Part shown: piece by piece, positions 1 to 64,000 of the stretch
How positions within the stretch are numbered: position 1 is the stretch's first letter
How the letters are laid out: every line of letters starts with the position of its first letter
Source of the DNA: an uncultured Fidelibacterota bacterium
Lineage (GTDB): Bacteria > Fidelibacterota > Marinisomatia > Marinisomatales > Marinisomataceae
Length of the DNA stretch: 64,000 nucleotides
Assembly (NCBI GenBank): GCA_902599655.1
Contig: CACKGC010000001.1
Span: 33,570 to 97,569 of the forward strand
Direction of reading: 5' to 3'
The notes under the pieces: generated by a model
Told to the model about the DNA's origin: nothing
The model's database searches: none
The model's input: only the letters and a program-made list of their open reading frames with translations
Translations under genes and position numbers: made by a program

Positions 1-31
1 GTTTAAGAATTTCTTTTCCTGATAAAATCAT
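1..31 (-). CDS. dcd: N-terminus of a gene running off the window; probable dCTP deaminase
   Basis: Reverse complement reads ATG ATT TTA TCA GGA AAA GAA ATT CTT AAA = MILSGKEILK, the typical N-terminus of Dcd; only 10 codons visible. Confidence 0.45.
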   Translation of the reverse strand, partial: MILSGKEILK

Positions 32-93
32 AGTTTGTATTCGAGGTTATATAATTTTTTTTAGGTTACAAAGTATTTTTTGTATCTTTCTAT

Positions 94-942
94 ATGGATT
101 TCCTATCATGGTGGCAAACTTTACCCTCAAAAATGGATCCGGTACTAATTTCAATTGGTCCCTTAACTATTTATTGGTATTCAACAATGTATCTTGTTGC
201 TTTTGGCGTAGTATATATTCTCTGCAGTAAAAAAATTAAGCAAAACAAGTTTAATAAAATTAACCTAGAGCAATTTGAAGACTTGCTATCATGGTGTTTT
301 ATTGGATTATTAATTGGAGCAAGATTTGGATATGTCATTTTTTATAATTTTGAATATTACCTTTCCAATCCATTAGAAATTCTTCTTCCTTTCAAATATT
401 ATAATGGTAATTGGGTATTTACTGGTATTGCAGGTATGTCTTACCATGGAGGGGTTATTGGAGTGGTTACTGCAATTTGGCTATTTAGTAGAAAAGTAAA
501 ATTACATTTATTTGAATTAGCAGACTTTTTGACTGCTGCTATTCCTTTGGGCTATTTTTTTGGTAGAATTGGAAACTTTATCAATGGAGAACTATACGGC
601 AGAACAACTGAAGCATCTATAGGAATGTATTTCCCAAATGCAGGAGATAATGTATTACGACATCCATCACAATTATATGAAGCGTTGTTTGAAGGAATTA
701 TTCTTTATTATGTAATTAACTCATTTAACAAACATAATAAACTTGGATTTAATAGTGGTACTTATGTGTTTGGTTATGGACTTGTACGATTTTTCATTGA
801 ATATTTTCGAGAGCCAGATGCTCACTTAGGATTTATTCTTTTCGATTTAAGCATGGGCCAACTTCTATGTATAGTGATGATGCTCAGCGGAATATATATC
901 TGGTATGTTGGCAATCAAGAAACTGCTAAAGCTCAAACTTAA
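94..942 (+). CDS. lgt: Prolipoprotein diacylglyceryl transferase
   Basis: 282 aa multi-TM protein with Lgt signature GRIGNFINGELYGR and HPSQLYEALFEG. Confidence 0.96.
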   Translation: MDFLSWWQTLPSKMDPVLISIGPLTIYWYSTMYLVAFGVVYILCSKKIKQNKFNKINLEQFEDLLSWCFIGLLIGARFGYVIFYNFEYYLSNPLEILLPFKYYNGNWVFTGIAGMSYHGGVIGVVTAIWLFSRKVKLHLFELADFLTAAIPLGYFFGRIGNFINGELYGRTTEASIGMYFPNAGDNVLRHPSQLYEALFEGIILYYVINSFNKHNKLGFNSGTYVFGYGLVRFFIEYFREPDAHLGFILFDLSMGQLLCIVMMLSGIYIWYVGNQETAKAQT

Positions 943-1402
943 ACGCCGGCTCTTCAACAGTCATAGTAGAAGACTGAACATTTTTAGTTCCATAAACATT
1001 CATGATGTTTTGTTGCTTTTGATACATATCCATAAATATTGTATTAAATACAGCTACATTAGATGGCGAATTAAATTTATCAATTTCTAAAAAAAATAGA
1101 GTGAAATCTCCATCAATTTTCTTTCCAAGATATCTCCAATAATGATCTTGTATAATAAAATTATCTGAAAGGTAATCTATTATAAAATCATCAATGTCTT
1201 TGTTTTCTCTCTCTGAACCTAAATTGGCTAGATTAAAATCAGCTTTCTTTAATAACGCTTCTACATCATGAGTAAACGTTTGGATAGTTATCTCTAAACT
1301 TTTTTGGTTATCACTTAAGCGCACCTCAGTTGTAGTCAGAAAAAACTGATGACTAAAAACAACCGAGTGTAATAAAATTATTTGAAAAAATAATTTATAC
1401 AT
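926..1402 (-). CDS. DUF6702-like exported protein
   Basis: 158 aa, N-terminal signal peptide, HQFFLTTTEV...LEITIQTFTHDVEALL pattern; 3' end overlaps lgt by 17 bp. Confidence 0.6.
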   Translation of the reverse strand: MYKLFFQIILLHSVVFSHQFFLTTTEVRLSDNQKSLEITIQTFTHDVEALLKKADFNLANLGSERENKDIDDFIIDYLSDNFIIQDHYWRYLGKKIDGDFTLFFLEIDKFNSPSNVAVFNTIFMDMYQKQQNIMNVYGTKNVQSSTMTVEEPAFKFEL

Positions 1403-1420
1403 TATTTAGTCGACCTAATA

Positions 1421-3886
1421 TTACTTGGAATCGCTTTGTTTAGCTCTCTGCATTGGATTTGATCCACCATACCATGATGAGCTATCATACTTATAGATAT
1501 CAAATAAAGTTGGCTCATTCTTTGGTGGCCAATGATTATTGTCTCTGAATGTATCAGCAGTTTCTCTAAATGGGTCCAATGTGAAGCTTACAACCTTCTT
1601 TTCAGTTTTGAACACCTTGGATACTTCTGGTCTATTAAATCTCCAAATTTCTACAGGTATTCTTACAACATCGGTTGATCCATCTTCAAATGTCATTTCA
1701 ATAATCAAAGGCATCACAAGTCCACCAATGTTTTTGAATTTAATCTTGTAAAAGTGATCATTTCTTTTTGCTAATCTTCGTTCATTATCAGATAGTTCAT
1801 CCAGCAATTCTTCATACTGGCTTTTACCACTCATTTTTTCCATGATTTTAGCTTTCATTTCATCTGAAAGATCAGCATCATTTAACATTGTTTCATACCT
1901 TCTACGTTGGCTAGCATCAGTTATATCAGCAAACTCATCATAGGAGTCATAAAAGTCTCTTGTTTTAGGATCTCTATCTGTAACAGTTTGCTTAATATCT
2001 TTCTCATCCAACATTGCAGCGTAATATTTCTTGCTTTCTTTATCTTTCTTTTCAGCTGCTCTTTTTTTGGTTGGATCAATCTCTAACTGGAACCATTCAA
2101 CTTCTTCGATGGATAAATCTACATGGTCATTTGTAAAGAACCATCCTCTCCAAAACCAATCTAAATCTACACCAGATGCATTTTCCATAATTCGGAAAAA
2201 GTCAGATGGTGTTGGATGCTTAAACATCCAAGTTTTTGAATATTCTTTGAATGCAAAATCAAATAATTCTCTACCCATAATAGTATCTCTTAAAATATTC
2301 AATGCAACTGTAGGTTTACCGTAAGCATTTGCACCAAATTGATAAATGGATTCAGAATTTGTCATTATCGGCATTATGTTAGATTTATCTCCACGCATAT
2401 ATCGTACGATATAGTCTTGGTTGTTTCTAGGATGAAACAATTCTGAGTCCCATGCTCTTCCTGCCAAATCATCCATAAAGGAATTAAGACCTTCATCCAT
2501 CCATGTCCATTGTCTTTCATCTGAGTTAACAATCATTGGAAACCAGAAGTGTCCAACCTCATGAATAATTACTCCAATTAATCCTCTTTTTGTTCTTTCA
2601 GAATATGTCCCATCTTCTTCTGGTCGATATCCATTAAATGAAACCATTGGATACTCCATTCCCATACGATCAATATGAGCTGAAATAGCAACAGGATATG
2701 GATAATCAAATGTATATTTTGAATAAAAATCGACAGTGTGTGCTACCGCTTTTGTTGAATATTGCCCCCATAGAGGGTTTGCTTCATTAGGATAATAGGA
2801 CATAGCCATTACCGTATTATCGCCTACTTGTACACCCATGGCATCCCATATATATCTTCTTGAAGCAGCAAATGCATAGTCTCTTACATTTTCTGCCTTA
2901 AAGTGCCATGTTTTTTGTCTACTTGTTTTGGTTTCAAGATTTTCTAAAGCTTCATCCACTGTAACAATTAATACAGGTTCTTTAGATTTCTTCGCTTTTT
3001 CAAGTCTATTAATTTGCTCCTCGGTAAGCACTTCATCTGGGTTCTGTAATGCTCCGGTAGCTCCAACAACAAAATCTTCAGGTACAGTAATTTTTACGTC
3101 ATAATCACCAAAAATTAATGTGAATTCACCTCTACCTAAGAATTGTTTATTTTGCCAACCATATACATCATTATACATACACATTCTTGGAAAAAATTGT
3201 GCTATAGTATAAATGTAGTTATCGTCATCCTCAAAATATTCATATCCTGATCTTCCACCGTCTCTAATATGATCATTGATATTATACCACCATTTAATCT
3301 TGAAAGTATAAGTGTCTCCCGATTGAATTGGTTCAGGAACATCAATACGCATCATAGTTTTGTTGATTGTATATGGAACATTTTTATTTTTTTCATCTTT
3401 TACATACTGAATTTTGAAACCGCCATCAAAATCACGATAAAAGTTTTCCAATGTTCTCGATGAGACTGTACTACCAATAACCATCTTCTCATTTCCTCTT
3501 TGAGCTGAAAGATCACCAGTAGATTGAATTTTGTAAGAATCTGAATCTAAGGCTCTAACATTTTGCGTGAGCTCCATCCATAAATAATTCAATGCATCAG
3601 GAGAATTATTGTAGAACGTAACTGTTTCTTCTCCATAAAGTCTTTGCTTGTTGTCATCAATTCTCAATTTCATATCATAATCTGCTCTTACTTGCCAGTA
3701 TTCATGTCCTGGATAGCCAGCAGCAGTACGATAAGTATTTGGTGTTGTGATGTCTTCATTTAATTGTTTAAAACGATCTAAATTGATTTGATAAGAATTA
3801 AAATGTCTATTTTCTTCAAGCTCAACATTATCTTGAGCAAAAATCATTGAAAATAGGCACAAAATTATTGCGGTTTTTTTATACAT
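1421..3886 (-). CDS. M1 family metallopeptidase, exported
   Basis: HEVGHFWFP zinc motif followed by a downstream Glu region (WMDEGLNSFMDD). Start moved to MYKKTAIILCLFSMIFAQDN (signal peptide; aggagat RBS upstream). Confidence 0.9.
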   Translation of the reverse strand: MYKKTAIILCLFSMIFAQDNVELEENRHFNSYQINLDRFKQLNEDITTPNTYRTAAGYPGHEYWQVRADYDMKLRIDDNKQRLYGEETVTFYNNSPDALNYLWMELTQNVRALDSDSYKIQSTGDLSAQRGNEKMVIGSTVSSRTLENFYRDFDGGFKIQYVKDEKNKNVPYTINKTMMRIDVPEPIQSGDTYTFKIKWWYNINDHIRDGGRSGYEYFEDDDNYIYTIAQFFPRMCMYNDVYGWQNKQFLGRGEFTLIFGDYDVKITVPEDFVVGATGALQNPDEVLTEEQINRLEKAKKSKEPVLIVTVDEALENLETKTSRQKTWHFKAENVRDYAFAASRRYIWDAMGVQVGDNTVMAMSYYPNEANPLWGQYSTKAVAHTVDFYSKYTFDYPYPVAISAHIDRMGMEYPMVSFNGYRPEEDGTYSERTKRGLIGVIIHEVGHFWFPMIVNSDERQWTWMDEGLNSFMDDLAGRAWDSELFHPRNNQDYIVRYMRGDKSNIMPIMTNSESIYQFGANAYGKPTVALNILRDTIMGRELFDFAFKEYSKTWMFKHPTPSDFFRIMENASGVDLDWFWRGWFFTNDHVDLSIEEVEWFQLEIDPTKKRAAEKKDKESKKYYAAMLDEKDIKQTVTDRDPKTRDFYDSYDEFADITDASQRRRYETMLNDADLSDEMKAKIMEKMSGKSQYEELLDELSDNERRLAKRNDHFYKIKFKNIGGLVMPLIIEMTFEDGSTDVVRIPVEIWRFNRPEVSKVFKTEKKVVSFTLDPFRETADTFRDNNHWPPKNEPTLFDIYKYDSSSWYGGSNPMQRAKQSDSK

Positions 3887-3988
3887 ATTTATATCTCCTA
3901 AAATTGTATGAACTAACAATGTACGTATCAAATAATGATGTTGTAAATAAAAAAAAGATGTTATCTTTATTACGTTAAGGAGACAATT

Positions 3989-4321
3989 ATGGTTAAAAAA
4001 ATACTTTTTATTCAAAATAGAACTGGAATTAAACGTTCTAATTTCTTTGATCACTGGGAAAATATACATGCACCCCACATGGTAAACGTTCTTAAACCGC
4101 AAAAATATATTCTGACATTTTTTGAAGAAGATATTGAAAATGGCTGCTGTGGAATGGCAGAGCTTTGGTTCAATTCAGAGTCAGAATACCAGGAAGCAAT
4201 GGAACGAAGAAAAACAGAATATGGTTCCTCAGATAATTGGCATGATGTAGCTAAAGCATGGCCAGATCCTGATCGCTATGAATACACTGGAAGAGAAATT
4301 AAAATAGTCGATAATACTTAG
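3989..4321 (+). CDS. Small EthD / dimeric alpha-beta barrel-like protein
   Basis: 110 aa; VKKILFIQNRTGIKRSNFFDHWENIHAPHM resembles EthD-type folds; RBS aaggag. Confidence 0.5.
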   Translation: MVKKILFIQNRTGIKRSNFFDHWENIHAPHMVNVLKPQKYILTFFEEDIENGCCGMAELWFNSESEYQEAMERRKTEYGSSDNWHDVAKAWPDPDRYEYTGREIKIVDNT

Positions 4322-4324
4322 GTA

Positions 4325-4999
4325 ATGTCAGCTAAACATCTTTTCCCCATAGCAATGGGTGGTTTTTTCATTTTTTATGTATCACTCATGTTGCGTCAAC
4401 CCTCATTTACATTTCAAGAAGGTGATATTTTTTTTCAAGATCTAGATTGCGGACCACCATGTGACGCAATTGAAGCAGTAACCCAAGGTTATATGGGATC
4501 AAACTTATCTCATTGTGCAATTATAACTGAAGTTGGACCTAATCTTAAAACTACCAAATTAGCTGAAGCTATAGGAGAAACTGTTACAGAAACAACATTA
4601 GAAGAATTCTTAAATAGAAGCAATAAAGTACTTGTTGGAAGACTGAAAAAAGAACATGCTGAATTAATACCAACTGCTCTTAAACACATCAAAGACAATT
4701 TACTTGGGAAACCTTATGATTTTATTTTTGATATCACTGATGATACCTACTATTGTTCTGAAATTATTTATGAAGGATTACAGGTTGCAGATAGTAATCA
4801 ACAAATCATGCAATTAAATCCAATGACATTCAATGAACCTGGTACAAATTCTCCATTTGTGCATTGGATAGAATATTATGAAGAATTAAATCATGAGATT
4901 CCGGAGGGTGAACTTGGATTGAATCCAGGAGGAATGTCTAGATCTGAAGGATTAGATATTATTTATATGTTCGAAAAGCCTTCAGGATATGTCAATTAA
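4325..4999 (+). CDS. YiiX-type permuted papain-fold (NlpC/P60-like) hydrolase, membrane anchored
   Basis: GDIFFQDLDCGPPCDAIEAVTQGYMGSNLSHCAIITEV (His) and YYCSEIIYEGL (Cys), the permuted YiiX/YebB order. Confidence 0.8.
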   Translation: MSAKHLFPIAMGGFFIFYVSLMLRQPSFTFQEGDIFFQDLDCGPPCDAIEAVTQGYMGSNLSHCAIITEVGPNLKTTKLAEAIGETVTETTLEEFLNRSNKVLVGRLKKEHAELIPTALKHIKDNLLGKPYDFIFDITDDTYYCSEIIYEGLQVADSNQQIMQLNPMTFNEPGTNSPFVHWIEYYEELNHEIPEGELGLNPGGMSRSEGLDIIYMFEKPSGYVN

Positions 5000-5751
5000 A
5001 GCTTTGAGACAGTTGTAAGATATAAACAATCTTCACAGTTTGAGTTATTAAAGTCAGGAGCTTCATCTAACTGCAAACAATTATACATCTCTTCTACTTG
5101 CGGTCCTATCCAAGATGTGTCCAATGTAAATGGGACCAAAGTTCTTCTAAAATGCATTTCTCTTCCTAAATGAGGCTTACTTGCATCTCCGTTGTAATAC
5201 ATTAGATATCCAGTTTCAGAAACATCAAAACTATTTTGTTGCAATAACCAACTATAAACTTCTAATTGTCTTTTGTATGACTCCCCATTATTATATACAT
5301 CTGCAGAAGATAAAATATCTGTTTTTTTGGCAGTAGCTTTAAAATCAATAACCACAAGCTTATCTTCTTCATCAATCATGATATCATCAACACCGCCATA
5401 TAATAAAAAATTATGTTTTTCATCATGATATTGAATGCCTGTGAAGGTATGTTGCCACTTTTCAATATCTTCATGTTGGAATGGTTTTATGTTCAATCCA
5501 TTTTCTTTAAAAATACCATGTGGACGATCTTGAGCTCTACAAAAATCCATTTCTTTTTTTAGTAAATCATCTACAGCGCTATTGATTGCCCATCCAGGCA
5601 TGGGTGGTTTTCTCAATCCAAGCTTTGCATCTTTATAAAAACAGGTTGGACAATTAAAATATAGTTCAATTTTTGATCGACTAATTTTGAAGGTCTTATC
5701 AGGATTATATCTCCAATTCTCTCCAACAATAGGATTATATCCATATCCCAT
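4996..5751 (-). CDS. PD-(D/E)XK nuclease, RecB/Cas4-like, with N- and C-terminal Cys pairs
   Basis: ISRSKIELYFNCPTCFY N-terminal motif; GGVDDIMIDEEDKLVVIDFKATAK (D...DFK catalytic core); Q-rich helix YKRQLEVYSWLL; C-terminal NCEDCLY. Confidence 0.8.
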   Translation of the reverse strand: MGYGYNPIVGENWRYNPDKTFKISRSKIELYFNCPTCFYKDAKLGLRKPPMPGWAINSAVDDLLKKEMDFCRAQDRPHGIFKENGLNIKPFQHEDIEKWQHTFTGIQYHDEKHNFLLYGGVDDIMIDEEDKLVVIDFKATAKKTDILSSADVYNNGESYKRQLEVYSWLLQQNSFDVSETGYLMYYNGDASKPHLGREMHFRRTLVPFTLDTSWIGPQVEEMYNCLQLDEAPDFNNSNCEDCLYLTTVSKL

Positions 5752-5765
5752 AATTTGATCTCCTA

Positions 5766-6026
5766 TTATTTTTTAACTGTTATGTCAGCTGTTGCAAGAA
5801 TTTCATTGTAATATTTATAGAACTCTTCTTGATATTTTACCCAATTTCTAAGAGCGGACTTTGCTCTGCTTTGAGCAGATGATTTAAACTTATATTCACC
5901 TTTTTGTGTTCTTAATGATGAACGACCAACAACATCATTCATCTTACAACGCTGATCTCTGCCTCCACCTGGGCAAGGCACCTCAGTTTGTGCATTTAAA
6001 ATTGCTTGTTCTTCTCTATATCCCAT
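5766..6026 (-). CDS. Small uncharacterised protein in the nuclease/KAP cassette
   Basis: 86 aa, CPGGGRDQRC, basic centre; sits 14 bp from the nuclease gene and 18 bp from the KAP gene; aggaga RBS upstream. Confidence 0.55.
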   Translation of the reverse strand: MGYREEQAILNAQTEVPCPGGGRDQRCKMNDVVGRSSLRTQKGEYKFKSSAQSRAKSALRNWVKYQEEFYKYYNEILATADITVKK

Positions 6027-6044
6027 TATATCTCCTTATTAACT

Positions 6045-8135
6045 TTATTTTTTTTCCCACGGTTCTGCTTCACCATGATTTTCTTCGTCATCTGTTTTAA
6101 CAAAAATATTTTTTAGTCGTAAATGCTGACCTCTCTTCTTATCACTAATTGATAGATTGTGGCCATTCTTTGTTGATTCATAACTTTCGTTTACCAATTC
6201 AAAAATAATCCTTTCTCTGTCATTAAAAGCCTTCACACTACCATTTATATCAAAAAATTGGTATCCCCATGGAACTTTGTAAGATTTCATTTTAGGATTA
6301 TACTTTCTGATATCATTAACATTTAACCCATCAATTTTTGGACGAATGAATTCTCTCTTTTTTGCTCTGCTTAACATCATGCCAATAATATTTTCTTTTT
6401 TTTGTTTCCAGATAGCAAAATTTATGAATTTTTTACGATTTACTTTACCGCTAATACCTCCTGTTGGAGAAAAAGTAAATTCAGCATCAGGATATTCTGT
6501 TTTAAACTTGTTATACCACATTCTTAAAAATTCTACTTCCGTATCCGAAATTATCATTGGTTTTTCGCTTTTAACCCCTTGCCTTTTTCCTTCTATCCAT
6601 GCATCAAAATCACCAAAATATGTTTGATATCCACTGCTTTTGTTATCTGATTGTAATGTATCTGATGTAGAAACAGCCGTAACGCCTGTTTTTTTAATAA
6701 CATCCTGCATTTTTTGATCAGTATTTTTTTCTACAAGTATTGTTTTATCAATATAGTTTAATAAACTTGAAATATCTGTCGCTCTTCTTCGATATCTAGG
6801 CTTGATATAACAAACCCTGAAAAGTGCTTGTTCCCAGGAGTCGTTAAACTCTTCTAATTTCATAAATTGTTCAAAATCTTGCTGAAAAGTCTTGGAAAGC
6901 TCCTCATCAATTTCTTCTTTCTTGTGCGTTACTTGAAAAGCTATATCATCATTCCAATCTTTAAAGTTGGGATGTTTCGCCAATAAGTCATAAATATCTG
7001 GATATTTAATCTGTAAACAAACAATAGCAAACATTAGCATATCATCAACAATGTCTTCTTCCCAGCTATCTTTCTGACTACCTTCACCCTCATCTTTTTC
7101 CATACTAGTAAATAGCTCAATTAAAGATAAAGAATTGATTAATCTTTTAATAGACCTTGGATTACTTCCAATAGAATTCCCAAGAATAGAAGTAATAACT
7201 TCATCTAAATTAATAGATACTTCTTCTTTCTTTTTTTTATCATTTTGAATCTCTTTTTTAAACGGAAGCTCTGTCTTACTATCTATATCTATATAATCAA
7301 TATCTTCAAGCAATCCTTTTACATATGAACCTAATTCATATTGTCCGAGAGGCATCATAAATGGCAATTGAATTATCTTGTCGAAGAAAGCTCTAAACTC
7401 CCATTCATTTTCGTCCGTTTTCTTTCCAAATTTTCCTTCCAAACCCTTAATTACTACTTGATAATCAATGGCTAATACAAAAATACAATTTTTTACATCA
7501 AAAATATTCTTGAGGAGCTCTAAGATTTCAACAGCATTTACTGGGTTAATACGATCTAAATCATCAACATATATGACAATTTTATCGGTTGTTCCACTAT
7601 TAACTATTTTTTCAGCGGTTACCTTGAGTCTTGATTTAAGTCTTGCAATAACACTATCATCTTGACCAGAAATTTCGTTAAAAAGATCAACACCTTCTTT
7701 GCCTCCAGCGGCTGAAGCTGCAACTCTGGCAGCTCCCTTTACCAAAGATTTAAAAGTGTTATTAATTTCGGTCTTTTCTTTATTAGGCAAAGCAGATTGA
7801 TTGAGCATATTTTTAATAATCTGATTTACAATTTTTAACAAAGATTCTTCTGGGTTAGATAAAAGAGAATGTTCCCATGCATTTATCCAAATTTGAAGAA
7901 ATTTATCTTTATTTTCTGTGTAGTCTCTATGTTTGCCATCTAGTTGATTTTCTATTTGTCTTAAAAGAGATGTTTTACCGCTTCCCCACTCTCCTTGAAT
8001 ACCAATTGTAAGCGGTGTATCGCAACCAGATATGAAATCGGTCAATGCTTTAGCATGCTTATCAATGCCTAGGGGATTTTTCTCATAATCATCATGAGGT
8101 TGATCAATGATTCCAATAGTTTTATTATCAGTCAT
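6045..8135 (-). CDS. KAP-family P-loop NTPase
   Basis: Walker A GIQGEWGSGKTSLL, Walker B KIVIYVDDLDRINP, NPRSIKRLINSLSL sensor-like motif; extra C-terminal region. Confidence 0.88.
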   Translation of the reverse strand: MTDNKTIGIIDQPHDDYEKNPLGIDKHAKALTDFISGCDTPLTIGIQGEWGSGKTSLLRQIENQLDGKHRDYTENKDKFLQIWINAWEHSLLSNPEESLLKIVNQIIKNMLNQSALPNKEKTEINNTFKSLVKGAARVAASAAGGKEGVDLFNEISGQDDSVIARLKSRLKVTAEKIVNSGTTDKIVIYVDDLDRINPVNAVEILELLKNIFDVKNCIFVLAIDYQVVIKGLEGKFGKKTDENEWEFRAFFDKIIQLPFMMPLGQYELGSYVKGLLEDIDYIDIDSKTELPFKKEIQNDKKKKEEVSINLDEVITSILGNSIGSNPRSIKRLINSLSLIELFTSMEKDEGEGSQKDSWEEDIVDDMLMFAIVCLQIKYPDIYDLLAKHPNFKDWNDDIAFQVTHKKEEIDEELSKTFQQDFEQFMKLEEFNDSWEQALFRVCYIKPRYRRRATDISSLLNYIDKTILVEKNTDQKMQDVIKKTGVTAVSTSDTLQSDNKSSGYQTYFGDFDAWIEGKRQGVKSEKPMIISDTEVEFLRMWYNKFKTEYPDAEFTFSPTGGISGKVNRKKFINFAIWKQKKENIIGMMLSRAKKREFIRPKIDGLNVNDIRKYNPKMKSYKVPWGYQFFDINGSVKAFNDRERIIFELVNESYESTKNGHNLSISDKKRGQHLRLKNIFVKTDDEENHGEAEPWEKK

Positions 8136-8394
8136 TTAATTTTACACGGTAAATGTTAATTTTTTTTTCTTTATTTTTATCATGATGACAAAAGTATAAA
8201 TAACCCTCTTCTCTTTCAATGTTTAATTCTGCAACCAAGACTCCTTTATGATTTGGATTGCGATGTCCCATGATTGTTTCGATGAGATTTCCATCCTTAT
8301 TGATATAGTAAAGTTTGCTAGGTTTTCTAATAACGTCTGTTGAACAAACAAATTCTTTTTGCTTAGAATGATGTTGCTTATTTATACGCTTCAA
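8128..8394 (-). CDS. Small uncharacterised protein
   Basis: 88 aa; overlaps the KAP gene by 8 bp and the upstream gene by 17 bp, supporting translational coupling. Confidence 0.55.
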   Translation of the reverse strand: MKRINKQHHSKQKEFVCSTDVIRKPSKLYYINKDGNLIETIMGHRNPNHKGVLVAELNIEREEGYLYFCHHDKNKEKKINIYRVKLND

Positions 8395-9013
8395 CTTCTA
8401 TTTGGAGTTTTGCGTTTTTATAATGCTCAAAATTGGCCTTGTATTTTAGAGGATTTTTACCACCTGGCGCATCATCGCCTCTTTCTAAATTGCCAGCCTT
8501 ATGCTCATTTCTGGTAATACGACATGTTGCCCACAACCATAAATGATTTGGTAGGAAATCATGAGACATATCTTTGATTGCCTCACGTAAAATTTTTCTA
8601 TTCAAATCCTTGTAATTATCATTTACGCGTTTATCTAATTCATTTTTAACATATTGACCTGTTAAAGTAACTCCTATAATGTGATCACTGGTGGTTTTTG
8701 ATTGTGTTCGATTTGCTCTTTTGCTACTTAATCCAGATCTGAATGGTGTTAAAGTAAATGGCAGTCCGTAATATCCAAGTAGCAATCTTTGGAATTGTTT
8801 AGATCGTGAAGTGTCCTCATTGCTATCTTGGCGATACGCAGATGTAATTTCAGAACTAAAACCAAGATCATACATTCTTCCAGCCGCATATTGAAAAAGT
8901 TTTAGTTCAAAATTATATTTAATTTGCTCTGTGGTATAATTACATCTAGGGAAATTTCCTTCCCAAATTTTTTGAAGATTTTTTTGGGTCAATTCTTGAA
9001 TTTTATATTTCAT
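8378..9013 (-). CDS. Uncharacterised 211 aa protein (speculative HNH-like residues)
   Basis: Uninterrupted ORF coupled to downstream genes; contains SDHIIGVT and LPNHLWLWATCRITRNEHKAGNLER. Confidence 0.6.
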   Translation of the reverse strand: MKYKIQELTQKNLQKIWEGNFPRCNYTTEQIKYNFELKLFQYAAGRMYDLGFSSEITSAYRQDSNEDTSRSKQFQRLLLGYYGLPFTLTPFRSGLSSKRANRTQSKTTSDHIIGVTLTGQYVKNELDKRVNDNYKDLNRKILREAIKDMSHDFLPNHLWLWATCRITRNEHKAGNLERGDDAPGGKNPLKYKANFEHYKNAKLQIEVEAYK

Positions 9014-9019
9014 AGAAAA

Positions 9020-10048
9020 CTACTCAACTTCTAATGGATCAAAATCTCCAGACCAAGCAAGACATTTTTGTTCATCAATTGCTATATTTGAAATTAAAGT
9101 CATATCATCAATTGAGATTTCGAAATGATCTAAACTTAAATTCTCTTTAAGCCTATCATATTTAACAGATTTTGGTAAAACTGGATACCCAAGTTGAATT
9201 GCCCATTTTAAGAATAATTGTGGGACTGTAACTCCATACTTATTTGCAATATCTTCACAAGGCATTGCTCCACTTTTCATTTCTTCCGGTTTTCCATTCC
9301 ATCGCGAACCTTCTCTCCAATTAGGAATAGGTGCCAATGTAGAATAGGCAATAGGAAGAATTTCATTCTTGTCCATATATTCTGCCAAGGGCTTTGTAAC
9401 TACATGCCATGGATGAATTTCAATTTGATTAGCTGATGGCATTTCGATTCCTGCTGCTTCAATTTCTTTCATGTGATGTACATTATAATTTGAAACACCA
9501 ATATGTTTGACTTTACCTTGCTTTTTTAATTCTATCATAGCTTCCCATAGTTCTAATCTATTTTCTTTTGCAAATGGGTTATGAATAAGATATAAATCTA
9601 TTTCATCAACTTGTAAAAATTGTAAACTTTGTTCACATGCTTTGATTGCGCCATCAAATGTTTGAAATGGTTCTTCTTGATTGAACATTCCAGGCCACAT
9701 TTTTGTAGTGATATAAATTTCATTTCTTGGAACAGTTAAAGATTTAAGAGCGTTACCGATACCTTCTTCATTTTGGTACACTTGAGCAGTATCAATATGC
9801 TTATAACCTAAATTTATGGCATCTTTGGTAATAGATTCTGCCTCGTCATTAGGAATAAGCCATGTTCCAAGTCCAATCATAGGGATATTTATTTTATTCA
9901 TATGAGTAGTATACGATTTTTTTTTGGATTGATTCCATCTTTTTTGTAATTGTTGGTTTCCTTGAATATGTTGAGGTTCATATGGACACATTCTACATCC
10001 ATTTCCGCAACATTGTTTTTGATTAATTAAAAATTGTGATGATAACAT
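9020..10048 (-). CDS. Aldo/keto reductase with N-terminal Cys-motif extension (DUF5522/Oxidored-like)
   Basis: AKR motifs GYKHIDTAQVYQNEEGIGNAL, DLYLIHNP, KHIGVSNYN; N-terminal QKQCCGNGCRMCPYEPQ in frame. Confidence 0.9.
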   Translation of the reverse strand: MLSSQFLINQKQCCGNGCRMCPYEPQHIQGNQQLQKRWNQSKKKSYTTHMNKINIPMIGLGTWLIPNDEAESITKDAINLGYKHIDTAQVYQNEEGIGNALKSLTVPRNEIYITTKMWPGMFNQEEPFQTFDGAIKACEQSLQFLQVDEIDLYLIHNPFAKENRLELWEAMIELKKQGKVKHIGVSNYNVHHMKEIEAAGIEMPSANQIEIHPWHVVTKPLAEYMDKNEILPIAYSTLAPIPNWREGSRWNGKPEEMKSGAMPCEDIANKYGVTVPQLFLKWAIQLGYPVLPKSVKYDRLKENLSLDHFEISIDDMTLISNIAIDEQKCLAWSGDFDPLEVE

Positions 10049-10083
10049 AAAGCAGAAAATATATGGAAAATATTTTCTATACC

Positions 10084-11154
10084 CTAATTGGAAAAATTAA
10101 GATAATGGGTAGTCAATGATTTTTCATCATCAGAAGCATAATTTTGATGCCAATTCTTCAGTCTTGGTTCCATTTGTGATTTAGCATAAAACGGGAAAAA
10201 TGTAAAAAGAAGAATATAAGTTAAATAACCAGATGGAAGAACAACCCCTTTATTATCGCATGGATTTAACTCCCAAAATTCCTTTTGAGCATGTACATGA
10301 TGATCTGAATGTCTAGTTAAATTGTAAGTTAAGTAGCTTGTCATTCTATTATTAGAATTCCATGAATGATGATACTGCACTGGTTTTCCTTTGATTCGTA
10401 CCAGTCCATAATGCTCGATAAAATTTGTTAATTGAAAAATGTAATTTGCTACAGTACCCAATGAAATATAAATCACCATTGCTTGCCAACTAAAAAAATA
10501 TCCAATTAATCCAAAAACAATGAAGGTTCTCAAGTAACCATTTAAAATTCTATTATGAAAAGATAAAATGCTTTGTTTTCTTCGCTTTAGTTGTCTGGTT
10601 TCAATTCCCCATGCATGGGAATGTTCTTTAAAAAAAGCTTTGAAAGCAAAACTGATTGGGTTTTCTCCGTAGGTAGCAGTAACAGGGTCTTCTTCAACAA
10701 TACCAATATTCTTATGATGACCATAAACGTGCTCAATTGCAAAAGCAGGATTCCAAGCGGTTGCCAAAGCCCAATTACCTACTTCACAATCAAATTTTTT
10801 GCTTGTTCTATGAACTAATTCATGGCCAATGTTAATTAAGCTGAGTGCCATCAATAGACCCAATATTGGGATATAAAGTAAATAGTACAATTCAAATGCA
10901 CTAGAAACTTTGTCTAGATATAAATATAGCAACATTAAGAATAATGGAACGTTTATAAAGAGTGAAAAATCTAAAAGGAATGGAAATCGATAATGTGGGG
11001 TTGAAATATCATCTCCTAGAGATAATTCACCAACAACAATTGATACCACTACAAGAAAAGCAATTGAAAGTCCAATCCAGCCATCAATTACTAAAGAAAT
11101 TGCCATTAAAAAAAGATAAAAAGGCGTTAAAAAAAATTTTAAATATGATGTCAC
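10084..11154 (-). CDS. alkB: AlkB-type alkane 1-monooxygenase / membrane di-iron hydroxylase
   Basis: His motifs HELVHR, EHVYGHH, RHSDHH plus the AlkB-diagnostic NFIEHYGL. Confidence 0.88.
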   Translation of the reverse strand: MTSYLKFFLTPFYLFLMAISLVIDGWIGLSIAFLVVVSIVVGELSLGDDISTPHYRFPFLLDFSLFINVPLFLMLLYLYLDKVSSAFELYYLLYIPILGLLMALSLINIGHELVHRTSKKFDCEVGNWALATAWNPAFAIEHVYGHHKNIGIVEEDPVTATYGENPISFAFKAFFKEHSHAWGIETRQLKRRKQSILSFHNRILNGYLRTFIVFGLIGYFFSWQAMVIYISLGTVANYIFQLTNFIEHYGLVRIKGKPVQYHHSWNSNNRMTSYLTYNLTRHSDHHVHAQKEFWELNPCDNKGVVLPSGYLTYILLFTFFPFYAKSQMEPRLKNWHQNYASDDEKSLTTHYLNFSN

Positions 11155-11162
11155 AAAAAAAA

Positions 11163-11375
11163 TTAAGGATTTTCATCCACAATTTCAATCCAACCACTCA
11201 TCCACTTAGAATTGTCTCTTAAATCTTCGAAGGGAACTTCGATTCTTATTTTTTTAGCACACACAGAAAACATTTCAACTGTTTGAGTTTTTTTATTGAT
11301 ATTAAGGACTTCGTAATGACGCCAATTTTTAATTTTTTTGACAGCAGTCCATTTGGAATGTTCTAAATGTTTCAT
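11163..11375 (-). CDS. Small Trp-rich protein (TIGR02450-like)
   Basis: 70 aa; HSKWTAVKKIKNWRHYEV...WMSGWIEI pattern. Confidence 0.6.
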   Translation of the reverse strand: MKHLEHSKWTAVKKIKNWRHYEVLNINKKTQTVEMFSVCAKKIRIEVPFEDLRDNSKWMSGWIEIVDENP

Positions 11376-11392
11376 TTCTAATTATTAAACAT

Positions 11393-11752
11393 TTATCGAA
11401 GAATATTTTCTAAGGTTTTACCTTTGGCTAGCTCGTCAACTAGCTTATCTAACATTCTAACTTTCTTTGTAAGAGAATTTTCAATCTCCTCAACCTTATA
11501 TCCGCAAATGCTTCCTGTTATTAGTACAGCATTCTCATTTAAAGTACATTTTGTGAAAAATTCTTTGAAAGTAAGTTGATCTGAAATTGTTTGTTGAATT
11601 GCTGCTTCATTCATTCCAGTTAACCACTCAATTACTGTATGTAATTCTTCAATAGTCCTGTGCTTTTTGGTGACCTTATTGATGTAGTGTGGATACACTG
11701 AAGCAAAGGTCATTTTTGCAATGCGATCATCTTGCTTTGAGTTTGTATTCAT
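11393..11752 (-). CDS. DUF2200 family protein
   Basis: RIAKMTFASVYPHYINKVTKKHRTIEELHTVIEWLTG is characteristic of DUF2200. Confidence 0.85.
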   Translation of the reverse strand: MNTNSKQDDRIAKMTFASVYPHYINKVTKKHRTIEELHTVIEWLTGMNEAAIQQTISDQLTFKEFFTKCTLNENAVLITGSICGYKVEEIENSLTKKVRMLDKLVDELAKGKTLENILR

Positions 11753-11792
11753 AATACTAATTTAGAAAAGATATAAGGATATTCAAATTTTG

Positions 11793-11867
11793 TCGGGGTG
11801 GCAGGATTTGAACCTGCGACCCCCTGCTCCCAAAGCAGGTGCGCTAACCGGACTACGCTACACCCCG
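11793..11867 (-). tRNA. tRNA-Pro (TGG)
   Basis: Minus strand CGGGGTG...CCTGC TTTGGGA GCAGG...GGTTCAAATCC...CACCCCGA cloverleaf, anticodon TGG. Confidence 0.95.
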
Positions 11868-11877
11868 AAAATTTTCG

Positions 11878-11951
11878 GGTGACTGATCGGACTCGAACCG
11901 ACGACCAATCGGACCACAACCGATGGCTCTACCAACTGAGCTACAGTCACC
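11878..11951 (-). tRNA. tRNA-His (GTG)
   Basis: Minus strand (G)GTGACTG...ATCGG TTGTGGT CCGAT...GGTTCGAGTCC...CAGTCACC; anticodon GTG, G-1 and C73 as expected for His. Confidence 0.95.
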
Positions 11952-12030
11952 ATAAGGCTTAATCAATTTAAGCATGGGAACTTATTATAGTTTAGGTTTT
12001 AACACAAGTAGAGTTAAATTTTAAAATCAT

Positions 12031-13380
12031 ATGAATACGCTTAATAAATATTTATTCAAACAGTCCTTAATCCCATTTTTATTATCAGTTGCAGTAATTA
12101 CTACAGTACTCTTTTTACAGTTTCTCATCAGAGCTGTGGACCGCTTTTTGGGTAAAGGATTGGATGTGCTTACAATTTTTGAGTATTTATATTTAAATCT
12201 AGCATGGATTATAGCACTGTCAGTTCCTATGTCATTATTAATATCCAGCGTAATGACTTTTGGTCGAATGGCACAGCAAAATGAAATTACTGCATTAAAG
12301 TCTGCTGGTGTAAATCTTTATAATATCATCAAGCCAGCAATATTATTTGGTTCTTTGGTTGGTATTGGTTTGTGCCTCTTTAATAATTTTATTTTACCGG
12401 AAATGAATTATAATGCTCGATTGCTTGCAAGGGATATATATAAGAAAAAACCAGAGTTATCGATTGAACCTGGATATTTTGTAGATATGATTCCTCAATA
12501 CACTATGATAGTAAAGGAAATGGATGGTAACAACTTTAAAGACGTAAAGATTTTTAGTAAAAATAATAATTCAGAACAAACTACAATTTATGCTAATGAA
12601 GGCTCATTGTCCTCCGATGGGAATAAGATTACGATAGATTTAATTGATGGAGAAATTCACGAAATTGATCTTTCAGATTATGATTATTATAGAAAAATAA
12701 AATTCAAAACACATCAAATTATGATATCGATGGATGATCTAATGTTAAATAGAACAAGCGAATCAAATCGTACCGATCGTGAAATGAGAGTCCCACAAAT
12801 GATTAAAGAGATTGAAAAGAATAAAAATTTAATCTCTCAAATCTATACTAGGATTGATAAAGTTAAAAAAGAGTTAGGTATTAAAAATCCTAATGCTTCA
12901 ACACTAGCAACCATTGAAAAAGAAATAGAGCTTTTAAAACAAAAGAAAAATAATCCAATTACTGAAGAAAGAGATTATGATAAGGAAGTTGAAATTTCTG
13001 CATTTGAAAATAAAGACTATATTTTATCTCTAACCAATAATGCCAGACAGTTTAAAAATGAATTTACTTTAATAGAAAACTATGAAAAGACTAATAATAA
13101 ATTTAAAGTAGAGATTCATAAAAAATTCACTTTAGCACTAGCATGTATTCTCTTTACTATGGTAGGTGCACCACTTGGGATTCTTGTTAGAAATGGAGGA
13201 ATGACCATTGCCTCAGGATTAAGCATAGCATTCTTTTTAGTATATTATATTTTACTAATATGGGGTGAACAATTGGCTGATAGAAGTCTTTTAAATCCAG
13301 GATTAGGTTCTTGGCTTCCAAATATTGTTCTTTTTGTTAGCGGAATAATAGTTCTTAAGCTCTCTAACAAGAAAAATTAG
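12031..13380 (+). CDS. LptF/LptG (YjgP/YjgQ) family LPS-transport permease
   Basis: N-terminal LNKYLFKQSLIPFLLS, central periplasmic region, C-terminal GAPLGILVRNGGMTIASGLSIAFFLVYYILL. Confidence 0.9.
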   Translation: MNTLNKYLFKQSLIPFLLSVAVITTVLFLQFLIRAVDRFLGKGLDVLTIFEYLYLNLAWIIALSVPMSLLISSVMTFGRMAQQNEITALKSAGVNLYNIIKPAILFGSLVGIGLCLFNNFILPEMNYNARLLARDIYKKKPELSIEPGYFVDMIPQYTMIVKEMDGNNFKDVKIFSKNNNSEQTTIYANEGSLSSDGNKITIDLIDGEIHEIDLSDYDYYRKIKFKTHQIMISMDDLMLNRTSESNRTDREMRVPQMIKEIEKNKNLISQIYTRIDKVKKELGIKNPNASTLATIEKEIELLKQKKNNPITEERDYDKEVEISAFENKDYILSLTNNARQFKNEFTLIENYEKTNNKFKVEIHKKFTLALACILFTMVGAPLGILVRNGGMTIASGLSIAFFLVYYILLIWGEQLADRSLLNPGLGSWLPNIVLFVSGIIVLKLSNKKN

Positions 13381-13381
13381 G

Positions 13382-15463
13382 TTATTGCGGAACGTTAGAT
13401 CTTAGAAAATATTCTTTTTCTAAATTTTTTGTTCTATTATTTGGCAACTGTTTTGTATCGGCATCAATTTCAATTTCAACAACGCCATCAGGTATTTCAA
13501 ATCTATCTTTAGGAATATTTAATTCTTTATGTGCATTTTTCATAAACAAAGCCCAAGCAGGAAGAGCTGCAACTCCACCATATTGTCCATCACCTAAACT
13601 GACTGAATACTCGTCAATCCCATACCAAACACCAGCTGTAATATTTGGCGTAAATCCTACAAACCAAGCATCACTTAAATTTTGTGTAGTTCCAGTTTTA
13701 CCACCTGCTGGATGTCTAAATTTATATTTCCATCTTAAGCTCCCACCTGTTCCGCTATCTACAACAGATTGAAGTAAATTGGTCACCATATAAGCGGTTT
13801 CAGGACTTAATACTTCTTTCTGATCAATGGAATATTCTTTTATAATTCTTCCATATTTGTCTTCGATTCTAGTGATAGCGATTGGACTAGAATAAATTCC
13901 TTTGTTAGCAAAAGTTGAGTATGAAGCAACAATTTCAATTGGCTTTACTTCCGAAGTTCCTAGGGCAATTGAATCTACTGCCCTAATTGGTGAACTTATC
14001 TGCATCCTTTGAGCAATATCTTTAACTTGTCTTGGTGGAACAAGCTCTTGAACCATTCTTACAGAAATTAAGTTAAGCGATCTTTGCAGTCCCTCCCTTA
14101 AGGTTGTTAATCCGCCAGTACTTTTATCATAATTTCCAGGTGTCCATTTTTCTCTTTCACCTTTGGCGTTGTTCCTATACAAAGCAACGGGTTGATTTAA
14201 AAGTTGAGTGGTTACAGGATAATTATTGTCAATAGCTGCCGTATAAATATATGGTTTAAATACTGAACCAGGCTGCCTTAATGCTTGGGTTGCACGGTTA
14301 AATTCATCAGGATAATCTGATCTTCCTCCAATCATTGCAAGAATTTCTCCTGTCTTGGTATCCAATGCAATAAATGCACATTGGACTAACAGCTCTTTGC
14401 GTAATTCCTCGTATAATTCAACCTGACCATCAAGCATCATCTTAACAGAATCAGCATCAAAAATTGATAGATAGGCAAGTTGTGAAAATTTATCCTTATC
14501 AGCAAAAAGTTGGCGATTAAATTCATCTTGATTCTTTTTCAAAGTTTGCATCACAGAGTCTTCTGCAATTTTCTGCAATCTATAATCAAGAGTAGTATGT
14601 ATTTTTAATCCATCTTGGTAAATATTGATTCCTAATTGTTCATCTTGTTGTTCTAAAATTCTCCTAACATGTTCTGCAAAATATGGAGCTTTACCTTTAG
14701 GTATTTCATAGTAAATATTGTCAGGAACGATACTATTATGCTCCATGTACTCTTGATAAGATATAAAATCTTGATTATACATTAACTTCAGCACAATCGA
14801 TCTTCTACCAATTGCCTTATTTAGATTTCTTAATGGAGAATAGTTTGCTGGAGATGGAAGAAGTCCAATTAACATTGCTGATTCTCCAATAGTTAAATCA
14901 GATGCATTTTTATTAAAAAATCGTTTAGCTGCTGATTCTGCTCCATAGGTTCCGTGCCCAAAATGAACAGTATTCAAATACATTTCTAGTATTTCATCTT
15001 TAGTATAAGTTCTTTCAATTTGAATAGCTGTTATCATCTCTTTTAGTTTTCGAGTGATACTATCTTTAAATCCAACTTCTTTATAAAGATTCCTAGCTAA
15101 CTGCTGAGACAACGTACTAAATCCCTGCCGAAAGCTCATCGATGAAACATTAACAACTACAGCTCTAAAAAAACTTTGTAAATCAACACCCCAATGAGAA
15201 TAAAACCTTTTATCTTCAGAGGCTATAGCTGCATTTTTTAAATGGTTTGGCATATCCTCAATATCGACAAACACTCTTTTTTGTATATAGAATTCGCCAA
15301 TGACTTCACCATTTCTATCATATAAAGTAGATAGCATTGCTGGATCAAAAGTTTCTAGGCGTTCTAGTGAAGGTAAATCTCTAGATAAATAAAAAACATA
15401 TACTAATACTAGTATAAATAGATAAAAAATTATTCTTAATGATGAAAAAAATGTTTTGATCAT
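13382..15463 (-). CDS. Penicillin-binding protein 1A family (transglycosylase/transpeptidase)
   Basis: ASEDKRFYSHWGVD, QGFSTLSQQLARNL (GT51), RQPGSVFKPYIYTAAI and GKTGTTQNLSDAWFVGFTP (transpeptidase). Confidence 0.96.
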   Translation of the reverse strand: MIKTFFSSLRIIFYLFILVLVYVFYLSRDLPSLERLETFDPAMLSTLYDRNGEVIGEFYIQKRVFVDIEDMPNHLKNAAIASEDKRFYSHWGVDLQSFFRAVVVNVSSMSFRQGFSTLSQQLARNLYKEVGFKDSITRKLKEMITAIQIERTYTKDEILEMYLNTVHFGHGTYGAESAAKRFFNKNASDLTIGESAMLIGLLPSPANYSPLRNLNKAIGRRSIVLKLMYNQDFISYQEYMEHNSIVPDNIYYEIPKGKAPYFAEHVRRILEQQDEQLGINIYQDGLKIHTTLDYRLQKIAEDSVMQTLKKNQDEFNRQLFADKDKFSQLAYLSIFDADSVKMMLDGQVELYEELRKELLVQCAFIALDTKTGEILAMIGGRSDYPDEFNRATQALRQPGSVFKPYIYTAAIDNNYPVTTQLLNQPVALYRNNAKGEREKWTPGNYDKSTGGLTTLREGLQRSLNLISVRMVQELVPPRQVKDIAQRMQISSPIRAVDSIALGTSEVKPIEIVASYSTFANKGIYSSPIAITRIEDKYGRIIKEYSIDQKEVLSPETAYMVTNLLQSVVDSGTGGSLRWKYKFRHPAGGKTGTTQNLSDAWFVGFTPNITAGVWYGIDEYSVSLGDGQYGGVAALPAWALFMKNAHKELNIPKDRFEIPDGVVEIEIDADTKQLPNNRTKNLEKEYFLRSNVPQ

Positions 15464-16857
15464 GCTTTTTTGGGTGCAACCATTAATTCTGGTTTAACAA
15501 TTTTATCAAATTCTTGTTCCGATAAATGTCCCAAAGCTTTTGCACTTTGTTTAAGAGAAATATTTTCTTTTAAAGCTTTTTTAGCAATCTCAGCTGCCTT
15601 TTCATATCCAATTTTTGGAGCAAGTGCTGTTACAAGCATTAAAGACTTGTCTAAATTTTCTTTAATTTTTTTCTCATTTGCTTTTAATCCATCAAGTGCA
15701 TTTAGCGTAAACGATTCAGCAACTTCAGATAATAATGAAATCGATTCATGTATTGAAGAAGCAATAATTGGTCTATACGTATTAAGTTCAAAATTACCAT
15801 TTGTGCCAGCATAATTGACTGTGGTATCATTGCCTAAAATTTGAGCATAAACCATATTTACAGCTTCACATTGTGTTGGATTCACTTTTCCAGGCATTAT
15901 TGAGCTGCCAGGCTCATTCGATGGAAGTATTAATTCTCCTATTCCAGCCATTGGTCCACATGCTAACCATCGGATGTCATTAGCAATTTTATTTAATGAT
16001 CCTGCACAAATTCGAATCTGTGCTGATAAATTAGATATAGCATTTTGAGAAGATAATAATTCAAATTTATTCTTACATACGTTAAATGAAAGTCCCGTTT
16101 CTTCAGAAATAAATGAACACATTAACTCATCAAAACCACTTATAGTATTAATTCCTGTTCCAACAGCTGTACCTCCAACAGGTAAATCGCTACATTCTTT
16201 TAAAGCATGCTTAATTCTTGAAATATCATTTTTAATCATTGATGCATAACCAGAAAACTCTTGCCCTAATCGAATCGGTGTTGCATCCTGAAGATGAGTT
16301 CTTCCGACTTTAATTATTTTGTGAAATGCTTTTGACTTTACGACTAAAGATTTCTCAAGCATAGTTAGCGCTGGAAGCAAATTGTCCTCTGATGATATTA
16401 CACTTCCAACTAAAATTGCAGTTGGAAAAGTATCATTTGTGGACTGCGACATATTTACATGATCATTTGGGTGAACAAACTTGTAAGAGCCTAATTTTGC
16501 ACCAAGAATTTCATTTGCTTTATTTGCAACCACTTCATTTACGTTCATATTTGTTTGTGTACCACTTCCAGTTTGAAAAACTGGTACTGGAAACTCATTT
16601 AAGTATTGATCGGGGTTGTCTAAAATATGATTACAAGCTTTAATAATTGCTTCAGACAATTTTTTTGAAATATTTTTTTGAGCATAATTTGTTTTTGCAG
16701 CACATTTTTTTACAATGATATACGGAAGAATTAAACTGAACTCCATAGACCACCCAATTTCAAAATTTTGTATTGCCCTCTGAGTTTGAGCGCCATAATA
16801 TGCTTTTGAAGGAACTTTTATTTTACCTATGCTGTCTTGCTCGATCCTGAAGGACAT
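15460..16857 (-). CDS. fumC: Class II fumarate hydratase (or closely related aspartase-family lyase)
   Basis: Signature GSSIMPGKVNPTQCEAVNMV; YYGAQTQRAIQNF; GRTHLQDATPIRLGQEFSGY. Confidence 0.88.
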   Translation of the reverse strand: MSFRIEQDSIGKIKVPSKAYYGAQTQRAIQNFEIGWSMEFSLILPYIIVKKCAAKTNYAQKNISKKLSEAIIKACNHILDNPDQYLNEFPVPVFQTGSGTQTNMNVNEVVANKANEILGAKLGSYKFVHPNDHVNMSQSTNDTFPTAILVGSVISSEDNLLPALTMLEKSLVVKSKAFHKIIKVGRTHLQDATPIRLGQEFSGYASMIKNDISRIKHALKECSDLPVGGTAVGTGINTISGFDELMCSFISEETGLSFNVCKNKFELLSSQNAISNLSAQIRICAGSLNKIANDIRWLACGPMAGIGELILPSNEPGSSIMPGKVNPTQCEAVNMVYAQILGNDTTVNYAGTNGNFELNTYRPIIASSIHESISLLSEVAESFTLNALDGLKANEKKIKENLDKSLMLVTALAPKIGYEKAAEIAKKALKENISLKQSAKALGHLSEQEFDKIVKPELMVAPKKA

Positions 16858-17870
16858 TATTTTACCTCCCAGGTATCTCCAGCATTAAGTAAATCGTTAA
16901 CACTTTTTGGACCTTTAGTATTTTTCTCTGCTTGTTTCATTTGATCTACCATCATATCATCATAAGTTGGTCTCTCAACACAATATAATACTCCTAAAGG
17001 TTCTGGGAAAGTATCACTTGCAGTAAAATTAGAAAGCATATCTCCAATGAAAGCATCAGTTTCATCATGTACTAGAATATCTTCTATAGAATATTTATCT
17101 CCAATGGTAACAACTTTAGGCTTCGTACCATCAAGGTGAATACCCTTGTCATTTTCTTTACCAAAAATCATTGGTTCTCCATGTTCAACTTTAAGCACTC
17201 TATCAGATTTAGTTTCTTTATCAGTAAGTTCTGAAAAAGCGCCATCATTAAAAATGTTACAGTTTTGATAAATTTCAATAAAAGAAGTTCCGCGATGCTC
17301 ACTTGCTCTCTTTATCATGCTTTGTAAATGTTTTAAATCTCTATCAATGGTTTTAGCAACAAATGCACCTCTTGCACCCAAAGCTAACTTTGTTGGGTTA
17401 AACGGATAATCTAAAGACCCCATTGGAGTAGAATATGTAATTTTACCTTGCTCTGAGGTTGGGGAATATTGTCCTTTTGTTAATCCATAAATACGATTAT
17501 TAAAAAGCATAACATTTAAATCAACATTTCTTCTAAGAAGATGTATCATATGATTTCCACCAATCGAAAATCCATCACCATCACCTGTTACAAGCCAAAC
17601 AGACAAATCAGGGTTAGAAATTTTTAGTCCACTTGCAACTGTCGGAGCTCTTCCGTGAATAGTGTGAAAGCCATATGTGTTCATGTAATATGGAAACCTG
17701 CTTGAACAACCAATACCTGATATAAATACAACTTTCTCTTTTTCTGTAGTTATTTCAGGAAAAATTTTCTGAGTTTGAGCAAGAATTGCATAGTCTCCAC
17801 ATCCTGGACACCATCTAACTGCCTGATCTGATTCAAAATCGGCTTTCTTTAATATTGGTTTATCAACCAT
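16857..17870 (-). CDS. korB: 2-oxoacid:ferredoxin oxidoreductase beta subunit
   Basis: RWCPGCGDYAILAQTQK, TPP motif VTGDGDGFSIGGNHMIHLLRRNVDLNVMLFNNRIYGLTKGQYSPTS. Confidence 0.95.
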   Translation of the reverse strand: MVDKPILKKADFESDQAVRWCPGCGDYAILAQTQKIFPEITTEKEKVVFISGIGCSSRFPYYMNTYGFHTIHGRAPTVASGLKISNPDLSVWLVTGDGDGFSIGGNHMIHLLRRNVDLNVMLFNNRIYGLTKGQYSPTSEQGKITYSTPMGSLDYPFNPTKLALGARGAFVAKTIDRDLKHLQSMIKRASEHRGTSFIEIYQNCNIFNDGAFSELTDKETKSDRVLKVEHGEPMIFGKENDKGIHLDGTKPKVVTIGDKYSIEDILVHDETDAFIGDMLSNFTASDTFPEPLGVLYCVERPTYDDMMVDQMKQAEKNTKGPKSVNDLLNAGDTWEVK

Positions 17871-19722
17871 TGATTAAATCCTTTACTTTTTCTTCAATTT
17901 TTGATGCTCCTAAAGGCTTTCCTTGAACTTCGTTTAAACCAATGGCATCAACTAAAAATTCTGCACGAATAATTTGCCTGAATTGTCCTGTATTAACTTC
18001 AGGAATTAAAATTTTCTTATATTTTTTTAATATTTCTCCAAGATCGTTTGGTAAAGGACAAATCCAATTAATAGAAACGTGACCGACTTTTAGATTTTCT
18101 GATAATAAAGATTCTGTAGCTGCTCTACATGCACCATGAGAACTTCCCCAACTTAAAATAAGCACATCTCCACTTTCCTCACCAAATATTTTTGTTTTGG
18201 GAAGTTCGTTGGCAATATTTGCTACTTTTTGAGCTCTAATCTCAACCATTTTTTGATGGTTATCAGAATCATAGTTTACATTTCCAGTTATATCTTGTTT
18301 TTCCAATCCACCAATTCTGTGCTCTAAACCTTTAGTGCCTGGAATAGCCCAATTTCTAGCTAAAGTTTTTTCATCTCTTTTATATGGAAGGAATTTTTCA
18401 TCTTCATTTTCTTTAGCAAACTCTACCTTAAATTCTTCTAATTTATTTGGATCAGGTATCAGCCATGGTTCAGAACCGTTAACTAAATACCCATCTGACA
18501 ATACCATTACAGGAGTCATATACTTGACAGCTAATCTACACGCTTCATAGGTCGCAAAGAAACAATCCCCCGGTGTAGTTGGCGCAATTACAGGTATAGG
18601 AGCTTCGCCATTTCTTCCATAAACAGCTTGAAACAGATCAGATTGTTCAGTTTTTGTTGGTAAACCTGTACTAGGACCACCCCTTTGAACGTTAATAACT
18701 ACTAATGGTAGTTCAGTCATTACTGCTAGACCTAAAAATTCTGATTTCAATGCAATACCTGGACCGGATGAAGCTGTTATCCCAAGAGCCCCACCGTAGG
18801 AGGCGCCTAGAGCAGCGCCAATTCCAGCAATTTCGTCTTCAGCTTGATAAGTTTTAATCCCAAACTGCTTCCAGTTTGAAAGGGTATGTAAAATATTACT
18901 TGCAGGAGTGATTGGATAGCCGGCAAATGTAATGCCTAGGTTACTTTTTTCAGCAGCAGTTAAAATACCGAGACACGAAGCAAGTGTTCCATTCATATTC
19001 CTGTATTTACCTTTTGGTAGCTTTGCTTTTTCAACTATATATCTTGTAGTGAATATTTCAGCAGTATCCCCATAATTATATCCTGCATTTAACGCTCTTA
19101 CGTTGGCTTCAATAATATCAGGCTTTGACTTAAATTTTTGATTTAACCAATCAATTGTAGGTTCAAGTGGTCTATCATACATCCAGAATAAAACTCCAAG
19201 AGCACATAAGTTTTTTGTTCGATCGACCATTTTTGATGGAATGTCTATTCCTTCGCAAGCATTAGTGACAAGCTTGCCCATTTCGATAAAATGAGTTGAA
19301 TAATAATCTACTAAAGATCCATCCTCTGTAGGATCATCTTCATAGCCAGCTAACGTTAAATTTTTCTTTGTAAAAGCATTTTTATTAATAATTAAAGTAC
19401 CACCGGGAACCAAATCTTTTAAATGTACTTTTAAGGCTGCTGGATTCATTGCAACTAAAACATCAGGCTTCTCTCCAGGGGTATGAATTTCCTGCGAGCT
19501 AAAATGAATTTGAAAAGAGCTAACACCTGCCAAAGAACCTGCTGGTGCGCGAATTTCTGCGGGGAAATCAGGAAGTGTACTTAGATCATTTCCAACCACA
19601 GCAGAAGTTTGAGTGAATCTACCACCACTTAACTGCATCCCATCGCCAGAGTCACCTGCAAATCTAATGGTAACATTGTCGATTGTTTTATTGCTTACAT
19701 TTTTAGCCATTTTTTTCTCCAA
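17863..19722 (-). CDS. korA: 2-oxoacid:ferredoxin oxidoreductase fused gamma-alpha subunit
   Basis: RFAGDSGDGMQLSGGRFTQ (gamma) plus TFAGYPITPASNILHTLS...QAEDEIAGIGAALGASYGGALGITASSGPG (alpha). Confidence 0.95.
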   Translation of the reverse strand: MEKKMAKNVSNKTIDNVTIRFAGDSGDGMQLSGGRFTQTSAVVGNDLSTLPDFPAEIRAPAGSLAGVSSFQIHFSSQEIHTPGEKPDVLVAMNPAALKVHLKDLVPGGTLIINKNAFTKKNLTLAGYEDDPTEDGSLVDYYSTHFIEMGKLVTNACEGIDIPSKMVDRTKNLCALGVLFWMYDRPLEPTIDWLNQKFKSKPDIIEANVRALNAGYNYGDTAEIFTTRYIVEKAKLPKGKYRNMNGTLASCLGILTAAEKSNLGITFAGYPITPASNILHTLSNWKQFGIKTYQAEDEIAGIGAALGASYGGALGITASSGPGIALKSEFLGLAVMTELPLVVINVQRGGPSTGLPTKTEQSDLFQAVYGRNGEAPIPVIAPTTPGDCFFATYEACRLAVKYMTPVMVLSDGYLVNGSEPWLIPDPNKLEEFKVEFAKENEDEKFLPYKRDEKTLARNWAIPGTKGLEHRIGGLEKQDITGNVNYDSDNHQKMVEIRAQKVANIANELPKTKIFGEESGDVLILSWGSSHGACRAATESLLSENLKVGHVSINWICPLPNDLGEILKKYKKILIPEVNTGQFRQIIRAEFLVDAIGLNEVQGKPLGASKIEEKVKDLING

Positions 19723-19831
19723 ATGAGAAACAATTTACATTACGGAATTTAACATAGCAATTAGTATGAAAATTAAAATTTTCTAAAACTATAGGACATA
19801 AATCATATGGTAATTAAATTCCTTCCCTTAT

Positions 19832-20146
19832 ATGAAAAATGTTAAAAATAATGTGATTGAAGTACTCAAGCAATGTAACGATCCAGAGCTTCCAATTGAC
19901 CTTTGGAATCTTGGGTTAATTTATGACTTGAAAATTAATGAAGAGGGTGAAAAATTCTCGGTGGACATTATTATGTCTCTTACTACTCCTGGGTGCACAA
20001 TGGGTCAATATATGATTGATGATATTAAAAATAAAATGACATCTATTGATTCCATTTCAAGAGTTGATGTGGAACTTACATTTGATCCGCCATGGAGCCC
20101 AGAAATGATGACAGAGGAAGGTAAAGTAAAATTAGGATTACAATGA
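19832..20146 (+). CDS. MIP18/DUF59 family Fe-S assembly protein (short SufT-like)
   Basis: DPELPIDLWNLGLIYDL...MSLTTPGCTMGQYM...DPPWSPEMMT. Confidence 0.9.
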   Translation: MKNVKNNVIEVLKQCNDPELPIDLWNLGLIYDLKINEEGEKFSVDIIMSLTTPGCTMGQYMIDDIKNKMTSIDSISRVDVELTFDPPWSPEMMTEEGKVKLGLQ

Positions 20147-20490
20147 ATGAAGAACTTAAAAATCAAAAAATTAGTATTACTGAAAAAGCTGCTTCTAGAT
20201 TAAAAAATATAATCGAGAATGAAGAAACTGATACAAAAGGTATCAGAGTAACAATCGACACTGGTGGCTGCTCTGGTATGTCTTATAAAATAACATTTGA
20301 AAGTGAAAAACAAGAATTTGATAAAGTCTTTGATAGCCACGGAATTTCAATATTTTGTGATGTTAAAAGTTGGATATATGTCAGAGGTTGTGAAATAGAC
20401 TTTTCAACAGATTTACTTAACGGAGGATTTAAGGTTAATAATCCAAATGCTACAAGAACATGTGGTTGCGGTATTAGCTTTTCAGCATAA
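20143..20490 (+). CDS. sufA: HesB/IscA/SufA family Fe-S carrier
   Basis: [29 protein letters not shown]-terminal [10 protein letters not shown]. Confidence 0.92.
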
Positions 20491-20492
20491 TT

Positions 20493-21938
20493 ATGGTAGA
20501 TAAAAATCAACAGGTAATAGACAAAACGCTCGATCAAGAATACAAATATGGATTTACAACAGATGTAGATCAAACAAAATTTGAACCAGGTTTAGATGAA
20601 GAGGTTATAGCTAAACTTTCTAAAATTAAAAATGAACCTGAATGGCTGCTCGAATGGAGACTGAAAGCATTTAAGAATTGGAAAAAAATGTCTGAACCAA
20701 CTTGGGCAAAAATTGATTATGAACCAATCGACTATCAAGCACTAAGCTATTATGCTGCTCCTAAACAAAAAAAGAATGACAGTTTGGATGATGTTGATCC
20801 TGAAATTTTAGAAACATACAATAAGTTAGGTATTTCACTTGATGAGCAAAAAAGATTAGAAGGCGTTGCTGTCGACGCTGTCTTTGATAGTGTATCCATT
20901 GCAACTACCTTTAAAGATGAGCTTGCAAAACATGGTGTAATATTTTGCTCTTTTTCGGAAGCAGTTCAAGATCATCCTGAATTGATAAAAAAATATTTGG
21001 GCTCAGTTATACCTGCAACTGATAATTATTTTGCTGCTTTGAATTCTGCTGTTTTTAGTGATGGTTCATTTGTTTATATCCCAAAAGGTGTTCGTTGTCC
21101 AATGGAACTATCAACTTATTTTAGAATTAATGCTACAAATACCGGTCAATTTGAGCGAACTCTCATTATTGCTGATGAAGGTAGTTATGTAAGCTATTTA
21201 GAAGGATGTACAGCACCAATGAGAGATGAAAATCAATTACATGCTGCATGCGTGGAACTTGTTGCACACAAAGATGCTACTATTAAGTATTCCACTATTC
21301 AGAACTGGTTTTCTGGTGATAAAGAAGGTAAAGGTGGAATCTATAATTTTGTTACTAAAAGAGGAAATTGTCTTGGAGATAATTCCAAAATTTCATGGAC
21401 ACAAGTTGAAACTGGTTCTGCAATTACATGGAAATATCCAAGTGTAATCATGCAAGGTGACAATAGTGTCGGTGAATTCTATTCAGTAGCTGTGACAAAA
21501 AATAAACAGCAAGCTGATACTGGTACCAAAATGATTCATATTGGTAAAAATACAAAAAGCACCATTATAACTAAGGGTATATCAGCTGGTGAAGGTCAAA
21601 ATACTTATCGCGGCGGGGTTAAAATTTTAAAAAATGCAGAAAATGCTCAAAATTTCTCGCAATGCGATTCTATTTTGATTGGAGACAAGTGCGGGGCCCA
21701 TACTTTTCCGTACATTGATGTGAAAAATCCATCTGCAAAAATGGAGCATGAAGCTACCACTTCTAGTATTGGTGAAGATCAACTTTTCTATTGCAATCAA
21801 AGAGGTATAAAGCTTGATGATGCTGTTTCAATGATTGTTAATGGATTTTGCAAAGAAGTTTTTGAAGAATTACCCATGGAATTTGCTGTTGAAGCAAAAC
21901 AATTAATTGAAGTAACCCTTGAAAATAGTGTAGGATAA
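20493..21938 (+). CDS. sufB: Fe-S cluster assembly protein SufB
   Basis: [49 protein letters not shown]. Confidence 0.97.
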
Positions 21939-21942
21939 TAAA

Positions 21943-22683
21943 ATGATTAAAATTAAGAATTTAGAAGCATCGATTGATGATAAAACAATATTAAAAGGTA
22001 TTGATTTAGAAATACCAGCTGGAGAAGTCCATGTAATTATGGGTAGAAATGGTTCTGGAAAGAGCACATTAGCCAATGTAATTGCTGGTAACGAAGCTTA
22101 TGAAGTCGATGGCGGCAGTATTGCTATGAATGATACTGATATTACTGAGATGAGTATAGAAAATCGAGCTTTAGAGGGCATATTTTTATGTTTTCAATAT
22201 CCTGTTGCTATTCCAGGTGTAGGTATGGCCTACTTCTTGAGATCAGCATTAAATGCTCATAGAAAACATCAGGGTAAAGATGAGATGGATGCATTAGAGT
22301 TTTTGAATAATGCCAAAGCAATATTATCTGAACTTGGACTAGATGATTCTTTTTTAAAGAGATCCATTAATGATGGTTTTTCTGGAGGAGAAAAAAAGAA
22401 AAGTGAAATCCTTCAACTCCTAACCATTAATCCTAAATTAGCAGTTTTAGATGAAACTGACTCAGGTTTAGATGTTGATGCATTAAGAACAGTTGCAAAA
22501 GGTGTTAATAAGTTTAAAAATGAAAATAATTCTGTATTAATTATTACTCACTATCAGCGTCTACTAAACTATATTAAACCTGATGTTGTTCATTTAATGA
22601 TTGATGGAAAAATTGTTGAATCTGGAGATATGTCCCTTGTAGAAAGAGTAGAAAAAGATGGATATTCTTGGCTAGAAAAATAA
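21943..22683 (+). CDS. sufC: Fe-S assembly ATPase SufC
   Basis: ABC ATPase: GRNGSGKST, FSGGEKKKSEILQ, LDETDSGLDVDALR. Confidence 0.97.
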   Translation: MIKIKNLEASIDDKTILKGIDLEIPAGEVHVIMGRNGSGKSTLANVIAGNEAYEVDGGSIAMNDTDITEMSIENRALEGIFLCFQYPVAIPGVGMAYFLRSALNAHRKHQGKDEMDALEFLNNAKAILSELGLDDSFLKRSINDGFSGGEKKKSEILQLLTINPKLAVLDETDSGLDVDALRTVAKGVNKFKNENNSVLIITHYQRLLNYIKPDVVHLMIDGKIVESGDMSLVERVEKDGYSWLEK

Positions 22684-22684
22684 A

Positions 22685-23866
22685 ATGATCGATTCAATCA
22701 AAAAAAGTAGTTTAGAATTTTTCAATACCAATGGTCTGCCAAGCAAGAAGCTTGAAAATTGGAAATTTACCTCATCAAAAAATTTCAAAAATTTTAATAA
22801 ATCATTATCGTCAGATGAAGTAAAAAAAATTGAATCGGACGAACTGTCAATTGTATTCATCAACGGAGTACTTGATAAAGATTCGTTAGAAAATTTTAAA
22901 TTTGCTGACTTAATTGAAGTTAAAAATTTAAATGAGCTTACTAAAAAAGAACTGTTGTATTGCTCAGAAAGTTTTTTGAACGAATCAATGTTTAATCTTG
23001 GAGTATCTGAATTTGAAAATGGAAGTTACATTTCATTCAAAGAAAATTCAGTTATTGAAGAAGTTATTAATATTAAAAATTATTTTTTTGAAAATGGTCA
23101 AAATGAAAGGATGTCTTCTTTCAATATTTTTCATATTAACGAAGGTTCAGAAATTTCAATCATTGAAGAAGATATAAAAGAAAACTTTTCTATATTCAAT
23201 TTGAAGCTGAACAAATTTATTTGCGAAAATTCTTCAATCTTCAAACATGGAAAATCATATAATGATGATTCGCAAACACATTCATTATCATATAATTATT
23301 ATGAAATCGAACAAGATGTTGCATTAAGTGTTGATTCTATGGTCAAAAGCTCTTTTTTTAATAAAGAGTTTATTGAGGTTGATCTTAATAAAGTTGGAAG
23401 TGATGCTAAAATCAATATTTTAAATCTTGGTAAAGAAGAGCAGCATATCGATAATAATATCTTAATCAATCACAAAGCTGAACATTGTACAAGCTTTCAA
23501 CATGTGAGAAATGTCTTAGATAATAAGTCTACAGCAGTATTTAATGGAAAAGTTATTGTTGCAGAAGGAGCGCAGCAAACTGATTCAAATCAATCAAACA
23601 AGAATCTCCTTCTTTCGCTTGAATCAAATGCATTTTCAAATCCTCAACTAGAAATCTATGCTGATGACGTCTCATGTGGACATGGATCAACAACAGGTGC
23701 TTTGGATGAAAATAGTATTTTTTACTTACGCGCCAGAGGTATTGACTATTCAAGTGCCCAAAAAATATTAATTAAAGCTTTTGCAAAAGAAGTTATTGAC
23801 GACTTTTCTCTTTCATCGCTCCAAGATATATCCGAAATTGCTTTGGATAGCTGGATTGATGGATAA
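22685..23866 (+). CDS. sufD: Fe-S assembly protein SufD
   Basis: QTDSNQSNKNLLLS...PQLEIYADDVSCGHGSTTGALDENSIFYLRARGI. Confidence 0.95.
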   Translation: MIDSIKKSSLEFFNTNGLPSKKLENWKFTSSKNFKNFNKSLSSDEVKKIESDELSIVFINGVLDKDSLENFKFADLIEVKNLNELTKKELLYCSESFLNESMFNLGVSEFENGSYISFKENSVIEEVINIKNYFFENGQNERMSSFNIFHINEGSEISIIEEDIKENFSIFNLKLNKFICENSSIFKHGKSYNDDSQTHSLSYNYYEIEQDVALSVDSMVKSSFFNKEFIEVDLNKVGSDAKINILNLGKEEQHIDNNILINHKAEHCTSFQHVRNVLDNKSTAVFNGKVIVAEGAQQTDSNQSNKNLLLSLESNAFSNPQLEIYADDVSCGHGSTTGALDENSIFYLRARGIDYSSAQKILIKAFAKEVIDDFSLSSLQDISEIALDSWIDG

Positions 23867-24284
23867 TATAAAAAATAATCTCGCAAATATTCGTGATGGC
23901 TTTTCTATTTTAGATGGACAAGATAAGTTGGTGTATTTGATTGATTTAGGCAAAAAGCTTGATCACATCAACGAGTCTGATCGAACTGAAAATAGAAAAA
24001 TTCATGCTTGCACCTCGCAAACCTGGTTAAAACTTGGTTATGACAATGATCTTGTAACAATAAAAGCTTTTTCTGAAAGTACAATTGTTAATGGTTTGCT
24101 TCGAATTCTTCAAATTGGTTTTAATAATTCAGAAAAAAAGAGTATAATTAATTTTATAGATAGTTTTGATGATTGTAGCAGTCTATTTGAGTGGCTAAAT
24201 CTTGGTACCGCAATATCTAGTCAAAGACAAAATGGACTTCTAGGGTCACTTGATTATATTAAAAAGGAATTAAATGATGCATAA
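23859..24284 (+). CDS. sufE: SufE sulfur-transfer protein
   Basis: Start MDNIKNN overlapping the sufD 3' end; RKIHACTSQTWLK active-site Cys region. Confidence 0.9.
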   Translation: MDNIKNNLANIRDGFSILDGQDKLVYLIDLGKKLDHINESDRTENRKIHACTSQTWLKLGYDNDLVTIKAFSESTIVNGLLRILQIGFNNSEKKSIINFIDSFDDCSSLFEWLNLGTAISSQRQNGLLGSLDYIKKELNDA

Positions 24285-24798
24285 AGAGTTTACAATATTA
24301 GAAGACATAGTAGTTCACAGTGTTCCTGATGGAATTAGAACAACATTAGAAAAAGGTAAATCAGGTATTATTTCACAATCTTTAGGAGACAATTATACTA
24401 TAGTCGTTGAGGGAAACATGTACCAATTAAGTGGTATAGATGGTGAAAAAATTGGCGAAGAAAAACGTGAATTAAGTTCTAACAATTTTGCAAATGAAGA
24501 AGAAGTATGGAATGTTTTACATACATGCTATGATCCTGAGATTCCAGTTAATATTGTTGATCTTGGACTAGTTTATAATTGTGAGATTAAAGAAGAAGAA
24601 GGCGGGGTTAATATCCTAATTCAAATGACACTGACTGCTCCAGGTTGTGGAATGGGTCCTGTAATCGCAGATGAAGTGAAGCAAAAATTGTTATCACTTA
24701 GTGGTGCCAAAGCAGTTGAAGTTGAACTCGTATGGGAACCGCAGTGGAATCAAGATATGATGAGCGATGCAGCAAAATTACAATTAGGGCTTTATTAA
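24274..24798 (+). CDS. sufT: Long-form SufT (N-terminal domain + DUF59)
   Basis: DPEIPVNIVDLGLVYN...MTLTAPGCGMG...EPQWNQDMMSDAAKLQLG, with about 80 aa N-terminal extension. Confidence 0.88.
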   Translation: MMHKEFTILEDIVVHSVPDGIRTTLEKGKSGIISQSLGDNYTIVVEGNMYQLSGIDGEKIGEEKRELSSNNFANEEEVWNVLHTCYDPEIPVNIVDLGLVYNCEIKEEEGGVNILIQMTLTAPGCGMGPVIADEVKQKLLSLSGAKAVEVELVWEPQWNQDMMSDAAKLQLGLY

Positions 24799-24804
24799 AC
24801 AATT

Positions 24805-25998
24805 ATGTTAGATATCAGAAAAGACTTTCCAAATCTTGGGGAAAAAAATCGAGGAAAAACTTTAGTTTATCTTGATAGCGCAGCTACGAGTTTAACCCCA
24901 AAGCAAGTAATTAATTCTGAATCAGAATATTATGAAAAATTTGGAGGAAGCATTCATAGAAGTGTGTATGAATTAGGCGAAAGAGCCACTAATGCTTTCG
25001 AAAATAGTCGAAAAAGAATAGCTGATTTTATTGGAGCATCAAAAAATTCAATTGTTTTTACAAAGAGTGCTACCGAAAGCATCAATCTTGTTGCTGAATC
25101 ATGGGGATATGATAATTTAAAATCAGGGGATGTAGTTTTACTTACTGATATGGAGCATCATTCAAACATTATTCCATGGCAAGTAATTTGTAAAAAGACT
25201 GGTGCGAAAATCAAATATCTTAAATCCACAGAACAAGGAACTATCAATTTAAATGACTTAAGAAGTGCTTTAGATAATAGTGTCAAAATTGTAAGTATAA
25301 CTCATGCATCGAATGTTTTTGGTACAATAAATCCAATTAAAGAGATTATTGATATTGTTAAAAAAAATGGTTCAAAGATCATGATTGATGGGTGTCAGAG
25401 CATTCCTCATATGAAAGTGGATGTTGTGGATTTAGATTGTGATTTTTACGCTTTTTCTGGACATAAAATGTTTGGGCCTACTGGAGTTGGTGTTTTGTAT
25501 AGCAAAGAAGAAATCTTAGAAAAAATGCGTCCATATCAAACCGGTGGAGGTATTATTGAAACTGTAACCATGACTGATTCTACTTGGACAAGTATTCCAC
25601 ATAGATTTGAACCTGGTTCTCCTATGGCAGCTCAAGCAATTGCACTCGCCGAAGCAGTAAATTATTTAGAATCATGCTTAGAAAAATATGATAATTCATT
25701 AAATGAGTATTCTATGGAAAAAATGAAATCAATTAATGGAATATCTATTTATGGAAATGCACCTGAAAGAACGCCAATTATAAGTTTCAATATTGAAGGC
25801 ATTCATTCTCTAGATTTAGCACACTTCTTAGATTACGAAGGAATTACCATTCGATCTGGTCACCATTGCTGTCAACCATTAATGCAAGCACTAGATATCA
25901 CAGCATGTGCACGAGTTAGTTTTTATTTTTATAATAGTGTTGAAGAGGTTGATTTTCTGGTAGACAAAATAAATAAAGCAGTACAGGTTATTAAATAA
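24805..25998 (+). CDS. sufS: SufS cysteine desulfurase
   Basis: YLDSAATSLTPKQVI, DFYAFSGHKMFGPTGVGVLY (PLP Lys), IRSGHHCCQPLM. Confidence 0.96.
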   Translation: MLDIRKDFPNLGEKNRGKTLVYLDSAATSLTPKQVINSESEYYEKFGGSIHRSVYELGERATNAFENSRKRIADFIGASKNSIVFTKSATESINLVAESWGYDNLKSGDVVLLTDMEHHSNIIPWQVICKKTGAKIKYLKSTEQGTINLNDLRSALDNSVKIVSITHASNVFGTINPIKEIIDIVKKNGSKIMIDGCQSIPHMKVDVVDLDCDFYAFSGHKMFGPTGVGVLYSKEEILEKMRPYQTGGGIIETVTMTDSTWTSIPHRFEPGSPMAAQAIALAEAVNYLESCLEKYDNSLNEYSMEKMKSINGISIYGNAPERTPIISFNIEGIHSLDLAHFLDYEGITIRSGHHCCQPLMQALDITACARVSFYFYNSVEEVDFLVDKINKAVQVIK

Positions 25999-26243
25999 TG
26001 CAAAATATTAATCTAGATGACTTTTTAACCGAAGGTATTATTAAAGAAAAAGATTTTAGAGAAAAAGTATCCCTGATAAACTGGGAAAAGTATCAAGATC
26101 AAAAAGTTATTATCAAAGGGTGTTCAAAAGCAGCAGTTCCTACATGGGCATATTTGATTATTACGGCTAATTTAACTAAATATGCTAAACGTATTTATTT
26201 TGGTGAGCCATGCTCGGCAATTGATATTTTTAAAAACTCTTAA
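25998..26243 (+). CDS. Short DUF2480-like protein
   Basis: 81 aa; EGIIKEKDFREKVSLINWEKYQDQKVIIKGCSKAAVPTWAYLII resembles the central/C-terminal part of DUF2480 proteins. Confidence 0.55.
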   Translation: MQNINLDDFLTEGIIKEKDFREKVSLINWEKYQDQKVIIKGCSKAAVPTWAYLIITANLTKYAKRIYFGEPCSAIDIFKNS

Positions 26244-28090
26244 GAAAGATTTTCTGCTACAATATCTGCAACATCTTTAACCTTGATTTCTTCTTGTCCT
26301 GCTGGAGTTAAGGGTCCAATACCTTGATTCATCATGCCATAACAAAAATTACATCCCGTAACTACTGTATCAGTTTTTGATTCGATTACCTGTTCTGCTC
26401 TTAAAAGATGAGTTCTACCTTCTCCACTATCTTTTTTCCACCATAAAGCACCACCTGCTCCGCAACATAAAGTTTCTTTACCGCTTTCATCCAATTCAAA
26501 AAATTCAGGAGCAGCAGCTTTAATAGCATTTCGAGGAGCAGAAACTTCATCAAGCGTTCTCGAAAGATTGCATGGATCATGATATGTTACTTTCTCCAAT
26601 GAACCTGGATTGATATTAATTCTACCCTCTTCTAATAATTCAGAAATTACTTGGGTATGATGTTTAACCTCATACTTAATTTCATGATATTTTTTATATT
26701 CTTTTTGAAGATTTACTACACAATGTGGACACATAGTTGTCACATTTTTTACTTTATTTAATTCTTGGACATTTTGATCCATTAATAACTGATAGGTTAA
26801 TTTATCTCCTAATTTATTTGCAGGATCTCCAGAGCATTGTTCGTTGCTAAGTACACCATATGTAACGCCAGCCGATTCAAGAATTTTGACAAAATTTCGG
26901 ACTGAACTTACAAAATTAGGGTCCATTGCATGCTTTGCAAAACAACCAAGCCAAAGCACCAACTCTTTGTCAGCTGTGTAAACTGGTAGCTCATTTAATA
27001 GTTCACTTGATGATGATCCTTCTGTATTACCAGTTTCTTGCAGATTTCTTAAAAGCTTCTGATATTCTTGAGGAACATCACCTTCTGCTAAAACTTGAAA
27101 GCTTCTTATTTCATCTGCCTTTTCAACATGATTTCCAACAGGACAAACCTCTGTACATGCTTGGCATGTAGTACATTCCCATCCTGCTTCAACATTAATT
27201 TTATCAACTACGTTAACATCACCAGTTTCTAACATTGGATCTTTTAAATCTAAAATGAAATGGTATTTTGGATCTAAAATGCCTCCACCTCTATTTGCTG
27301 GACATACATCTGTACATCTTCCACATTCAACACATGTAAAAATGTCAAGTGCTTGATCTTTGCTTAATCTTGATAAATCTAGCAGTAAGTTGTCTAGCTC
27401 TTCTTCTGAAGCTTCCATATCGATTGGAATAGCTCCATGGTTGGGTACTTCAAACGGACGCAAGAAAATATTAAAAGGTGAAAGTACTAAGTGCATATGC
27501 TTGGATTGAGGAATTAGAAATAAAAATCCACCTATTACCCCAGAATGCAACCACCAGTTAAATTTTTCTGCCGCGCCAGTTAAGATATGTAACTCATCAA
27601 TTAAGTAAGTTGTCATAAGAGTAACGATAAAAACTGAAACTAATGCAGAAGTACTTGAAAATTTTCCTAACGCTTTGGGCTTGATAACAAAACGTCTATA
27701 TGCTAACCCTAAAATACCAATTGTGCATAAAATTGCCCAAGGCGCACCAAAAATTATAAAATATGTATGTCTAAAAGATTCACTAAAAATTGGAAATCCA
27801 AAAGCCATACCAAAATGATTAATGGTTATTAATCCAAAAAAAATAAATCCATACATCACCAGAGCATGTAATATACCAGCAGACTTTCTTTTCCCGCTTG
27901 CAACTTTTTTATGCAGAATAACTTCATCAAAAACTCTGATAATTCTTTTTGGGAGTTCATCTACGCTAAAGTTTGACTTTCCTTTTAATACAATTCTAAG
28001 CCTCAATAATAAGTGATATAAGAAAAAGGAGATACCAGATAAAAGGAAGAGGGCTAAAGCTATTTGTTCTACGAGAGAAAATTGTAACAT
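26240..28090 (-). CDS. Membrane-bound Fe-S oxidoreductase (HdrD/GlpC-like, NarI-like TM N-terminus), probable ETF:quinone oxidoreductase
   Basis: N-terminal TM helices; CVECGRCTDVCPA and CTTCQACTEVCPVG ferredoxin motifs; two CCG-type domains (CSGDPANKLGD, CCGAGGALWW); adjacent to etfAB. Confidence 0.9.
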   Translation of the reverse strand: MLQFSLVEQIALALFLLSGISFFLYHLLLRLRIVLKGKSNFSVDELPKRIIRVFDEVILHKKVASGKRKSAGILHALVMYGFIFFGLITINHFGMAFGFPIFSESFRHTYFIIFGAPWAILCTIGILGLAYRRFVIKPKALGKFSSTSALVSVFIVTLMTTYLIDELHILTGAAEKFNWWLHSGVIGGFLFLIPQSKHMHLVLSPFNIFLRPFEVPNHGAIPIDMEASEEELDNLLLDLSRLSKDQALDIFTCVECGRCTDVCPANRGGGILDPKYHFILDLKDPMLETGDVNVVDKINVEAGWECTTCQACTEVCPVGNHVEKADEIRSFQVLAEGDVPQEYQKLLRNLQETGNTEGSSSSELLNELPVYTADKELVLWLGCFAKHAMDPNFVSSVRNFVKILESAGVTYGVLSNEQCSGDPANKLGDKLTYQLLMDQNVQELNKVKNVTTMCPHCVVNLQKEYKKYHEIKYEVKHHTQVISELLEEGRININPGSLEKVTYHDPCNLSRTLDEVSAPRNAIKAAAPEFFELDESGKETLCCGAGGALWWKKDSGEGRTHLLRAEQVIESKTDTVVTGCNFCYGMMNQGIGPLTPAGQEEIKVKDVADIVAENLS

Positions 28091-28099
28091 AAGAGATTC

Positions 28100-29071
28100 T
28101 TACTTACTATTGTTAATTTCCTCAGTCAATTTTGGTACAATTTCAAGAACATCACCAATGACAGCGTAATCAGCAATTTCAAATATAGGAGCATCTTCAT
28201 CTTTATTGATAGCCAACACATTTTTTGAACCCTTCATACCAACTACGTGCTGAATCGCTCCGGAAACACCGCAAGAAAAATATAGCTTAGGAGATACTAC
28301 CTGACCTGAACTACCAACTTGTCTATACGGAGGTAACCAACCCATATCTACTACAGGTCTTGAGGAAGCAACTTCAGCCCCCATTGCATCAGCTAAAGAT
28401 TGCATCGTAGGAAGATTGTCTTCACTTTCAATACCTCTTCCAACAGATAAAATTAATTCTGCTGTTGTTAAATCAACTCCGGTTGATGATTCTTGAAATT
28501 CAGGTTCACTATTTGACTTAATATCACTGTCAGAAAGCTGAACATTAAATTCTTCTACTGAAACAGGAGCTCCCTCCTCAATATCATCGCTTGAAAAAGC
28601 TGCAGATTGAAAACTTAATAAAGCTTGATCAGATGATATTTCAATACTTGTTGCAAGCTTTGCATTAAAAACTTGTTTTGAAAAATGTGGATTACCACTA
28701 TTAAAATCTACAGAAATAATGTCACTAACAAATGGTATACTAAGCTTTGCGCTCACTCTTGGAAGAAAGTCTCTAACCATATAAGAATGACCTACTAAAA
28801 CATATTTTGGTGAAAGTTCACTAATTACATCAGAAAGAACCTTTGAATAGCCGTCTGCGGAATACATATCAATTAAGTCATTTTTTGCTGAAATGAGTTT
28901 ACTAGCTTTGAAATTTTGTGCTTGAGATTTTAACTCATCCACTTTTTCGCCAATGCATAATATGGATAAGTCGCAGTTCAATTCGTTTGCAAACTTTTGT
29001 CCTGCTGCTACTGCTTCCAGACTAAAAGGGTGAATTTTACCTCTCTGGTTTTCTAGAACAACTAATACCAT
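28100..29071 (-). CDS. etfA: Electron transfer flavoprotein alpha subunit
   Basis: ELILSVGRGIES, VASSRPVVDMGWLPPYRQVGSSGQVVSPKLYFSCGVSGAIQHVVGM. Confidence 0.96.
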   Translation of the reverse strand: MVLVVLENQRGKIHPFSLEAVAAGQKFANELNCDLSILCIGEKVDELKSQAQNFKASKLISAKNDLIDMYSADGYSKVLSDVISELSPKYVLVGHSYMVRDFLPRVSAKLSIPFVSDIISVDFNSGNPHFSKQVFNAKLATSIEISSDQALLSFQSAAFSSDDIEEGAPVSVEEFNVQLSDSDIKSNSEPEFQESSTGVDLTTAELILSVGRGIESEDNLPTMQSLADAMGAEVASSRPVVDMGWLPPYRQVGSSGQVVSPKLYFSCGVSGAIQHVVGMKGSKNVLAINKDEDAPIFEIADYAVIGDVLEIVPKLTEEINNSK

Positions 29072-29835
29072 TATATAACCTTTAATTTATTTTTTAATAT
29101 ATCCATTAGCTTAGCTACAATTGTATCTGCATCCCCTTCAATTTTTTCTGTAACTTTCTCATTTTTTGGAACATATAAATTTACAAAGCTTTGTTTTTGA
29201 GGCTCAGCAGAAGATTCAAGAGTATTTAATTCTTTTCTTTTTGCGCCCATAATTCCTTTTAAAGAAGGATAGCGCGGTTCATTAATACCAGACTGAATTG
29301 AGATACTTGAAGGAAAAGGAAGTGTTACCCACTGAAACCATCCTGATTCTAGCTCTCTTTTAACTTTAATCTTATCACCTTCAACTTGAGTTTCTATAGC
29401 AAGTGTAGCTGTTGACATCTCAAGTAGCTCTCCAATTAAAACACCTGTTTGTCCAGAACCCATGTCGTCTGATTGTAAACCGGATAAAATTAAATCAAAG
29501 TTCTCAGATTTTAAATTATCAGCAAAAATTTTTGCAACTGTAAGTGGATCTGTTGTAGAAGACTCATTTTTGATAAATATTCCACGATCAGCACCTTTTG
29601 CTAACCCGTCTTTAATTACTTTTGAAGTGTTATTTTCAGATCCAAGAGTAACAACAACTACTTCAGAATCTCCACCTGCATTTTCTTTAATTTGCAATGC
29701 TTCTTCAAGAGCGTATGAATCACTTTCATTGACAACGTAATTAACAATGGACTCATCAATCCAACTACCTGAGCTATCTACTCTGATAGTGGATTCATAA
29801 CTTGGAATTGCTTTTGTTAATACTGCTATTTTCAT
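29071..29835 (-). CDS. etfB: Electron transfer flavoprotein beta subunit
   Basis: MKIAVLTKAIPS start (ORF track extends upstream); LSGLQSDDMGSGQTGVLIGELL; SIQSGINEPRYPSLKGIMGAKRK. Confidence 0.95.
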   Translation of the reverse strand: MKIAVLTKAIPSYESTIRVDSSGSWIDESIVNYVVNESDSYALEEALQIKENAGGDSEVVVVTLGSENNTSKVIKDGLAKGADRGIFIKNESSTTDPLTVAKIFADNLKSENFDLILSGLQSDDMGSGQTGVLIGELLEMSTATLAIETQVEGDKIKVKRELESGWFQWVTLPFPSSISIQSGINEPRYPSLKGIMGAKRKELNTLESSAEPQKQSFVNLYVPKNEKVTEKIEGDADTIVAKLMDILKNKLKVI

Positions 29836-29912
29836 TTTTTTATTCGAAAACCGACTATTCAGTCTGTTTTTAATATAACTCTTAAAAATTAAATTAAACA
29901 ATCAATAATTAT

Positions 29913-29985
29913 AAAAAAACAGGCTATAAAAGAAAGTTGATAAGCGGGGGAAAGTCTTTCAATCTTTCGCATTTTTTATAGCCTG
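29913..29985 (-). terminator. Extended hairpin plus 7-T tract (intrinsic terminator or attenuator)
   Basis: CAGGCTATAAAA (29920-29931) and TTTTATAGCCTG (29974-29985) form a perfect 12 bp inverted repeat; on the minus strand it is followed by TTTTTTT (29919-29913). Confidence 0.75.
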
Positions 29986-30038
29986 ATAAATTTTCGGTTC
30001 AATCAATTTAGTATTATTATAAAGCTATTGAAAGAATT

Positions 30039-30446
30039 TTATTCAGAATCCTCTGTAGCAAATTTTGTCCAATCACTAGAAACAGCAGACTCATCTATTG
30101 AGGTTGAAGTTTCAGCTGCGACCGTGCTATTCCCTCCAAACTTCGAATCATCTTCATAAATGTTTAAGCTATCTTTTTTAACTTCATATTTGTCTAGTTC
30201 ATATTCCTCATCTTCACTATCTAAGGACTCTTTATCTTGATTATATAAATCTAAATCAAAGAAATCTAAATTTTCTACATGTCCATTTTCCATTAAATAT
30301 TCAAGAAATGGTAAGAAAATTCTTTGCTTTAAATTCATGCCACAGGCTGGGCATTTTAACTTGTCGCCAATATCAGAAGTCTTTACTTCAACGTCACAGC
30401 ATGGAGTTATTACTTCGTCAATACTATTTAAATCAAATGTGCTCAT
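30039..30446 (-). CDS. Zinc-ribbon domain protein, uncharacterised
   Basis: VITPCCDVEV...KLKCPACGMNLK; acidic C-terminal half. Confidence 0.6.
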   Translation of the reverse strand: MSTFDLNSIDEVITPCCDVEVKTSDIGDKLKCPACGMNLKQRIFLPFLEYLMENGHVENLDFFDLDLYNQDKESLDSEDEEYELDKYEVKKDSLNIYEDDSKFGGNSTVAAETSTSIDESAVSSDWTKFATEDSE

Positions 30447-30480
30447 ATTGATTCGAAGATATTATTTGTTTGGTATTGTG

Positions 30481-31248
30481 TCAATCTTTTTTGTAAAGAT
30501 CAAAAAAAGTAGCTTCTATTGAGGAGAAATCAACATTTCTTCTAGACATTACTTTTGAAGCAACATCCTTAAAGTCGTCAAAAGTGATTTTTGAAATCTT
30601 GCCATTGTAATAAAATGAAAAGCTTGGAATATATCTTGGAGGAAAAGATTGTGAGACAATGTTAGATCCCATTTCAATCACTGTTCCTGTATTCAGGTTG
30701 GTACCAATTGATGTTTTTACATGCTCTCCAATGATTGAACCAAAGAAAATGGATTTAGTATCAATTAGTTCTCCATTCCATTTTACTGAAACATGTGAAT
30801 AATTGTTTTTCAAATTACTCGTTGTGGTACCTGCTCCAAGATTAACCCAAGAAGCAATGAAACTGTGCCCCAAAAATCCTTCATGTGCTTTGTTAGAAAA
30901 TGGTTGAAAAATAGAGGTGTGCACCTCACCTTTAACTTTACAATCATGGTTAATTATTGATTTTGAAATATTTGAGTGCGATTTGATTAAGCAGTTATTC
31001 CCAATAAATAAAGGACCATTAAGAACTACAAATGGCTCTACAGTAGCTGAGCTAGAGATAAAAACAGGTCCATTGGATTCATCTATAACAACATTATCAA
31101 TATTGGAATATGAACTTTCAATATTTTTAAAAAAAATTTCAATATTAGCAATCCATTGCCACGGAAATTTAAGACTGTCATCTAAATTATAAACTTTATC
31201 GTTTATAATTAAGTCAGATGATATAATTTTTTTCAAATGTTCTATCAT
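30481..31248 (-). CDS. Left-handed beta-helix (hexapeptide) protein, GlmU C-terminal-like
   Basis: GPVFISSSATVEPFVVLNGPLFIGNNCLIKSHSNISKSIINHDCKVKGEVHTSIFQPFSNKAHEGFLGHSFIASWVNLGAGTTTSNLKNNY. Confidence 0.8.
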   Translation of the reverse strand: MIEHLKKIISSDLIINDKVYNLDDSLKFPWQWIANIEIFFKNIESSYSNIDNVVIDESNGPVFISSSATVEPFVVLNGPLFIGNNCLIKSHSNISKSIINHDCKVKGEVHTSIFQPFSNKAHEGFLGHSFIASWVNLGAGTTTSNLKNNYSHVSVKWNGELIDTKSIFFGSIIGEHVKTSIGTNLNTGTVIEMGSNIVSQSFPPRYIPSFSFYYNGKISKITFDDFKDVASKVMSRRNVDFSSIEATFFDLYKKD

Positions 31249-31748
31249 ATTTTTATAAACTGTTGTATCATTTTAAAAGTTCCTTCTAAATCCTGCTGAT
31301 AATTAGAATCCAATATAACATTATAATATTTTTTGGAATTATCATAATTAAAACCCATTCTTACCTTAGGGTTACTTAGCAAACATAAGTATGCCCCAAA
31401 TCTGCTAAAGTTTGCATTCAAATCAATAATATTTTCAAAATTAAATGTTCTAATTTTATCAATAAAAATATCTCTTGGTAAACCTAATGAATTCATATCA
31501 TTATATGAGTATTGAATTGAATTTTGGATGATCTCATTAGAATAAAAGTTAGAAATAGAATCTTTTAATAGATAATGAACAGTACCTTGAGCTTTAACTG
31601 TAAAAAGTTGCGCCATTTTAAAAGCAATATCATTATCTGGAAGAACAACTAAACTTTCACCATTAAATTTATTAGAATGATCGGAATGATCATCATATTT
31701 TCGATATTTAGTTGCAAGCATTAATTTTTCTTTTAAAGTGAATTCCAT
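31245..31748 (-). CDS. Uncharacterised protein (DUF6913-like, weak)
   Basis: 167 aa, FENIIDLNANFSRFGAYLCLLSNPKVRMGF; 4 bp overlap with the LbH gene. Confidence 0.5.
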   Translation of the reverse strand: MEFTLKEKLMLATKYRKYDDHSDHSNKFNGESLVVLPDNDIAFKMAQLFTVKAQGTVHYLLKDSISNFYSNEIIQNSIQYSYNDMNSLGLPRDIFIDKIRTFNFENIIDLNANFSRFGAYLCLLSNPKVRMGFNYDNSKKYYNVILDSNYQQDLEGTFKMIQQFIKI

Positions 31749-31810
31749 ATCTTTATGTTAATTTAACCATTAATTAGAATATTTAATTTTATAAAGGTTT
31801 AATTTTTATT

Positions 31811-33298
31811 ATGTCAAAAAACAAATTTGGTAAATATCCATTTGAAAAAGGTATCTATAAAAATATGTACCAAGACAAACTGTGGACTATGCGTCAATAT
31901 GCAGGCTTTTCGTCTGTTACTGAATCAAATAAAAGATACTTAAAGCTAATTGAGAATGGGGTAAATGGTTTGTCAGTTGCATTTGACTTACCAACACAGA
32001 TGGGATACGACTCTGATGATGATATGTCTTTTGGCGAAGTAGGAAAATCTGGTGTTCCAATTTCAACTATTGAGGATATGGAACGTCTTTTTGAAAATAT
32101 TAATCTTGAAGATATTTCAGTTTCTATGACAATAAACTCTACAGCTTCCATTTTGTTGGCATTTTATTTTGCAACAGCTAAAAAACGAGGTTATGACTTT
32201 GATGCTCTTCGTGGAACTTTGCAAAATGATATTCTTAAGGAATATATTGCTCGAGGAACTTTCATTTTTCCTGTAGAACCCTCGCTAAGATTAACTTCAA
32301 ATGTTTTTGAATTTTGTCAACACAATCTTTCTAAATGGAATAGTATTTCTATATCAGGATATCACATTCGAGAAGCTGGGAGCACCGCAGTTCAAGAGCT
32401 AGCTTTTACATTTGCTAACGCAATCACATATTTAGAAAAAGCTGAAGAAGATAATCTGGATCTTATTAAACTGACCGAGCAAGTCTCATTTTTTTTCAAT
32501 GCCCACCGAGATTTTTTCGAAGAAGTTGCGAAATTTAGGGCTGCAAGAATTATTTGGGCTAAGATAATAAAGAAAAGATTTAAAATAGATAATGTCAAAT
32601 CTCAATTATGTAGATTTCATGTTCAAACTGGCGGTTCAACACTCACTGCACAACAAATTGATAATAATATAGCTAGAACAACTTTAGAAAGTTTATCAGC
32701 CGTTTTTGGGGGAGCTCAATCAATTCATACAAACGGAAAAGATGAGGCAGTTAGTTTACCCTCAGAAGAAAATGCAACTACCGCTTTAAGAATTCAGCAA
32801 ATAATTGCACATGAAAGTGGAGTAGTGAAATATATTGATCCATTAGGAGATAGTTCTGTTATTAAGGACTTAACTAATAATATTGTTGAAGAAGTAGAAC
32901 TGAAAATTGATGAAATATTTGATAAAGGCGGTATGAAGGCTTTGATTGAAAGAGGAGAAATTCAAAGTGAGATTGAAAAATCTGCATTTGAATTTCAAGA
33001 GGACATTGATTCAAAAAAAACAATCTTTGTTGGAGTAAATAAGTTTATAAATGAAAATGAGATTATTGATTCAGGCACTTCGTTTAAAGATTACTCGGAG
33101 GACAGATTACAACGATTAAATATTTTTAAAGAAAAAAGGGACAATAAAGTTGTAAAAGAATCACTACATGAATTAGTTAATGTCGCCAAAACAAGTAAGA
33201 ATCTAATGCCACAACTTATAACCTGTGTTGAAAATAATTGCACTCTAGGAGAAATAATAATTGCTTTAAAAACAGTTTTTGGTGAATATTTAGAATAA
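31811..33298 (+). CDS. Methylmalonyl-CoA mutase family, catalytic (substrate-binding) subunit without B12 domain
   Basis: RQYAGFSSVTESNKRYLKLIENGVNGLSVAFDLPTQMGYDSDDD; RFHVQTGGSTLTAQQIDNNIARTT; ends NLMPQLITCVENNCTLGEIIIALKTVFGEY. Confidence 0.92.
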   Translation: MSKNKFGKYPFEKGIYKNMYQDKLWTMRQYAGFSSVTESNKRYLKLIENGVNGLSVAFDLPTQMGYDSDDDMSFGEVGKSGVPISTIEDMERLFENINLEDISVSMTINSTASILLAFYFATAKKRGYDFDALRGTLQNDILKEYIARGTFIFPVEPSLRLTSNVFEFCQHNLSKWNSISISGYHIREAGSTAVQELAFTFANAITYLEKAEEDNLDLIKLTEQVSFFFNAHRDFFEEVAKFRAARIIWAKIIKKRFKIDNVKSQLCRFHVQTGGSTLTAQQIDNNIARTTLESLSAVFGGAQSIHTNGKDEAVSLPSEENATTALRIQQIIAHESGVVKYIDPLGDSSVIKDLTNNIVEEVELKIDEIFDKGGMKALIERGEIQSEIEKSAFEFQEDIDSKKTIFVGVNKFINENEIIDSGTSFKDYSEDRLQRLNIFKEKRDNKVVKESLHELVNVAKTSKNLMPQLITCVENNCTLGEIIIALKTVFGEYLE

Positions 33299-33348
33299 TA
33301 CTTGGAACAATTATAAATTAATTTAGTTTTATTTTTTAGGAGGAAATT

Positions 33349-33921
33349 ATGTTACATAAAAACTTAATATTTGTTTTACTTGGATTAATAATGATCAGTT
33401 GTTCAGGAACTGTTCCTAGCGTTGGTAATGAAGTTTCTGTTCAGGAAGCAGAAGAAAGTAATGAAGTCGCGGCAAAACAAGAAGTCTCTGTTGAAACATT
33501 TACTGTGCAAGAGCCAGAATCACAACCATTGCCTGTAACTGTTTTTGAACCATATATGATTAAAAGAGGGGACTTTTTAACTAAAATAGCCTTAAGAGAA
33601 TATGGCGATGCGTCAATGTGGAGAGATATATATTCTTGGAACAAAGATGAAATTGGTGACAATCCTGATCGTTTATATCCATATAACTTTTTATCACTTA
33701 AAAGAGAATCTACTGATGTAAGGGACTGTGAACCTGAGTTTTTTGACTACACAATTCAATCTGGTGATACTGCATGGAACTTAGCACAAAGAGTATACGG
33801 AGATGAATTGGCCTGGGTTATCATTTATGTAGACAATGCTCAATTAATAAAATCAACAGACGGAGTATTGCAACCTGGTACTACATTCAAGATGAGAAAA
33901 AAACTTGATCCTTGCAATTAA
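33349..33921 (+). CDS. LysM-domain lipoprotein
   Basis: Lipobox LIMISCSG; two LysM-like segments (YMIKRGDFLTKIALREYGD; YTIQSGDTAWNLAQRVYGD); aggagg RBS. Confidence 0.88.
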   Translation: MLHKNLIFVLLGLIMISCSGTVPSVGNEVSVQEAEESNEVAAKQEVSVETFTVQEPESQPLPVTVFEPYMIKRGDFLTKIALREYGDASMWRDIYSWNKDEIGDNPDRLYPYNFLSLKRESTDVRDCEPEFFDYTIQSGDTAWNLAQRVYGDELAWVIIYVDNAQLIKSTDGVLQPGTTFKMRKKLDPCN

Positions 33922-34511
33922 TCTTAAAAGATATTGATTTAAAAACTAATTGGATTAAATCTGGAAAAGGGTCTTTTATATATTTTGAAACAATTGATTC
34001 AACTTTAAATATAGCTCTCGATCAACAATATCAAGAAGGCTCTATTGGTAAAATTGTCATAACGGACAATCAAACATCTGGTAAAGGCTCTTATAATAAA
34101 TCTTGGTATAGTGAACCTTATAAAGATTTAACATTTAGTATCATTCTTGGCTCATCAAATAATTTTCAACAAAATTTAATTGATGAAACCTGCTCAGCAA
34201 TAGCAAGAATTCTTAATGAATATCGAATTGAAGCATATCAAAAACCACCTAACGATATATATGTTAAAGATAGAAAAATAGCTGGGATTCTTTTATCTAA
34301 TGTACAGATTGGTAATAGTGAGAATTATCAAGCATTAAGCGTTGGAATTAATATTAATTCTAATATTGAATTAAAAGAGCTAGATATCAATGCTAAAGCA
34401 AATCACACATCTTGTGCAAAAGAATTAGGTAAAGAAATAAAAAGAGAAAAAGTGCTAGTTGAAATTATTGAATTACTTGATAAAACTATTCAAAAGCAGG
34501 TAGATCAGTAA
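33912..34511 (+). CDS. birA: Biotin--protein ligase (catalytic domain only)
   Basis: IYFETIDSTLNIA, TDNQTSGKGSYNKSWYS, KPPNDIYVKDRKIAGILLSN, ALSVGININ. Confidence 0.88.
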   Translation: MQLILKDIDLKTNWIKSGKGSFIYFETIDSTLNIALDQQYQEGSIGKIVITDNQTSGKGSYNKSWYSEPYKDLTFSIILGSSNNFQQNLIDETCSAIARILNEYRIEAYQKPPNDIYVKDRKIAGILLSNVQIGNSENYQALSVGININSNIELKELDINAKANHTSCAKELGKEIKREKVLVEIIELLDKTIQKQVDQ

Positions 34512-35655
34512 TCTTCTGCCCAAGAATCAATGTGTGGATTTCATGCGTTCCTTCATACGTGTAAACCGTTTCAAGATTCATCATATGTCTCATTACTGAA
34601 TAGTCATCCATTATACCATTGGCTCCAAGAATTTCTCTTGCACTCTTAGCACAATCTCTTGCAATGGCTACATTATTTTTCTTTCCAAGGGAAATATGAG
34701 CAAAATCTAATAAGTTCGAATCTTTTAGTTTACCCAATTGAATTGCTAATAATTGCGCTTTGGTAATCTCTTGAACCATTTCAACTAGTTTTTTTTGGGT
34801 CAATTGGAAGCCTGCAATAGGTTTTGAGAACTGTTTTCTGTCCTTACTGTAGGCAAGTGCAACTTCATAACAATCTATTGCTGCTCCTATTGTTCCCCAA
34901 ACAATTGAATATCGGGCTTGAGTCAAACAAGATAATGGACCTTTTAAACCCTCAACTCCTGGCAAACGATTTTTATCAGAAACTCTTACATCTTTCATAA
35001 ATAATTCAGAAGTAATAGATGCTCTTAAACTCATTTTACCATGAATATCGGATGCAGTAAAACCCTCCATTCCTTTTTCAAGTAGAAAACCTCTTACTAT
35101 ACCTTCTTCATCTTTAGCCCAAACTACTGCTACATCTGCAACAGTTCCATTAGTGATCCACATTTTAGATCCATTAATAATCCAGTCATCTCCATCTTTT
35201 ACAGCTTTAGTAGTCATCCCGCCGGGATCAGAGCCATGGTTTGACTCGGTTAAACCAAAACAACCTACAGCTTCTCCGGATGCAAGCTTTGGTAGCCATT
35301 TATCTTTTTGCTCTTCTGTTCCGTATTGAAAAATAGGATACATTACAAGACCGCCTTGAACACTACACACAGATCTTAAACCTGAATCACCTTTTTCTAA
35401 TTCCTGCATAATTAAACCATAAGCAGTACTGCTAATTTCACTACCACCATATTTTTTAGGTAATGTTGCACCAAAAAATCCTAGATCACCCATTTTTGGA
35501 ATTAAATCAACAGGGAATGAACCTTTTTCATAATATTCATTTACCAAAGGCAAAAACTCTTTTGTTACAAATTCGTTTGCTGTTTTTTGAATTAACAGCT
35601 CTTCATCTGTTAAAAGAGTAGTAATGTTGCAAAAATCTGGACCAATATATTTCAT
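34486..35655 (-). CDS. Acyl-CoA dehydrogenase, glutaryl-CoA dehydrogenase-like
   Basis: GCFGLTESNHGSDPGGMTTKA, YEGTHEIHTLILGQKITDLPAF. Confidence 0.9.
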   Translation of the reverse strand: MKYIGPDFCNITTLLTDEELLIQKTANEFVTKEFLPLVNEYYEKGSFPVDLIPKMGDLGFFGATLPKKYGGSEISSTAYGLIMQELEKGDSGLRSVCSVQGGLVMYPIFQYGTEEQKDKWLPKLASGEAVGCFGLTESNHGSDPGGMTTKAVKDGDDWIINGSKMWITNGTVADVAVVWAKDEEGIVRGFLLEKGMEGFTASDIHGKMSLRASITSELFMKDVRVSDKNRLPGVEGLKGPLSCLTQARYSIVWGTIGAAIDCYEVALAYSKDRKQFSKPIAGFQLTQKKLVEMVQEITKAQLLAIQLGKLKDSNLLDFAHISLGKKNNVAIARDCAKSAREILGANGIMDDYSVMRHMMNLETVYTYEGTHEIHTLILGQKITDLPAFE

Positions 35656-35686
35656 AATTTTATGTTGAATTTTATATCAAACTACA

Positions 35687-36466
35687 CTAAAAAAGCAAGT
35701 CTGAAACCCCCTCAAACAATACTGAATTTGTAGCAATAATTGTATCTGTAACAAGTGTTTTTTTTTGATTATAAATAATTTTTTTGTCATTAATCGTTTT
35801 AAACACTCCTCCTGCTTCTGAAACAAGACAATCTCCTGCACATATATCCCATTCATTTTTTGGAGCAATAGTCGTAAAAATATCATAATTACCTGAACTG
35901 ACAAGTGCTAACTTATATGCAACACTACCAATAGGATTAATAGATTTAAAGTCATTACTATATGGCTCCCACTCCTTTCTTTTTACCTCCGATCTACTAA
36001 CCGTTATGGATGCATCTAATAAATTTGTTTTTTGACTGACGTTTACCTTTTTACCATTCAAATAAACTCCTTTATTTTTTTGACATGAAAACATTTCATC
36101 GGTTGCAGGATTATAAATAACACCAACAACAGGGTGTCCCTCATAAACCATAGCGATACTAACAGAAAAATGTGGAATACCCTCAATAAATTCTTTAGTA
36201 CCATCTAAGGGATCAACAATCCAGACTCTATCTTTAATAAGTCTTTCTTCCGTATCAACTGTTTCCTCAGAAAGCCAGCCGTCATTAGGAAATTCCCCGA
36301 TTAAAAAATCAGATAAGTATTCATCAGCTTCATTATCAGCAATTGTAACTGGATTGTCTATTCCTTTCATTTTGACTTTATTATACTCTGACTTATAATA
36401 TTTCATAAGGATTTTTCCAGCATTTCTTGCTGCTACTTTTGCTGCAATTAATTCTTCATTAAACAT
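35687..36466 (-). CDS. Inositol monophosphatase / CysQ-like phosphatase
   Basis: WLSEETVDTEERL, VWIVDPLDGTKEFIEGIPHFSVSIAM, EWDICAGDCLVSEAGG. Confidence 0.9.
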   Translation of the reverse strand: MFNEELIAAKVAARNAGKILMKYYKSEYNKVKMKGIDNPVTIADNEADEYLSDFLIGEFPNDGWLSEETVDTEERLIKDRVWIVDPLDGTKEFIEGIPHFSVSIAMVYEGHPVVGVIYNPATDEMFSCQKNKGVYLNGKKVNVSQKTNLLDASITVSRSEVKRKEWEPYSNDFKSINPIGSVAYKLALVSSGNYDIFTTIAPKNEWDICAGDCLVSEAGGVFKTINDKKIIYNQKKTLVTDTIIATNSVLFEGVSDLLF

Positions 36467-36620
36467 TAGAATAGATAATATGCATTTTAAATGTAAATTT
36501 CGTTAAATTAATATGATTTTGAGGCGTGAAGCTTAAAACAGTTTTTTTATAATTTTTTTTATTTAAAGTAATTTTCTTATAAAATTCTTCTCTCCTCAAC
36601 TCAACAAATAAAATGAAAGA

Positions 36621-36642
36621 AATCAGAAGAATTCTTCTGATT
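36621..36642. repeat. Perfect 22 bp palindrome in the leader of the RNase G/E gene
   Basis: AATCAGAAGAATTCTTCTGATT equals its own reverse complement; folds as a 9 bp stem with AATT loop. Confidence 0.85.
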
Positions 36643-36658
36643 AATGAGGTATATAAAG

Positions 36659-38161
36659 ATGAAGAAAGAAATCTACATCAGCAAAGGAGTAGGTGAAACT
36701 CGTATTGCCGTGAAAGAAAACGGTAAGTTAGCTGAAATACACGTTGATAAACAATCGCAAGTTAAAACTGTCGGAAATATCTATAAAGGTATTGTTGAAA
36801 ATGTAATTCCAGGTATGCAAGCTGCATTTATAAATATTGGTCAAGATGTAAATGCATTCCTACCTTTTTCAGAAATTTCAGATTCTGAACTTATTGTAGA
36901 AAAAAACAATAAAACTCAAAACTCAAAAGAAGTAGATGTTCTTTTGCAGCCTGGTCAAGAAATTATTGTCCAAGTCATTAAAGAGCCTTTTGATAAAAAG
37001 GGTGCTCGAGTAACTACTGATCTATCGATAGCTGGACGATTTATCGTTTTGATACCTAAATCGAAATATATTGGGGTATCAAAAAAAATGAGAGATAAAT
37101 ATGAAAGAAGACGTTTGAAAAAAATTGCAATGGAAATTAAACAACCTGGCTTAGGAATGATCCTCAGAACAGTTGCTGAGGGTAAAACTGACTCACAAAT
37201 TGAAAATGACTACAAATCGTTGATTAAAAAATATAATGACCTTCTTTATAAGGCTGAAAAAAATAAGGCACCTAAACTTATCCATAATGATTTGAAGGTA
37301 ACCTCAAGTGTTTTAAGAGATTTGATTAGTGAAAAAGTTGAAAAAATCATTGTTGATTCAAAAGAAGATTACAAAAGAATCCAAAAAATGATCAAAGAAG
37401 ATGCTTTAGATATTGGAGATGCTTTAGAGCATTATAGAAAAAGAGAGCCATTATTTAAGGAAAGTGGTATCAATAATTCTATGATGAAATTATTAAGAAA
37501 AAAAGCATGGTTAAGAAGTGGTGCATACTTGATTATTGAAAGAACTGAAGCTATGGTTGTAGTTGATGTTAATAGTGGAAAGTTTGTTGGTAAAAAAGGT
37601 CATGAAGAAAACTCTTTGAAAATAAACTTAGAAGCTGCAAAAGAAATTTGTACCCAATTAAGATTAAGACATCTATCAGGATTAATATTAATTGATTTTA
37701 TTGATATGGTTAAACCAGAGAATCGCAAAAAAGTATTTCTTGAGATGAGAAAAGAACTCAGAAAAGATCGTGCTAAAGTTGCTGTATCAGAAATATCGGA
37801 ATTTGGTATTTTAGAAATGACAAGAGAACGAACAGGTTTAAGTATTATAGATTCATTAACAGATTGTTGTGAGGTGTGTAATGGAAACGGAAGAATCATT
37901 TCAAAAGATACATTATTAACAAGAATTGATTATTGGTTAAGGGATTATAAGAAGCAAAATAAAGATTTAAGATTAAAATTATTTTTGCATCCTGAATTAT
38001 CAGATTATCTCAAAAAAGAAAAGACGCGAGACTATATAAGATTGATGTGGAAAAATTTTATCTATTTAAAAGTAGTTAATGATGATACAATGAATAAAAA
38101 TCAATTTAGATTTACAAAGATGTCAGATTCAAAAGATATCACAAATGAAATAGGTACTTGA
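36659..38161 (+). CDS. rng: Ribonuclease G/E family
   Basis: KKEIYISKGVGETRIAVKENGKLAEIHV, VDVNSGKFVG, LSGLILIDFIDM, CEVCNGNG; ATG at 36659 preceded by gagg. Confidence 0.93.
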   Translation: MKKEIYISKGVGETRIAVKENGKLAEIHVDKQSQVKTVGNIYKGIVENVIPGMQAAFINIGQDVNAFLPFSEISDSELIVEKNNKTQNSKEVDVLLQPGQEIIVQVIKEPFDKKGARVTTDLSIAGRFIVLIPKSKYIGVSKKMRDKYERRRLKKIAMEIKQPGLGMILRTVAEGKTDSQIENDYKSLIKKYNDLLYKAEKNKAPKLIHNDLKVTSSVLRDLISEKVEKIIVDSKEDYKRIQKMIKEDALDIGDALEHYRKREPLFKESGINNSMMKLLRKKAWLRSGAYLIIERTEAMVVVDVNSGKFVGKKGHEENSLKINLEAAKEICTQLRLRHLSGLILIDFIDMVKPENRKKVFLEMRKELRKDRAKVAVSEISEFGILEMTRERTGLSIIDSLTDCCEVCNGNGRIISKDTLLTRIDYWLRDYKKQNKDLRLKLFLHPELSDYLKKEKTRDYIRLMWKNFIYLKVVNDDTMNKNQFRFTKMSDSKDITNEIGT

Positions 38162-38194
38162 AAAGGACAAAATTAGCTATTAAGTTCCCACGCT

Positions 38195-38569
38195 ATGTTT
38201 GCAATTGTTGAAATATATGGAAAACAGTATAAAGTCGCTAAGGGCGACAAAGTCTTAGTTAATTCTAAGATTGATGTTGCTGAAGGAAAAACTATCAAGT
38301 TTGACAGTGTGAAAGCTATCTCAGACAAAGATAAAAGTATTTTTGAAGCGAAAGACTTGGCCAAATACAATGTTAGTGCTAAGGTGCTTGAACATTCAAG
38401 GGATGCTAAGGTTACAATTATTAAGAAAAAAAGACGAAAAGGCTACCAAAGAAAACGTGGTCACCGTCAAGATCTAACACTATTGCAAATTCAATCTATT
38501 TCAGCTGCTAAAACAAAAAAACCAGCTGCTAAGAAACCAGCTGCTAAGAAAACTGAAAGTAAAAAATAA
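38195..38569 (+). CDS. rplU: 50S ribosomal protein L21 with Lys/Ala-rich C-terminal tail
   Basis: MFAIVEIYGKQYKVAKGDKVLV, KKKRRKGYQRKRGHRQ; tail KKPAAKKPAAKKTESKK. Confidence 0.96.
   Translation: MFAIVEIYGKQYKVAKGDKVLVNSKIDVAEGKTIKFDSVKAISDKDKSIFEAKDLAKYNVSAKVLEHSRDAKVTIIKKKRRKGYQRKRGHRQDLTLLQIQSISAAKTKKPAAKKPAAKKTESKK
38521..38550 (+). repeat. 15 bp x 2 perfect in-frame tandem repeat in rplU
   Basis: ACCAGCTGCTAAGAA repeated exactly twice, with a degenerate copy upstream at about 38502. Confidence 0.9.
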
Positions 38570-38581
38570 GAGGAATTAACT

Positions 38582-38836
38582 ATGGCTCATAAGAAGGGAC
38601 AAGGAAGTTCAAGGAATGGTAGAGATTCTAATGCTAAAAGACTAGGCGTTAAAGTTTCTGACGGACAGTCTATTTTAGCTGGTGGAATTATTATAAAACA
38701 AAGAGGTACAAAGTATCATCCTGGAAGAAATGTAAAAAGAGGAAATGATGACACTTTATTTGCTACATCTCATGGCTTAGTCAAGTTTAGCAAAAAAGGT
38801 GGTACTACCTTTGTTAGTGTTCAAGAATTAAATTAA
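38582..38836 (+). CDS. rpmA: 50S ribosomal protein L27
   Basis: [29 protein letters not shown]...[13 protein letters not shown]. Confidence 0.98.
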
Positions 38837-38839
38837 GCT

Positions 38840-39775
38840 ATGACTAGACCTAAAATATCATTAATTGGCGGCGGTCAAGTTGGTGGAAATATCGCATTGC
38901 TTTCTGCGCAGAAAGAACTCGGCGATATCGTCATTGTTGATATACCCGAAGCAGAAAACTTCATGAAAGGAAAAGCTTTAGATATTTCACAGCTTCTTCC
39001 TCATGATGGTTACGACGCTAAATTATCAGGTACTTCAAAGTTTGAAGATATTAAAGATTCTGATGTTGTAGTAATAACCGCAGGATTTCCAAGACAGCCT
39101 GGAATGGATAGAGAAGATTTACTTCAAAAAAATCTGGATATAATGACTAATGTTGCTAATCAAGTCAAAAATTTTGCACCAGATGCTTTTGTAATTGTTG
39201 TTTCTAATCCTTTAGACGCAATGGTTTACGCTTTTCATAAAATTTCTGGGTTTGCAAAAAATAAAGTGGTGGGAATGGCTGGAGCTTTAGACAGTGCTAG
39301 ATTTAGATCATTTATCGCTGAAGCAACTAATTTATCATCTCAAGATGTGAATTGTATGGTTTTAGGCGGTCATGGTGATACTATGGTACCTGTAAGTAGG
39401 TTAGCTACTGTAGGAGGAGTTCCTTTATTCTCTTTACTTAGCAAAGAAGAAATTACAGCTATCGAAGACAGAACCAGATTTGGCGGTGGAGAAATAGTGA
39501 AACTTTTTGGAAAAGGTTCAGCATTTTATGCGCCAGCTCAATCTGCTGTTGAAATGATTGAAAGTTTTGTAAGAGATAAAAAAAGAGTTATTCCCTGTGC
39601 TTCACTATGTGAAGGAGAATTTGGTATTGATGGATACTTTATAGGAGTACCAACAGTCATAGGTTGTGGTGGTGTAGAAAAAATTCTGACCTTTGATTTA
39701 AATGAAGAAGAACAGAATGCCTTAAATAATACACTTACTGAAGTTGAAAAAACTGTTTTAGAAACAAAACTTTAA
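38840..39775 (+). CDS. mdh: Malate dehydrogenase
   Basis: ISLIGGGQVGGNIA, VSNPLDAMVYAFHKISG, VLGGHGDTMVP. Confidence 0.95.
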   Translation: MTRPKISLIGGGQVGGNIALLSAQKELGDIVIVDIPEAENFMKGKALDISQLLPHDGYDAKLSGTSKFEDIKDSDVVVITAGFPRQPGMDREDLLQKNLDIMTNVANQVKNFAPDAFVIVVSNPLDAMVYAFHKISGFAKNKVVGMAGALDSARFRSFIAEATNLSSQDVNCMVLGGHGDTMVPVSRLATVGGVPLFSLLSKEEITAIEDRTRFGGGEIVKLFGKGSAFYAPAQSAVEMIESFVRDKKRVIPCASLCEGEFGIDGYFIGVPTVIGCGGVEKILTFDLNEEEQNALNNTLTEVEKTVLETKL

Positions 39776-39778
39776 TTC

Positions 39779-40516
39779 TTGAATTTTATCAAAACATATT
39801 TCTTTTTATTAATACTCCTAACAAATCTTTTAGCTCAAGAGAATTTCCTAGTCGAAACTAAAATAAATGCCTCTTTTAAAATGGGGTCCATGCAATCTGA
39901 ATCAAAAACTATTTATTCAGAAGATACATTTTCTTCAAATGTTAAGTTTGCATTTAAGGGGAAAGGCGTTGCAAGATTAATGAGCAGAGAAATGCACAAT
40001 GGAACAATTATTTCATTAAATGATTCTACTGTATCAAATATTGATTTCAAGAAGAAAAAATTTTCGATAAAAACGTTTAATGAAATTCTTAAGGATAAAG
40101 AGAATAAAAACAATCAGAACGAAAATGATAACCAAAATAATTCTGATAATGAAAATATTAACCAAGAATTAAAATTTATTATTTCTGAAGAATTAGAATT
40201 GATCAATGGATTCGAAGCTTACAAGCTCACAATTGAAAGGGATGGAACTAATGAAATTTGGTTTTCAAAAACTCTAAGAGAACCTGATTTTGTAACTAAG
40301 ATTAAAAATGAAATTTCGGAGTTTCAAAATAGTTGGGCTGATATGTCAATTGATCTAACCGAATACGGAATAGATAAGGATTCTATAATTGTTAAAATGT
40401 CTACAGAAAGTGAAGATGGGAATTTTAATTTTGATTTAATTTCTTTCCAAAAATTTTTGGGGAATGACGAAGAATTAAAAGTACCTGAAGATTATAAAAA
40501 AGTTCGAAAAATTTAA
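39779..40516 (+). CDS. Exported protein, uncharacterised (DUF4412-like)
   Basis: TTG start 3 bp after mdh; signal peptide ending NLLAQENF; extended beta-rich pattern. Confidence 0.6.
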   Translation: MNFIKTYFFLLILLTNLLAQENFLVETKINASFKMGSMQSESKTIYSEDTFSSNVKFAFKGKGVARLMSREMHNGTIISLNDSTVSNIDFKKKKFSIKTFNEILKDKENKNNQNENDNQNNSDNENINQELKFIISEELELINGFEAYKLTIERDGTNEIWFSKTLREPDFVTKIKNEISEFQNSWADMSIDLTEYGIDKDSIIVKMSTESEDGNFNFDLISFQKFLGNDEELKVPEDYKKVRKI

Positions 40517-41253
40517 TTATTTTTTACAATATTATTCATATCCTGAAATAACTTTTCTTCTCTTTTAAATGGTCTATCTAATAAAATGCCCCTATTAAAT
40601 AAATCATATGCTTTTTCTTCGTTGCCTAGTTTTAAATGAGTTTTTCCAAGCCAATAATATGTGCCTATATAATCTGGATTTAGCTCTAAACTCTTCTCAA
40701 GAAAAAATCTTGCTTGCTCAAAAGAACCTTGGGGAGGTTCTGAAAAAAGAAATGATGCTATTCTACGTGATGCTTTACCTAAGCTGGCGAGCTTATAGTG
40801 CCATTGTCCCATTATATTATAGCAAAATTCATCATCTGGTAATAGCTCAATAACTTTCAATGACAACTGTTCAATTTTCTTTGATTGTTCTATTTGCTTT
40901 CTAATACTTTCTTCCTCAACAGTTTTACCTAATGCAATAACGTACCATTTTAATACATTTGGATCCTCAGAGTTCAGGCTAAACGCATGATCAATGTATT
41001 TAAATGCTTTTTGAGCATTTTCTTTATCTTCTTTTTGTTGGATTGCTTTTTCAGATAAGTAATGATGAGTAATAGATAGTCTTAAAAGAATATCTTTATT
41101 ATTGGGATAAGAATTATTTAGCTCTTCAAGGGGGATTAGAGTTTCATTAAAGTTAAAGGCGCTTAAATCCTTATCTATTTTTGAGAAATCTTGAGCAAAT
41201 GTAACGCTATAATAAATAGGGATTATAAAAAAAATTTTGAGTAAAAGATTCAA
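40513..41253 (-). CDS. TPR-repeat exported protein
   Basis: Signal peptide ending SVTFAQDF; repeats such as ARFFLEKSLELNPDYIGTYYWLGKTHLKLGNEEKAYDLFNRGI. Confidence 0.8.
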   Translation of the reverse strand: MNLLLKIFFIIPIYYSVTFAQDFSKIDKDLSAFNFNETLIPLEELNNSYPNNKDILLRLSITHHYLSEKAIQQKEDKENAQKAFKYIDHAFSLNSEDPNVLKWYVIALGKTVEEESIRKQIEQSKKIEQLSLKVIELLPDDEFCYNIMGQWHYKLASLGKASRRIASFLFSEPPQGSFEQARFFLEKSLELNPDYIGTYYWLGKTHLKLGNEEKAYDLFNRGILLDRPFKREEKLFQDMNNIVKNN

Positions 41254-42275
41254 GGATAAAATCTGTACATTACTGGTTGATGGTCGGATATTTTGCCATC
41301 TACATTGTTATTAGAAATACCAGCTTCGGCAGGAACAGAAATTACATTTGAAGTTGATGTGGCATCTAATGTAAACATTGTCTGATTAATAATGATATGG
41401 TCTAGGTGCGCTGCTGAATAAGAACTTGACCACCCCTGCCAAGAGTAACCGCTTGCAGGGCCCTCGAGAATGCTTAAATCAGTTAATTTAAAAGATGAAG
41501 CTGAATCAAAATTATCCTGATCAGTAAACGGACTAAGGGTAGGATTAGTAATTGACTGAGAACCAACATTATTAAAATCTCCCAAAACAATAACATTATC
41601 GTTTGCTCTATTATTTAAAATATAATCAGTTAGCAGTAAGCTAGCATGGTGTCTTCTTGTTGTTTCATCGCTAGTATCATTCGCATTATAAGAGTCGTCA
41701 CCACAACATTTATAGTGTATTCCAATTAAATAAAGATTGATTGTTTTTATTCCATCTGACCATGTAACATAATTCTCCATGGGTGGCCTATCTGCAAACT
41801 GATATGAAGCGTTGTTAGCATAATCAGAGTCGCCATCATCACCATTTGGCGTGTCAGCCCATAACTCATTTTTAGAATTAAAAGTCACATATTGATTCTT
41901 GTATACTAAAGCAAATCCTAAATTTCCAGATTCTTCATCAAACACATAAGAATAGTTTGGCATAGTATTAACCATACTAATTAGTTCTGACTCTGATCTC
42001 ATTTCTTGAAAGAAGTAAATATCAGCGTTCCATTTTTGCATTAAATTCTTAACATAATCTTTAGTTGATGAATGCTGTGGAAATTGTCTGATATTCCATG
42101 TCACAATTTCAACTTGGTTAGATAAACCATAGTCTACTGCGTTCGGAAATTCGTAAGGGTTAGTATTATCTCCTCCGCCATTATCATCTCCTGAATCTGT
42201 TGGAGAACTACTACCGCCAGAGCACGCAAGAACGAAAATAATAATTAATAAATATTTATCTAATAGCTTAATCAT
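41250..42275 (-). CDS. Endonuclease/exonuclease/phosphatase family lipoprotein
   Basis: Lipobox FVLACSGG; VEIVTWNIRQFP, FFQEMRSE, LIGIHYKCC, VIVLGDFNN, LDHIIIN, ISDHQPVMY. Confidence 0.88.
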   Translation of the reverse strand: MIKLLDKYLLIIIFVLACSGGSSSPTDSGDDNGGGDNTNPYEFPNAVDYGLSNQVEIVTWNIRQFPQHSSTKDYVKNLMQKWNADIYFFQEMRSESELISMVNTMPNYSYVFDEESGNLGFALVYKNQYVTFNSKNELWADTPNGDDGDSDYANNASYQFADRPPMENYVTWSDGIKTINLYLIGIHYKCCGDDSYNANDTSDETTRRHHASLLLTDYILNNRANDNVIVLGDFNNVGSQSITNPTLSPFTDQDNFDSASSFKLTDLSILEGPASGYSWQGWSSSYSAAHLDHIIINQTMFTLDATSTSNVISVPAEAGISNNNVDGKISDHQPVMYRFYP

Positions 42276-43179
42276 ATATATAATTTAATAATAAAGTTCC
42301 AACTTGTTGCAAGCTTTGTGGCGAGCAGTTTTCTGGTACATCATTTTGAGTGTGCCAATGATTATAAAATAAATTAGGATAATCAAAATCAATTATATCA
42401 ATTGCTGGTATTTGAGCGTTTTCCCAAAGTGGAACGTGGTCATCATAAATTTCATAACCAATTCTATATTCAAAAGCATTTAATCCTAGTTGATCGGCTA
42501 ACGTCCATATTTCTTTGACCATTTCAGGGTTAATCTGATAAGAAAATCTTTCAATTGGTATTTTCAAATATTTATCTCCTACCATATCCACTATTATTGC
42601 AGATTGTGGTTTAGAAATTGGGAGATTTTTTGAAAAATATTCTGAACCCATAGCGAAAGTATATGGTTGGCCGTTAATTCCAACATCTTCTGCGTCAAAA
42701 AAAACTAGGTCAATTCCAATTGGAGGCTCATTATTTGAAAATATAGTGGCAAGCTCCATAAGTACAGCTGTTCCACTTGCTCCATCATTAGCTCCTATAA
42801 CAGGCATAGATTGTTTTTCTTTATTTGGATCTTCATCTGATAAAGATCTTGTATCCCAATGAGCGCCAATTAACAATCTATCTTGTGATTCAAGATTAAA
42901 TCTAGCAATAAAGTTTTTTCCATCTCTTTCAATATTAGTCAAGTGTTCAAGATATGAAAATTCCTGCGTAATCAATTCCGAAGATAATGAAGTCAAATAT
43001 TCTTCTAAATAATTACTAAACTCTTTATGACCATTAGAACCTGGATTTCTTGGTCCAAAATTACATTGATCAACTAGATGTTGAAATGCTCTATTTGAAT
43101 CAAATTTTGGTATATTTTTTTCAATATTATCAGTTGAACAGCCTACTATAAATAAAATGATTATAAATAAATTTTTCAT
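42268..43179 (-). CDS. M28 family lipoprotein, glutaminyl-peptide cyclotransferase-like
   Basis: Lipobox LFIVGCST; GAHWDTR, GANDGASGTAVLMELA, FFDAEDVG, IYDDHVPLWENAQIPAIDIIDF, HWHTQNDVPENC. Confidence 0.85.
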   Translation of the reverse strand: MKNLFIIILFIVGCSTDNIEKNIPKFDSNRAFQHLVDQCNFGPRNPGSNGHKEFSNYLEEYLTSLSSELITQEFSYLEHLTNIERDGKNFIARFNLESQDRLLIGAHWDTRSLSDEDPNKEKQSMPVIGANDGASGTAVLMELATIFSNNEPPIGIDLVFFDAEDVGINGQPYTFAMGSEYFSKNLPISKPQSAIIVDMVGDKYLKIPIERFSYQINPEMVKEIWTLADQLGLNAFEYRIGYEIYDDHVPLWENAQIPAIDIIDFDYPNLFYNHWHTQNDVPENCSPQSLQQVGTLLLNYIYD

Positions 43180-46100
43180 TATCCTCTTATAGCAACATTT
43201 AAGTTAATTCCAAAATCTCTATCAATTCTTCTTCCTGTAAGGCGAGTATCGGTTTGTCTATATTCATAAAACAAACTTCCAGTAATGTCATCTGTAAGCG
43301 TATAAGTAATTCTTAATATACTTTTTTGTGTATTTGTAAAATTCTGCTCCACAAAATTAATCTTATCTTTTGACCCCTCTTCTGTTTTATTAGAAAAGTC
43401 TAAGTTTAAGCTAATATTCATGTTATTTCTTAGATAAATATTTCTTTCAGAAAATGGAAGTGGAAAACGAATGCCTTTTGAAAAATTATATGTCAATGTG
43501 GCAAGTATACTATTGTCAGATATATAAGTTAACCCGTTAGCAACTTCATCTAAAGTATGTGTAATATTGCTTCTTAAATTTGTTGAAATTCCATTTTTAA
43601 ATGTGGTGCTAATTCCAATCAAAGGCGAAAATGATCTTGAAATTCTTGAGAACTGTAAATAATCATTATTACCATTTTCAAAGGATGAAATGCTAAAGAG
43701 ATTAATAGGCATTATACCCTCTTCATTAAACTTCCATGATAAATTTTGCTTACCAGAAAAAGAATGTTCAATAGACATTGAATTAGCGTATGGTTTTATA
43801 AAACTAATTTTTTCAAGTCCACCTACCCTAAAAGACCAATTTGAAAAAGGAAATCCTTTGGATAAGTAACTACCAAATCCAATGTAGTCTCTTGTAGTTG
43901 AGCGAATATCTATACTATATCCGTTTATGTTTGAAGATATACTCTCATTGAACGAAATCATTAGTGATGATTGAGGATTGAATCTTATGCCTGTTCTTGC
44001 AGAAAATGATTTTTTTATATCTTCATTCCCTGTATTTAATCCAACTTCCGCTATTGAATTTAATCCTAGATTATCTTTAAACCCTAATCGATAGGATAGC
44101 GGAACTCCCCCATCAATTCCATTAGAAACCTTTGTGGTTATATTATTTATGGTGATTGTAAGAGGCTCAATTTTCTTTGACTCATTATATATTCTTTCAA
44201 GTGCAAAGTTATTTTCTAAAGATTTTCTTTTATCCTTTTGATTATCTTTTTCTTCTTTCTTTTCGCTATCTTCTTCTGCATTAAAACTTGCTAACCCGCT
44301 AGACCTTGTTCTAGATGGTGTCTTGGGCCCTTCTCTCTTTGAAACAGGAGTATAAAATATCTCAATAAATTCCGTAGGAGATATAGAAAAATTAACTCCT
44401 GAATTTTTCACAAGATTTAAATTTGCAGCATCATAAATACCATTTCTAGGCTGATTCCATGAATAATTTGTATTGTACGAGAAATTAGGTTTAAACCAAT
44501 TCAACCATTGGGGACTAAATGTGTAGTTTAAAGTTTCATTTATGTTTGTTAATGCCCCAACTTTTAACTGATTTAACACTTCATCTCTATAATCTGACAT
44601 ATCGCTTCTAAGATTTTTGGTATAATTGAGTTGAGTATTATCAAACACTTTATAATTAAATGTAAACCTTCTTTCAAGTCCTAAACTAAAATCTTCAATT
44701 AGCTCAGAATTCTTTCTTGAAATTTTTTCAGATAAGTTTCTATTGACACGAATTCCAGTGGTAAAGGTTGATGGCGTATAGAAAAATCTTGTTTCACTTA
44801 ACTTTTCTCCAATGAAAGGGACATTTTCAGCCCACTTAAAAGCTTCAATATAGTTATCGCTTGGAAACCTTAAATTGTAATCCACATTAGTATTGATTTT
44901 GCTTACATCTATTGATTCCATTATTGAATCAGACTTCTTTTGAGTTGAAAGATTAAAACCTGCACTCAAATTATCTATTGAATATTTAATAAATGGATTC
45001 TCTGATTTAACTCGCTTTGAAATTTTACCTGCAATATTAATCGTTGAAGATTTTACCATTACAGAATCTGGCGGTGAACCATTTGTTCTTATATCTGTCC
45101 CTGGAAAGTATTTTGGTGAATTATTAATTATGTTATAGTTAGTTGTAATTGGAAAAGAAATACCAAGACTACTTGGAAAGAAATTTCCTAGCTGAAGATT
45201 ATTATTAAATGTAAAATTTTCTACAGTTTGATTTGTTCCAATCCTCTCTTGGAGAACATGAAAGTCTGCATCTTTTCTGCTATAAGTTAATGTGCTTTGA
45301 CTCAAATCAGATAGATTAAATTTTGACTTAAGTCTAACTGCTGTACCAGTTTCTTTCTTAACACCGCTCAATCGAAGTTCATCAAGCCATATTTCGCCTG
45401 TTATTGGATGATCAGATTCATTTTCAACCCCTACAATGAAATATTGCAATCTTGAAAGTGAAGGGTTCCCAACAATTTCAACATTTTTATAGATAGTACT
45501 ATTGTCATCTAAAAAACTATACTCCTTATAGCTTAATGAATCAGTGAAGGTATCATTTGCATTTAGAAAACTAATAGATTCATCGGTTGCATTTTTAAGC
45601 GAGGTAAGCCAATTAAGGTCTAAATCAATTTCATTTCTTTTTAATTCTTCATCCCAATTGTCATAAACAGGTTTAGTAACTTTATAATATTCATCACCAT
45701 TACCAAATTGGATGAAAAATTTTAAATCTGTTTCTTCTTCCGAAGCAAATTCACTATTACCATATACAAACATTTTCATTCTATCATACATAAGGAAACT
45801 CTGTCCCTTTTTCTCATCCATCGCCAGAATTTTTTTTGCAGCACCTTTATAATTTGGATCCAGATTTTCAAATTGTAATACTAGGGATTGCTCTTTTGAT
45901 CTAATCTGATTTATTTGATCGTATTCACCGAAAACTCCTTTTGGAGGTACATAATTTGGGTTGTCCTCATCGTTGATTACAGAAACGATAAATGTACTAT
46001 CTTGTAATGTATATGATTCTGTATTTGCTAGAGATGTTCCAAGTTCTTGCCAAGCATTTCCAACTAATTCGATTTTAGCAATTTCTAATTTTGTTTCTTC

Positions 46101-49100
46101 AGTAACACCAGATACAACTAATCTAACAGATTTTATTTCACTTAAAGATATATCTTGAATTTTGTCAAAATGACTTAAAGGAACTCTTATCAATTTCCAC
46201 CCTGTTTTAATTCCATCTACTTCAGTAGAGCCAGCAACATATGTACTATCATTTAAGGATATGGTTTTGGTAAAATAATCATTCGTTCTATCTAAAAATC
46301 CTGATTTATCTAAATCTTCAGTATCTGGATATTTTCCACCTGTTTGAATTCTATCACCAGTACCATTTCCTTCAGTTCCATTGACTTTTTCATAATTTGA
46401 ACTTCCTTCAGAATAACTCCAATCATCACCATTGGGATCGCTAGAATCAACATCAGATGATGCATTAATTAATTCAATTTCTCCATTTGCAAAATACTCA
46501 AGATATGATAATCCATCGGGATCCAAACAACCTCCAAAACCATCTTCATAAGCATTAAAGCAACCATCTAGTCCAGTATCTTCATTATCTTCGAGAAATC
46601 CATTACCTAGTGCCAATCCTGCCTCTGGTACATCCTCGGTATTAAGAATACCATTGCCATTATGGTCTTCACTTATTTTTCCTAAATCAATTGTTAAATT
46701 CCCTTCATCACCTCTAAGCCAAATCTCAAAAAATCTTGTTCTTGTTTGATCATAATCTCCTATAAACATAGGTGTGATTATACCTGCCCACAAAGAATCA
46801 GGATCAACTGATGTTTGAAATTCTTTTGGCTTATACTTTAAGACTAAAACATCTGTAGTAAGATTTTGTGCTCTCTGTGATGTTGAAACATTAGGCCAAA
46901 TATTATTTGTAAGAACTTGTGAGTAAGGATTATACCAGTACATATTCAATCTATTTCTCTGATCATATTCTTGATTATTGGACATATCGATAGGTGCAGA
47001 TGAAATATTCCAAAATCTTCTTAAGATTGAAGGATTGGTAACTCTTTTAGAACCTTCAAAATCATCGATGAATGCGACTCCATTTCCATCTCCAGTTCTG
47101 GCATTAGATATTGAATTTGGATTAGGCAGAACTTGTGCAATTTCTCCTTCAATTGAAAAGTTTGATAACTTATTTGCATTTAAAAAACTCAGTTGATTAA
47201 TTCTCGCAGAAAAGTTATCTAAATCTTTTTCATATCTCCCATTAATATCCCAAATGAAATTTTGAATAGGTTCATAACCTACTTCAACTTTTTTGTTTAC
47301 AATATCTTGGTTATAATAAAGTGCTGTAAGGCCCAAAAATGATTTTTCATCAAAATCAATTTGCGCCCTAGATCCGACCATAATCTTTCTATCAAAAGTA
47401 ACAAGATCATGTTTATCATAAGAAATTTCTAAATCACTATTAGGATCTATATTACCTGTTAACATTATTATTCCAGAAAAGTAATCAATTTGATAATCAG
47501 TACCTCTTTCAAGCTTTTCACCATTTGAAAGAATTTCCTCACTTCCTTCAACAAGCGTAAAACCTAAACTAATGGTAGACTTTGGATTAGTATAATTTGC
47601 GTTTATTGTAAACCTAGAATCGCCAGTATATTCAGTTCTATTTGAAGTAGTATACATTTTACCTTGCTGCAAAAACTCAGATAATGTACTGTTATCATTT
47701 CCACCATCAATAACATCATTTGCGACAAACGGTAATAATGCGGGTAGATGAATTTCACCTGTAACCAAGTTAACTATATTTGGATTGTTGTAATCAATGA
47801 CTTCATCCGGTGATGACGCTCCAGATTGATTGAAACTATCTAATCCAAAAAGATTTAAAAATGTGCTTCCACTATTAGTTCTATCGCTAACTGGGGTAGA
47901 AAAATTATCAATAATATTTACTTCAAGACTCTGAGCATCAATATTAGTTGATCCCATAGAGTAAACATTTTTAAACATCAAATCCCATGCAGGATGGTTT
48001 GGATGTGATGATTGAGCTTTAATCATTTTTAAAGACAGTGTCTGATTTTCAACAGAAACTCCTTCACCTATTTGAATAATTACTTGGCCCGTATTTCTAT
48101 CAACTAATTGATAATGGGCAGCAATTATTTCATTTTGAAGAGAACTTTGCATCCTAATAAACCCTAAGTCTTCATTAATGCTATAATCTGTGCCTCTGTC
48201 TAGCTTAATGAAAGCTCCTTGCTTGCTTTTGTCAGGAAATTGTGTAGTATCGTTTGGATTAATATAAGCTGTACCAGGATCTGCTTGTGGATTATTTGAT
48301 GCATCAATCTTGTATAATTCAAAGTTTTTAACAACTACATTACCAATCTGATGTAATCCATTTATAAGCGGATAGTAAGAGGGAATTGCAAGAGTGAAAC
48401 CACTTTCCTCAATAGTGTCAGTTGAACCATTCCTAAACCATTCATGTATAAAAAAGTAAAGATTTTTCTTATAATCATAATCTTGGATCTGATTTTCCGT
48501 TAATTCTGAAGTTCCCCTATATCTTTGAGACTGTTTTTTAGTTTTTTCTAAGGAAGCTATGCTGGTAATATTTACTGGCCCAAGCTTAGACAAAGCTTTA
48601 ACACCAAAAAGACCCTTATTTTGGCCTGAAAAAGTAACAAACTCCGTTGAAGGCAATGATAGAGAAATATTCCCCATTTCAAGCCTTTGCAAAATATCAT
48701 CTTCCTCTCCTTGATAATCAACTCTGATAGTATTTTCCCAATCAAAATCACGTTCTGAATTCTGATCAAGCGAAACCGTAATTCTTTCTCCCACTTTTCC
48801 TTGAACATTGAGTTGTTGTTTTTGATCAAATTTAAAATTTGTTTTTTCTTGCTCTCTATAAGATGATCGCACAAGCTCTTGATCTTGATTAACTAATTTT
48901 CCTGATAAATTTATATTTCCTTGTACTCTTAAAGATGCTCTTCCCAAAGCTCCTAAATCAATATCTGCAATCTGCATAAATCTATCTGTTTTTTTATTTA
49001 TAGTTGTATCTGATGCAGCAATAGAGAAAGGTTGAGATAGATTAAATTGTTGGTTTGAAGAAATCAAAAAATTTATATAATTATCAAATGTTGAAACATA

Positions 49101-49349
49101 TGGCATTGAACTATTTATATTTAATATTTTTTCACTGATAATAATTTTATCGAAGGAAGCATTAAATGAAACGTTGTAGTCTATATATTTTCTATCGATT
49201 TTAAAGATTCCAATAGGATAATTTGAAATATCATCCAATGAATAATTTATTTTTTTAGAATTTTTGAAAGGATTTAAACTAATTTCTTCAACAATATTAT
49301 TACTATAAAGAACGCCAATCGAAAAAATAAATATTAGAAATTTCTTCAT
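43179..49349 (-). CDS. sprA: SprA, T9SS outer-membrane translocon / gliding motility protein
   Basis: 2056 aa; ADIDLGALGRASLRVQGNINLSGKLVNQDQELVRSSYREQEKTNFKFDQKQQLNVQGKVGERITVSLDQNSERDFDWENTIRVDYQGEEDDILQRLEMGNISLSLPSTEF is SprA-specific. Confidence 0.95.
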   Translation of the reverse strand: MKKFLIFIFSIGVLYSNNIVEEISLNPFKNSKKINYSLDDISNYPIGIFKIDRKYIDYNVSFNASFDKIIISEKILNINSSMPYVSTFDNYINFLISSNQQFNLSQPFSIAASDTTINKKTDRFMQIADIDLGALGRASLRVQGNINLSGKLVNQDQELVRSSYREQEKTNFKFDQKQQLNVQGKVGERITVSLDQNSERDFDWENTIRVDYQGEEDDILQRLEMGNISLSLPSTEFVTFSGQNKGLFGVKALSKLGPVNITSIASLEKTKKQSQRYRGTSELTENQIQDYDYKKNLYFFIHEWFRNGSTDTIEESGFTLAIPSYYPLINGLHQIGNVVVKNFELYKIDASNNPQADPGTAYINPNDTTQFPDKSKQGAFIKLDRGTDYSINEDLGFIRMQSSLQNEIIAAHYQLVDRNTGQVIIQIGEGVSVENQTLSLKMIKAQSSHPNHPAWDLMFKNVYSMGSTNIDAQSLEVNIIDNFSTPVSDRTNSGSTFLNLFGLDSFNQSGASSPDEVIDYNNPNIVNLVTGEIHLPALLPFVANDVIDGGNDNSTLSEFLQQGKMYTTSNRTEYTGDSRFTINANYTNPKSTISLGFTLVEGSEEILSNGEKLERGTDYQIDYFSGIIMLTGNIDPNSDLEISYDKHDLVTFDRKIMVGSRAQIDFDEKSFLGLTALYYNQDIVNKKVEVGYEPIQNFIWDINGRYEKDLDNFSARINQLSFLNANKLSNFSIEGEIAQVLPNPNSISNARTGDGNGVAFIDDFEGSKRVTNPSILRRFWNISSAPIDMSNNQEYDQRNRLNMYWYNPYSQVLTNNIWPNVSTSQRAQNLTTDVLVLKYKPKEFQTSVDPDSLWAGIITPMFIGDYDQTRTRFFEIWLRGDEGNLTIDLGKISEDHNGNGILNTEDVPEAGLALGNGFLEDNEDTGLDGCFNAYEDGFGGCLDPDGLSYLEYFANGEIELINASSDVDSSDPNGDDWSYSEGSSNYEKVNGTEGNGTGDRIQTGGKYPDTEDLDKSGFLDRTNDYFTKTISLNDSTYVAGSTEVDGIKTGWKLIRVPLSHFDKIQDISLSEIKSVRLVVSGVTEETKLEIAKIELVGNAWQELGTSLANTESYTLQDSTFIVSVINDEDNPNYVPPKGVFGEYDQINQIRSKEQSLVLQFENLDPNYKGAAKKILAMDEKKGQSFLMYDRMKMFVYGNSEFASEEETDLKFFIQFGNGDEYYKVTKPVYDNWDEELKRNEIDLDLNWLTSLKNATDESISFLNANDTFTDSLSYKEYSFLDDNSTIYKNVEIVGNPSLSRLQYFIVGVENESDHPITGEIWLDELRLSGVKKETGTAVRLKSKFNLSDLSQSTLTYSRKDADFHVLQERIGTNQTVENFTFNNNLQLGNFFPSSLGISFPITTNYNIINNSPKYFPGTDIRTNGSPPDSVMVKSSTINIAGKISKRVKSENPFIKYSIDNLSAGFNLSTQKKSDSIMESIDVSKINTNVDYNLRFPSDNYIEAFKWAENVPFIGEKLSETRFFYTPSTFTTGIRVNRNLSEKISRKNSELIEDFSLGLERRFTFNYKVFDNTQLNYTKNLRSDMSDYRDEVLNQLKVGALTNINETLNYTFSPQWLNWFKPNFSYNTNYSWNQPRNGIYDAANLNLVKNSGVNFSISPTEFIEIFYTPVSKREGPKTPSRTRSSGLASFNAEEDSEKKEEKDNQKDKRKSLENNFALERIYNESKKIEPLTITINNITTKVSNGIDGGVPLSYRLGFKDNLGLNSIAEVGLNTGNEDIKKSFSARTGIRFNPQSSLMISFNESISSNINGYSIDIRSTTRDYIGFGSYLSKGFPFSNWSFRVGGLEKISFIKPYANSMSIEHSFSGKQNLSWKFNEEGIMPINLFSISSFENGNNDYLQFSRISRSFSPLIGISTTFKNGISTNLRSNITHTLDEVANGLTYISDNSILATLTYNFSKGIRFPLPFSERNIYLRNNMNISLNLDFSNKTEEGSKDKINFVEQNFTNTQKSILRITYTLTDDITGSLFYEYRQTDTRLTGRRIDRDFGINLNVAIRG

Positions 49350-49940
49350 TTATAAAATGTCTCTGATTTTTGTAACAAACTTTTTAATCGCTAATCCTCT
49401 ATGACTAATTTGGTTTTTTTGCTCACTATTCATCTGAGCTAAAGACAAATTGAATTCAGTTGAACAAAATATAGGATCGTATCCAAACCCATTACTTCCT
49501 ACTCTAGATTGTAAAATTTTACCTTCAATAGTTCCTTCGACATGAAAATCGTTTATTCCATCAACAAATGAAATAATAGTACGAAATCTTGCTGTTCGAA
49601 ATTTATCTTCTACACCATCTAATTTTTTTAAAAGTTTTGTCATATTTTCTTCATATGTAGCATTTTCTCCAGCATAACGAGCTGTATAAAGTCCTGGTGC
49701 TCCGTTCAACGCATCAACTTCTAAAATTGTATCATCTGCAACAGAAGCAATTTTTGTATGATCAAAGGAAGCCCTTGATTTTATAAACGAATTTTCTTCA
49801 ATAGTGTTTCCATCTTCAACTATTTCTCCAATTTCAGGAAAATCAGCTAAAGATAATATCTCATCAAAAAATGGTTGAATCTTTACAGAAATTTCAGATA
49901 CTTTGTGTTTATTTGAAGTAGCAATAATAATTTTTTTCAT
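49350..49940 (-). CDS. rdgB: XTP/dITP diphosphatase (RdgB/HAM1)
   Basis: IATSNKHKVSEI, SVADDTILEVDALNGAPGLYTARYAGENATYEEN, GSNGFGYDPIF. Confidence 0.96.
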   Translation of the reverse strand: MKKIIIATSNKHKVSEISVKIQPFFDEILSLADFPEIGEIVEDGNTIEENSFIKSRASFDHTKIASVADDTILEVDALNGAPGLYTARYAGENATYEENMTKLLKKLDGVEDKFRTARFRTIISFVDGINDFHVEGTIEGKILQSRVGSNGFGYDPIFCSTEFNLSLAQMNSEQKNQISHRGLAIKKFVTKIRDIL

Positions 49941-50010
49941 TTCTTAAACTAAGAAATATTTATGTGTTTATTAAATAACTAATATTGCTTGCCTTTTAAG
50001 GCATTTTATT

Positions 50011-50037
50011 GTCTCTTTAGCTCAGTTAGTAGGGCAG
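50011..50037 (+). pseudogene. Orphan 5' half of a tRNA (acceptor 5' strand + D-arm)
   Basis: GTCTCTTTAGCTCAGTTAGTAGGGCAG matches the tRNA 5'/D-arm consensus and aligns to tRNA-Phe at 51011 with 4 mismatches over 27 nt by eye; no anticodon or T-arm follows. Confidence 0.75.
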
Positions 50038-50864
50038 GAAATAACATCAATTTCGCTATATAAATTTGGGTCGTGGTTTGGATCTTCGACCGTGTTAGCC
50101 ATCATTGAAATTTTAACAATTTCATCACTTGTAGAAAAACAAAGTTGGTGAAAGTTGTCGTTGTCATTTATATCTGCAATCGAAATAGGTACATGCGGTA
50201 CTAAATCTCCAGCACTCTCGGAATAGCCAATATAGTATTGAAACAAGTCCGATTCATTATCATCACTTATATACGGTGTAATACCACCATTCCAAGCAAC
50301 TTGAATCGTTTGTGTTCCTGAGCTACATTCATTCAAATTGCCATCAATTCTTTGGGCAAAGAATAAACTTGGTCCATCAGCAAGCGGAATAACATTCGTG
50401 GTGGAGATGCCGTTTAGGTTTACAATTTCAGAACAAGCGGACTCTCCAGATATAATATCAATTGTCAATAAATCCCCTACAACTCTTACTTCGACAGGTG
50501 GATTGGTAACAGCGGTACCAAATTCACCCAACAGAAGCACAGTTCGATTTTCTCCATTTTCATTAGCTGGTGCTAAGCGAGCACAAATTGGGATGTGTAT
50601 ATTTCCAAGACTATCTACAACTTCAAAATCAGATCCTGACAAAGTAGCTGCATCTAATGGGTATTTAAAATTAACAGGCATACCATCTAATTGACTTCCG
50701 GGTTGCGTACACAATATGCTTGGTAGTGCATTATCAAGTCCAAAAAAAGCTGACACAAGAGTATCTTGATTAACCGGTACTTGAGGTTCAGTAGGAGAAC
50801 TTTCTCCACCTCCACCACAAGCCCACAACCAACATACGCTAATAATAATCAAAATTTTTTTCAT
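50022..50864 (-). CDS. Uncharacterised lipoprotein of atypical composition
   Basis: MKKILIIISVCWLWACGGGGESSPTEP lipobox; stop codon lies inside the tRNA fragment; higher GC than neighbours (26/60 on the line at 50461). Confidence 0.75.
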   Translation of the reverse strand: MKKILIIISVCWLWACGGGGESSPTEPQVPVNQDTLVSAFFGLDNALPSILCTQPGSQLDGMPVNFKYPLDAATLSGSDFEVVDSLGNIHIPICARLAPANENGENRTVLLLGEFGTAVTNPPVEVRVVGDLLTIDIISGESACSEIVNLNGISTTNVIPLADGPSLFFAQRIDGNLNECSSGTQTIQVAWNGGITPYISDDNESDLFQYYIGYSESAGDLVPHVPISIADINDNDNFHQLCFSTSDEIVKISMMANTVEDPNHDPNLYSEIDVISCPTN

Positions 50865-51010
50865 AAATGTACTACGTGATGATAAATATTTTGTTCCCAT
50901 CAATTTCAGCATGATTCATATCGAATTTGATCATGATAATTCTCAAATCATATTCTTACGTGTTTTTTTGGATTATTTGGTTAAATTCGTGAACTATTTT
51001 ACAACTTGAT

Positions 51011-51083
<73 letters not shown>

Positions 51084-51093
51084 CTTCTTTATT

Positions 51094-51627
51094 ATGAAAC
51101 TCAGTAAAAAAAATATAGCAATTATAGTTGTGACTACACTTCTTGTGGTCTTCGTTGGTTCTTTTTTGAGACAACCAAAAGTCTATACATTCTATAAAGA
51201 ACAATTTGTACCAAGCGATATGGATACTGTATTTGAATTTTTTTCAAGACCTGAAAATCTTGAGAAAATAACTCCATCATCAATGGGTTTTAATATTATA
51301 ACTCCGACTCCGATTGAAATGAAGGAGGGAGCTATAATTGACTACACCGTTAAAATTTTAGGTGTACCAGTTCGCTGGAGAACTATGATTACTAGCTATA
51401 AAGAAAATGAATATTTTGTTGATGAGCAGCTCAAAGGTCCTTACAGTTACTGGCATCATAAACATACGTTTAAAGAGGTTGACGGAGGGATTTTAATTAT
51501 AGATGAAATAACTTATGCTCTGCCAATTCAAGCCTTTCGAAAAATTGTTCATCCAGTTTTGATAAAACCTCAGCTAAATCAAATCTTTGATTTCAGATTT
51601 CAAACAATTAAAGATAAATTTAAGTAA
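51094..51627 (+). CDS. SRPBCC-family protein with N-terminal TM helix
   Basis: FVPSDMDTVFEFFSRPENLEKITPSSMGF...SYWHHKHTFKEVDGGILIIDEITYALP. Confidence 0.8.
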   Translation: MKLSKKNIAIIVVTTLLVVFVGSFLRQPKVYTFYKEQFVPSDMDTVFEFFSRPENLEKITPSSMGFNIITPTPIEMKEGAIIDYTVKILGVPVRWRTMITSYKENEYFVDEQLKGPYSYWHHKHTFKEVDGGILIIDEITYALPIQAFRKIVHPVLIKPQLNQIFDFRFQTIKDKFK

Positions 51628-52163
51628 TGATCAATTACATTCTTTCTAAGTCAAACATAATGATAAATTATGTCGGTTTTACGATTGTATGGTTTTCCTG
51701 TGTTTACAGTGGAGCTAAAGGAGACCCAATTATTGCTTTAATACCAACTTTTATTTTCTTATTCCTTCATTTTCTAATTGTCGCAGACCATTTAAAAGAA
51801 GAAATACAGCTGATTGTTATTTCTATTATCTTTGGTTTAATAGTTGACTCTAGTTTTTCTATACTTGGTTTTGTTAAATATAACGGTACATTAGATTTTG
51901 CGCCAAATCTAGCACCTCTTTGGATAGTTTGTATGTGGGCAGGTTTTACAGCTCAGATAAATCATGCGATGAAATTTTTGATTGGTAGATATCCATTAAT
52001 TGGCTTCTATGGATTACTTGCGCCATTAGCATATATTGCTGGAGAAGGTATTGGTGCAGCTGTAGTTACAGATACTTATCTATCCTATGGATTTATTAGC
52101 ATAGCTTGGTCAATAAGTTTATTGTCTTTATTCAAAATTTCTGAATATTTAATGAGCAAATAA
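51627..52163 (+). CDS. DUF2878 membrane protein
   Basis: 178 aa; NYVGFTIVWFSCVYSGAKG...LIVDSSFSILGFVKYNG...APLWIVCMWAGFTAQINHAM. Confidence 0.75.
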   Translation: MINYILSKSNIMINYVGFTIVWFSCVYSGAKGDPIIALIPTFIFLFLHFLIVADHLKEEIQLIVISIIFGLIVDSSFSILGFVKYNGTLDFAPNLAPLWIVCMWAGFTAQINHAMKFLIGRYPLIGFYGLLAPLAYIAGEGIGAAVVTDTYLSYGFISIAWSISLLSLFKISEYLMSK

Positions 52164-52164
52164 G

Positions 52165-53586
52165 ATGAAAAAGATTATTTTTTTAATAGCTTTAATATTT
52201 TTTGGGTGTGCATCACAAAAACCTATTGAACCTAATCAAGTTTTGGATTTTGAAGTTCCTGAGCAATGGGAAGTTAGCATTTCACAAAATTTAGATTTTG
52301 ATCAAGAGTGGTGGAAAATTTTTAATGACGAAAATCTAAATTCTTATTTGCTTGAATTTATGGATGAAAATATAAATCTTGAAAAAGCGATGCTTAATAC
52401 AAGAAAAGCCAAACAAGCATCAGTAATAGCAACAGGTAGTTTATTCCCATCAATTTCAGTAAATAGCAGTGCCGTTGAGTCTGAACAGAACACTGCAGGA
52501 TTTCCTCCATTTTTTTCAACCTTATTTGGTCAATCATCTGATGAAGTAACCGTATTCACGCAAGAAAATTATAATCTATCACTAGGAACACAATGGGAAA
52601 TTGATTTGTGGGGCAAGCTTCGCCAAGGAAGAATTGCTACTAAACAACAATATCTATCTGCAATGTATTATGAAGATTTTCTTAAGCTTTCGCTGACTGC
52701 TGAGGCATCTAAACTTTATTTTTCAATAATTGAAGCAGAACAAGTTTTAAACAATGCATCAAAAAAACTTAAAAATGCAGAAACTATTTTTGAGCTATAT
52801 TCTTTACGCTACAATAAAGGGAGTATTTCCATACAAGCGTACCAACAATCAAAAATAATATTTAATGCAACAAAATCTGATTATAATAATAAACTTCTGA
52901 TTGTTAATTCCCTTAAAAGAGAAGCAAAGTTGCTTGTAAAAGACTATCCTTCCACAGAATTTGTAGTTAACAATAACTTTCCTAAAAAATTACCAAACAT
53001 TCCAAGCACTCTACCAGCAGATATTGTCAAAAGAAGGCCAGATTTAATTGCTCAACAATATAATTTACTCGCTAATAAAGCTTTAGATAGGCAAGCTCTT
53101 CTTACTTTATTCCCAACATTTAGTCTTACTGGAAGTTATGGAAGCTCATCAAATGATTTAGAAGATTTAACCAATGAAGACTTTTCAGTATGGAATAAAG
53201 GATTAAACGTTTTTGTTCCAGTATTTAATGCAGGAAAATTAATTGCAAATAAAAAACTTGCTAAGACTAATAGAGAAATTGCAATGCTTGATTTTGTAAA
53301 TACTTTGCTAAATGCATATAAGGAAGTAGAAAGTGGATTTGAATCTGATTTGACATCAAATCAAGCTTTAGAAATAATTAATCAAAATATTATTTTGTCG
53401 GAAAGCATCTACGATACAACTTTTGAAGGATTTATTAAAGGATCTTCAACCTTCGAGGATGCTATTAATGCGAATAATGCACTTTACGACAATCTAGATT
53501 TAAAAGCTCGATTAGAAAAGGTTCGCATAGAACAGAGAATAAATTTAATTTTAGCTCTTGGCGGAGGATTTAAAACAAATGATTAA
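52165..53586 (+). CDS. TolC-family outer-membrane efflux lipoprotein
   Basis: Lipobox FFGCASQ; LPADIVKRRPDLIAQQ; GTQWEIDLWGKLRQ. Confidence 0.94.
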   Translation: MKKIIFLIALIFFGCASQKPIEPNQVLDFEVPEQWEVSISQNLDFDQEWWKIFNDENLNSYLLEFMDENINLEKAMLNTRKAKQASVIATGSLFPSISVNSSAVESEQNTAGFPPFFSTLFGQSSDEVTVFTQENYNLSLGTQWEIDLWGKLRQGRIATKQQYLSAMYYEDFLKLSLTAEASKLYFSIIEAEQVLNNASKKLKNAETIFELYSLRYNKGSISIQAYQQSKIIFNATKSDYNNKLLIVNSLKREAKLLVKDYPSTEFVVNNNFPKKLPNIPSTLPADIVKRRPDLIAQQYNLLANKALDRQALLTLFPTFSLTGSYGSSSNDLEDLTNEDFSVWNKGLNVFVPVFNAGKLIANKKLAKTNREIAMLDFVNTLLNAYKEVESGFESDLTSNQALEIINQNIILSESIYDTTFEGFIKGSSTFEDAINANNALYDNLDLKARLEKVRIEQRINLILALGGGFKTND

Positions 53587-54721
53587 AAAATTAAAACCAT
53601 TATTTATCTTATTAGGCGCATTTGCTATATCATATTTATTATGGCTGCTTGGCCAGGTACAACCTGATCCGGTTGAAGAAGCGCCAGCGCCGGACGTTAT
53701 TGTTGAAATTTTAACCCCTAAAGATTTTCAAATTCAAATAAGTTCTAACGGTACAACAACGCCTCTCACCCAAACAGTATTGACTGCAGAAGTTGGTGGT
53801 GAAGTTATCTATCGTTCAAAAAAGTTTTCTGAAGGTTCATCAGTTATTGAAGGAGAAATTTTGGCAAAAATTGATGATACAGACTTACAACTACAGTACA
53901 AAAATGCTTTATTACAATTAGCAAATGCCGAAGTGCAGCATTCATTGCAATTGGCGGAAGCAGAAGTTGCAAAAGAAGCCTGGGAAAAAATAGGTGATGG
54001 TGTTGCTAGCGATTTGACACTGAAAAAACCTCAGCTAAAGCAAGCTGAAGCATTATTAGAAGTGGCAAAAGCTCAGGTTAGTTCAGCAGAAAAAAAATTA
54101 AACAAAACAGAAATCGTAGCACCTTATGCTGGCCGAATTCAAAGTGTAAATATTGATTTAGGTACAACAATTATTCCTGGACAGCCAGTTGGAGCTCTAT
54201 ACACTTCAAGCGAAATTGAAGTTACTTTAGCTGTAAAGGATAACGACTTGCAATTCTTAAGCATACCAATGGATGGAAGAAAGTTAGATCCAAGTGAACA
54301 AGCATTAGTTGAAATTAGAAGTTTTTATAAAGGTAAAAATCAAACTTGGATTGGGAGGCTTGAAAGAGTAGACGGAGTCATAGATCCAGTTACAAGAATG
54401 ATTAATCTTATCGCGGTCTTCAAAAACGATTTTATTGAAACTGATAAACCGAATCTTCCTATCGGACTATTTGTTGAAGCACAAATTGATGGTATTATAT
54501 TAAAAGATATTTATTCAATACCTGTAAACGCAATTTCTGAAAATAACGAAGTATATATTGTAAATAATGATAATGAATTAGTTTTAAGACAGCTATCAAT
54601 TCTGAAAAAATATAGTGATTTTGTGATTGTTAAAGATGGACTTAAAGCAGGAGAAAGAATTGTCACATCTAAACTCTCTACTGCATCTAATGGAATAAAA
54701 GTTAACCCAGTATACAAATAA
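53579..54721 (+). CDS. RND efflux periplasmic adaptor
   Basis: LTAEVGGEVIYRSKKFSEGSSVIEGEILAKIDDTDLQLQ, KLNKTEIVAPYAGRIQSVNIDLGTTIIPGQPVG; start moved to MIKKLKP. Confidence 0.94.
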   Translation: MIKKLKPLFILLGAFAISYLLWLLGQVQPDPVEEAPAPDVIVEILTPKDFQIQISSNGTTTPLTQTVLTAEVGGEVIYRSKKFSEGSSVIEGEILAKIDDTDLQLQYKNALLQLANAEVQHSLQLAEAEVAKEAWEKIGDGVASDLTLKKPQLKQAEALLEVAKAQVSSAEKKLNKTEIVAPYAGRIQSVNIDLGTTIIPGQPVGALYTSSEIEVTLAVKDNDLQFLSIPMDGRKLDPSEQALVEIRSFYKGKNQTWIGRLERVDGVIDPVTRMINLIAVFKNDFIETDKPNLPIGLFVEAQIDGIILKDIYSIPVNAISENNEVYIVNNDNELVLRQLSILKKYSDFVIVKDGLKAGERIVTSKLSTASNGIKVNPVYK

Positions 54722-57700
54722 TGCGCGGAATTGTTACCTGGTTTGTAAATAATAGTGTTCCTTCTAACCTATTTATGTTTTTCTTGATAGTTGGTGGATT
54801 TTTTGTATCCTATCCGTCAATAAAAGCAGAGTTTTTTCCTACACCAGATCCTAAAGCAGTAACTATAGCGGTGCCCTATCCAGGTGCTTCGGCGTCTGAA
54901 GTTGAAGCTTCAATTTCTTCCAAAATTGAGGATCGTCTTGAAGGCGTTGCTGGGATTAAAAAAATAAATTCAAATTCTCTTGAGGGAGGAGGATATGTTG
55001 GTATTAGAGTTTTTCCAAGTGCAGATTTTGACAATACCGTTGAAGAAATAAAAACCATTATTGATGGTATTACCACTTTCCCTGAAAATAGTGAAGAACC
55101 AATTGTCAAAAAACTAGAGATTGTTGAAAAAGTTCTTGATGTAGTAATTCATGGTGATGTAGATGAAAATACACTTTTGAGTGTAACTAAAAGTATTAAT
55201 GAAGAAGTAAAAAATCTTAGCGAAGTATCATTTACAGAAATTTATGGTAACAGAAATAGAGAAATATCAATAGAAATTTCTGAAAATAGTTTAGAGAAGT
55301 ATAACTTAACATTTGATCAAATTTCCTTTGCAATAAACATGGGTTCGATTGACCTTCCAGGAGGTGTTATCTCAAGCACTAAAGGCGATCTGCTCATTCG
55401 AACAGTTGGCCAATCTTATAAAGCATCTGAATTTGAGAATATTGTAATCAGAGCTAATCAAAACGGTAGTACATTGCTGTTAAAAGACATTGCTACAATT
55501 AAAGATACGTTTGAAGAGGTAGATAAATTTATTAAATGGGATGGTGCTAATGCTATGTTCATTAGTGCAAATCTTGTTGGTGATCAAGACGTACTTACTG
55601 CTGCTAATCAATTAAGAAATTTTGTCAAAAATAAGAAAAATAATATGCCTGAAAATATTCAAATTGATTATTGGTATGATCAAGCAAGATTCTTGGAAGA
55701 TAGAATCAATATATTATACAAAAATTTTGCAATAGGGATGTGCTTAGTGCTGATTCTTTTAACTATGTTTTTGAGACCATCTGTTGCTTTTTGGGTTGCT
55801 ATGGGGATCCCTATTTCTTTTGGAGGTGCTTTAATTTTACTTCCAATGCTTGGAGTTACAATTAATGTATTATCAACATTTATGTTTATTGTAGTTCTTG
55901 GAATTGTAGTTGATGATGCAATCATTGTTGGGGAAAATGTTTTCAGAAGAAGAATAAAGCTGAAAGAAGACAATTTTACTTCTACTGTTAAGGGTACTAT
56001 GGAAGTAATGCTTCCGGTCTTTTTTGGTATTCTAACTACTATAGTTGTTTTTGCTCCGATGCTTGATTTGGCGGGAGACACTGGACCTATTTGGAGAACC
56101 TTCCCATTAACTGCTATTCCAATTCTTGTATTTTCTTTAATTGAATCAACAACGATTTTACCTGCTCATTTAAATCATGCTGGAGAGTGGTTCCAATATA
56201 GATTTGTAAAATTTGGGAAGGCGCTAAGTACTGCAAGAAATTACTTTTCAGAAAAATTATACGAATTTATTGATAATAAGTGGCTTCCATTAGTTAAAAA
56301 ATCTATCAAAAATCGTTATCAAACTATTTCAATTTTTGTTGGCGTGCTTTTAATATCTTTTTCTTTACTTGCTGGTGGATGGGTAAAATGGCAGTTTTTT
56401 CCTGTGTTAGAAGCTGAAGAGGTTGCTATTGTTATTGATCTTCCTGAAGGAACACCTATAACCACAACTGAAGAAGTAACAAGGATGATTGAAAGAGAGG
56501 CTCTTAAACTCAAAAGTGAACTGAATTCAGAAAATAATAAAAAAATTATTTCTCATGTTTTAACTGCTGTTGGTGATCAATATTTTAGTAATCAAGAAGC
56601 TGAGAATAGTCCAACAGGGCCTACACTCCAAGCTGCTTCAACACCTCATGTTGGAGAAGTAGTAGTAATTCTTACACCTGCTGACAGTAGATGGGGTTTA
56701 ACTGGAGCATATGATATTATTAATATTTTAAGAAATCGAATTGGTATTATACCTGGTGTTGAGAGACTAAACTTTAGTGCTAATATTTTTAGTGCTGGAA
56801 AACCAATTCATTTTGAATTTTCAGGTAACGACTTTGATGACTTGAATCGAGTTGTCAGTCAAACTAAATCTTTATTAAGTAATTATGCTGGTGTTTATGA
56901 TTTAACAGATTCAGATAAGATTGGTAAAAGTGAACTTCAAATTGAACTTCTTCCTGCAGCAGAGTCATATGGACTTACTACTGCAATGATAGCAAAACAA
57001 GTTAGGCAAGCATTTTATGGTGAAGAAGTACAACGAATTCAACGTCAAGATGATGATATAAAAGTGATGTTAAAGCTAACTAAAAGCGAAAGAGATAATG
57101 CTAGAACACTTGAAAATTTAAGAATTAGAACAAAAACTGGTATTAAAATTCCATTGTACGCTGTTGCAAAAGTTAAAGAATTACCAGGTAAATCTGCTAT
57201 TCAAAGAATTGATGGAAAGCGAGTAGTTGAAATAACTTCAGATGTAGATATTAGCAAAAATACATCCTCAATGATTCTATCTTCGATGCTTGGTCCAGAA
57301 GGAAATCCAATTAGAGACTTTAAAAATATTTTAAGTAAAGAACCGGATGTATCGTTTGCACTTGCAGGAGAAGCAGCGGAGCAGGCAGAACAACTTCAAG
57401 ATATATTTGTAAAATTTGGTTTAGCAATTTTTACTATTTTTGTTTTATTAGCAATTCCACTTAAATCATATTTTAAACCATTAATTATTCTATCAGCTAT
57501 TCCATTTGGAATGGTTGGTGCTATTTTAGGACATCTAATGCTCTTTCAACCAATGTCAGTTTTATCATTATTGGGAGTTGTTGCTCTTTCTGGAGTTGTG
57601 GTAAATGACAGTTTGTTACTCGTAGTTTTCGTTAATAGAGCTAAAGAAAAAGGCGATAGTACATTAAAGGCTGTAACAGATGCAGTTAGATCAAGATTTA

Positions 57701-57918
57701 GACCAGTAATATTAACCTCGCTTACAACTTTTCTAGGAATTGCTCCTCTACTCTTCAATCAATCAACTCAAGTACTGTTCTTAAAGCCAATGGCAATTTC
57801 ATTAGGAATTGGAATTTTATTTGCAACATTTGTCATTCTACTATTAGTGCCAGTATCATATGTGATTATTGATGATTTTATCAATTTGATATCAGGAAAT
57901 AAAAAGAAAAGCGCCTAA
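54721..57918 (+). CDS. RND efflux transporter permease (AcrB/HAE family)
   Basis: PYPGASASEVE, GIVVDDAIIVGENVFRR, GVVVNDSLLLVVFVN, RFRPVILTSLTTFLGIAPLL. Confidence 0.96.
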   Translation: MRGIVTWFVNNSVPSNLFMFFLIVGGFFVSYPSIKAEFFPTPDPKAVTIAVPYPGASASEVEASISSKIEDRLEGVAGIKKINSNSLEGGGYVGIRVFPSADFDNTVEEIKTIIDGITTFPENSEEPIVKKLEIVEKVLDVVIHGDVDENTLLSVTKSINEEVKNLSEVSFTEIYGNRNREISIEISENSLEKYNLTFDQISFAINMGSIDLPGGVISSTKGDLLIRTVGQSYKASEFENIVIRANQNGSTLLLKDIATIKDTFEEVDKFIKWDGANAMFISANLVGDQDVLTAANQLRNFVKNKKNNMPENIQIDYWYDQARFLEDRINILYKNFAIGMCLVLILLTMFLRPSVAFWVAMGIPISFGGALILLPMLGVTINVLSTFMFIVVLGIVVDDAIIVGENVFRRRIKLKEDNFTSTVKGTMEVMLPVFFGILTTIVVFAPMLDLAGDTGPIWRTFPLTAIPILVFSLIESTTILPAHLNHAGEWFQYRFVKFGKALSTARNYFSEKLYEFIDNKWLPLVKKSIKNRYQTISIFVGVLLISFSLLAGGWVKWQFFPVLEAEEVAIVIDLPEGTPITTTEEVTRMIEREALKLKSELNSENNKKIISHVLTAVGDQYFSNQEAENSPTGPTLQAASTPHVGEVVVILTPADSRWGLTGAYDIINILRNRIGIIPGVERLNFSANIFSAGKPIHFEFSGNDFDDLNRVVSQTKSLLSNYAGVYDLTDSDKIGKSELQIELLPAAESYGLTTAMIAKQVRQAFYGEEVQRIQRQDDDIKVMLKLTKSERDNARTLENLRIRTKTGIKIPLYAVAKVKELPGKSAIQRIDGKRVVEITSDVDISKNTSSMILSSMLGPEGNPIRDFKNILSKEPDVSFALAGEAAEQAEQLQDIFVKFGLAIFTIFVLLAIPLKSYFKPLIILSAIPFGMVGAILGHLMLFQPMSVLSLLGVVALSGVVVNDSLLLVVFVNRAKEKGDSTLKAVTDAVRSRFRPVILTSLTTFLGIAPLLFNQSTQVLFLKPMAISLGIGILFATFVILLLVPVSYVIIDDFINLISGNKKKSA

Positions 57919-58529
57919 GCTTCAAACTGTGAGTAATTATGATATCCAACTTTTGCAGGATCATCATAATCAATTTTGACAATAGCTTTCTTTAAGATTC
58001 TTTTAAGAATAATAAGTCTATCCTTTTCTGATTGACTTTTTAACAACATTTTTTTTGCGCGCTTGTCTATATCAAGCATAGATGCAATTTCAAATGCAGC
58101 TTTCGGCATGCTTATTTGAGCAATTTTGGCAGAGGCTCCTAATTTCATCAGTACTTCATATAAGAATACATTGGTTTCTTGGAGTAAAGTTTCATCTATT
58201 GAATCATCAATATCCTGCCAAGTTTTCACGTAAGCTTGTTTATAGTCTTTCGAATAGTTATAACTCTTAACAATAAATCGTTCAACTCCAGTTACAAGAA
58301 TATCATACTCTCCTGTATCTCCTTCAGCTGCAGTGATTTGAGTAATTTCAGCTGTACACCCAATAGATAGAGTATCGTTATTTCTAGAATTAACAATACC
58401 AAATTTTTGATTATGCTTTAAGCAATATTCAACCATCTTTTTGTACTTTGCTTCAAAGATATGCAGCGGGAGTTTTTCGCCTGGAAGCAAAACTAAAGGG
58501 AGTGGAAAAATTGGGATTTTATCATTCAT
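57915..58529 (-). CDS. LON-substrate-binding-domain protein (Lon N-terminal domain only)
   Basis: IPIFPLPLVLLPGEKLPLHIFEAKYKKMVEYCLKHNQKFGIV...GCTAEITQI. Confidence 0.9.
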   Translation of the reverse strand: MNDKIPIFPLPLVLLPGEKLPLHIFEAKYKKMVEYCLKHNQKFGIVNSRNNDTLSIGCTAEITQITAAEGDTGEYDILVTGVERFIVKSYNYSKDYKQAYVKTWQDIDDSIDETLLQETNVFLYEVLMKLGASAKIAQISMPKAAFEIASMLDIDKRAKKMLLKSQSEKDRLIILKRILKKAIVKIDYDDPAKVGYHNYSQFEA

Positions 58530-58603
58530 TGTATTATCAAAATACGTATTGTTTTATTAATTTTCACTATCAAAATTTTAAAAATTCTATTAAAAGGGTA
58601 AAA

Positions 58604-58900
58604 ATGAAAAAAGATATTTTAGATCACGTAGCCATTTGTACTGATGATATAAATAAATCAGTTGAGTGGTATACTGAAAATTTTAAATGTGATATTTTAT
58701 ATCAAGATAGTTCTTGGGCAATGCTTGAATTTGATAACGTTAAGTTAGCTTTAGTTTTACCTGAACAACATCCATTCCACTTTGCCATACTAAAAGATAA
58801 TGTAGAAGATTATGGCAAGCCCGTAACTCATCGAGATGGATCTGTATCAGTGTATATAAAAGATAGATCTGGCAACAACATAGAAATTCTGAGGTACTAA
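58604..58900 (+). CDS. VOC/glyoxalase family protein
   Basis: Start MKKDILDHVAICTDDINKSVEWYTENFKCDILYQD...SVYIKDRSGNNIEIL. Confidence 0.85.
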   Translation: MKKDILDHVAICTDDINKSVEWYTENFKCDILYQDSSWAMLEFDNVKLALVLPEQHPFHFAILKDNVEDYGKPVTHRDGSVSVYIKDRSGNNIEILRY

Positions 58901-58901
58901 A

Positions 58902-59765
58902 ATGAAAAGAATAGTTATTATGAACTGTATTACAATTTCTCTCATTGTGATTTTGTCATACATTTCTACACCAAATAATCAAATCCTTGCTAATCATCAC
59001 TTAATAACTGGATTTGGATCAGTAATTGCATTTATGAGTGTTTTATGGATTGTGAGTTTACTTGTTAAAGATGCAAGCATTGTTGATATTTTTTGGGGGC
59101 CTGCGTTTATAGTTCTTGGGTCCTCGCTACTTATATCAATGGACCAAGCTTACTCTGAAAGATCGTTGTTCATTCTATTCCTAGTATCACTATGGGCAAT
59201 AAGACTGGCGTCACATATTGGGTTTAGAAACATTGGTCATGGTGAAGATTTTCGATATGTTGAATGGAGAAAAGAAAGCGGTAAAAACTATTGGTGGCAT
59301 AGTTTCATAAGAGTTTTTCTACTTCAAGGAGGTTTATGTACCTTAGTAGGCGTATCAATTTACTTTGGGTATCTAAATGAAAAACCTTTATCATTCATTG
59401 AGACTATGTTTGCATCAACAATATTTTTTATTGGTCTAGCTTGGGAGTCAATTAGTGATTTGCAATTAAAAGCTTTTAGAAAAGATCCCAACAATAAAGG
59501 TAAAATTTGTAAAAGCGGTTTATGGAAGTATTCAAGGCATCCTAATTATTTTGGCGATCTTGTTGTTTGGATAAGCATTTTTACTTTTAGTATTTCTAGT
59601 GAAAATCTTTTATTTATTGCAGGTTCATTTTTAAGTCCATTGATTATGGGGTCAATTTTTTATTATATTACGGGCCCTATGATGGATCAAGCAATGATGC
59701 AAAGTAGGCCAGATTACAAAAAATATATGGAAAATAGTAATTCACTAATTCCAAAATTCAAATGA
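58902..59765 (+). CDS. DUF1295 / steroid 5-alpha-reductase-like membrane protein
   Basis: SIVDIFWGPAFI, GLWKYSRHPNYFGDLVVWISIF, FYYITGPMMDQAMMQSRPDYKKYME. Confidence 0.92.
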   Translation: MKRIVIMNCITISLIVILSYISTPNNQILANHHLITGFGSVIAFMSVLWIVSLLVKDASIVDIFWGPAFIVLGSSLLISMDQAYSERSLFILFLVSLWAIRLASHIGFRNIGHGEDFRYVEWRKESGKNYWWHSFIRVFLLQGGLCTLVGVSIYFGYLNEKPLSFIETMFASTIFFIGLAWESISDLQLKAFRKDPNNKGKICKSGLWKYSRHPNYFGDLVVWISIFTFSISSENLLFIAGSFLSPLIMGSIFYYITGPMMDQAMMQSRPDYKKYMENSNSLIPKFK

Positions 59766-59778
59766 AAGAGGGGAAAAA

Positions 59779-60225
59779 ATGTATAACAAGTTATTGTTAA
59801 CACTTTCAATATTCGTATTTATAGCATGTGGCGGTGGTGCTCCACAAGAAGCACAGGTTGTAAATATTGGATCTTTAGGTTCTGAAATGAAATATGATGT
59901 TGAAGAATTCACAGTTAAAGCAGGCTCGAAGGTAAAAATTGTTTTAAAAAATAATACTCCTTTAGAGTTTATGGGTGAAATGCAACACAATATTGTCATT
60001 TTCAAAGATGAATCTGCTGCTCCAGAAATCATCAAGCTAGCTGAGAGCTACTTTGGTGGTGATGCTCCAGACGACAGTAGAATTCTTGCAAAATCGATAT
60101 TAATAGATAAGCAAGAAGAAACTACTATTGAATTTGATGCGCCTAAAAAGCCAGGTAGATATTTGTACGTCTGTACATATATTGCCCATGCAGGTTCTAT
60201 GCGCGGTTATATGATTGTTGAGTAA
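59779..60225 (+). CDS. Cupredoxin (azurin-like) lipoprotein
   Basis: Lipobox FIACGGG; MQHNIVIF (His) and YVCTYIAHAGSMRGYMIVE (Cys/His/Met) type-1 copper ligands. Confidence 0.9.
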   Translation: MYNKLLLTLSIFVFIACGGGAPQEAQVVNIGSLGSEMKYDVEEFTVKAGSKVKIVLKNNTPLEFMGEMQHNIVIFKDESAAPEIIKLAESYFGGDAPDDSRILAKSILIDKQEETTIEFDAPKKPGRYLYVCTYIAHAGSMRGYMIVE

Positions 60226-60290
60226 TTCCTATATAGAGCATTAACACGCTTGGATGAATTAATAAATCTGCATATATTACGATTCTAATA

Positions 60291-60307
60291 TTGAGATTAT
60301 ATCTCAA
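60291..60307. promoter_or_regulatory. Inverted repeat in FTR1 leader, candidate operator
   Basis: TTGAGAT-TAT-ATCTCAA perfect 7-3-7 repeat 11 bp upstream of the FTR1 ATG. Confidence 0.45.
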
Positions 60308-60318
60308 AAGGGGAAAAT

Positions 60319-61182
60319 ATGAGTGAATTTTTAATTATGTTTAGAGAAGTGCTTGAAGGAGTGCTTGTTGTAGGAATACTTTATACTTTCATCGTTAAAA
60401 CAGGTAGAGAACATTTAAAGAAAAGTATAATTAATGGTGTTATTGCATCATTTGTTGCTACTGGAATCTTTGCTGTTATATTTCAAATTGCGTATGGAGG
60501 CTTTGAAGGAAAGCAGGCTGCTCTTTTTGAAGGGACAACCATGTTAATTGCTGCCTTTTTGCTTTCAACAATGATTATTTGGATGGGTAGAAATAAAAAT
60601 GTTGCTGCAAGTTTAGAAAAAGAAGCCTCAGATATAATTGAAAAAGATAAGAATGTTTCTTTAGGTCTTTTTGCGTTAACATTTTTTGCAATTTTCAGAG
60701 AAGGTGTTGAAGTAGTGCTTTTCATGTATGCTATTGTTATTCAATCAAATGGTCTTTCTATTGGCGGCTCAGTTTTAGGATCTATTGTTGCGCTAATGAT
60801 TGGTTACGCAATCTTTGTACAAGGTAAAAGAGTTCCTTTAAAACAGTTCTTTAATGTGACATCTATATTACTCATTTTTGTGTGTGCTGGATTAGTTGCA
60901 TATGGCGTTCATGAATTCGAAGAAGCATTTTATACTAAAGATGAAATGAAGCAAATGGAAATATGGAATGTTAATGACAAAGGTCCCATTTTTGGATTTA
61001 ATATCGATAATAATGGAACTCCAAAACCATTATTGAGCGATAAAGGTGCAATAGGACAGTTGTTCAAAGGCTTTTTCGGATACAATGGTAACCCAACTTC
61101 TACAGAGCTGGTCAGTTGGCTACTTACTTTAACCCTTGTATCATTTCTTTGGAAAAGAGCATCTAATCCTAACAAGACATAA
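60319..61182 (+). CDS. FTR1-family iron permease
   Basis: Two REXXE-type motifs: MFREVLEGVLVVGILYTF and FREGVEVVLFMYA; seven-TM-like profile. Confidence 0.93.
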   Translation: MSEFLIMFREVLEGVLVVGILYTFIVKTGREHLKKSIINGVIASFVATGIFAVIFQIAYGGFEGKQAALFEGTTMLIAAFLLSTMIIWMGRNKNVAASLEKEASDIIEKDKNVSLGLFALTFFAIFREGVEVVLFMYAIVIQSNGLSIGGSVLGSIVALMIGYAIFVQGKRVPLKQFFNVTSILLIFVCAGLVAYGVHEFEEAFYTKDEMKQMEIWNVNDKGPIFGFNIDNNGTPKPLLSDKGAIGQLFKGFFGYNGNPTSTELVSWLLTLTLVSFLWKRASNPNKT

Positions 61183-61818
61183 TTAAGATTCATTAATGAT
61201 ATCTTTAAGCTCTGTAATTATCATTGCAGTTGCTCCCCAACAAATACATTCATTGAAATGATAGGCGGGAACATTGATTTTAAAACCTGATTTATTGATT
61301 GGAGTGTTTAAAACTAAATTATTATCAATTAATTCATCGAGACTAATCTTATAAACCTGATCAACTTCGCTATCATTAATTTTAATTTGAGGATGAGTTT
61401 CTGAATACCATAAAAAAACATGAATATTAAAATACGATACTGGTGTATAAAGGCTAGAAAGTTGTCCAAGGCTTTTTAAGGTTGAAGAATCAATCCCAAT
61501 TTCTTCTTTTGTCTCTCTAAGTGAAGCATTTTGTGCAGTTTCATTTTTATCAATAGCCCCCCCAGGTAAAGATACTTGGCCTTTATGATGCTCAACATTA
61601 TCAGTTCTTTTTGTTAGCAAAAAAAATAATTGATTATTTTCTTCAAATAAAATGATGCTTACGCTAGCCTGCTTAGCATCTTTTGGAGGAACGAATGCTT
61701 TTTCTGTAATACTATTTATTGGAATTACAGCCATTTTTTTATGACTCTTCCATCCAGGTAATTCAGAATTGCTGCCAACTCTTTCCTTTATTAATGCAAT
61801 TATTTTGTCTACTTTCAT
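61183..61818 (-). CDS. NUDIX hydrolase (CoA pyrophosphatase-like)
   Basis: GGAIDKNETAQNASLRETKEEIGI Nudix box preceded by HHKGQVSLP; start at MKVDKIIALI. Confidence 0.92.
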   Translation of the reverse strand: MKVDKIIALIKERVGSNSELPGWKSHKKMAVIPINSITEKAFVPPKDAKQASVSIILFEENNQLFFLLTKRTDNVEHHKGQVSLPGGAIDKNETAQNASLRETKEEIGIDSSTLKSLGQLSSLYTPVSYFNIHVFLWYSETHPQIKINDSEVDQVYKISLDELIDNNLVLNTPINKSGFKINVPAYHFNECICWGATAMIITELKDIINES

Positions 61819-61822
61819 ATCC

Positions 61823-62467
61823 GTGAAATATAAGCACATAATTTGGGATTGGAATGGAACTTTGCTTAATGATTTAACCTTATGCGTTGATCTACTTAAT
61901 GTATCTTTAGAAAAAAGAAAGCTTCCCGAAATGACTGAAGAAAAATATAGAAAGAAATTTCTTTTCCCAATTAAAACTTTCTATGAGTCTATTGGATTTG
62001 ATTTTTCAAAAGAAGATTTTACAATTGCTAACGACGAATTCCATCTAGGCTTTGAACAAAACTTTAAAAAACTAGCTTTACAACCTTATGCTCAAGATAC
62101 CATTGCACATTTCCAGAAATTGGGAGTCACACAAAGCATATTATCTGCAACAGTTCAAAGCCGACTTGAAGAGCAAGTAGATTTTTTTGGCATTACACAT
62201 CTACTTGATAATGTTGTTGGCATAAGCAACACACCATCAGGCTATGGAAAAGAATTTGAAGGTAAGGAATTATTAAACAATACTGATATACCGCTTGAAC
62301 AAACAATTATTGTTGGTGATAGCATGCTAGACTTTACTGTTTCAACAGCACTTAGCATTGATTGTGCACTACTTTCCAATGGACATAACAATTTAGAAAG
62401 ACTTCAAGCCACAGGTTCAAAAACTTTTGCTAATATTCAATCGTTTTCAAATTGGATCTTAGATTGA
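61823..62467 (+). CDS. HAD-superfamily phosphatase (Gph-like)
   Basis: Probable GTG start VKYKHIIWDWNGTLLND (HAD motif I), SILSATVQ, IIVGDSMLDFTVS. Confidence 0.85.
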   Translation: MKYKHIIWDWNGTLLNDLTLCVDLLNVSLEKRKLPEMTEEKYRKKFLFPIKTFYESIGFDFSKEDFTIANDEFHLGFEQNFKKLALQPYAQDTIAHFQKLGVTQSILSATVQSRLEEQVDFFGITHLLDNVVGISNTPSGYGKEFEGKELLNNTDIPLEQTIIVGDSMLDFTVSTALSIDCALLSNGHNNLERLQATGSKTFANIQSFSNWILD

Positions 62468-62468
62468 C

Positions 62469-63221
62469 TTAGGTTGTTATCCCACCATCAACCGTAAAAA
62501 TTGAACCTGTCACAAAATCTGATGCTTCAGATGCAAGATAAAGCGCCATTCCCGATATATCATCTGGCGATCCCATTTTACCCTGTGGAATTGATTTAAC
62601 AATTTTGTTATGTGTATCTTCGTTCTCCCATAACGCTTTACTGAAATCAGTTTTAATGAGCCCAGGGGCTAATGTATTGACATTAATATTGTATTCACCA
62701 AGCTCTTTAGCTAAGACTTTTGTAAGCATTACTACAGCAGCTTTACTTATGTTATAAACCCCTAAACCTTCGAGGGGTGTTTTAGCTGCTATGGAAGCTA
62801 CATTAATAATTTTACCAGAATTATTAGCAATCATCGTCTTACTACATGCTTTTGCAAAATTAAAATAGCCTTTAACATTAACATCAAAAATTTTATCCCA
62901 ATGAGAATCTTCAGAATTTAAAATCGGTCCATAGTAGGGATTTGCCGCCGCGTTATTTACTAAAATATCGACTCCATTAAATTTTTCTAATGTATGATCT
63001 ACAACGGATTGGATGGATTCTTTATCGCTTGTATTGCATTCAATAGGAATCAGAGTGAGTCCATTTGATACTGCTTCATTAACCGCAAACTCAAGATTTT
63101 CTTTTTTTCTGCTGCAAATCACAACATTTGCACCCGCTTGTGCAAGTTTCGTAGCAATAGCTTTACCTATTCCTTTTGATCCACCAGAGACTATTGCGGT
63201 TTTGTTGTTTAAATCGAGCAT
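62469..63221 (-). CDS. Short-chain dehydrogenase/reductase
   Basis: SGGSKGIGKAIA, VNNAAANP, YNISKAAVVMLTK, classical SDR. Confidence 0.93.
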   Translation of the reverse strand: MLDLNNKTAIVSGGSKGIGKAIATKLAQAGANVVICSRKKENLEFAVNEAVSNGLTLIPIECNTSDKESIQSVVDHTLEKFNGVDILVNNAAANPYYGPILNSEDSHWDKIFDVNVKGYFNFAKACSKTMIANNSGKIINVASIAAKTPLEGLGVYNISKAAVVMLTKVLAKELGEYNINVNTLAPGLIKTDFSKALWENEDTHNKIVKSIPQGKMGSPDDISGMALYLASEASDFVTGSIFTVDGGITT

Positions 63222-64000
63222 TTATTTTTTCTTTCTACTTTCAGCCATTGCTTTCCACATAGATTCAGGCAATTTAGTTAAATCGGAAAATTCTCCTGCT
63301 CCTGCTATCCATTCTCCGCCATCTATAGTAACAACTTCTCCGTTAATATATGCAGAACCATCACTCATTAAATAAGATGCTAGATTTTCTAATTCATGTC
63401 TTTCCCCAAAACGTTTCATGGGAATTTTATTCTTCATATCATCTTCAAAATCATCAAATCCTGGAGGCATTAATCTTGACCATGCTCCTTTTGTAGGAAA
63501 AGGTCCCGGTGCTATTGCATTAAATCGAATATTATATTTACCCCACTCTACAGCTAATGATCTTGTCATTGCCAAAACACCAGCTTTTGCAGCTGCAGAC
63601 GGTACCACAAAGGGTGAGCCAGTCCAAGCATAGGTGGTTACAATACTTAGAATATTACCTTTTTTATTTTTAATCATTTCTTTCCCAAGCACACTTGTAC
63701 AATTCCATGTGCCCATAAGCACAATGTCAATTACAGCTTTAAAAGCATTTTGACTAAGCATCTCAGTTGGAGAAATAAAATTACCAGCAGCATTATTCAA
63801 CAGTGCATCAACTGTTCCAAATTTATCTAATGCCTGTTTAGACATAGTTTCAACATCTTCAATTTTTCTCACATCACCAGGGCAAGTTAACACATCGATA
63901 TTTTTTTCTGAAAACTCGTGAGCTGCTTCTTCAAGTACTTCTTTTCTTCTTCCACTAATGACTAAATTGGCCCCAAGCTCACCAAATCTTCTTGCCATAC
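63222..64000 (-). CDS. SDR family oxidoreductase (2,4-dienoyl-CoA reductase-like), N-terminus truncated by window edge
   Basis: LLNNAAGNFISPTEMLSQNAF, AGVLAMTRSLAVEWGKYNIRFNAIAPGPFPT; N-terminal GxxxGxG region lies outside the window. Confidence 0.9.
   Translation of the reverse strand, partial: MARRFGELGANLVISGRRKEVLEEAAHEFSEKNIDVLTCPGDVRKIEDVETMSKQALDKFGTVDALLNNAAGNFISPTEMLSQNAFKAVIDIVLMGTWNCTSVLGKEMIKNKKGNILSIVTTYAWTGSPFVVPSAAAKAGVLAMTRSLAVEWGKYNIRFNAIAPGPFPTKGAWSRLMPPGFDDFEDDMKNKIPMKRFGERHELENLASYLMSDGSAYINGEVVTIDGGEWIAGAGEFSDLTKLPESMWKAMAESRKKK

Follow-up and report, generated by a model that had tools for sequence, protein, structure and literature searches.

A likely defence module centred on a KAP NTPase at an insertion hotspot between an AKR gene and a nuclease gene

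Described systems and the KAP locus

KAP proteins are functionally diverse, and to our knowledge little has been learned about defence in streamlined ocean bacteria, whose genomes measure ∼0.7 to 1 Mb in this analysis. Several described systems can be compared with the locus treated here. QatABCD is encoded by a multigene operon that includes QatA, a KAP-family NTPase with a C-terminal domain of its own; QatA is a DNA-binding protein that assembles as a heptamer or an octamer (PMC13279940). In the RADAR system, the AAA+ ATPase RdrA forms a heptamer that docks onto its effector (PMC9994260). Tmn is likewise a KAP-family anti-phage NTPase (PMC11846954).

The cassette lies in a window of 64,000 nt, the whole stretch of DNA analysed, from the genome under study (G000; other G-numbers denote comparison genomes and L-numbers extracted loci). 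It shares with QatABCD a multigene layout and a KAP NTPase with its own C-terminal region, but this NTPase scores far below the QatA equivalog cutoff (NF041923 of NCBIfam, 108.5 versus 600 bits). QatB, the QueC-like QatC, and the TatD-like QatD are absent, and the other four proteins encoded at the locus, that of the adjoining nuclease included, have no Qat profile match. In structure, the KAP model comes closest to the ATPase ring of RdrA, with low TM-scores outside the ATPase core, but the cassette contains no RdrB deaminase and no PADLOC profile match to RdrA or RdrB. PifA shares the KAP NTPase domain (PADLOC E value of 6e-32), although the match spans only positions 7 to 315 of the 720 in the profile. 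The PADLOC profile PDC-S20 is matched at an E value of 4e-31 (positions 11 to 410 of 464), with other KAP profiles matching equally well, and the literature offered nothing informative naming it. The cassette differs from both PifA and PDC-S20 in its small partner gene and its unrelated KAP C terminus. Tmn has two transmembrane domains, whereas the KAP protein of the cassette has none. Genes of type IV restriction islands (McrBC and GmrSD/HEC-05) are recurrent neighbours of this KAP group, but no McrBC or GmrSD-type gene occurs in the G000 cassette. PADLOC recognizes no complete system in the cassette, in agreement with an earlier note on this DNA, which had not recognized the gene order as a named system.

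The insert and its site

The locus comprises the following features.

8378..9013, minus strand: 211-aa orphan protein, first gene of the insert (open reading frame with coding-type GC3 pattern)
8128..8394, minus strand: 88-aa protein with TTG start (open reading frame; two LYYIxxDGN-type repeats)
6045..8135, minus strand: KAP-family P-loop NTPase, 696 aa (Pfam KAP_NTPase, E value of 4.1e-32; Walker motifs)
5766..6026, minus strand: 86-aa degenerate zinc-ribbon-like protein, KAP partner (same family 3' of KAP in G004 and G231)
4996..5751, minus strand: resident Cas4/RecB-like PD-(D/E)XK nuclease, 251 aa, bordering the insert on its downstream side (PDDEXK_1, E value of 4.8e-10)
5752..9019, minus strand: inserted segment of ∼3.27 kb, from the AKR stop to the nuclease start (empty sites in 13 relatives)
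4325-4999, opposite direction to the cassette: convergent YiiX-like gene (YaeF/YiiX C92; profile match)

The five minus-strand open reading frames have the positions, lengths, and spacing given in the earlier note, and profile searches uphold four of its labels for flanking genes: DUF2200, DUF2389 (TIGR02450-like in that note), AKR, and YaeF/YiiX C92. A putative AlkB gene lies at 10084-11154. Codon-position GC marks all five frames as coding (GC3 of ∼0.2 versus GC1 of ∼0.4), most weakly for the 88-aa frame; homologues back the 88-aa, 86-aa, KAP, and nuclease genes as real, and the 211-aa frame has no homologue. The 211-aa gene begins 6 bp after the AKR gene and overlaps the 88-aa gene by 17 bp, which in turn overlaps the KAP gene by 8 bp, so that coupled translation of these three is suggested. 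A gap of 18 bp separates the KAP gene from the 86-aa gene, which has its own AGGAG Shine-Dalgarno site, and a gap of 14 bp leads to the nuclease gene, also preceded by AGGAG. The 3' end of the nuclease gene overlaps the convergent YiiX-like gene by 4 bp. In G012 (L030:6249-6922), the YiiX-like gene is apparently split into two open reading frames of 118 and 95 aa.

The AKR and nuclease genes directly adjoin in 13 relatives from the genus: at ten of these empty sites, the AKR stop overlaps the nuclease start (TAATG) or lies a few bases from it, and the other three are equally tight. The 706-kb, 81.5% complete assembly of G000 carries ∼3.27 kb with four genes, encoding the 211-aa, 88-aa, KAP, and 86-aa proteins, exactly between the two. 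Its close relatives G006 and G018 have flanking proteins with 96 to 99% identity and an empty junction. The clean insertion after the AKR gene proposed in the earlier note is thereby supported by the empty site in at least 13 relatives. The same junction holds a different insert in G010, with ∼2.9 kb of unrelated open reading frames (L031:8256-11129), the four largest of which have no Pfam match. In G004 (L027), it holds a long island with a DUF2779 nuclease, HEC-05/GmrSD, KAP, a 97-aa protein, DUF481, and, at its end, a divergent Cas4-like nuclease. The junction is thus an insertion hotspot in the genus, with three different inserts in three genomes and 13 empty sites. A scan of the insert borders found no direct repeats of at least 8 bp, and no integrase was seen there. 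The composition of the insert gives no sign of foreign origin, its GC content of 0.29 to 0.35 resembling that of the flanks (0.323 for the window).

The nuclease gene next to the insert belongs to the resident gene content of the genus and lies outside the mobile unit. It is present in 20 of the 24 genomes of the genus, G000 included, and in none of the 57 other genomes of the order, and in close relatives without the cassette it is 98 to 99% identical. The description of all five genes as one cassette, as in the earlier note, therefore stands for the four genes inserted together and fails for the nuclease, which was there beforehand; the comparison of conserved against patchy occurrence named in that note splits in the same way, the four genes being patchy and the nuclease not. 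The enzyme has the PD-(D/E)XK core motif (PDDEXK_1, 40.2 bits versus a cutoff of 22), with the sequences GVDD...IDFKAT and RQLEVY and a CxxC at both ends. It falls below the equivalog cutoff for the CRISPR-associated Cas4 (TIGR00372, 29.5 versus 65 bits) and cannot be aligned by BLASTP with the DUF2779 nuclease of SAR86. Through the insertion it now apparently shares an operon with the four new genes, so it has possibly been adopted as the effector of the cassette.

The KAP NTPase and its small partners

The KAP_NTPase domain is matched with 112 bits against a cutoff of 20 (PF07693, E value of 4.1e-32), and the Walker A residues (G48..G51-G53-K54-T55) and Walker B residues (D191-D192-L193-D194-R195) are invariant in eight homologues. 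No transmembrane segment is apparent in the protein, the maximum 19-residue hydropathy being 1.54. The C-terminal region, from about residue 500 to residue 696, is hypervariable: it shows 18% identity between G000 and G004, compared to 59% in the NTPase domain, with 28% versus 81% between G246 and G249 and 49% versus 85% between G390a, from one of two G390 loci, and G288. Searched alone, this region matches no Pfam family. Its fast divergence fits a domain that probably serves recognition or binding of a specific partner. A structure model of the protein (pLDDT of 65) finds its best Foldseek matches in the RdrA rings of RADAR (E value of 6e-7), followed by ORC/Cdc6; with a model of this moderate quality and a TM-score of ∼0.3, the similarity to RdrA extends no further than the ATPase core.

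This KAP subfamily occurs in 3 of the 245 genomes of the phylum (G000, G004, and G231), and distant KAP proteins occur in five more. Relatives with ∼40% identity are found in SAR86 and another gammaproteobacterium, and 8 of 203 genomes from the order of a SAR86 relative carry the subfamily. The patchy distribution looked for after the earlier note is thus found for KAP in both groups. The G000 and G004 proteins group with gammaproteobacterial KAP proteins and not with that of G231 from their own phylum; the branches are long, and the placement of G231 is to be read with caution.

In all three loci of the phylum, the gene directly downstream of KAP belongs to the same small family. The 86-aa protein of G000 is 60% identical to the 97-aa protein of G004 and 35% identical to the 83-aa protein of G231. 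The latter is the least degenerate member, a clear zinc ribbon (CPKC...CRRCG) with weak matches to zinc-ribbon profiles; the G000 protein has lost these zinc ligands and retains two cysteines. No other convincing member was found among the 245 genomes of the phylum, and none was found in viral contigs or in KAP-carrying SAR86 genomes. Weak matches in G094, G014, and G023 (E values of 0.002 to 0.008) were dropped, the first lying inside a 756-aa open reading frame and the others spanning ∼30 residues. The literature offered nothing informative linking KAP with zinc ribbons. The KAP gene of one IMG/VR contig (L093) is also followed by a gene for a small CxxC-rich protein, for which homology to the 86-aa protein is not claimed.

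The family of the 88-aa protein has matches in 22 of the 24 genomes of the genus, nearly every one of which has a short paralogue of 75 to 90 aa with two KGYLYYLxKDGNV repeats (e.g., L076:2754-2981) and no family match above the cutoff. The closest relative (46% identity) is a 185-aa protein encoded directly before a DUF2779-like nuclease, named by reading, in G005. In the G004 island, part of the DUF2779 nuclease also resembles the 88-aa protein (35% identity; E value of 3e-9), so the family is tied to nucleases by relatives beside or within them.

The 211-aa protein matches no Pfam, PADLOC, PHROG, or NCBIfam family. Searches of the 245 phylum genomes, the 203 genomes from the order of the SAR86 relative, phage and plasmid sequences, IMG/VR, and PDB sequences yielded no homologue, and five matches with E values of 0.013 to 0.036 were discarded as chance. 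The four-gene set is accordingly known from one genome only. An AlphaFold model of the protein has a pLDDT of 35.5, too low for use. Its DH...NEHK residues could be read as HNH, but this is not claimed, since the only HNH profile matches in G000 are on another contig. By its position, the protein is a candidate effector.

Gene neighbourhoods and interpretation

Fourteen KAP loci were compared: those of G000, G004, G231, G245 to G249, G288, G381, and G391, two from G390, and one from a Butyrivibrio plasmid. A restriction, nuclease, or defence gene lies close by at 10 of the 14, a raw count taken without a random-gene control and not equal to ten independent events, since several SAR86 loci, including those with KAP and DUF2779, share flanking genes. 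The G004 locus contains HEC-05 of the GmrSD type (E value of 2e-125). The G231 locus has a McrB-like/McrC-like pair, PDC-S11 (E value of 3e-121), and type I restriction genes, McrC and type I being named by reading, and the Butyrivibrio plasmid has McrBC nearby with McrC annotated. A DUF2779 nuclease is found near KAP in G248, G381, and both G390 loci (E values of 1e-38 to 1e-40), and a PvuRts1I-like mREase is found near KAP in G249, G288, and one G390 locus (1e-79 to 1e-82). PD-T4-3 lies near the KAP gene of G288 (7e-29), and a methylase-HNH gene (MTase-HNH) lies near that of G391. At the SAR86 loci of G246 and G247, KAP has no adjacent nuclease. These neighbours support the defence context suggested earlier. 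The divergent Cas4-like nuclease of G004 and the DUF2779 nucleases of SAR86 genomes show that KAP and nuclease genes also co-occur elsewhere. The literature offered nothing informative linking DUF2779 with defence.

Taken together, the four genes likely form a recently gained, horizontally mobile, KAP-centred defence module inserted at the AKR/nuclease hotspot. It is probably a variant of KAP-based defence of a type unnamed in the libraries used, predicted from its sequence to act against phages. Its core would be the KAP NTPase, which by analogy with RdrA (PMC9994260) and QatA (PMC13279940) probably forms rings and associates with nucleic acids, together with the small zinc-ribbon-derived partner. 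The hypervariable C terminus probably recognizes the invader or a partner, and the ATP hydrolysis that follows would serve to load an exchangeable effector or to switch it on. Restriction-type nucleases (GmrSD/HEC-05, McrBC, DUF2779, or PvuRts1I-like) may fill this effector slot at related loci; in G000 the slot may be taken by the orphan 211-aa protein with its 88-aa partner or by the resident nuclease now in the same apparent transcript.

The view of the earlier note, in which five genes form one defence operon with the PD-(D/E)XK nuclease as dedicated effector of KAP, draws on the short distance between nuclease and cassette (14 bp, with the nuclease having its own AGGAG site) and on the company of KAP with a divergent Cas4-like nuclease in the G004 island and with DUF2779 in SAR86. 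It is unlikely, given that 20 of the 24 genus members have the nuclease, nearly unchanged in close relatives without the cassette, and that it fails to align with the SAR86 enzyme; inclusion of the nuclease in the cassette is not upheld. Somewhat better placed, if still rather unlikely, is the reading that KAP and its small partner act alone as an exclusion system resembling PifA or the single-gene KAP type, with the 211-aa and 88-aa genes being an unrelated co-inserted pair such as a toxin-antitoxin-like addiction module. KAP and the small partner are indeed the only part of the G000 cassette shared with G004 and G231, several SAR86 loci (G246 and G247) lack a nuclease beside KAP, and PifA and PDC-S20 are partially matched, but the overlaps of the 211-aa, 88-aa, and KAP genes point to coupled translation, and no toxin or antitoxin family was matched in profile searches.

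Non-defence cargo of a housekeeping, membrane, or replication type, caught in a recombination hotspot, would accord with the functional diversity of KAP, the genus-wide paralogue of the 88-aa family, and an ion channel gene adjoining KAP at one SAR86 locus; the patchy distribution, the occurrence of restriction or nuclease genes near KAP at 10 of the 14 loci, and the lack of a transmembrane segment in KAP make it quite improbable. An extension of the KAP-centred module to a modular platform is put forward only tentatively, with little probability attached: a KAP protein, its hypervariable tail serving recognition and a zinc ribbon serving as adaptor, would drive interchangeable nucleases (GmrSD, McrBC, DUF2779, and here an undescribed 211-aa enzyme family) and could adopt a resident nuclease once inserted immediately 5' of its gene. 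The analysis defines a KAP-NTPase subfamily common to Marinimicrobia and SAR86, with a fixed small partner in Marinimicrobia, a fast-evolving C terminus, and a recurrent link to restriction-type nucleases. It thereby provides specific genes and a specific hotspot for testing.

Further arrangements are seen around related KAP genes. In SAR86, KAP is followed directly by a Cas4-like/DUF2779/RNase H-like nuclease at L105:5847-9444, L107:758-4367, and L108:5150-8765, a candidate two-gene system, and at L047:7998-12278 the ion channel gene stands between the two. At three other SAR86 loci (L045:6493-7965, L046:6513-7946, and L048:6531-7955), KAP is divergent from a conserved protein of 474 to 490 aa that contains CxxC pairs and what looks like a membrane segment; one of the three was tested and has no PADLOC match. 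Similar membrane proteins of 129 to 130 aa are encoded 3' of KAP on an IMG/VR contig (L094:5977-8281) and on the Butyrivibrio plasmid (L078:5950-11713), where McrBC comes next.
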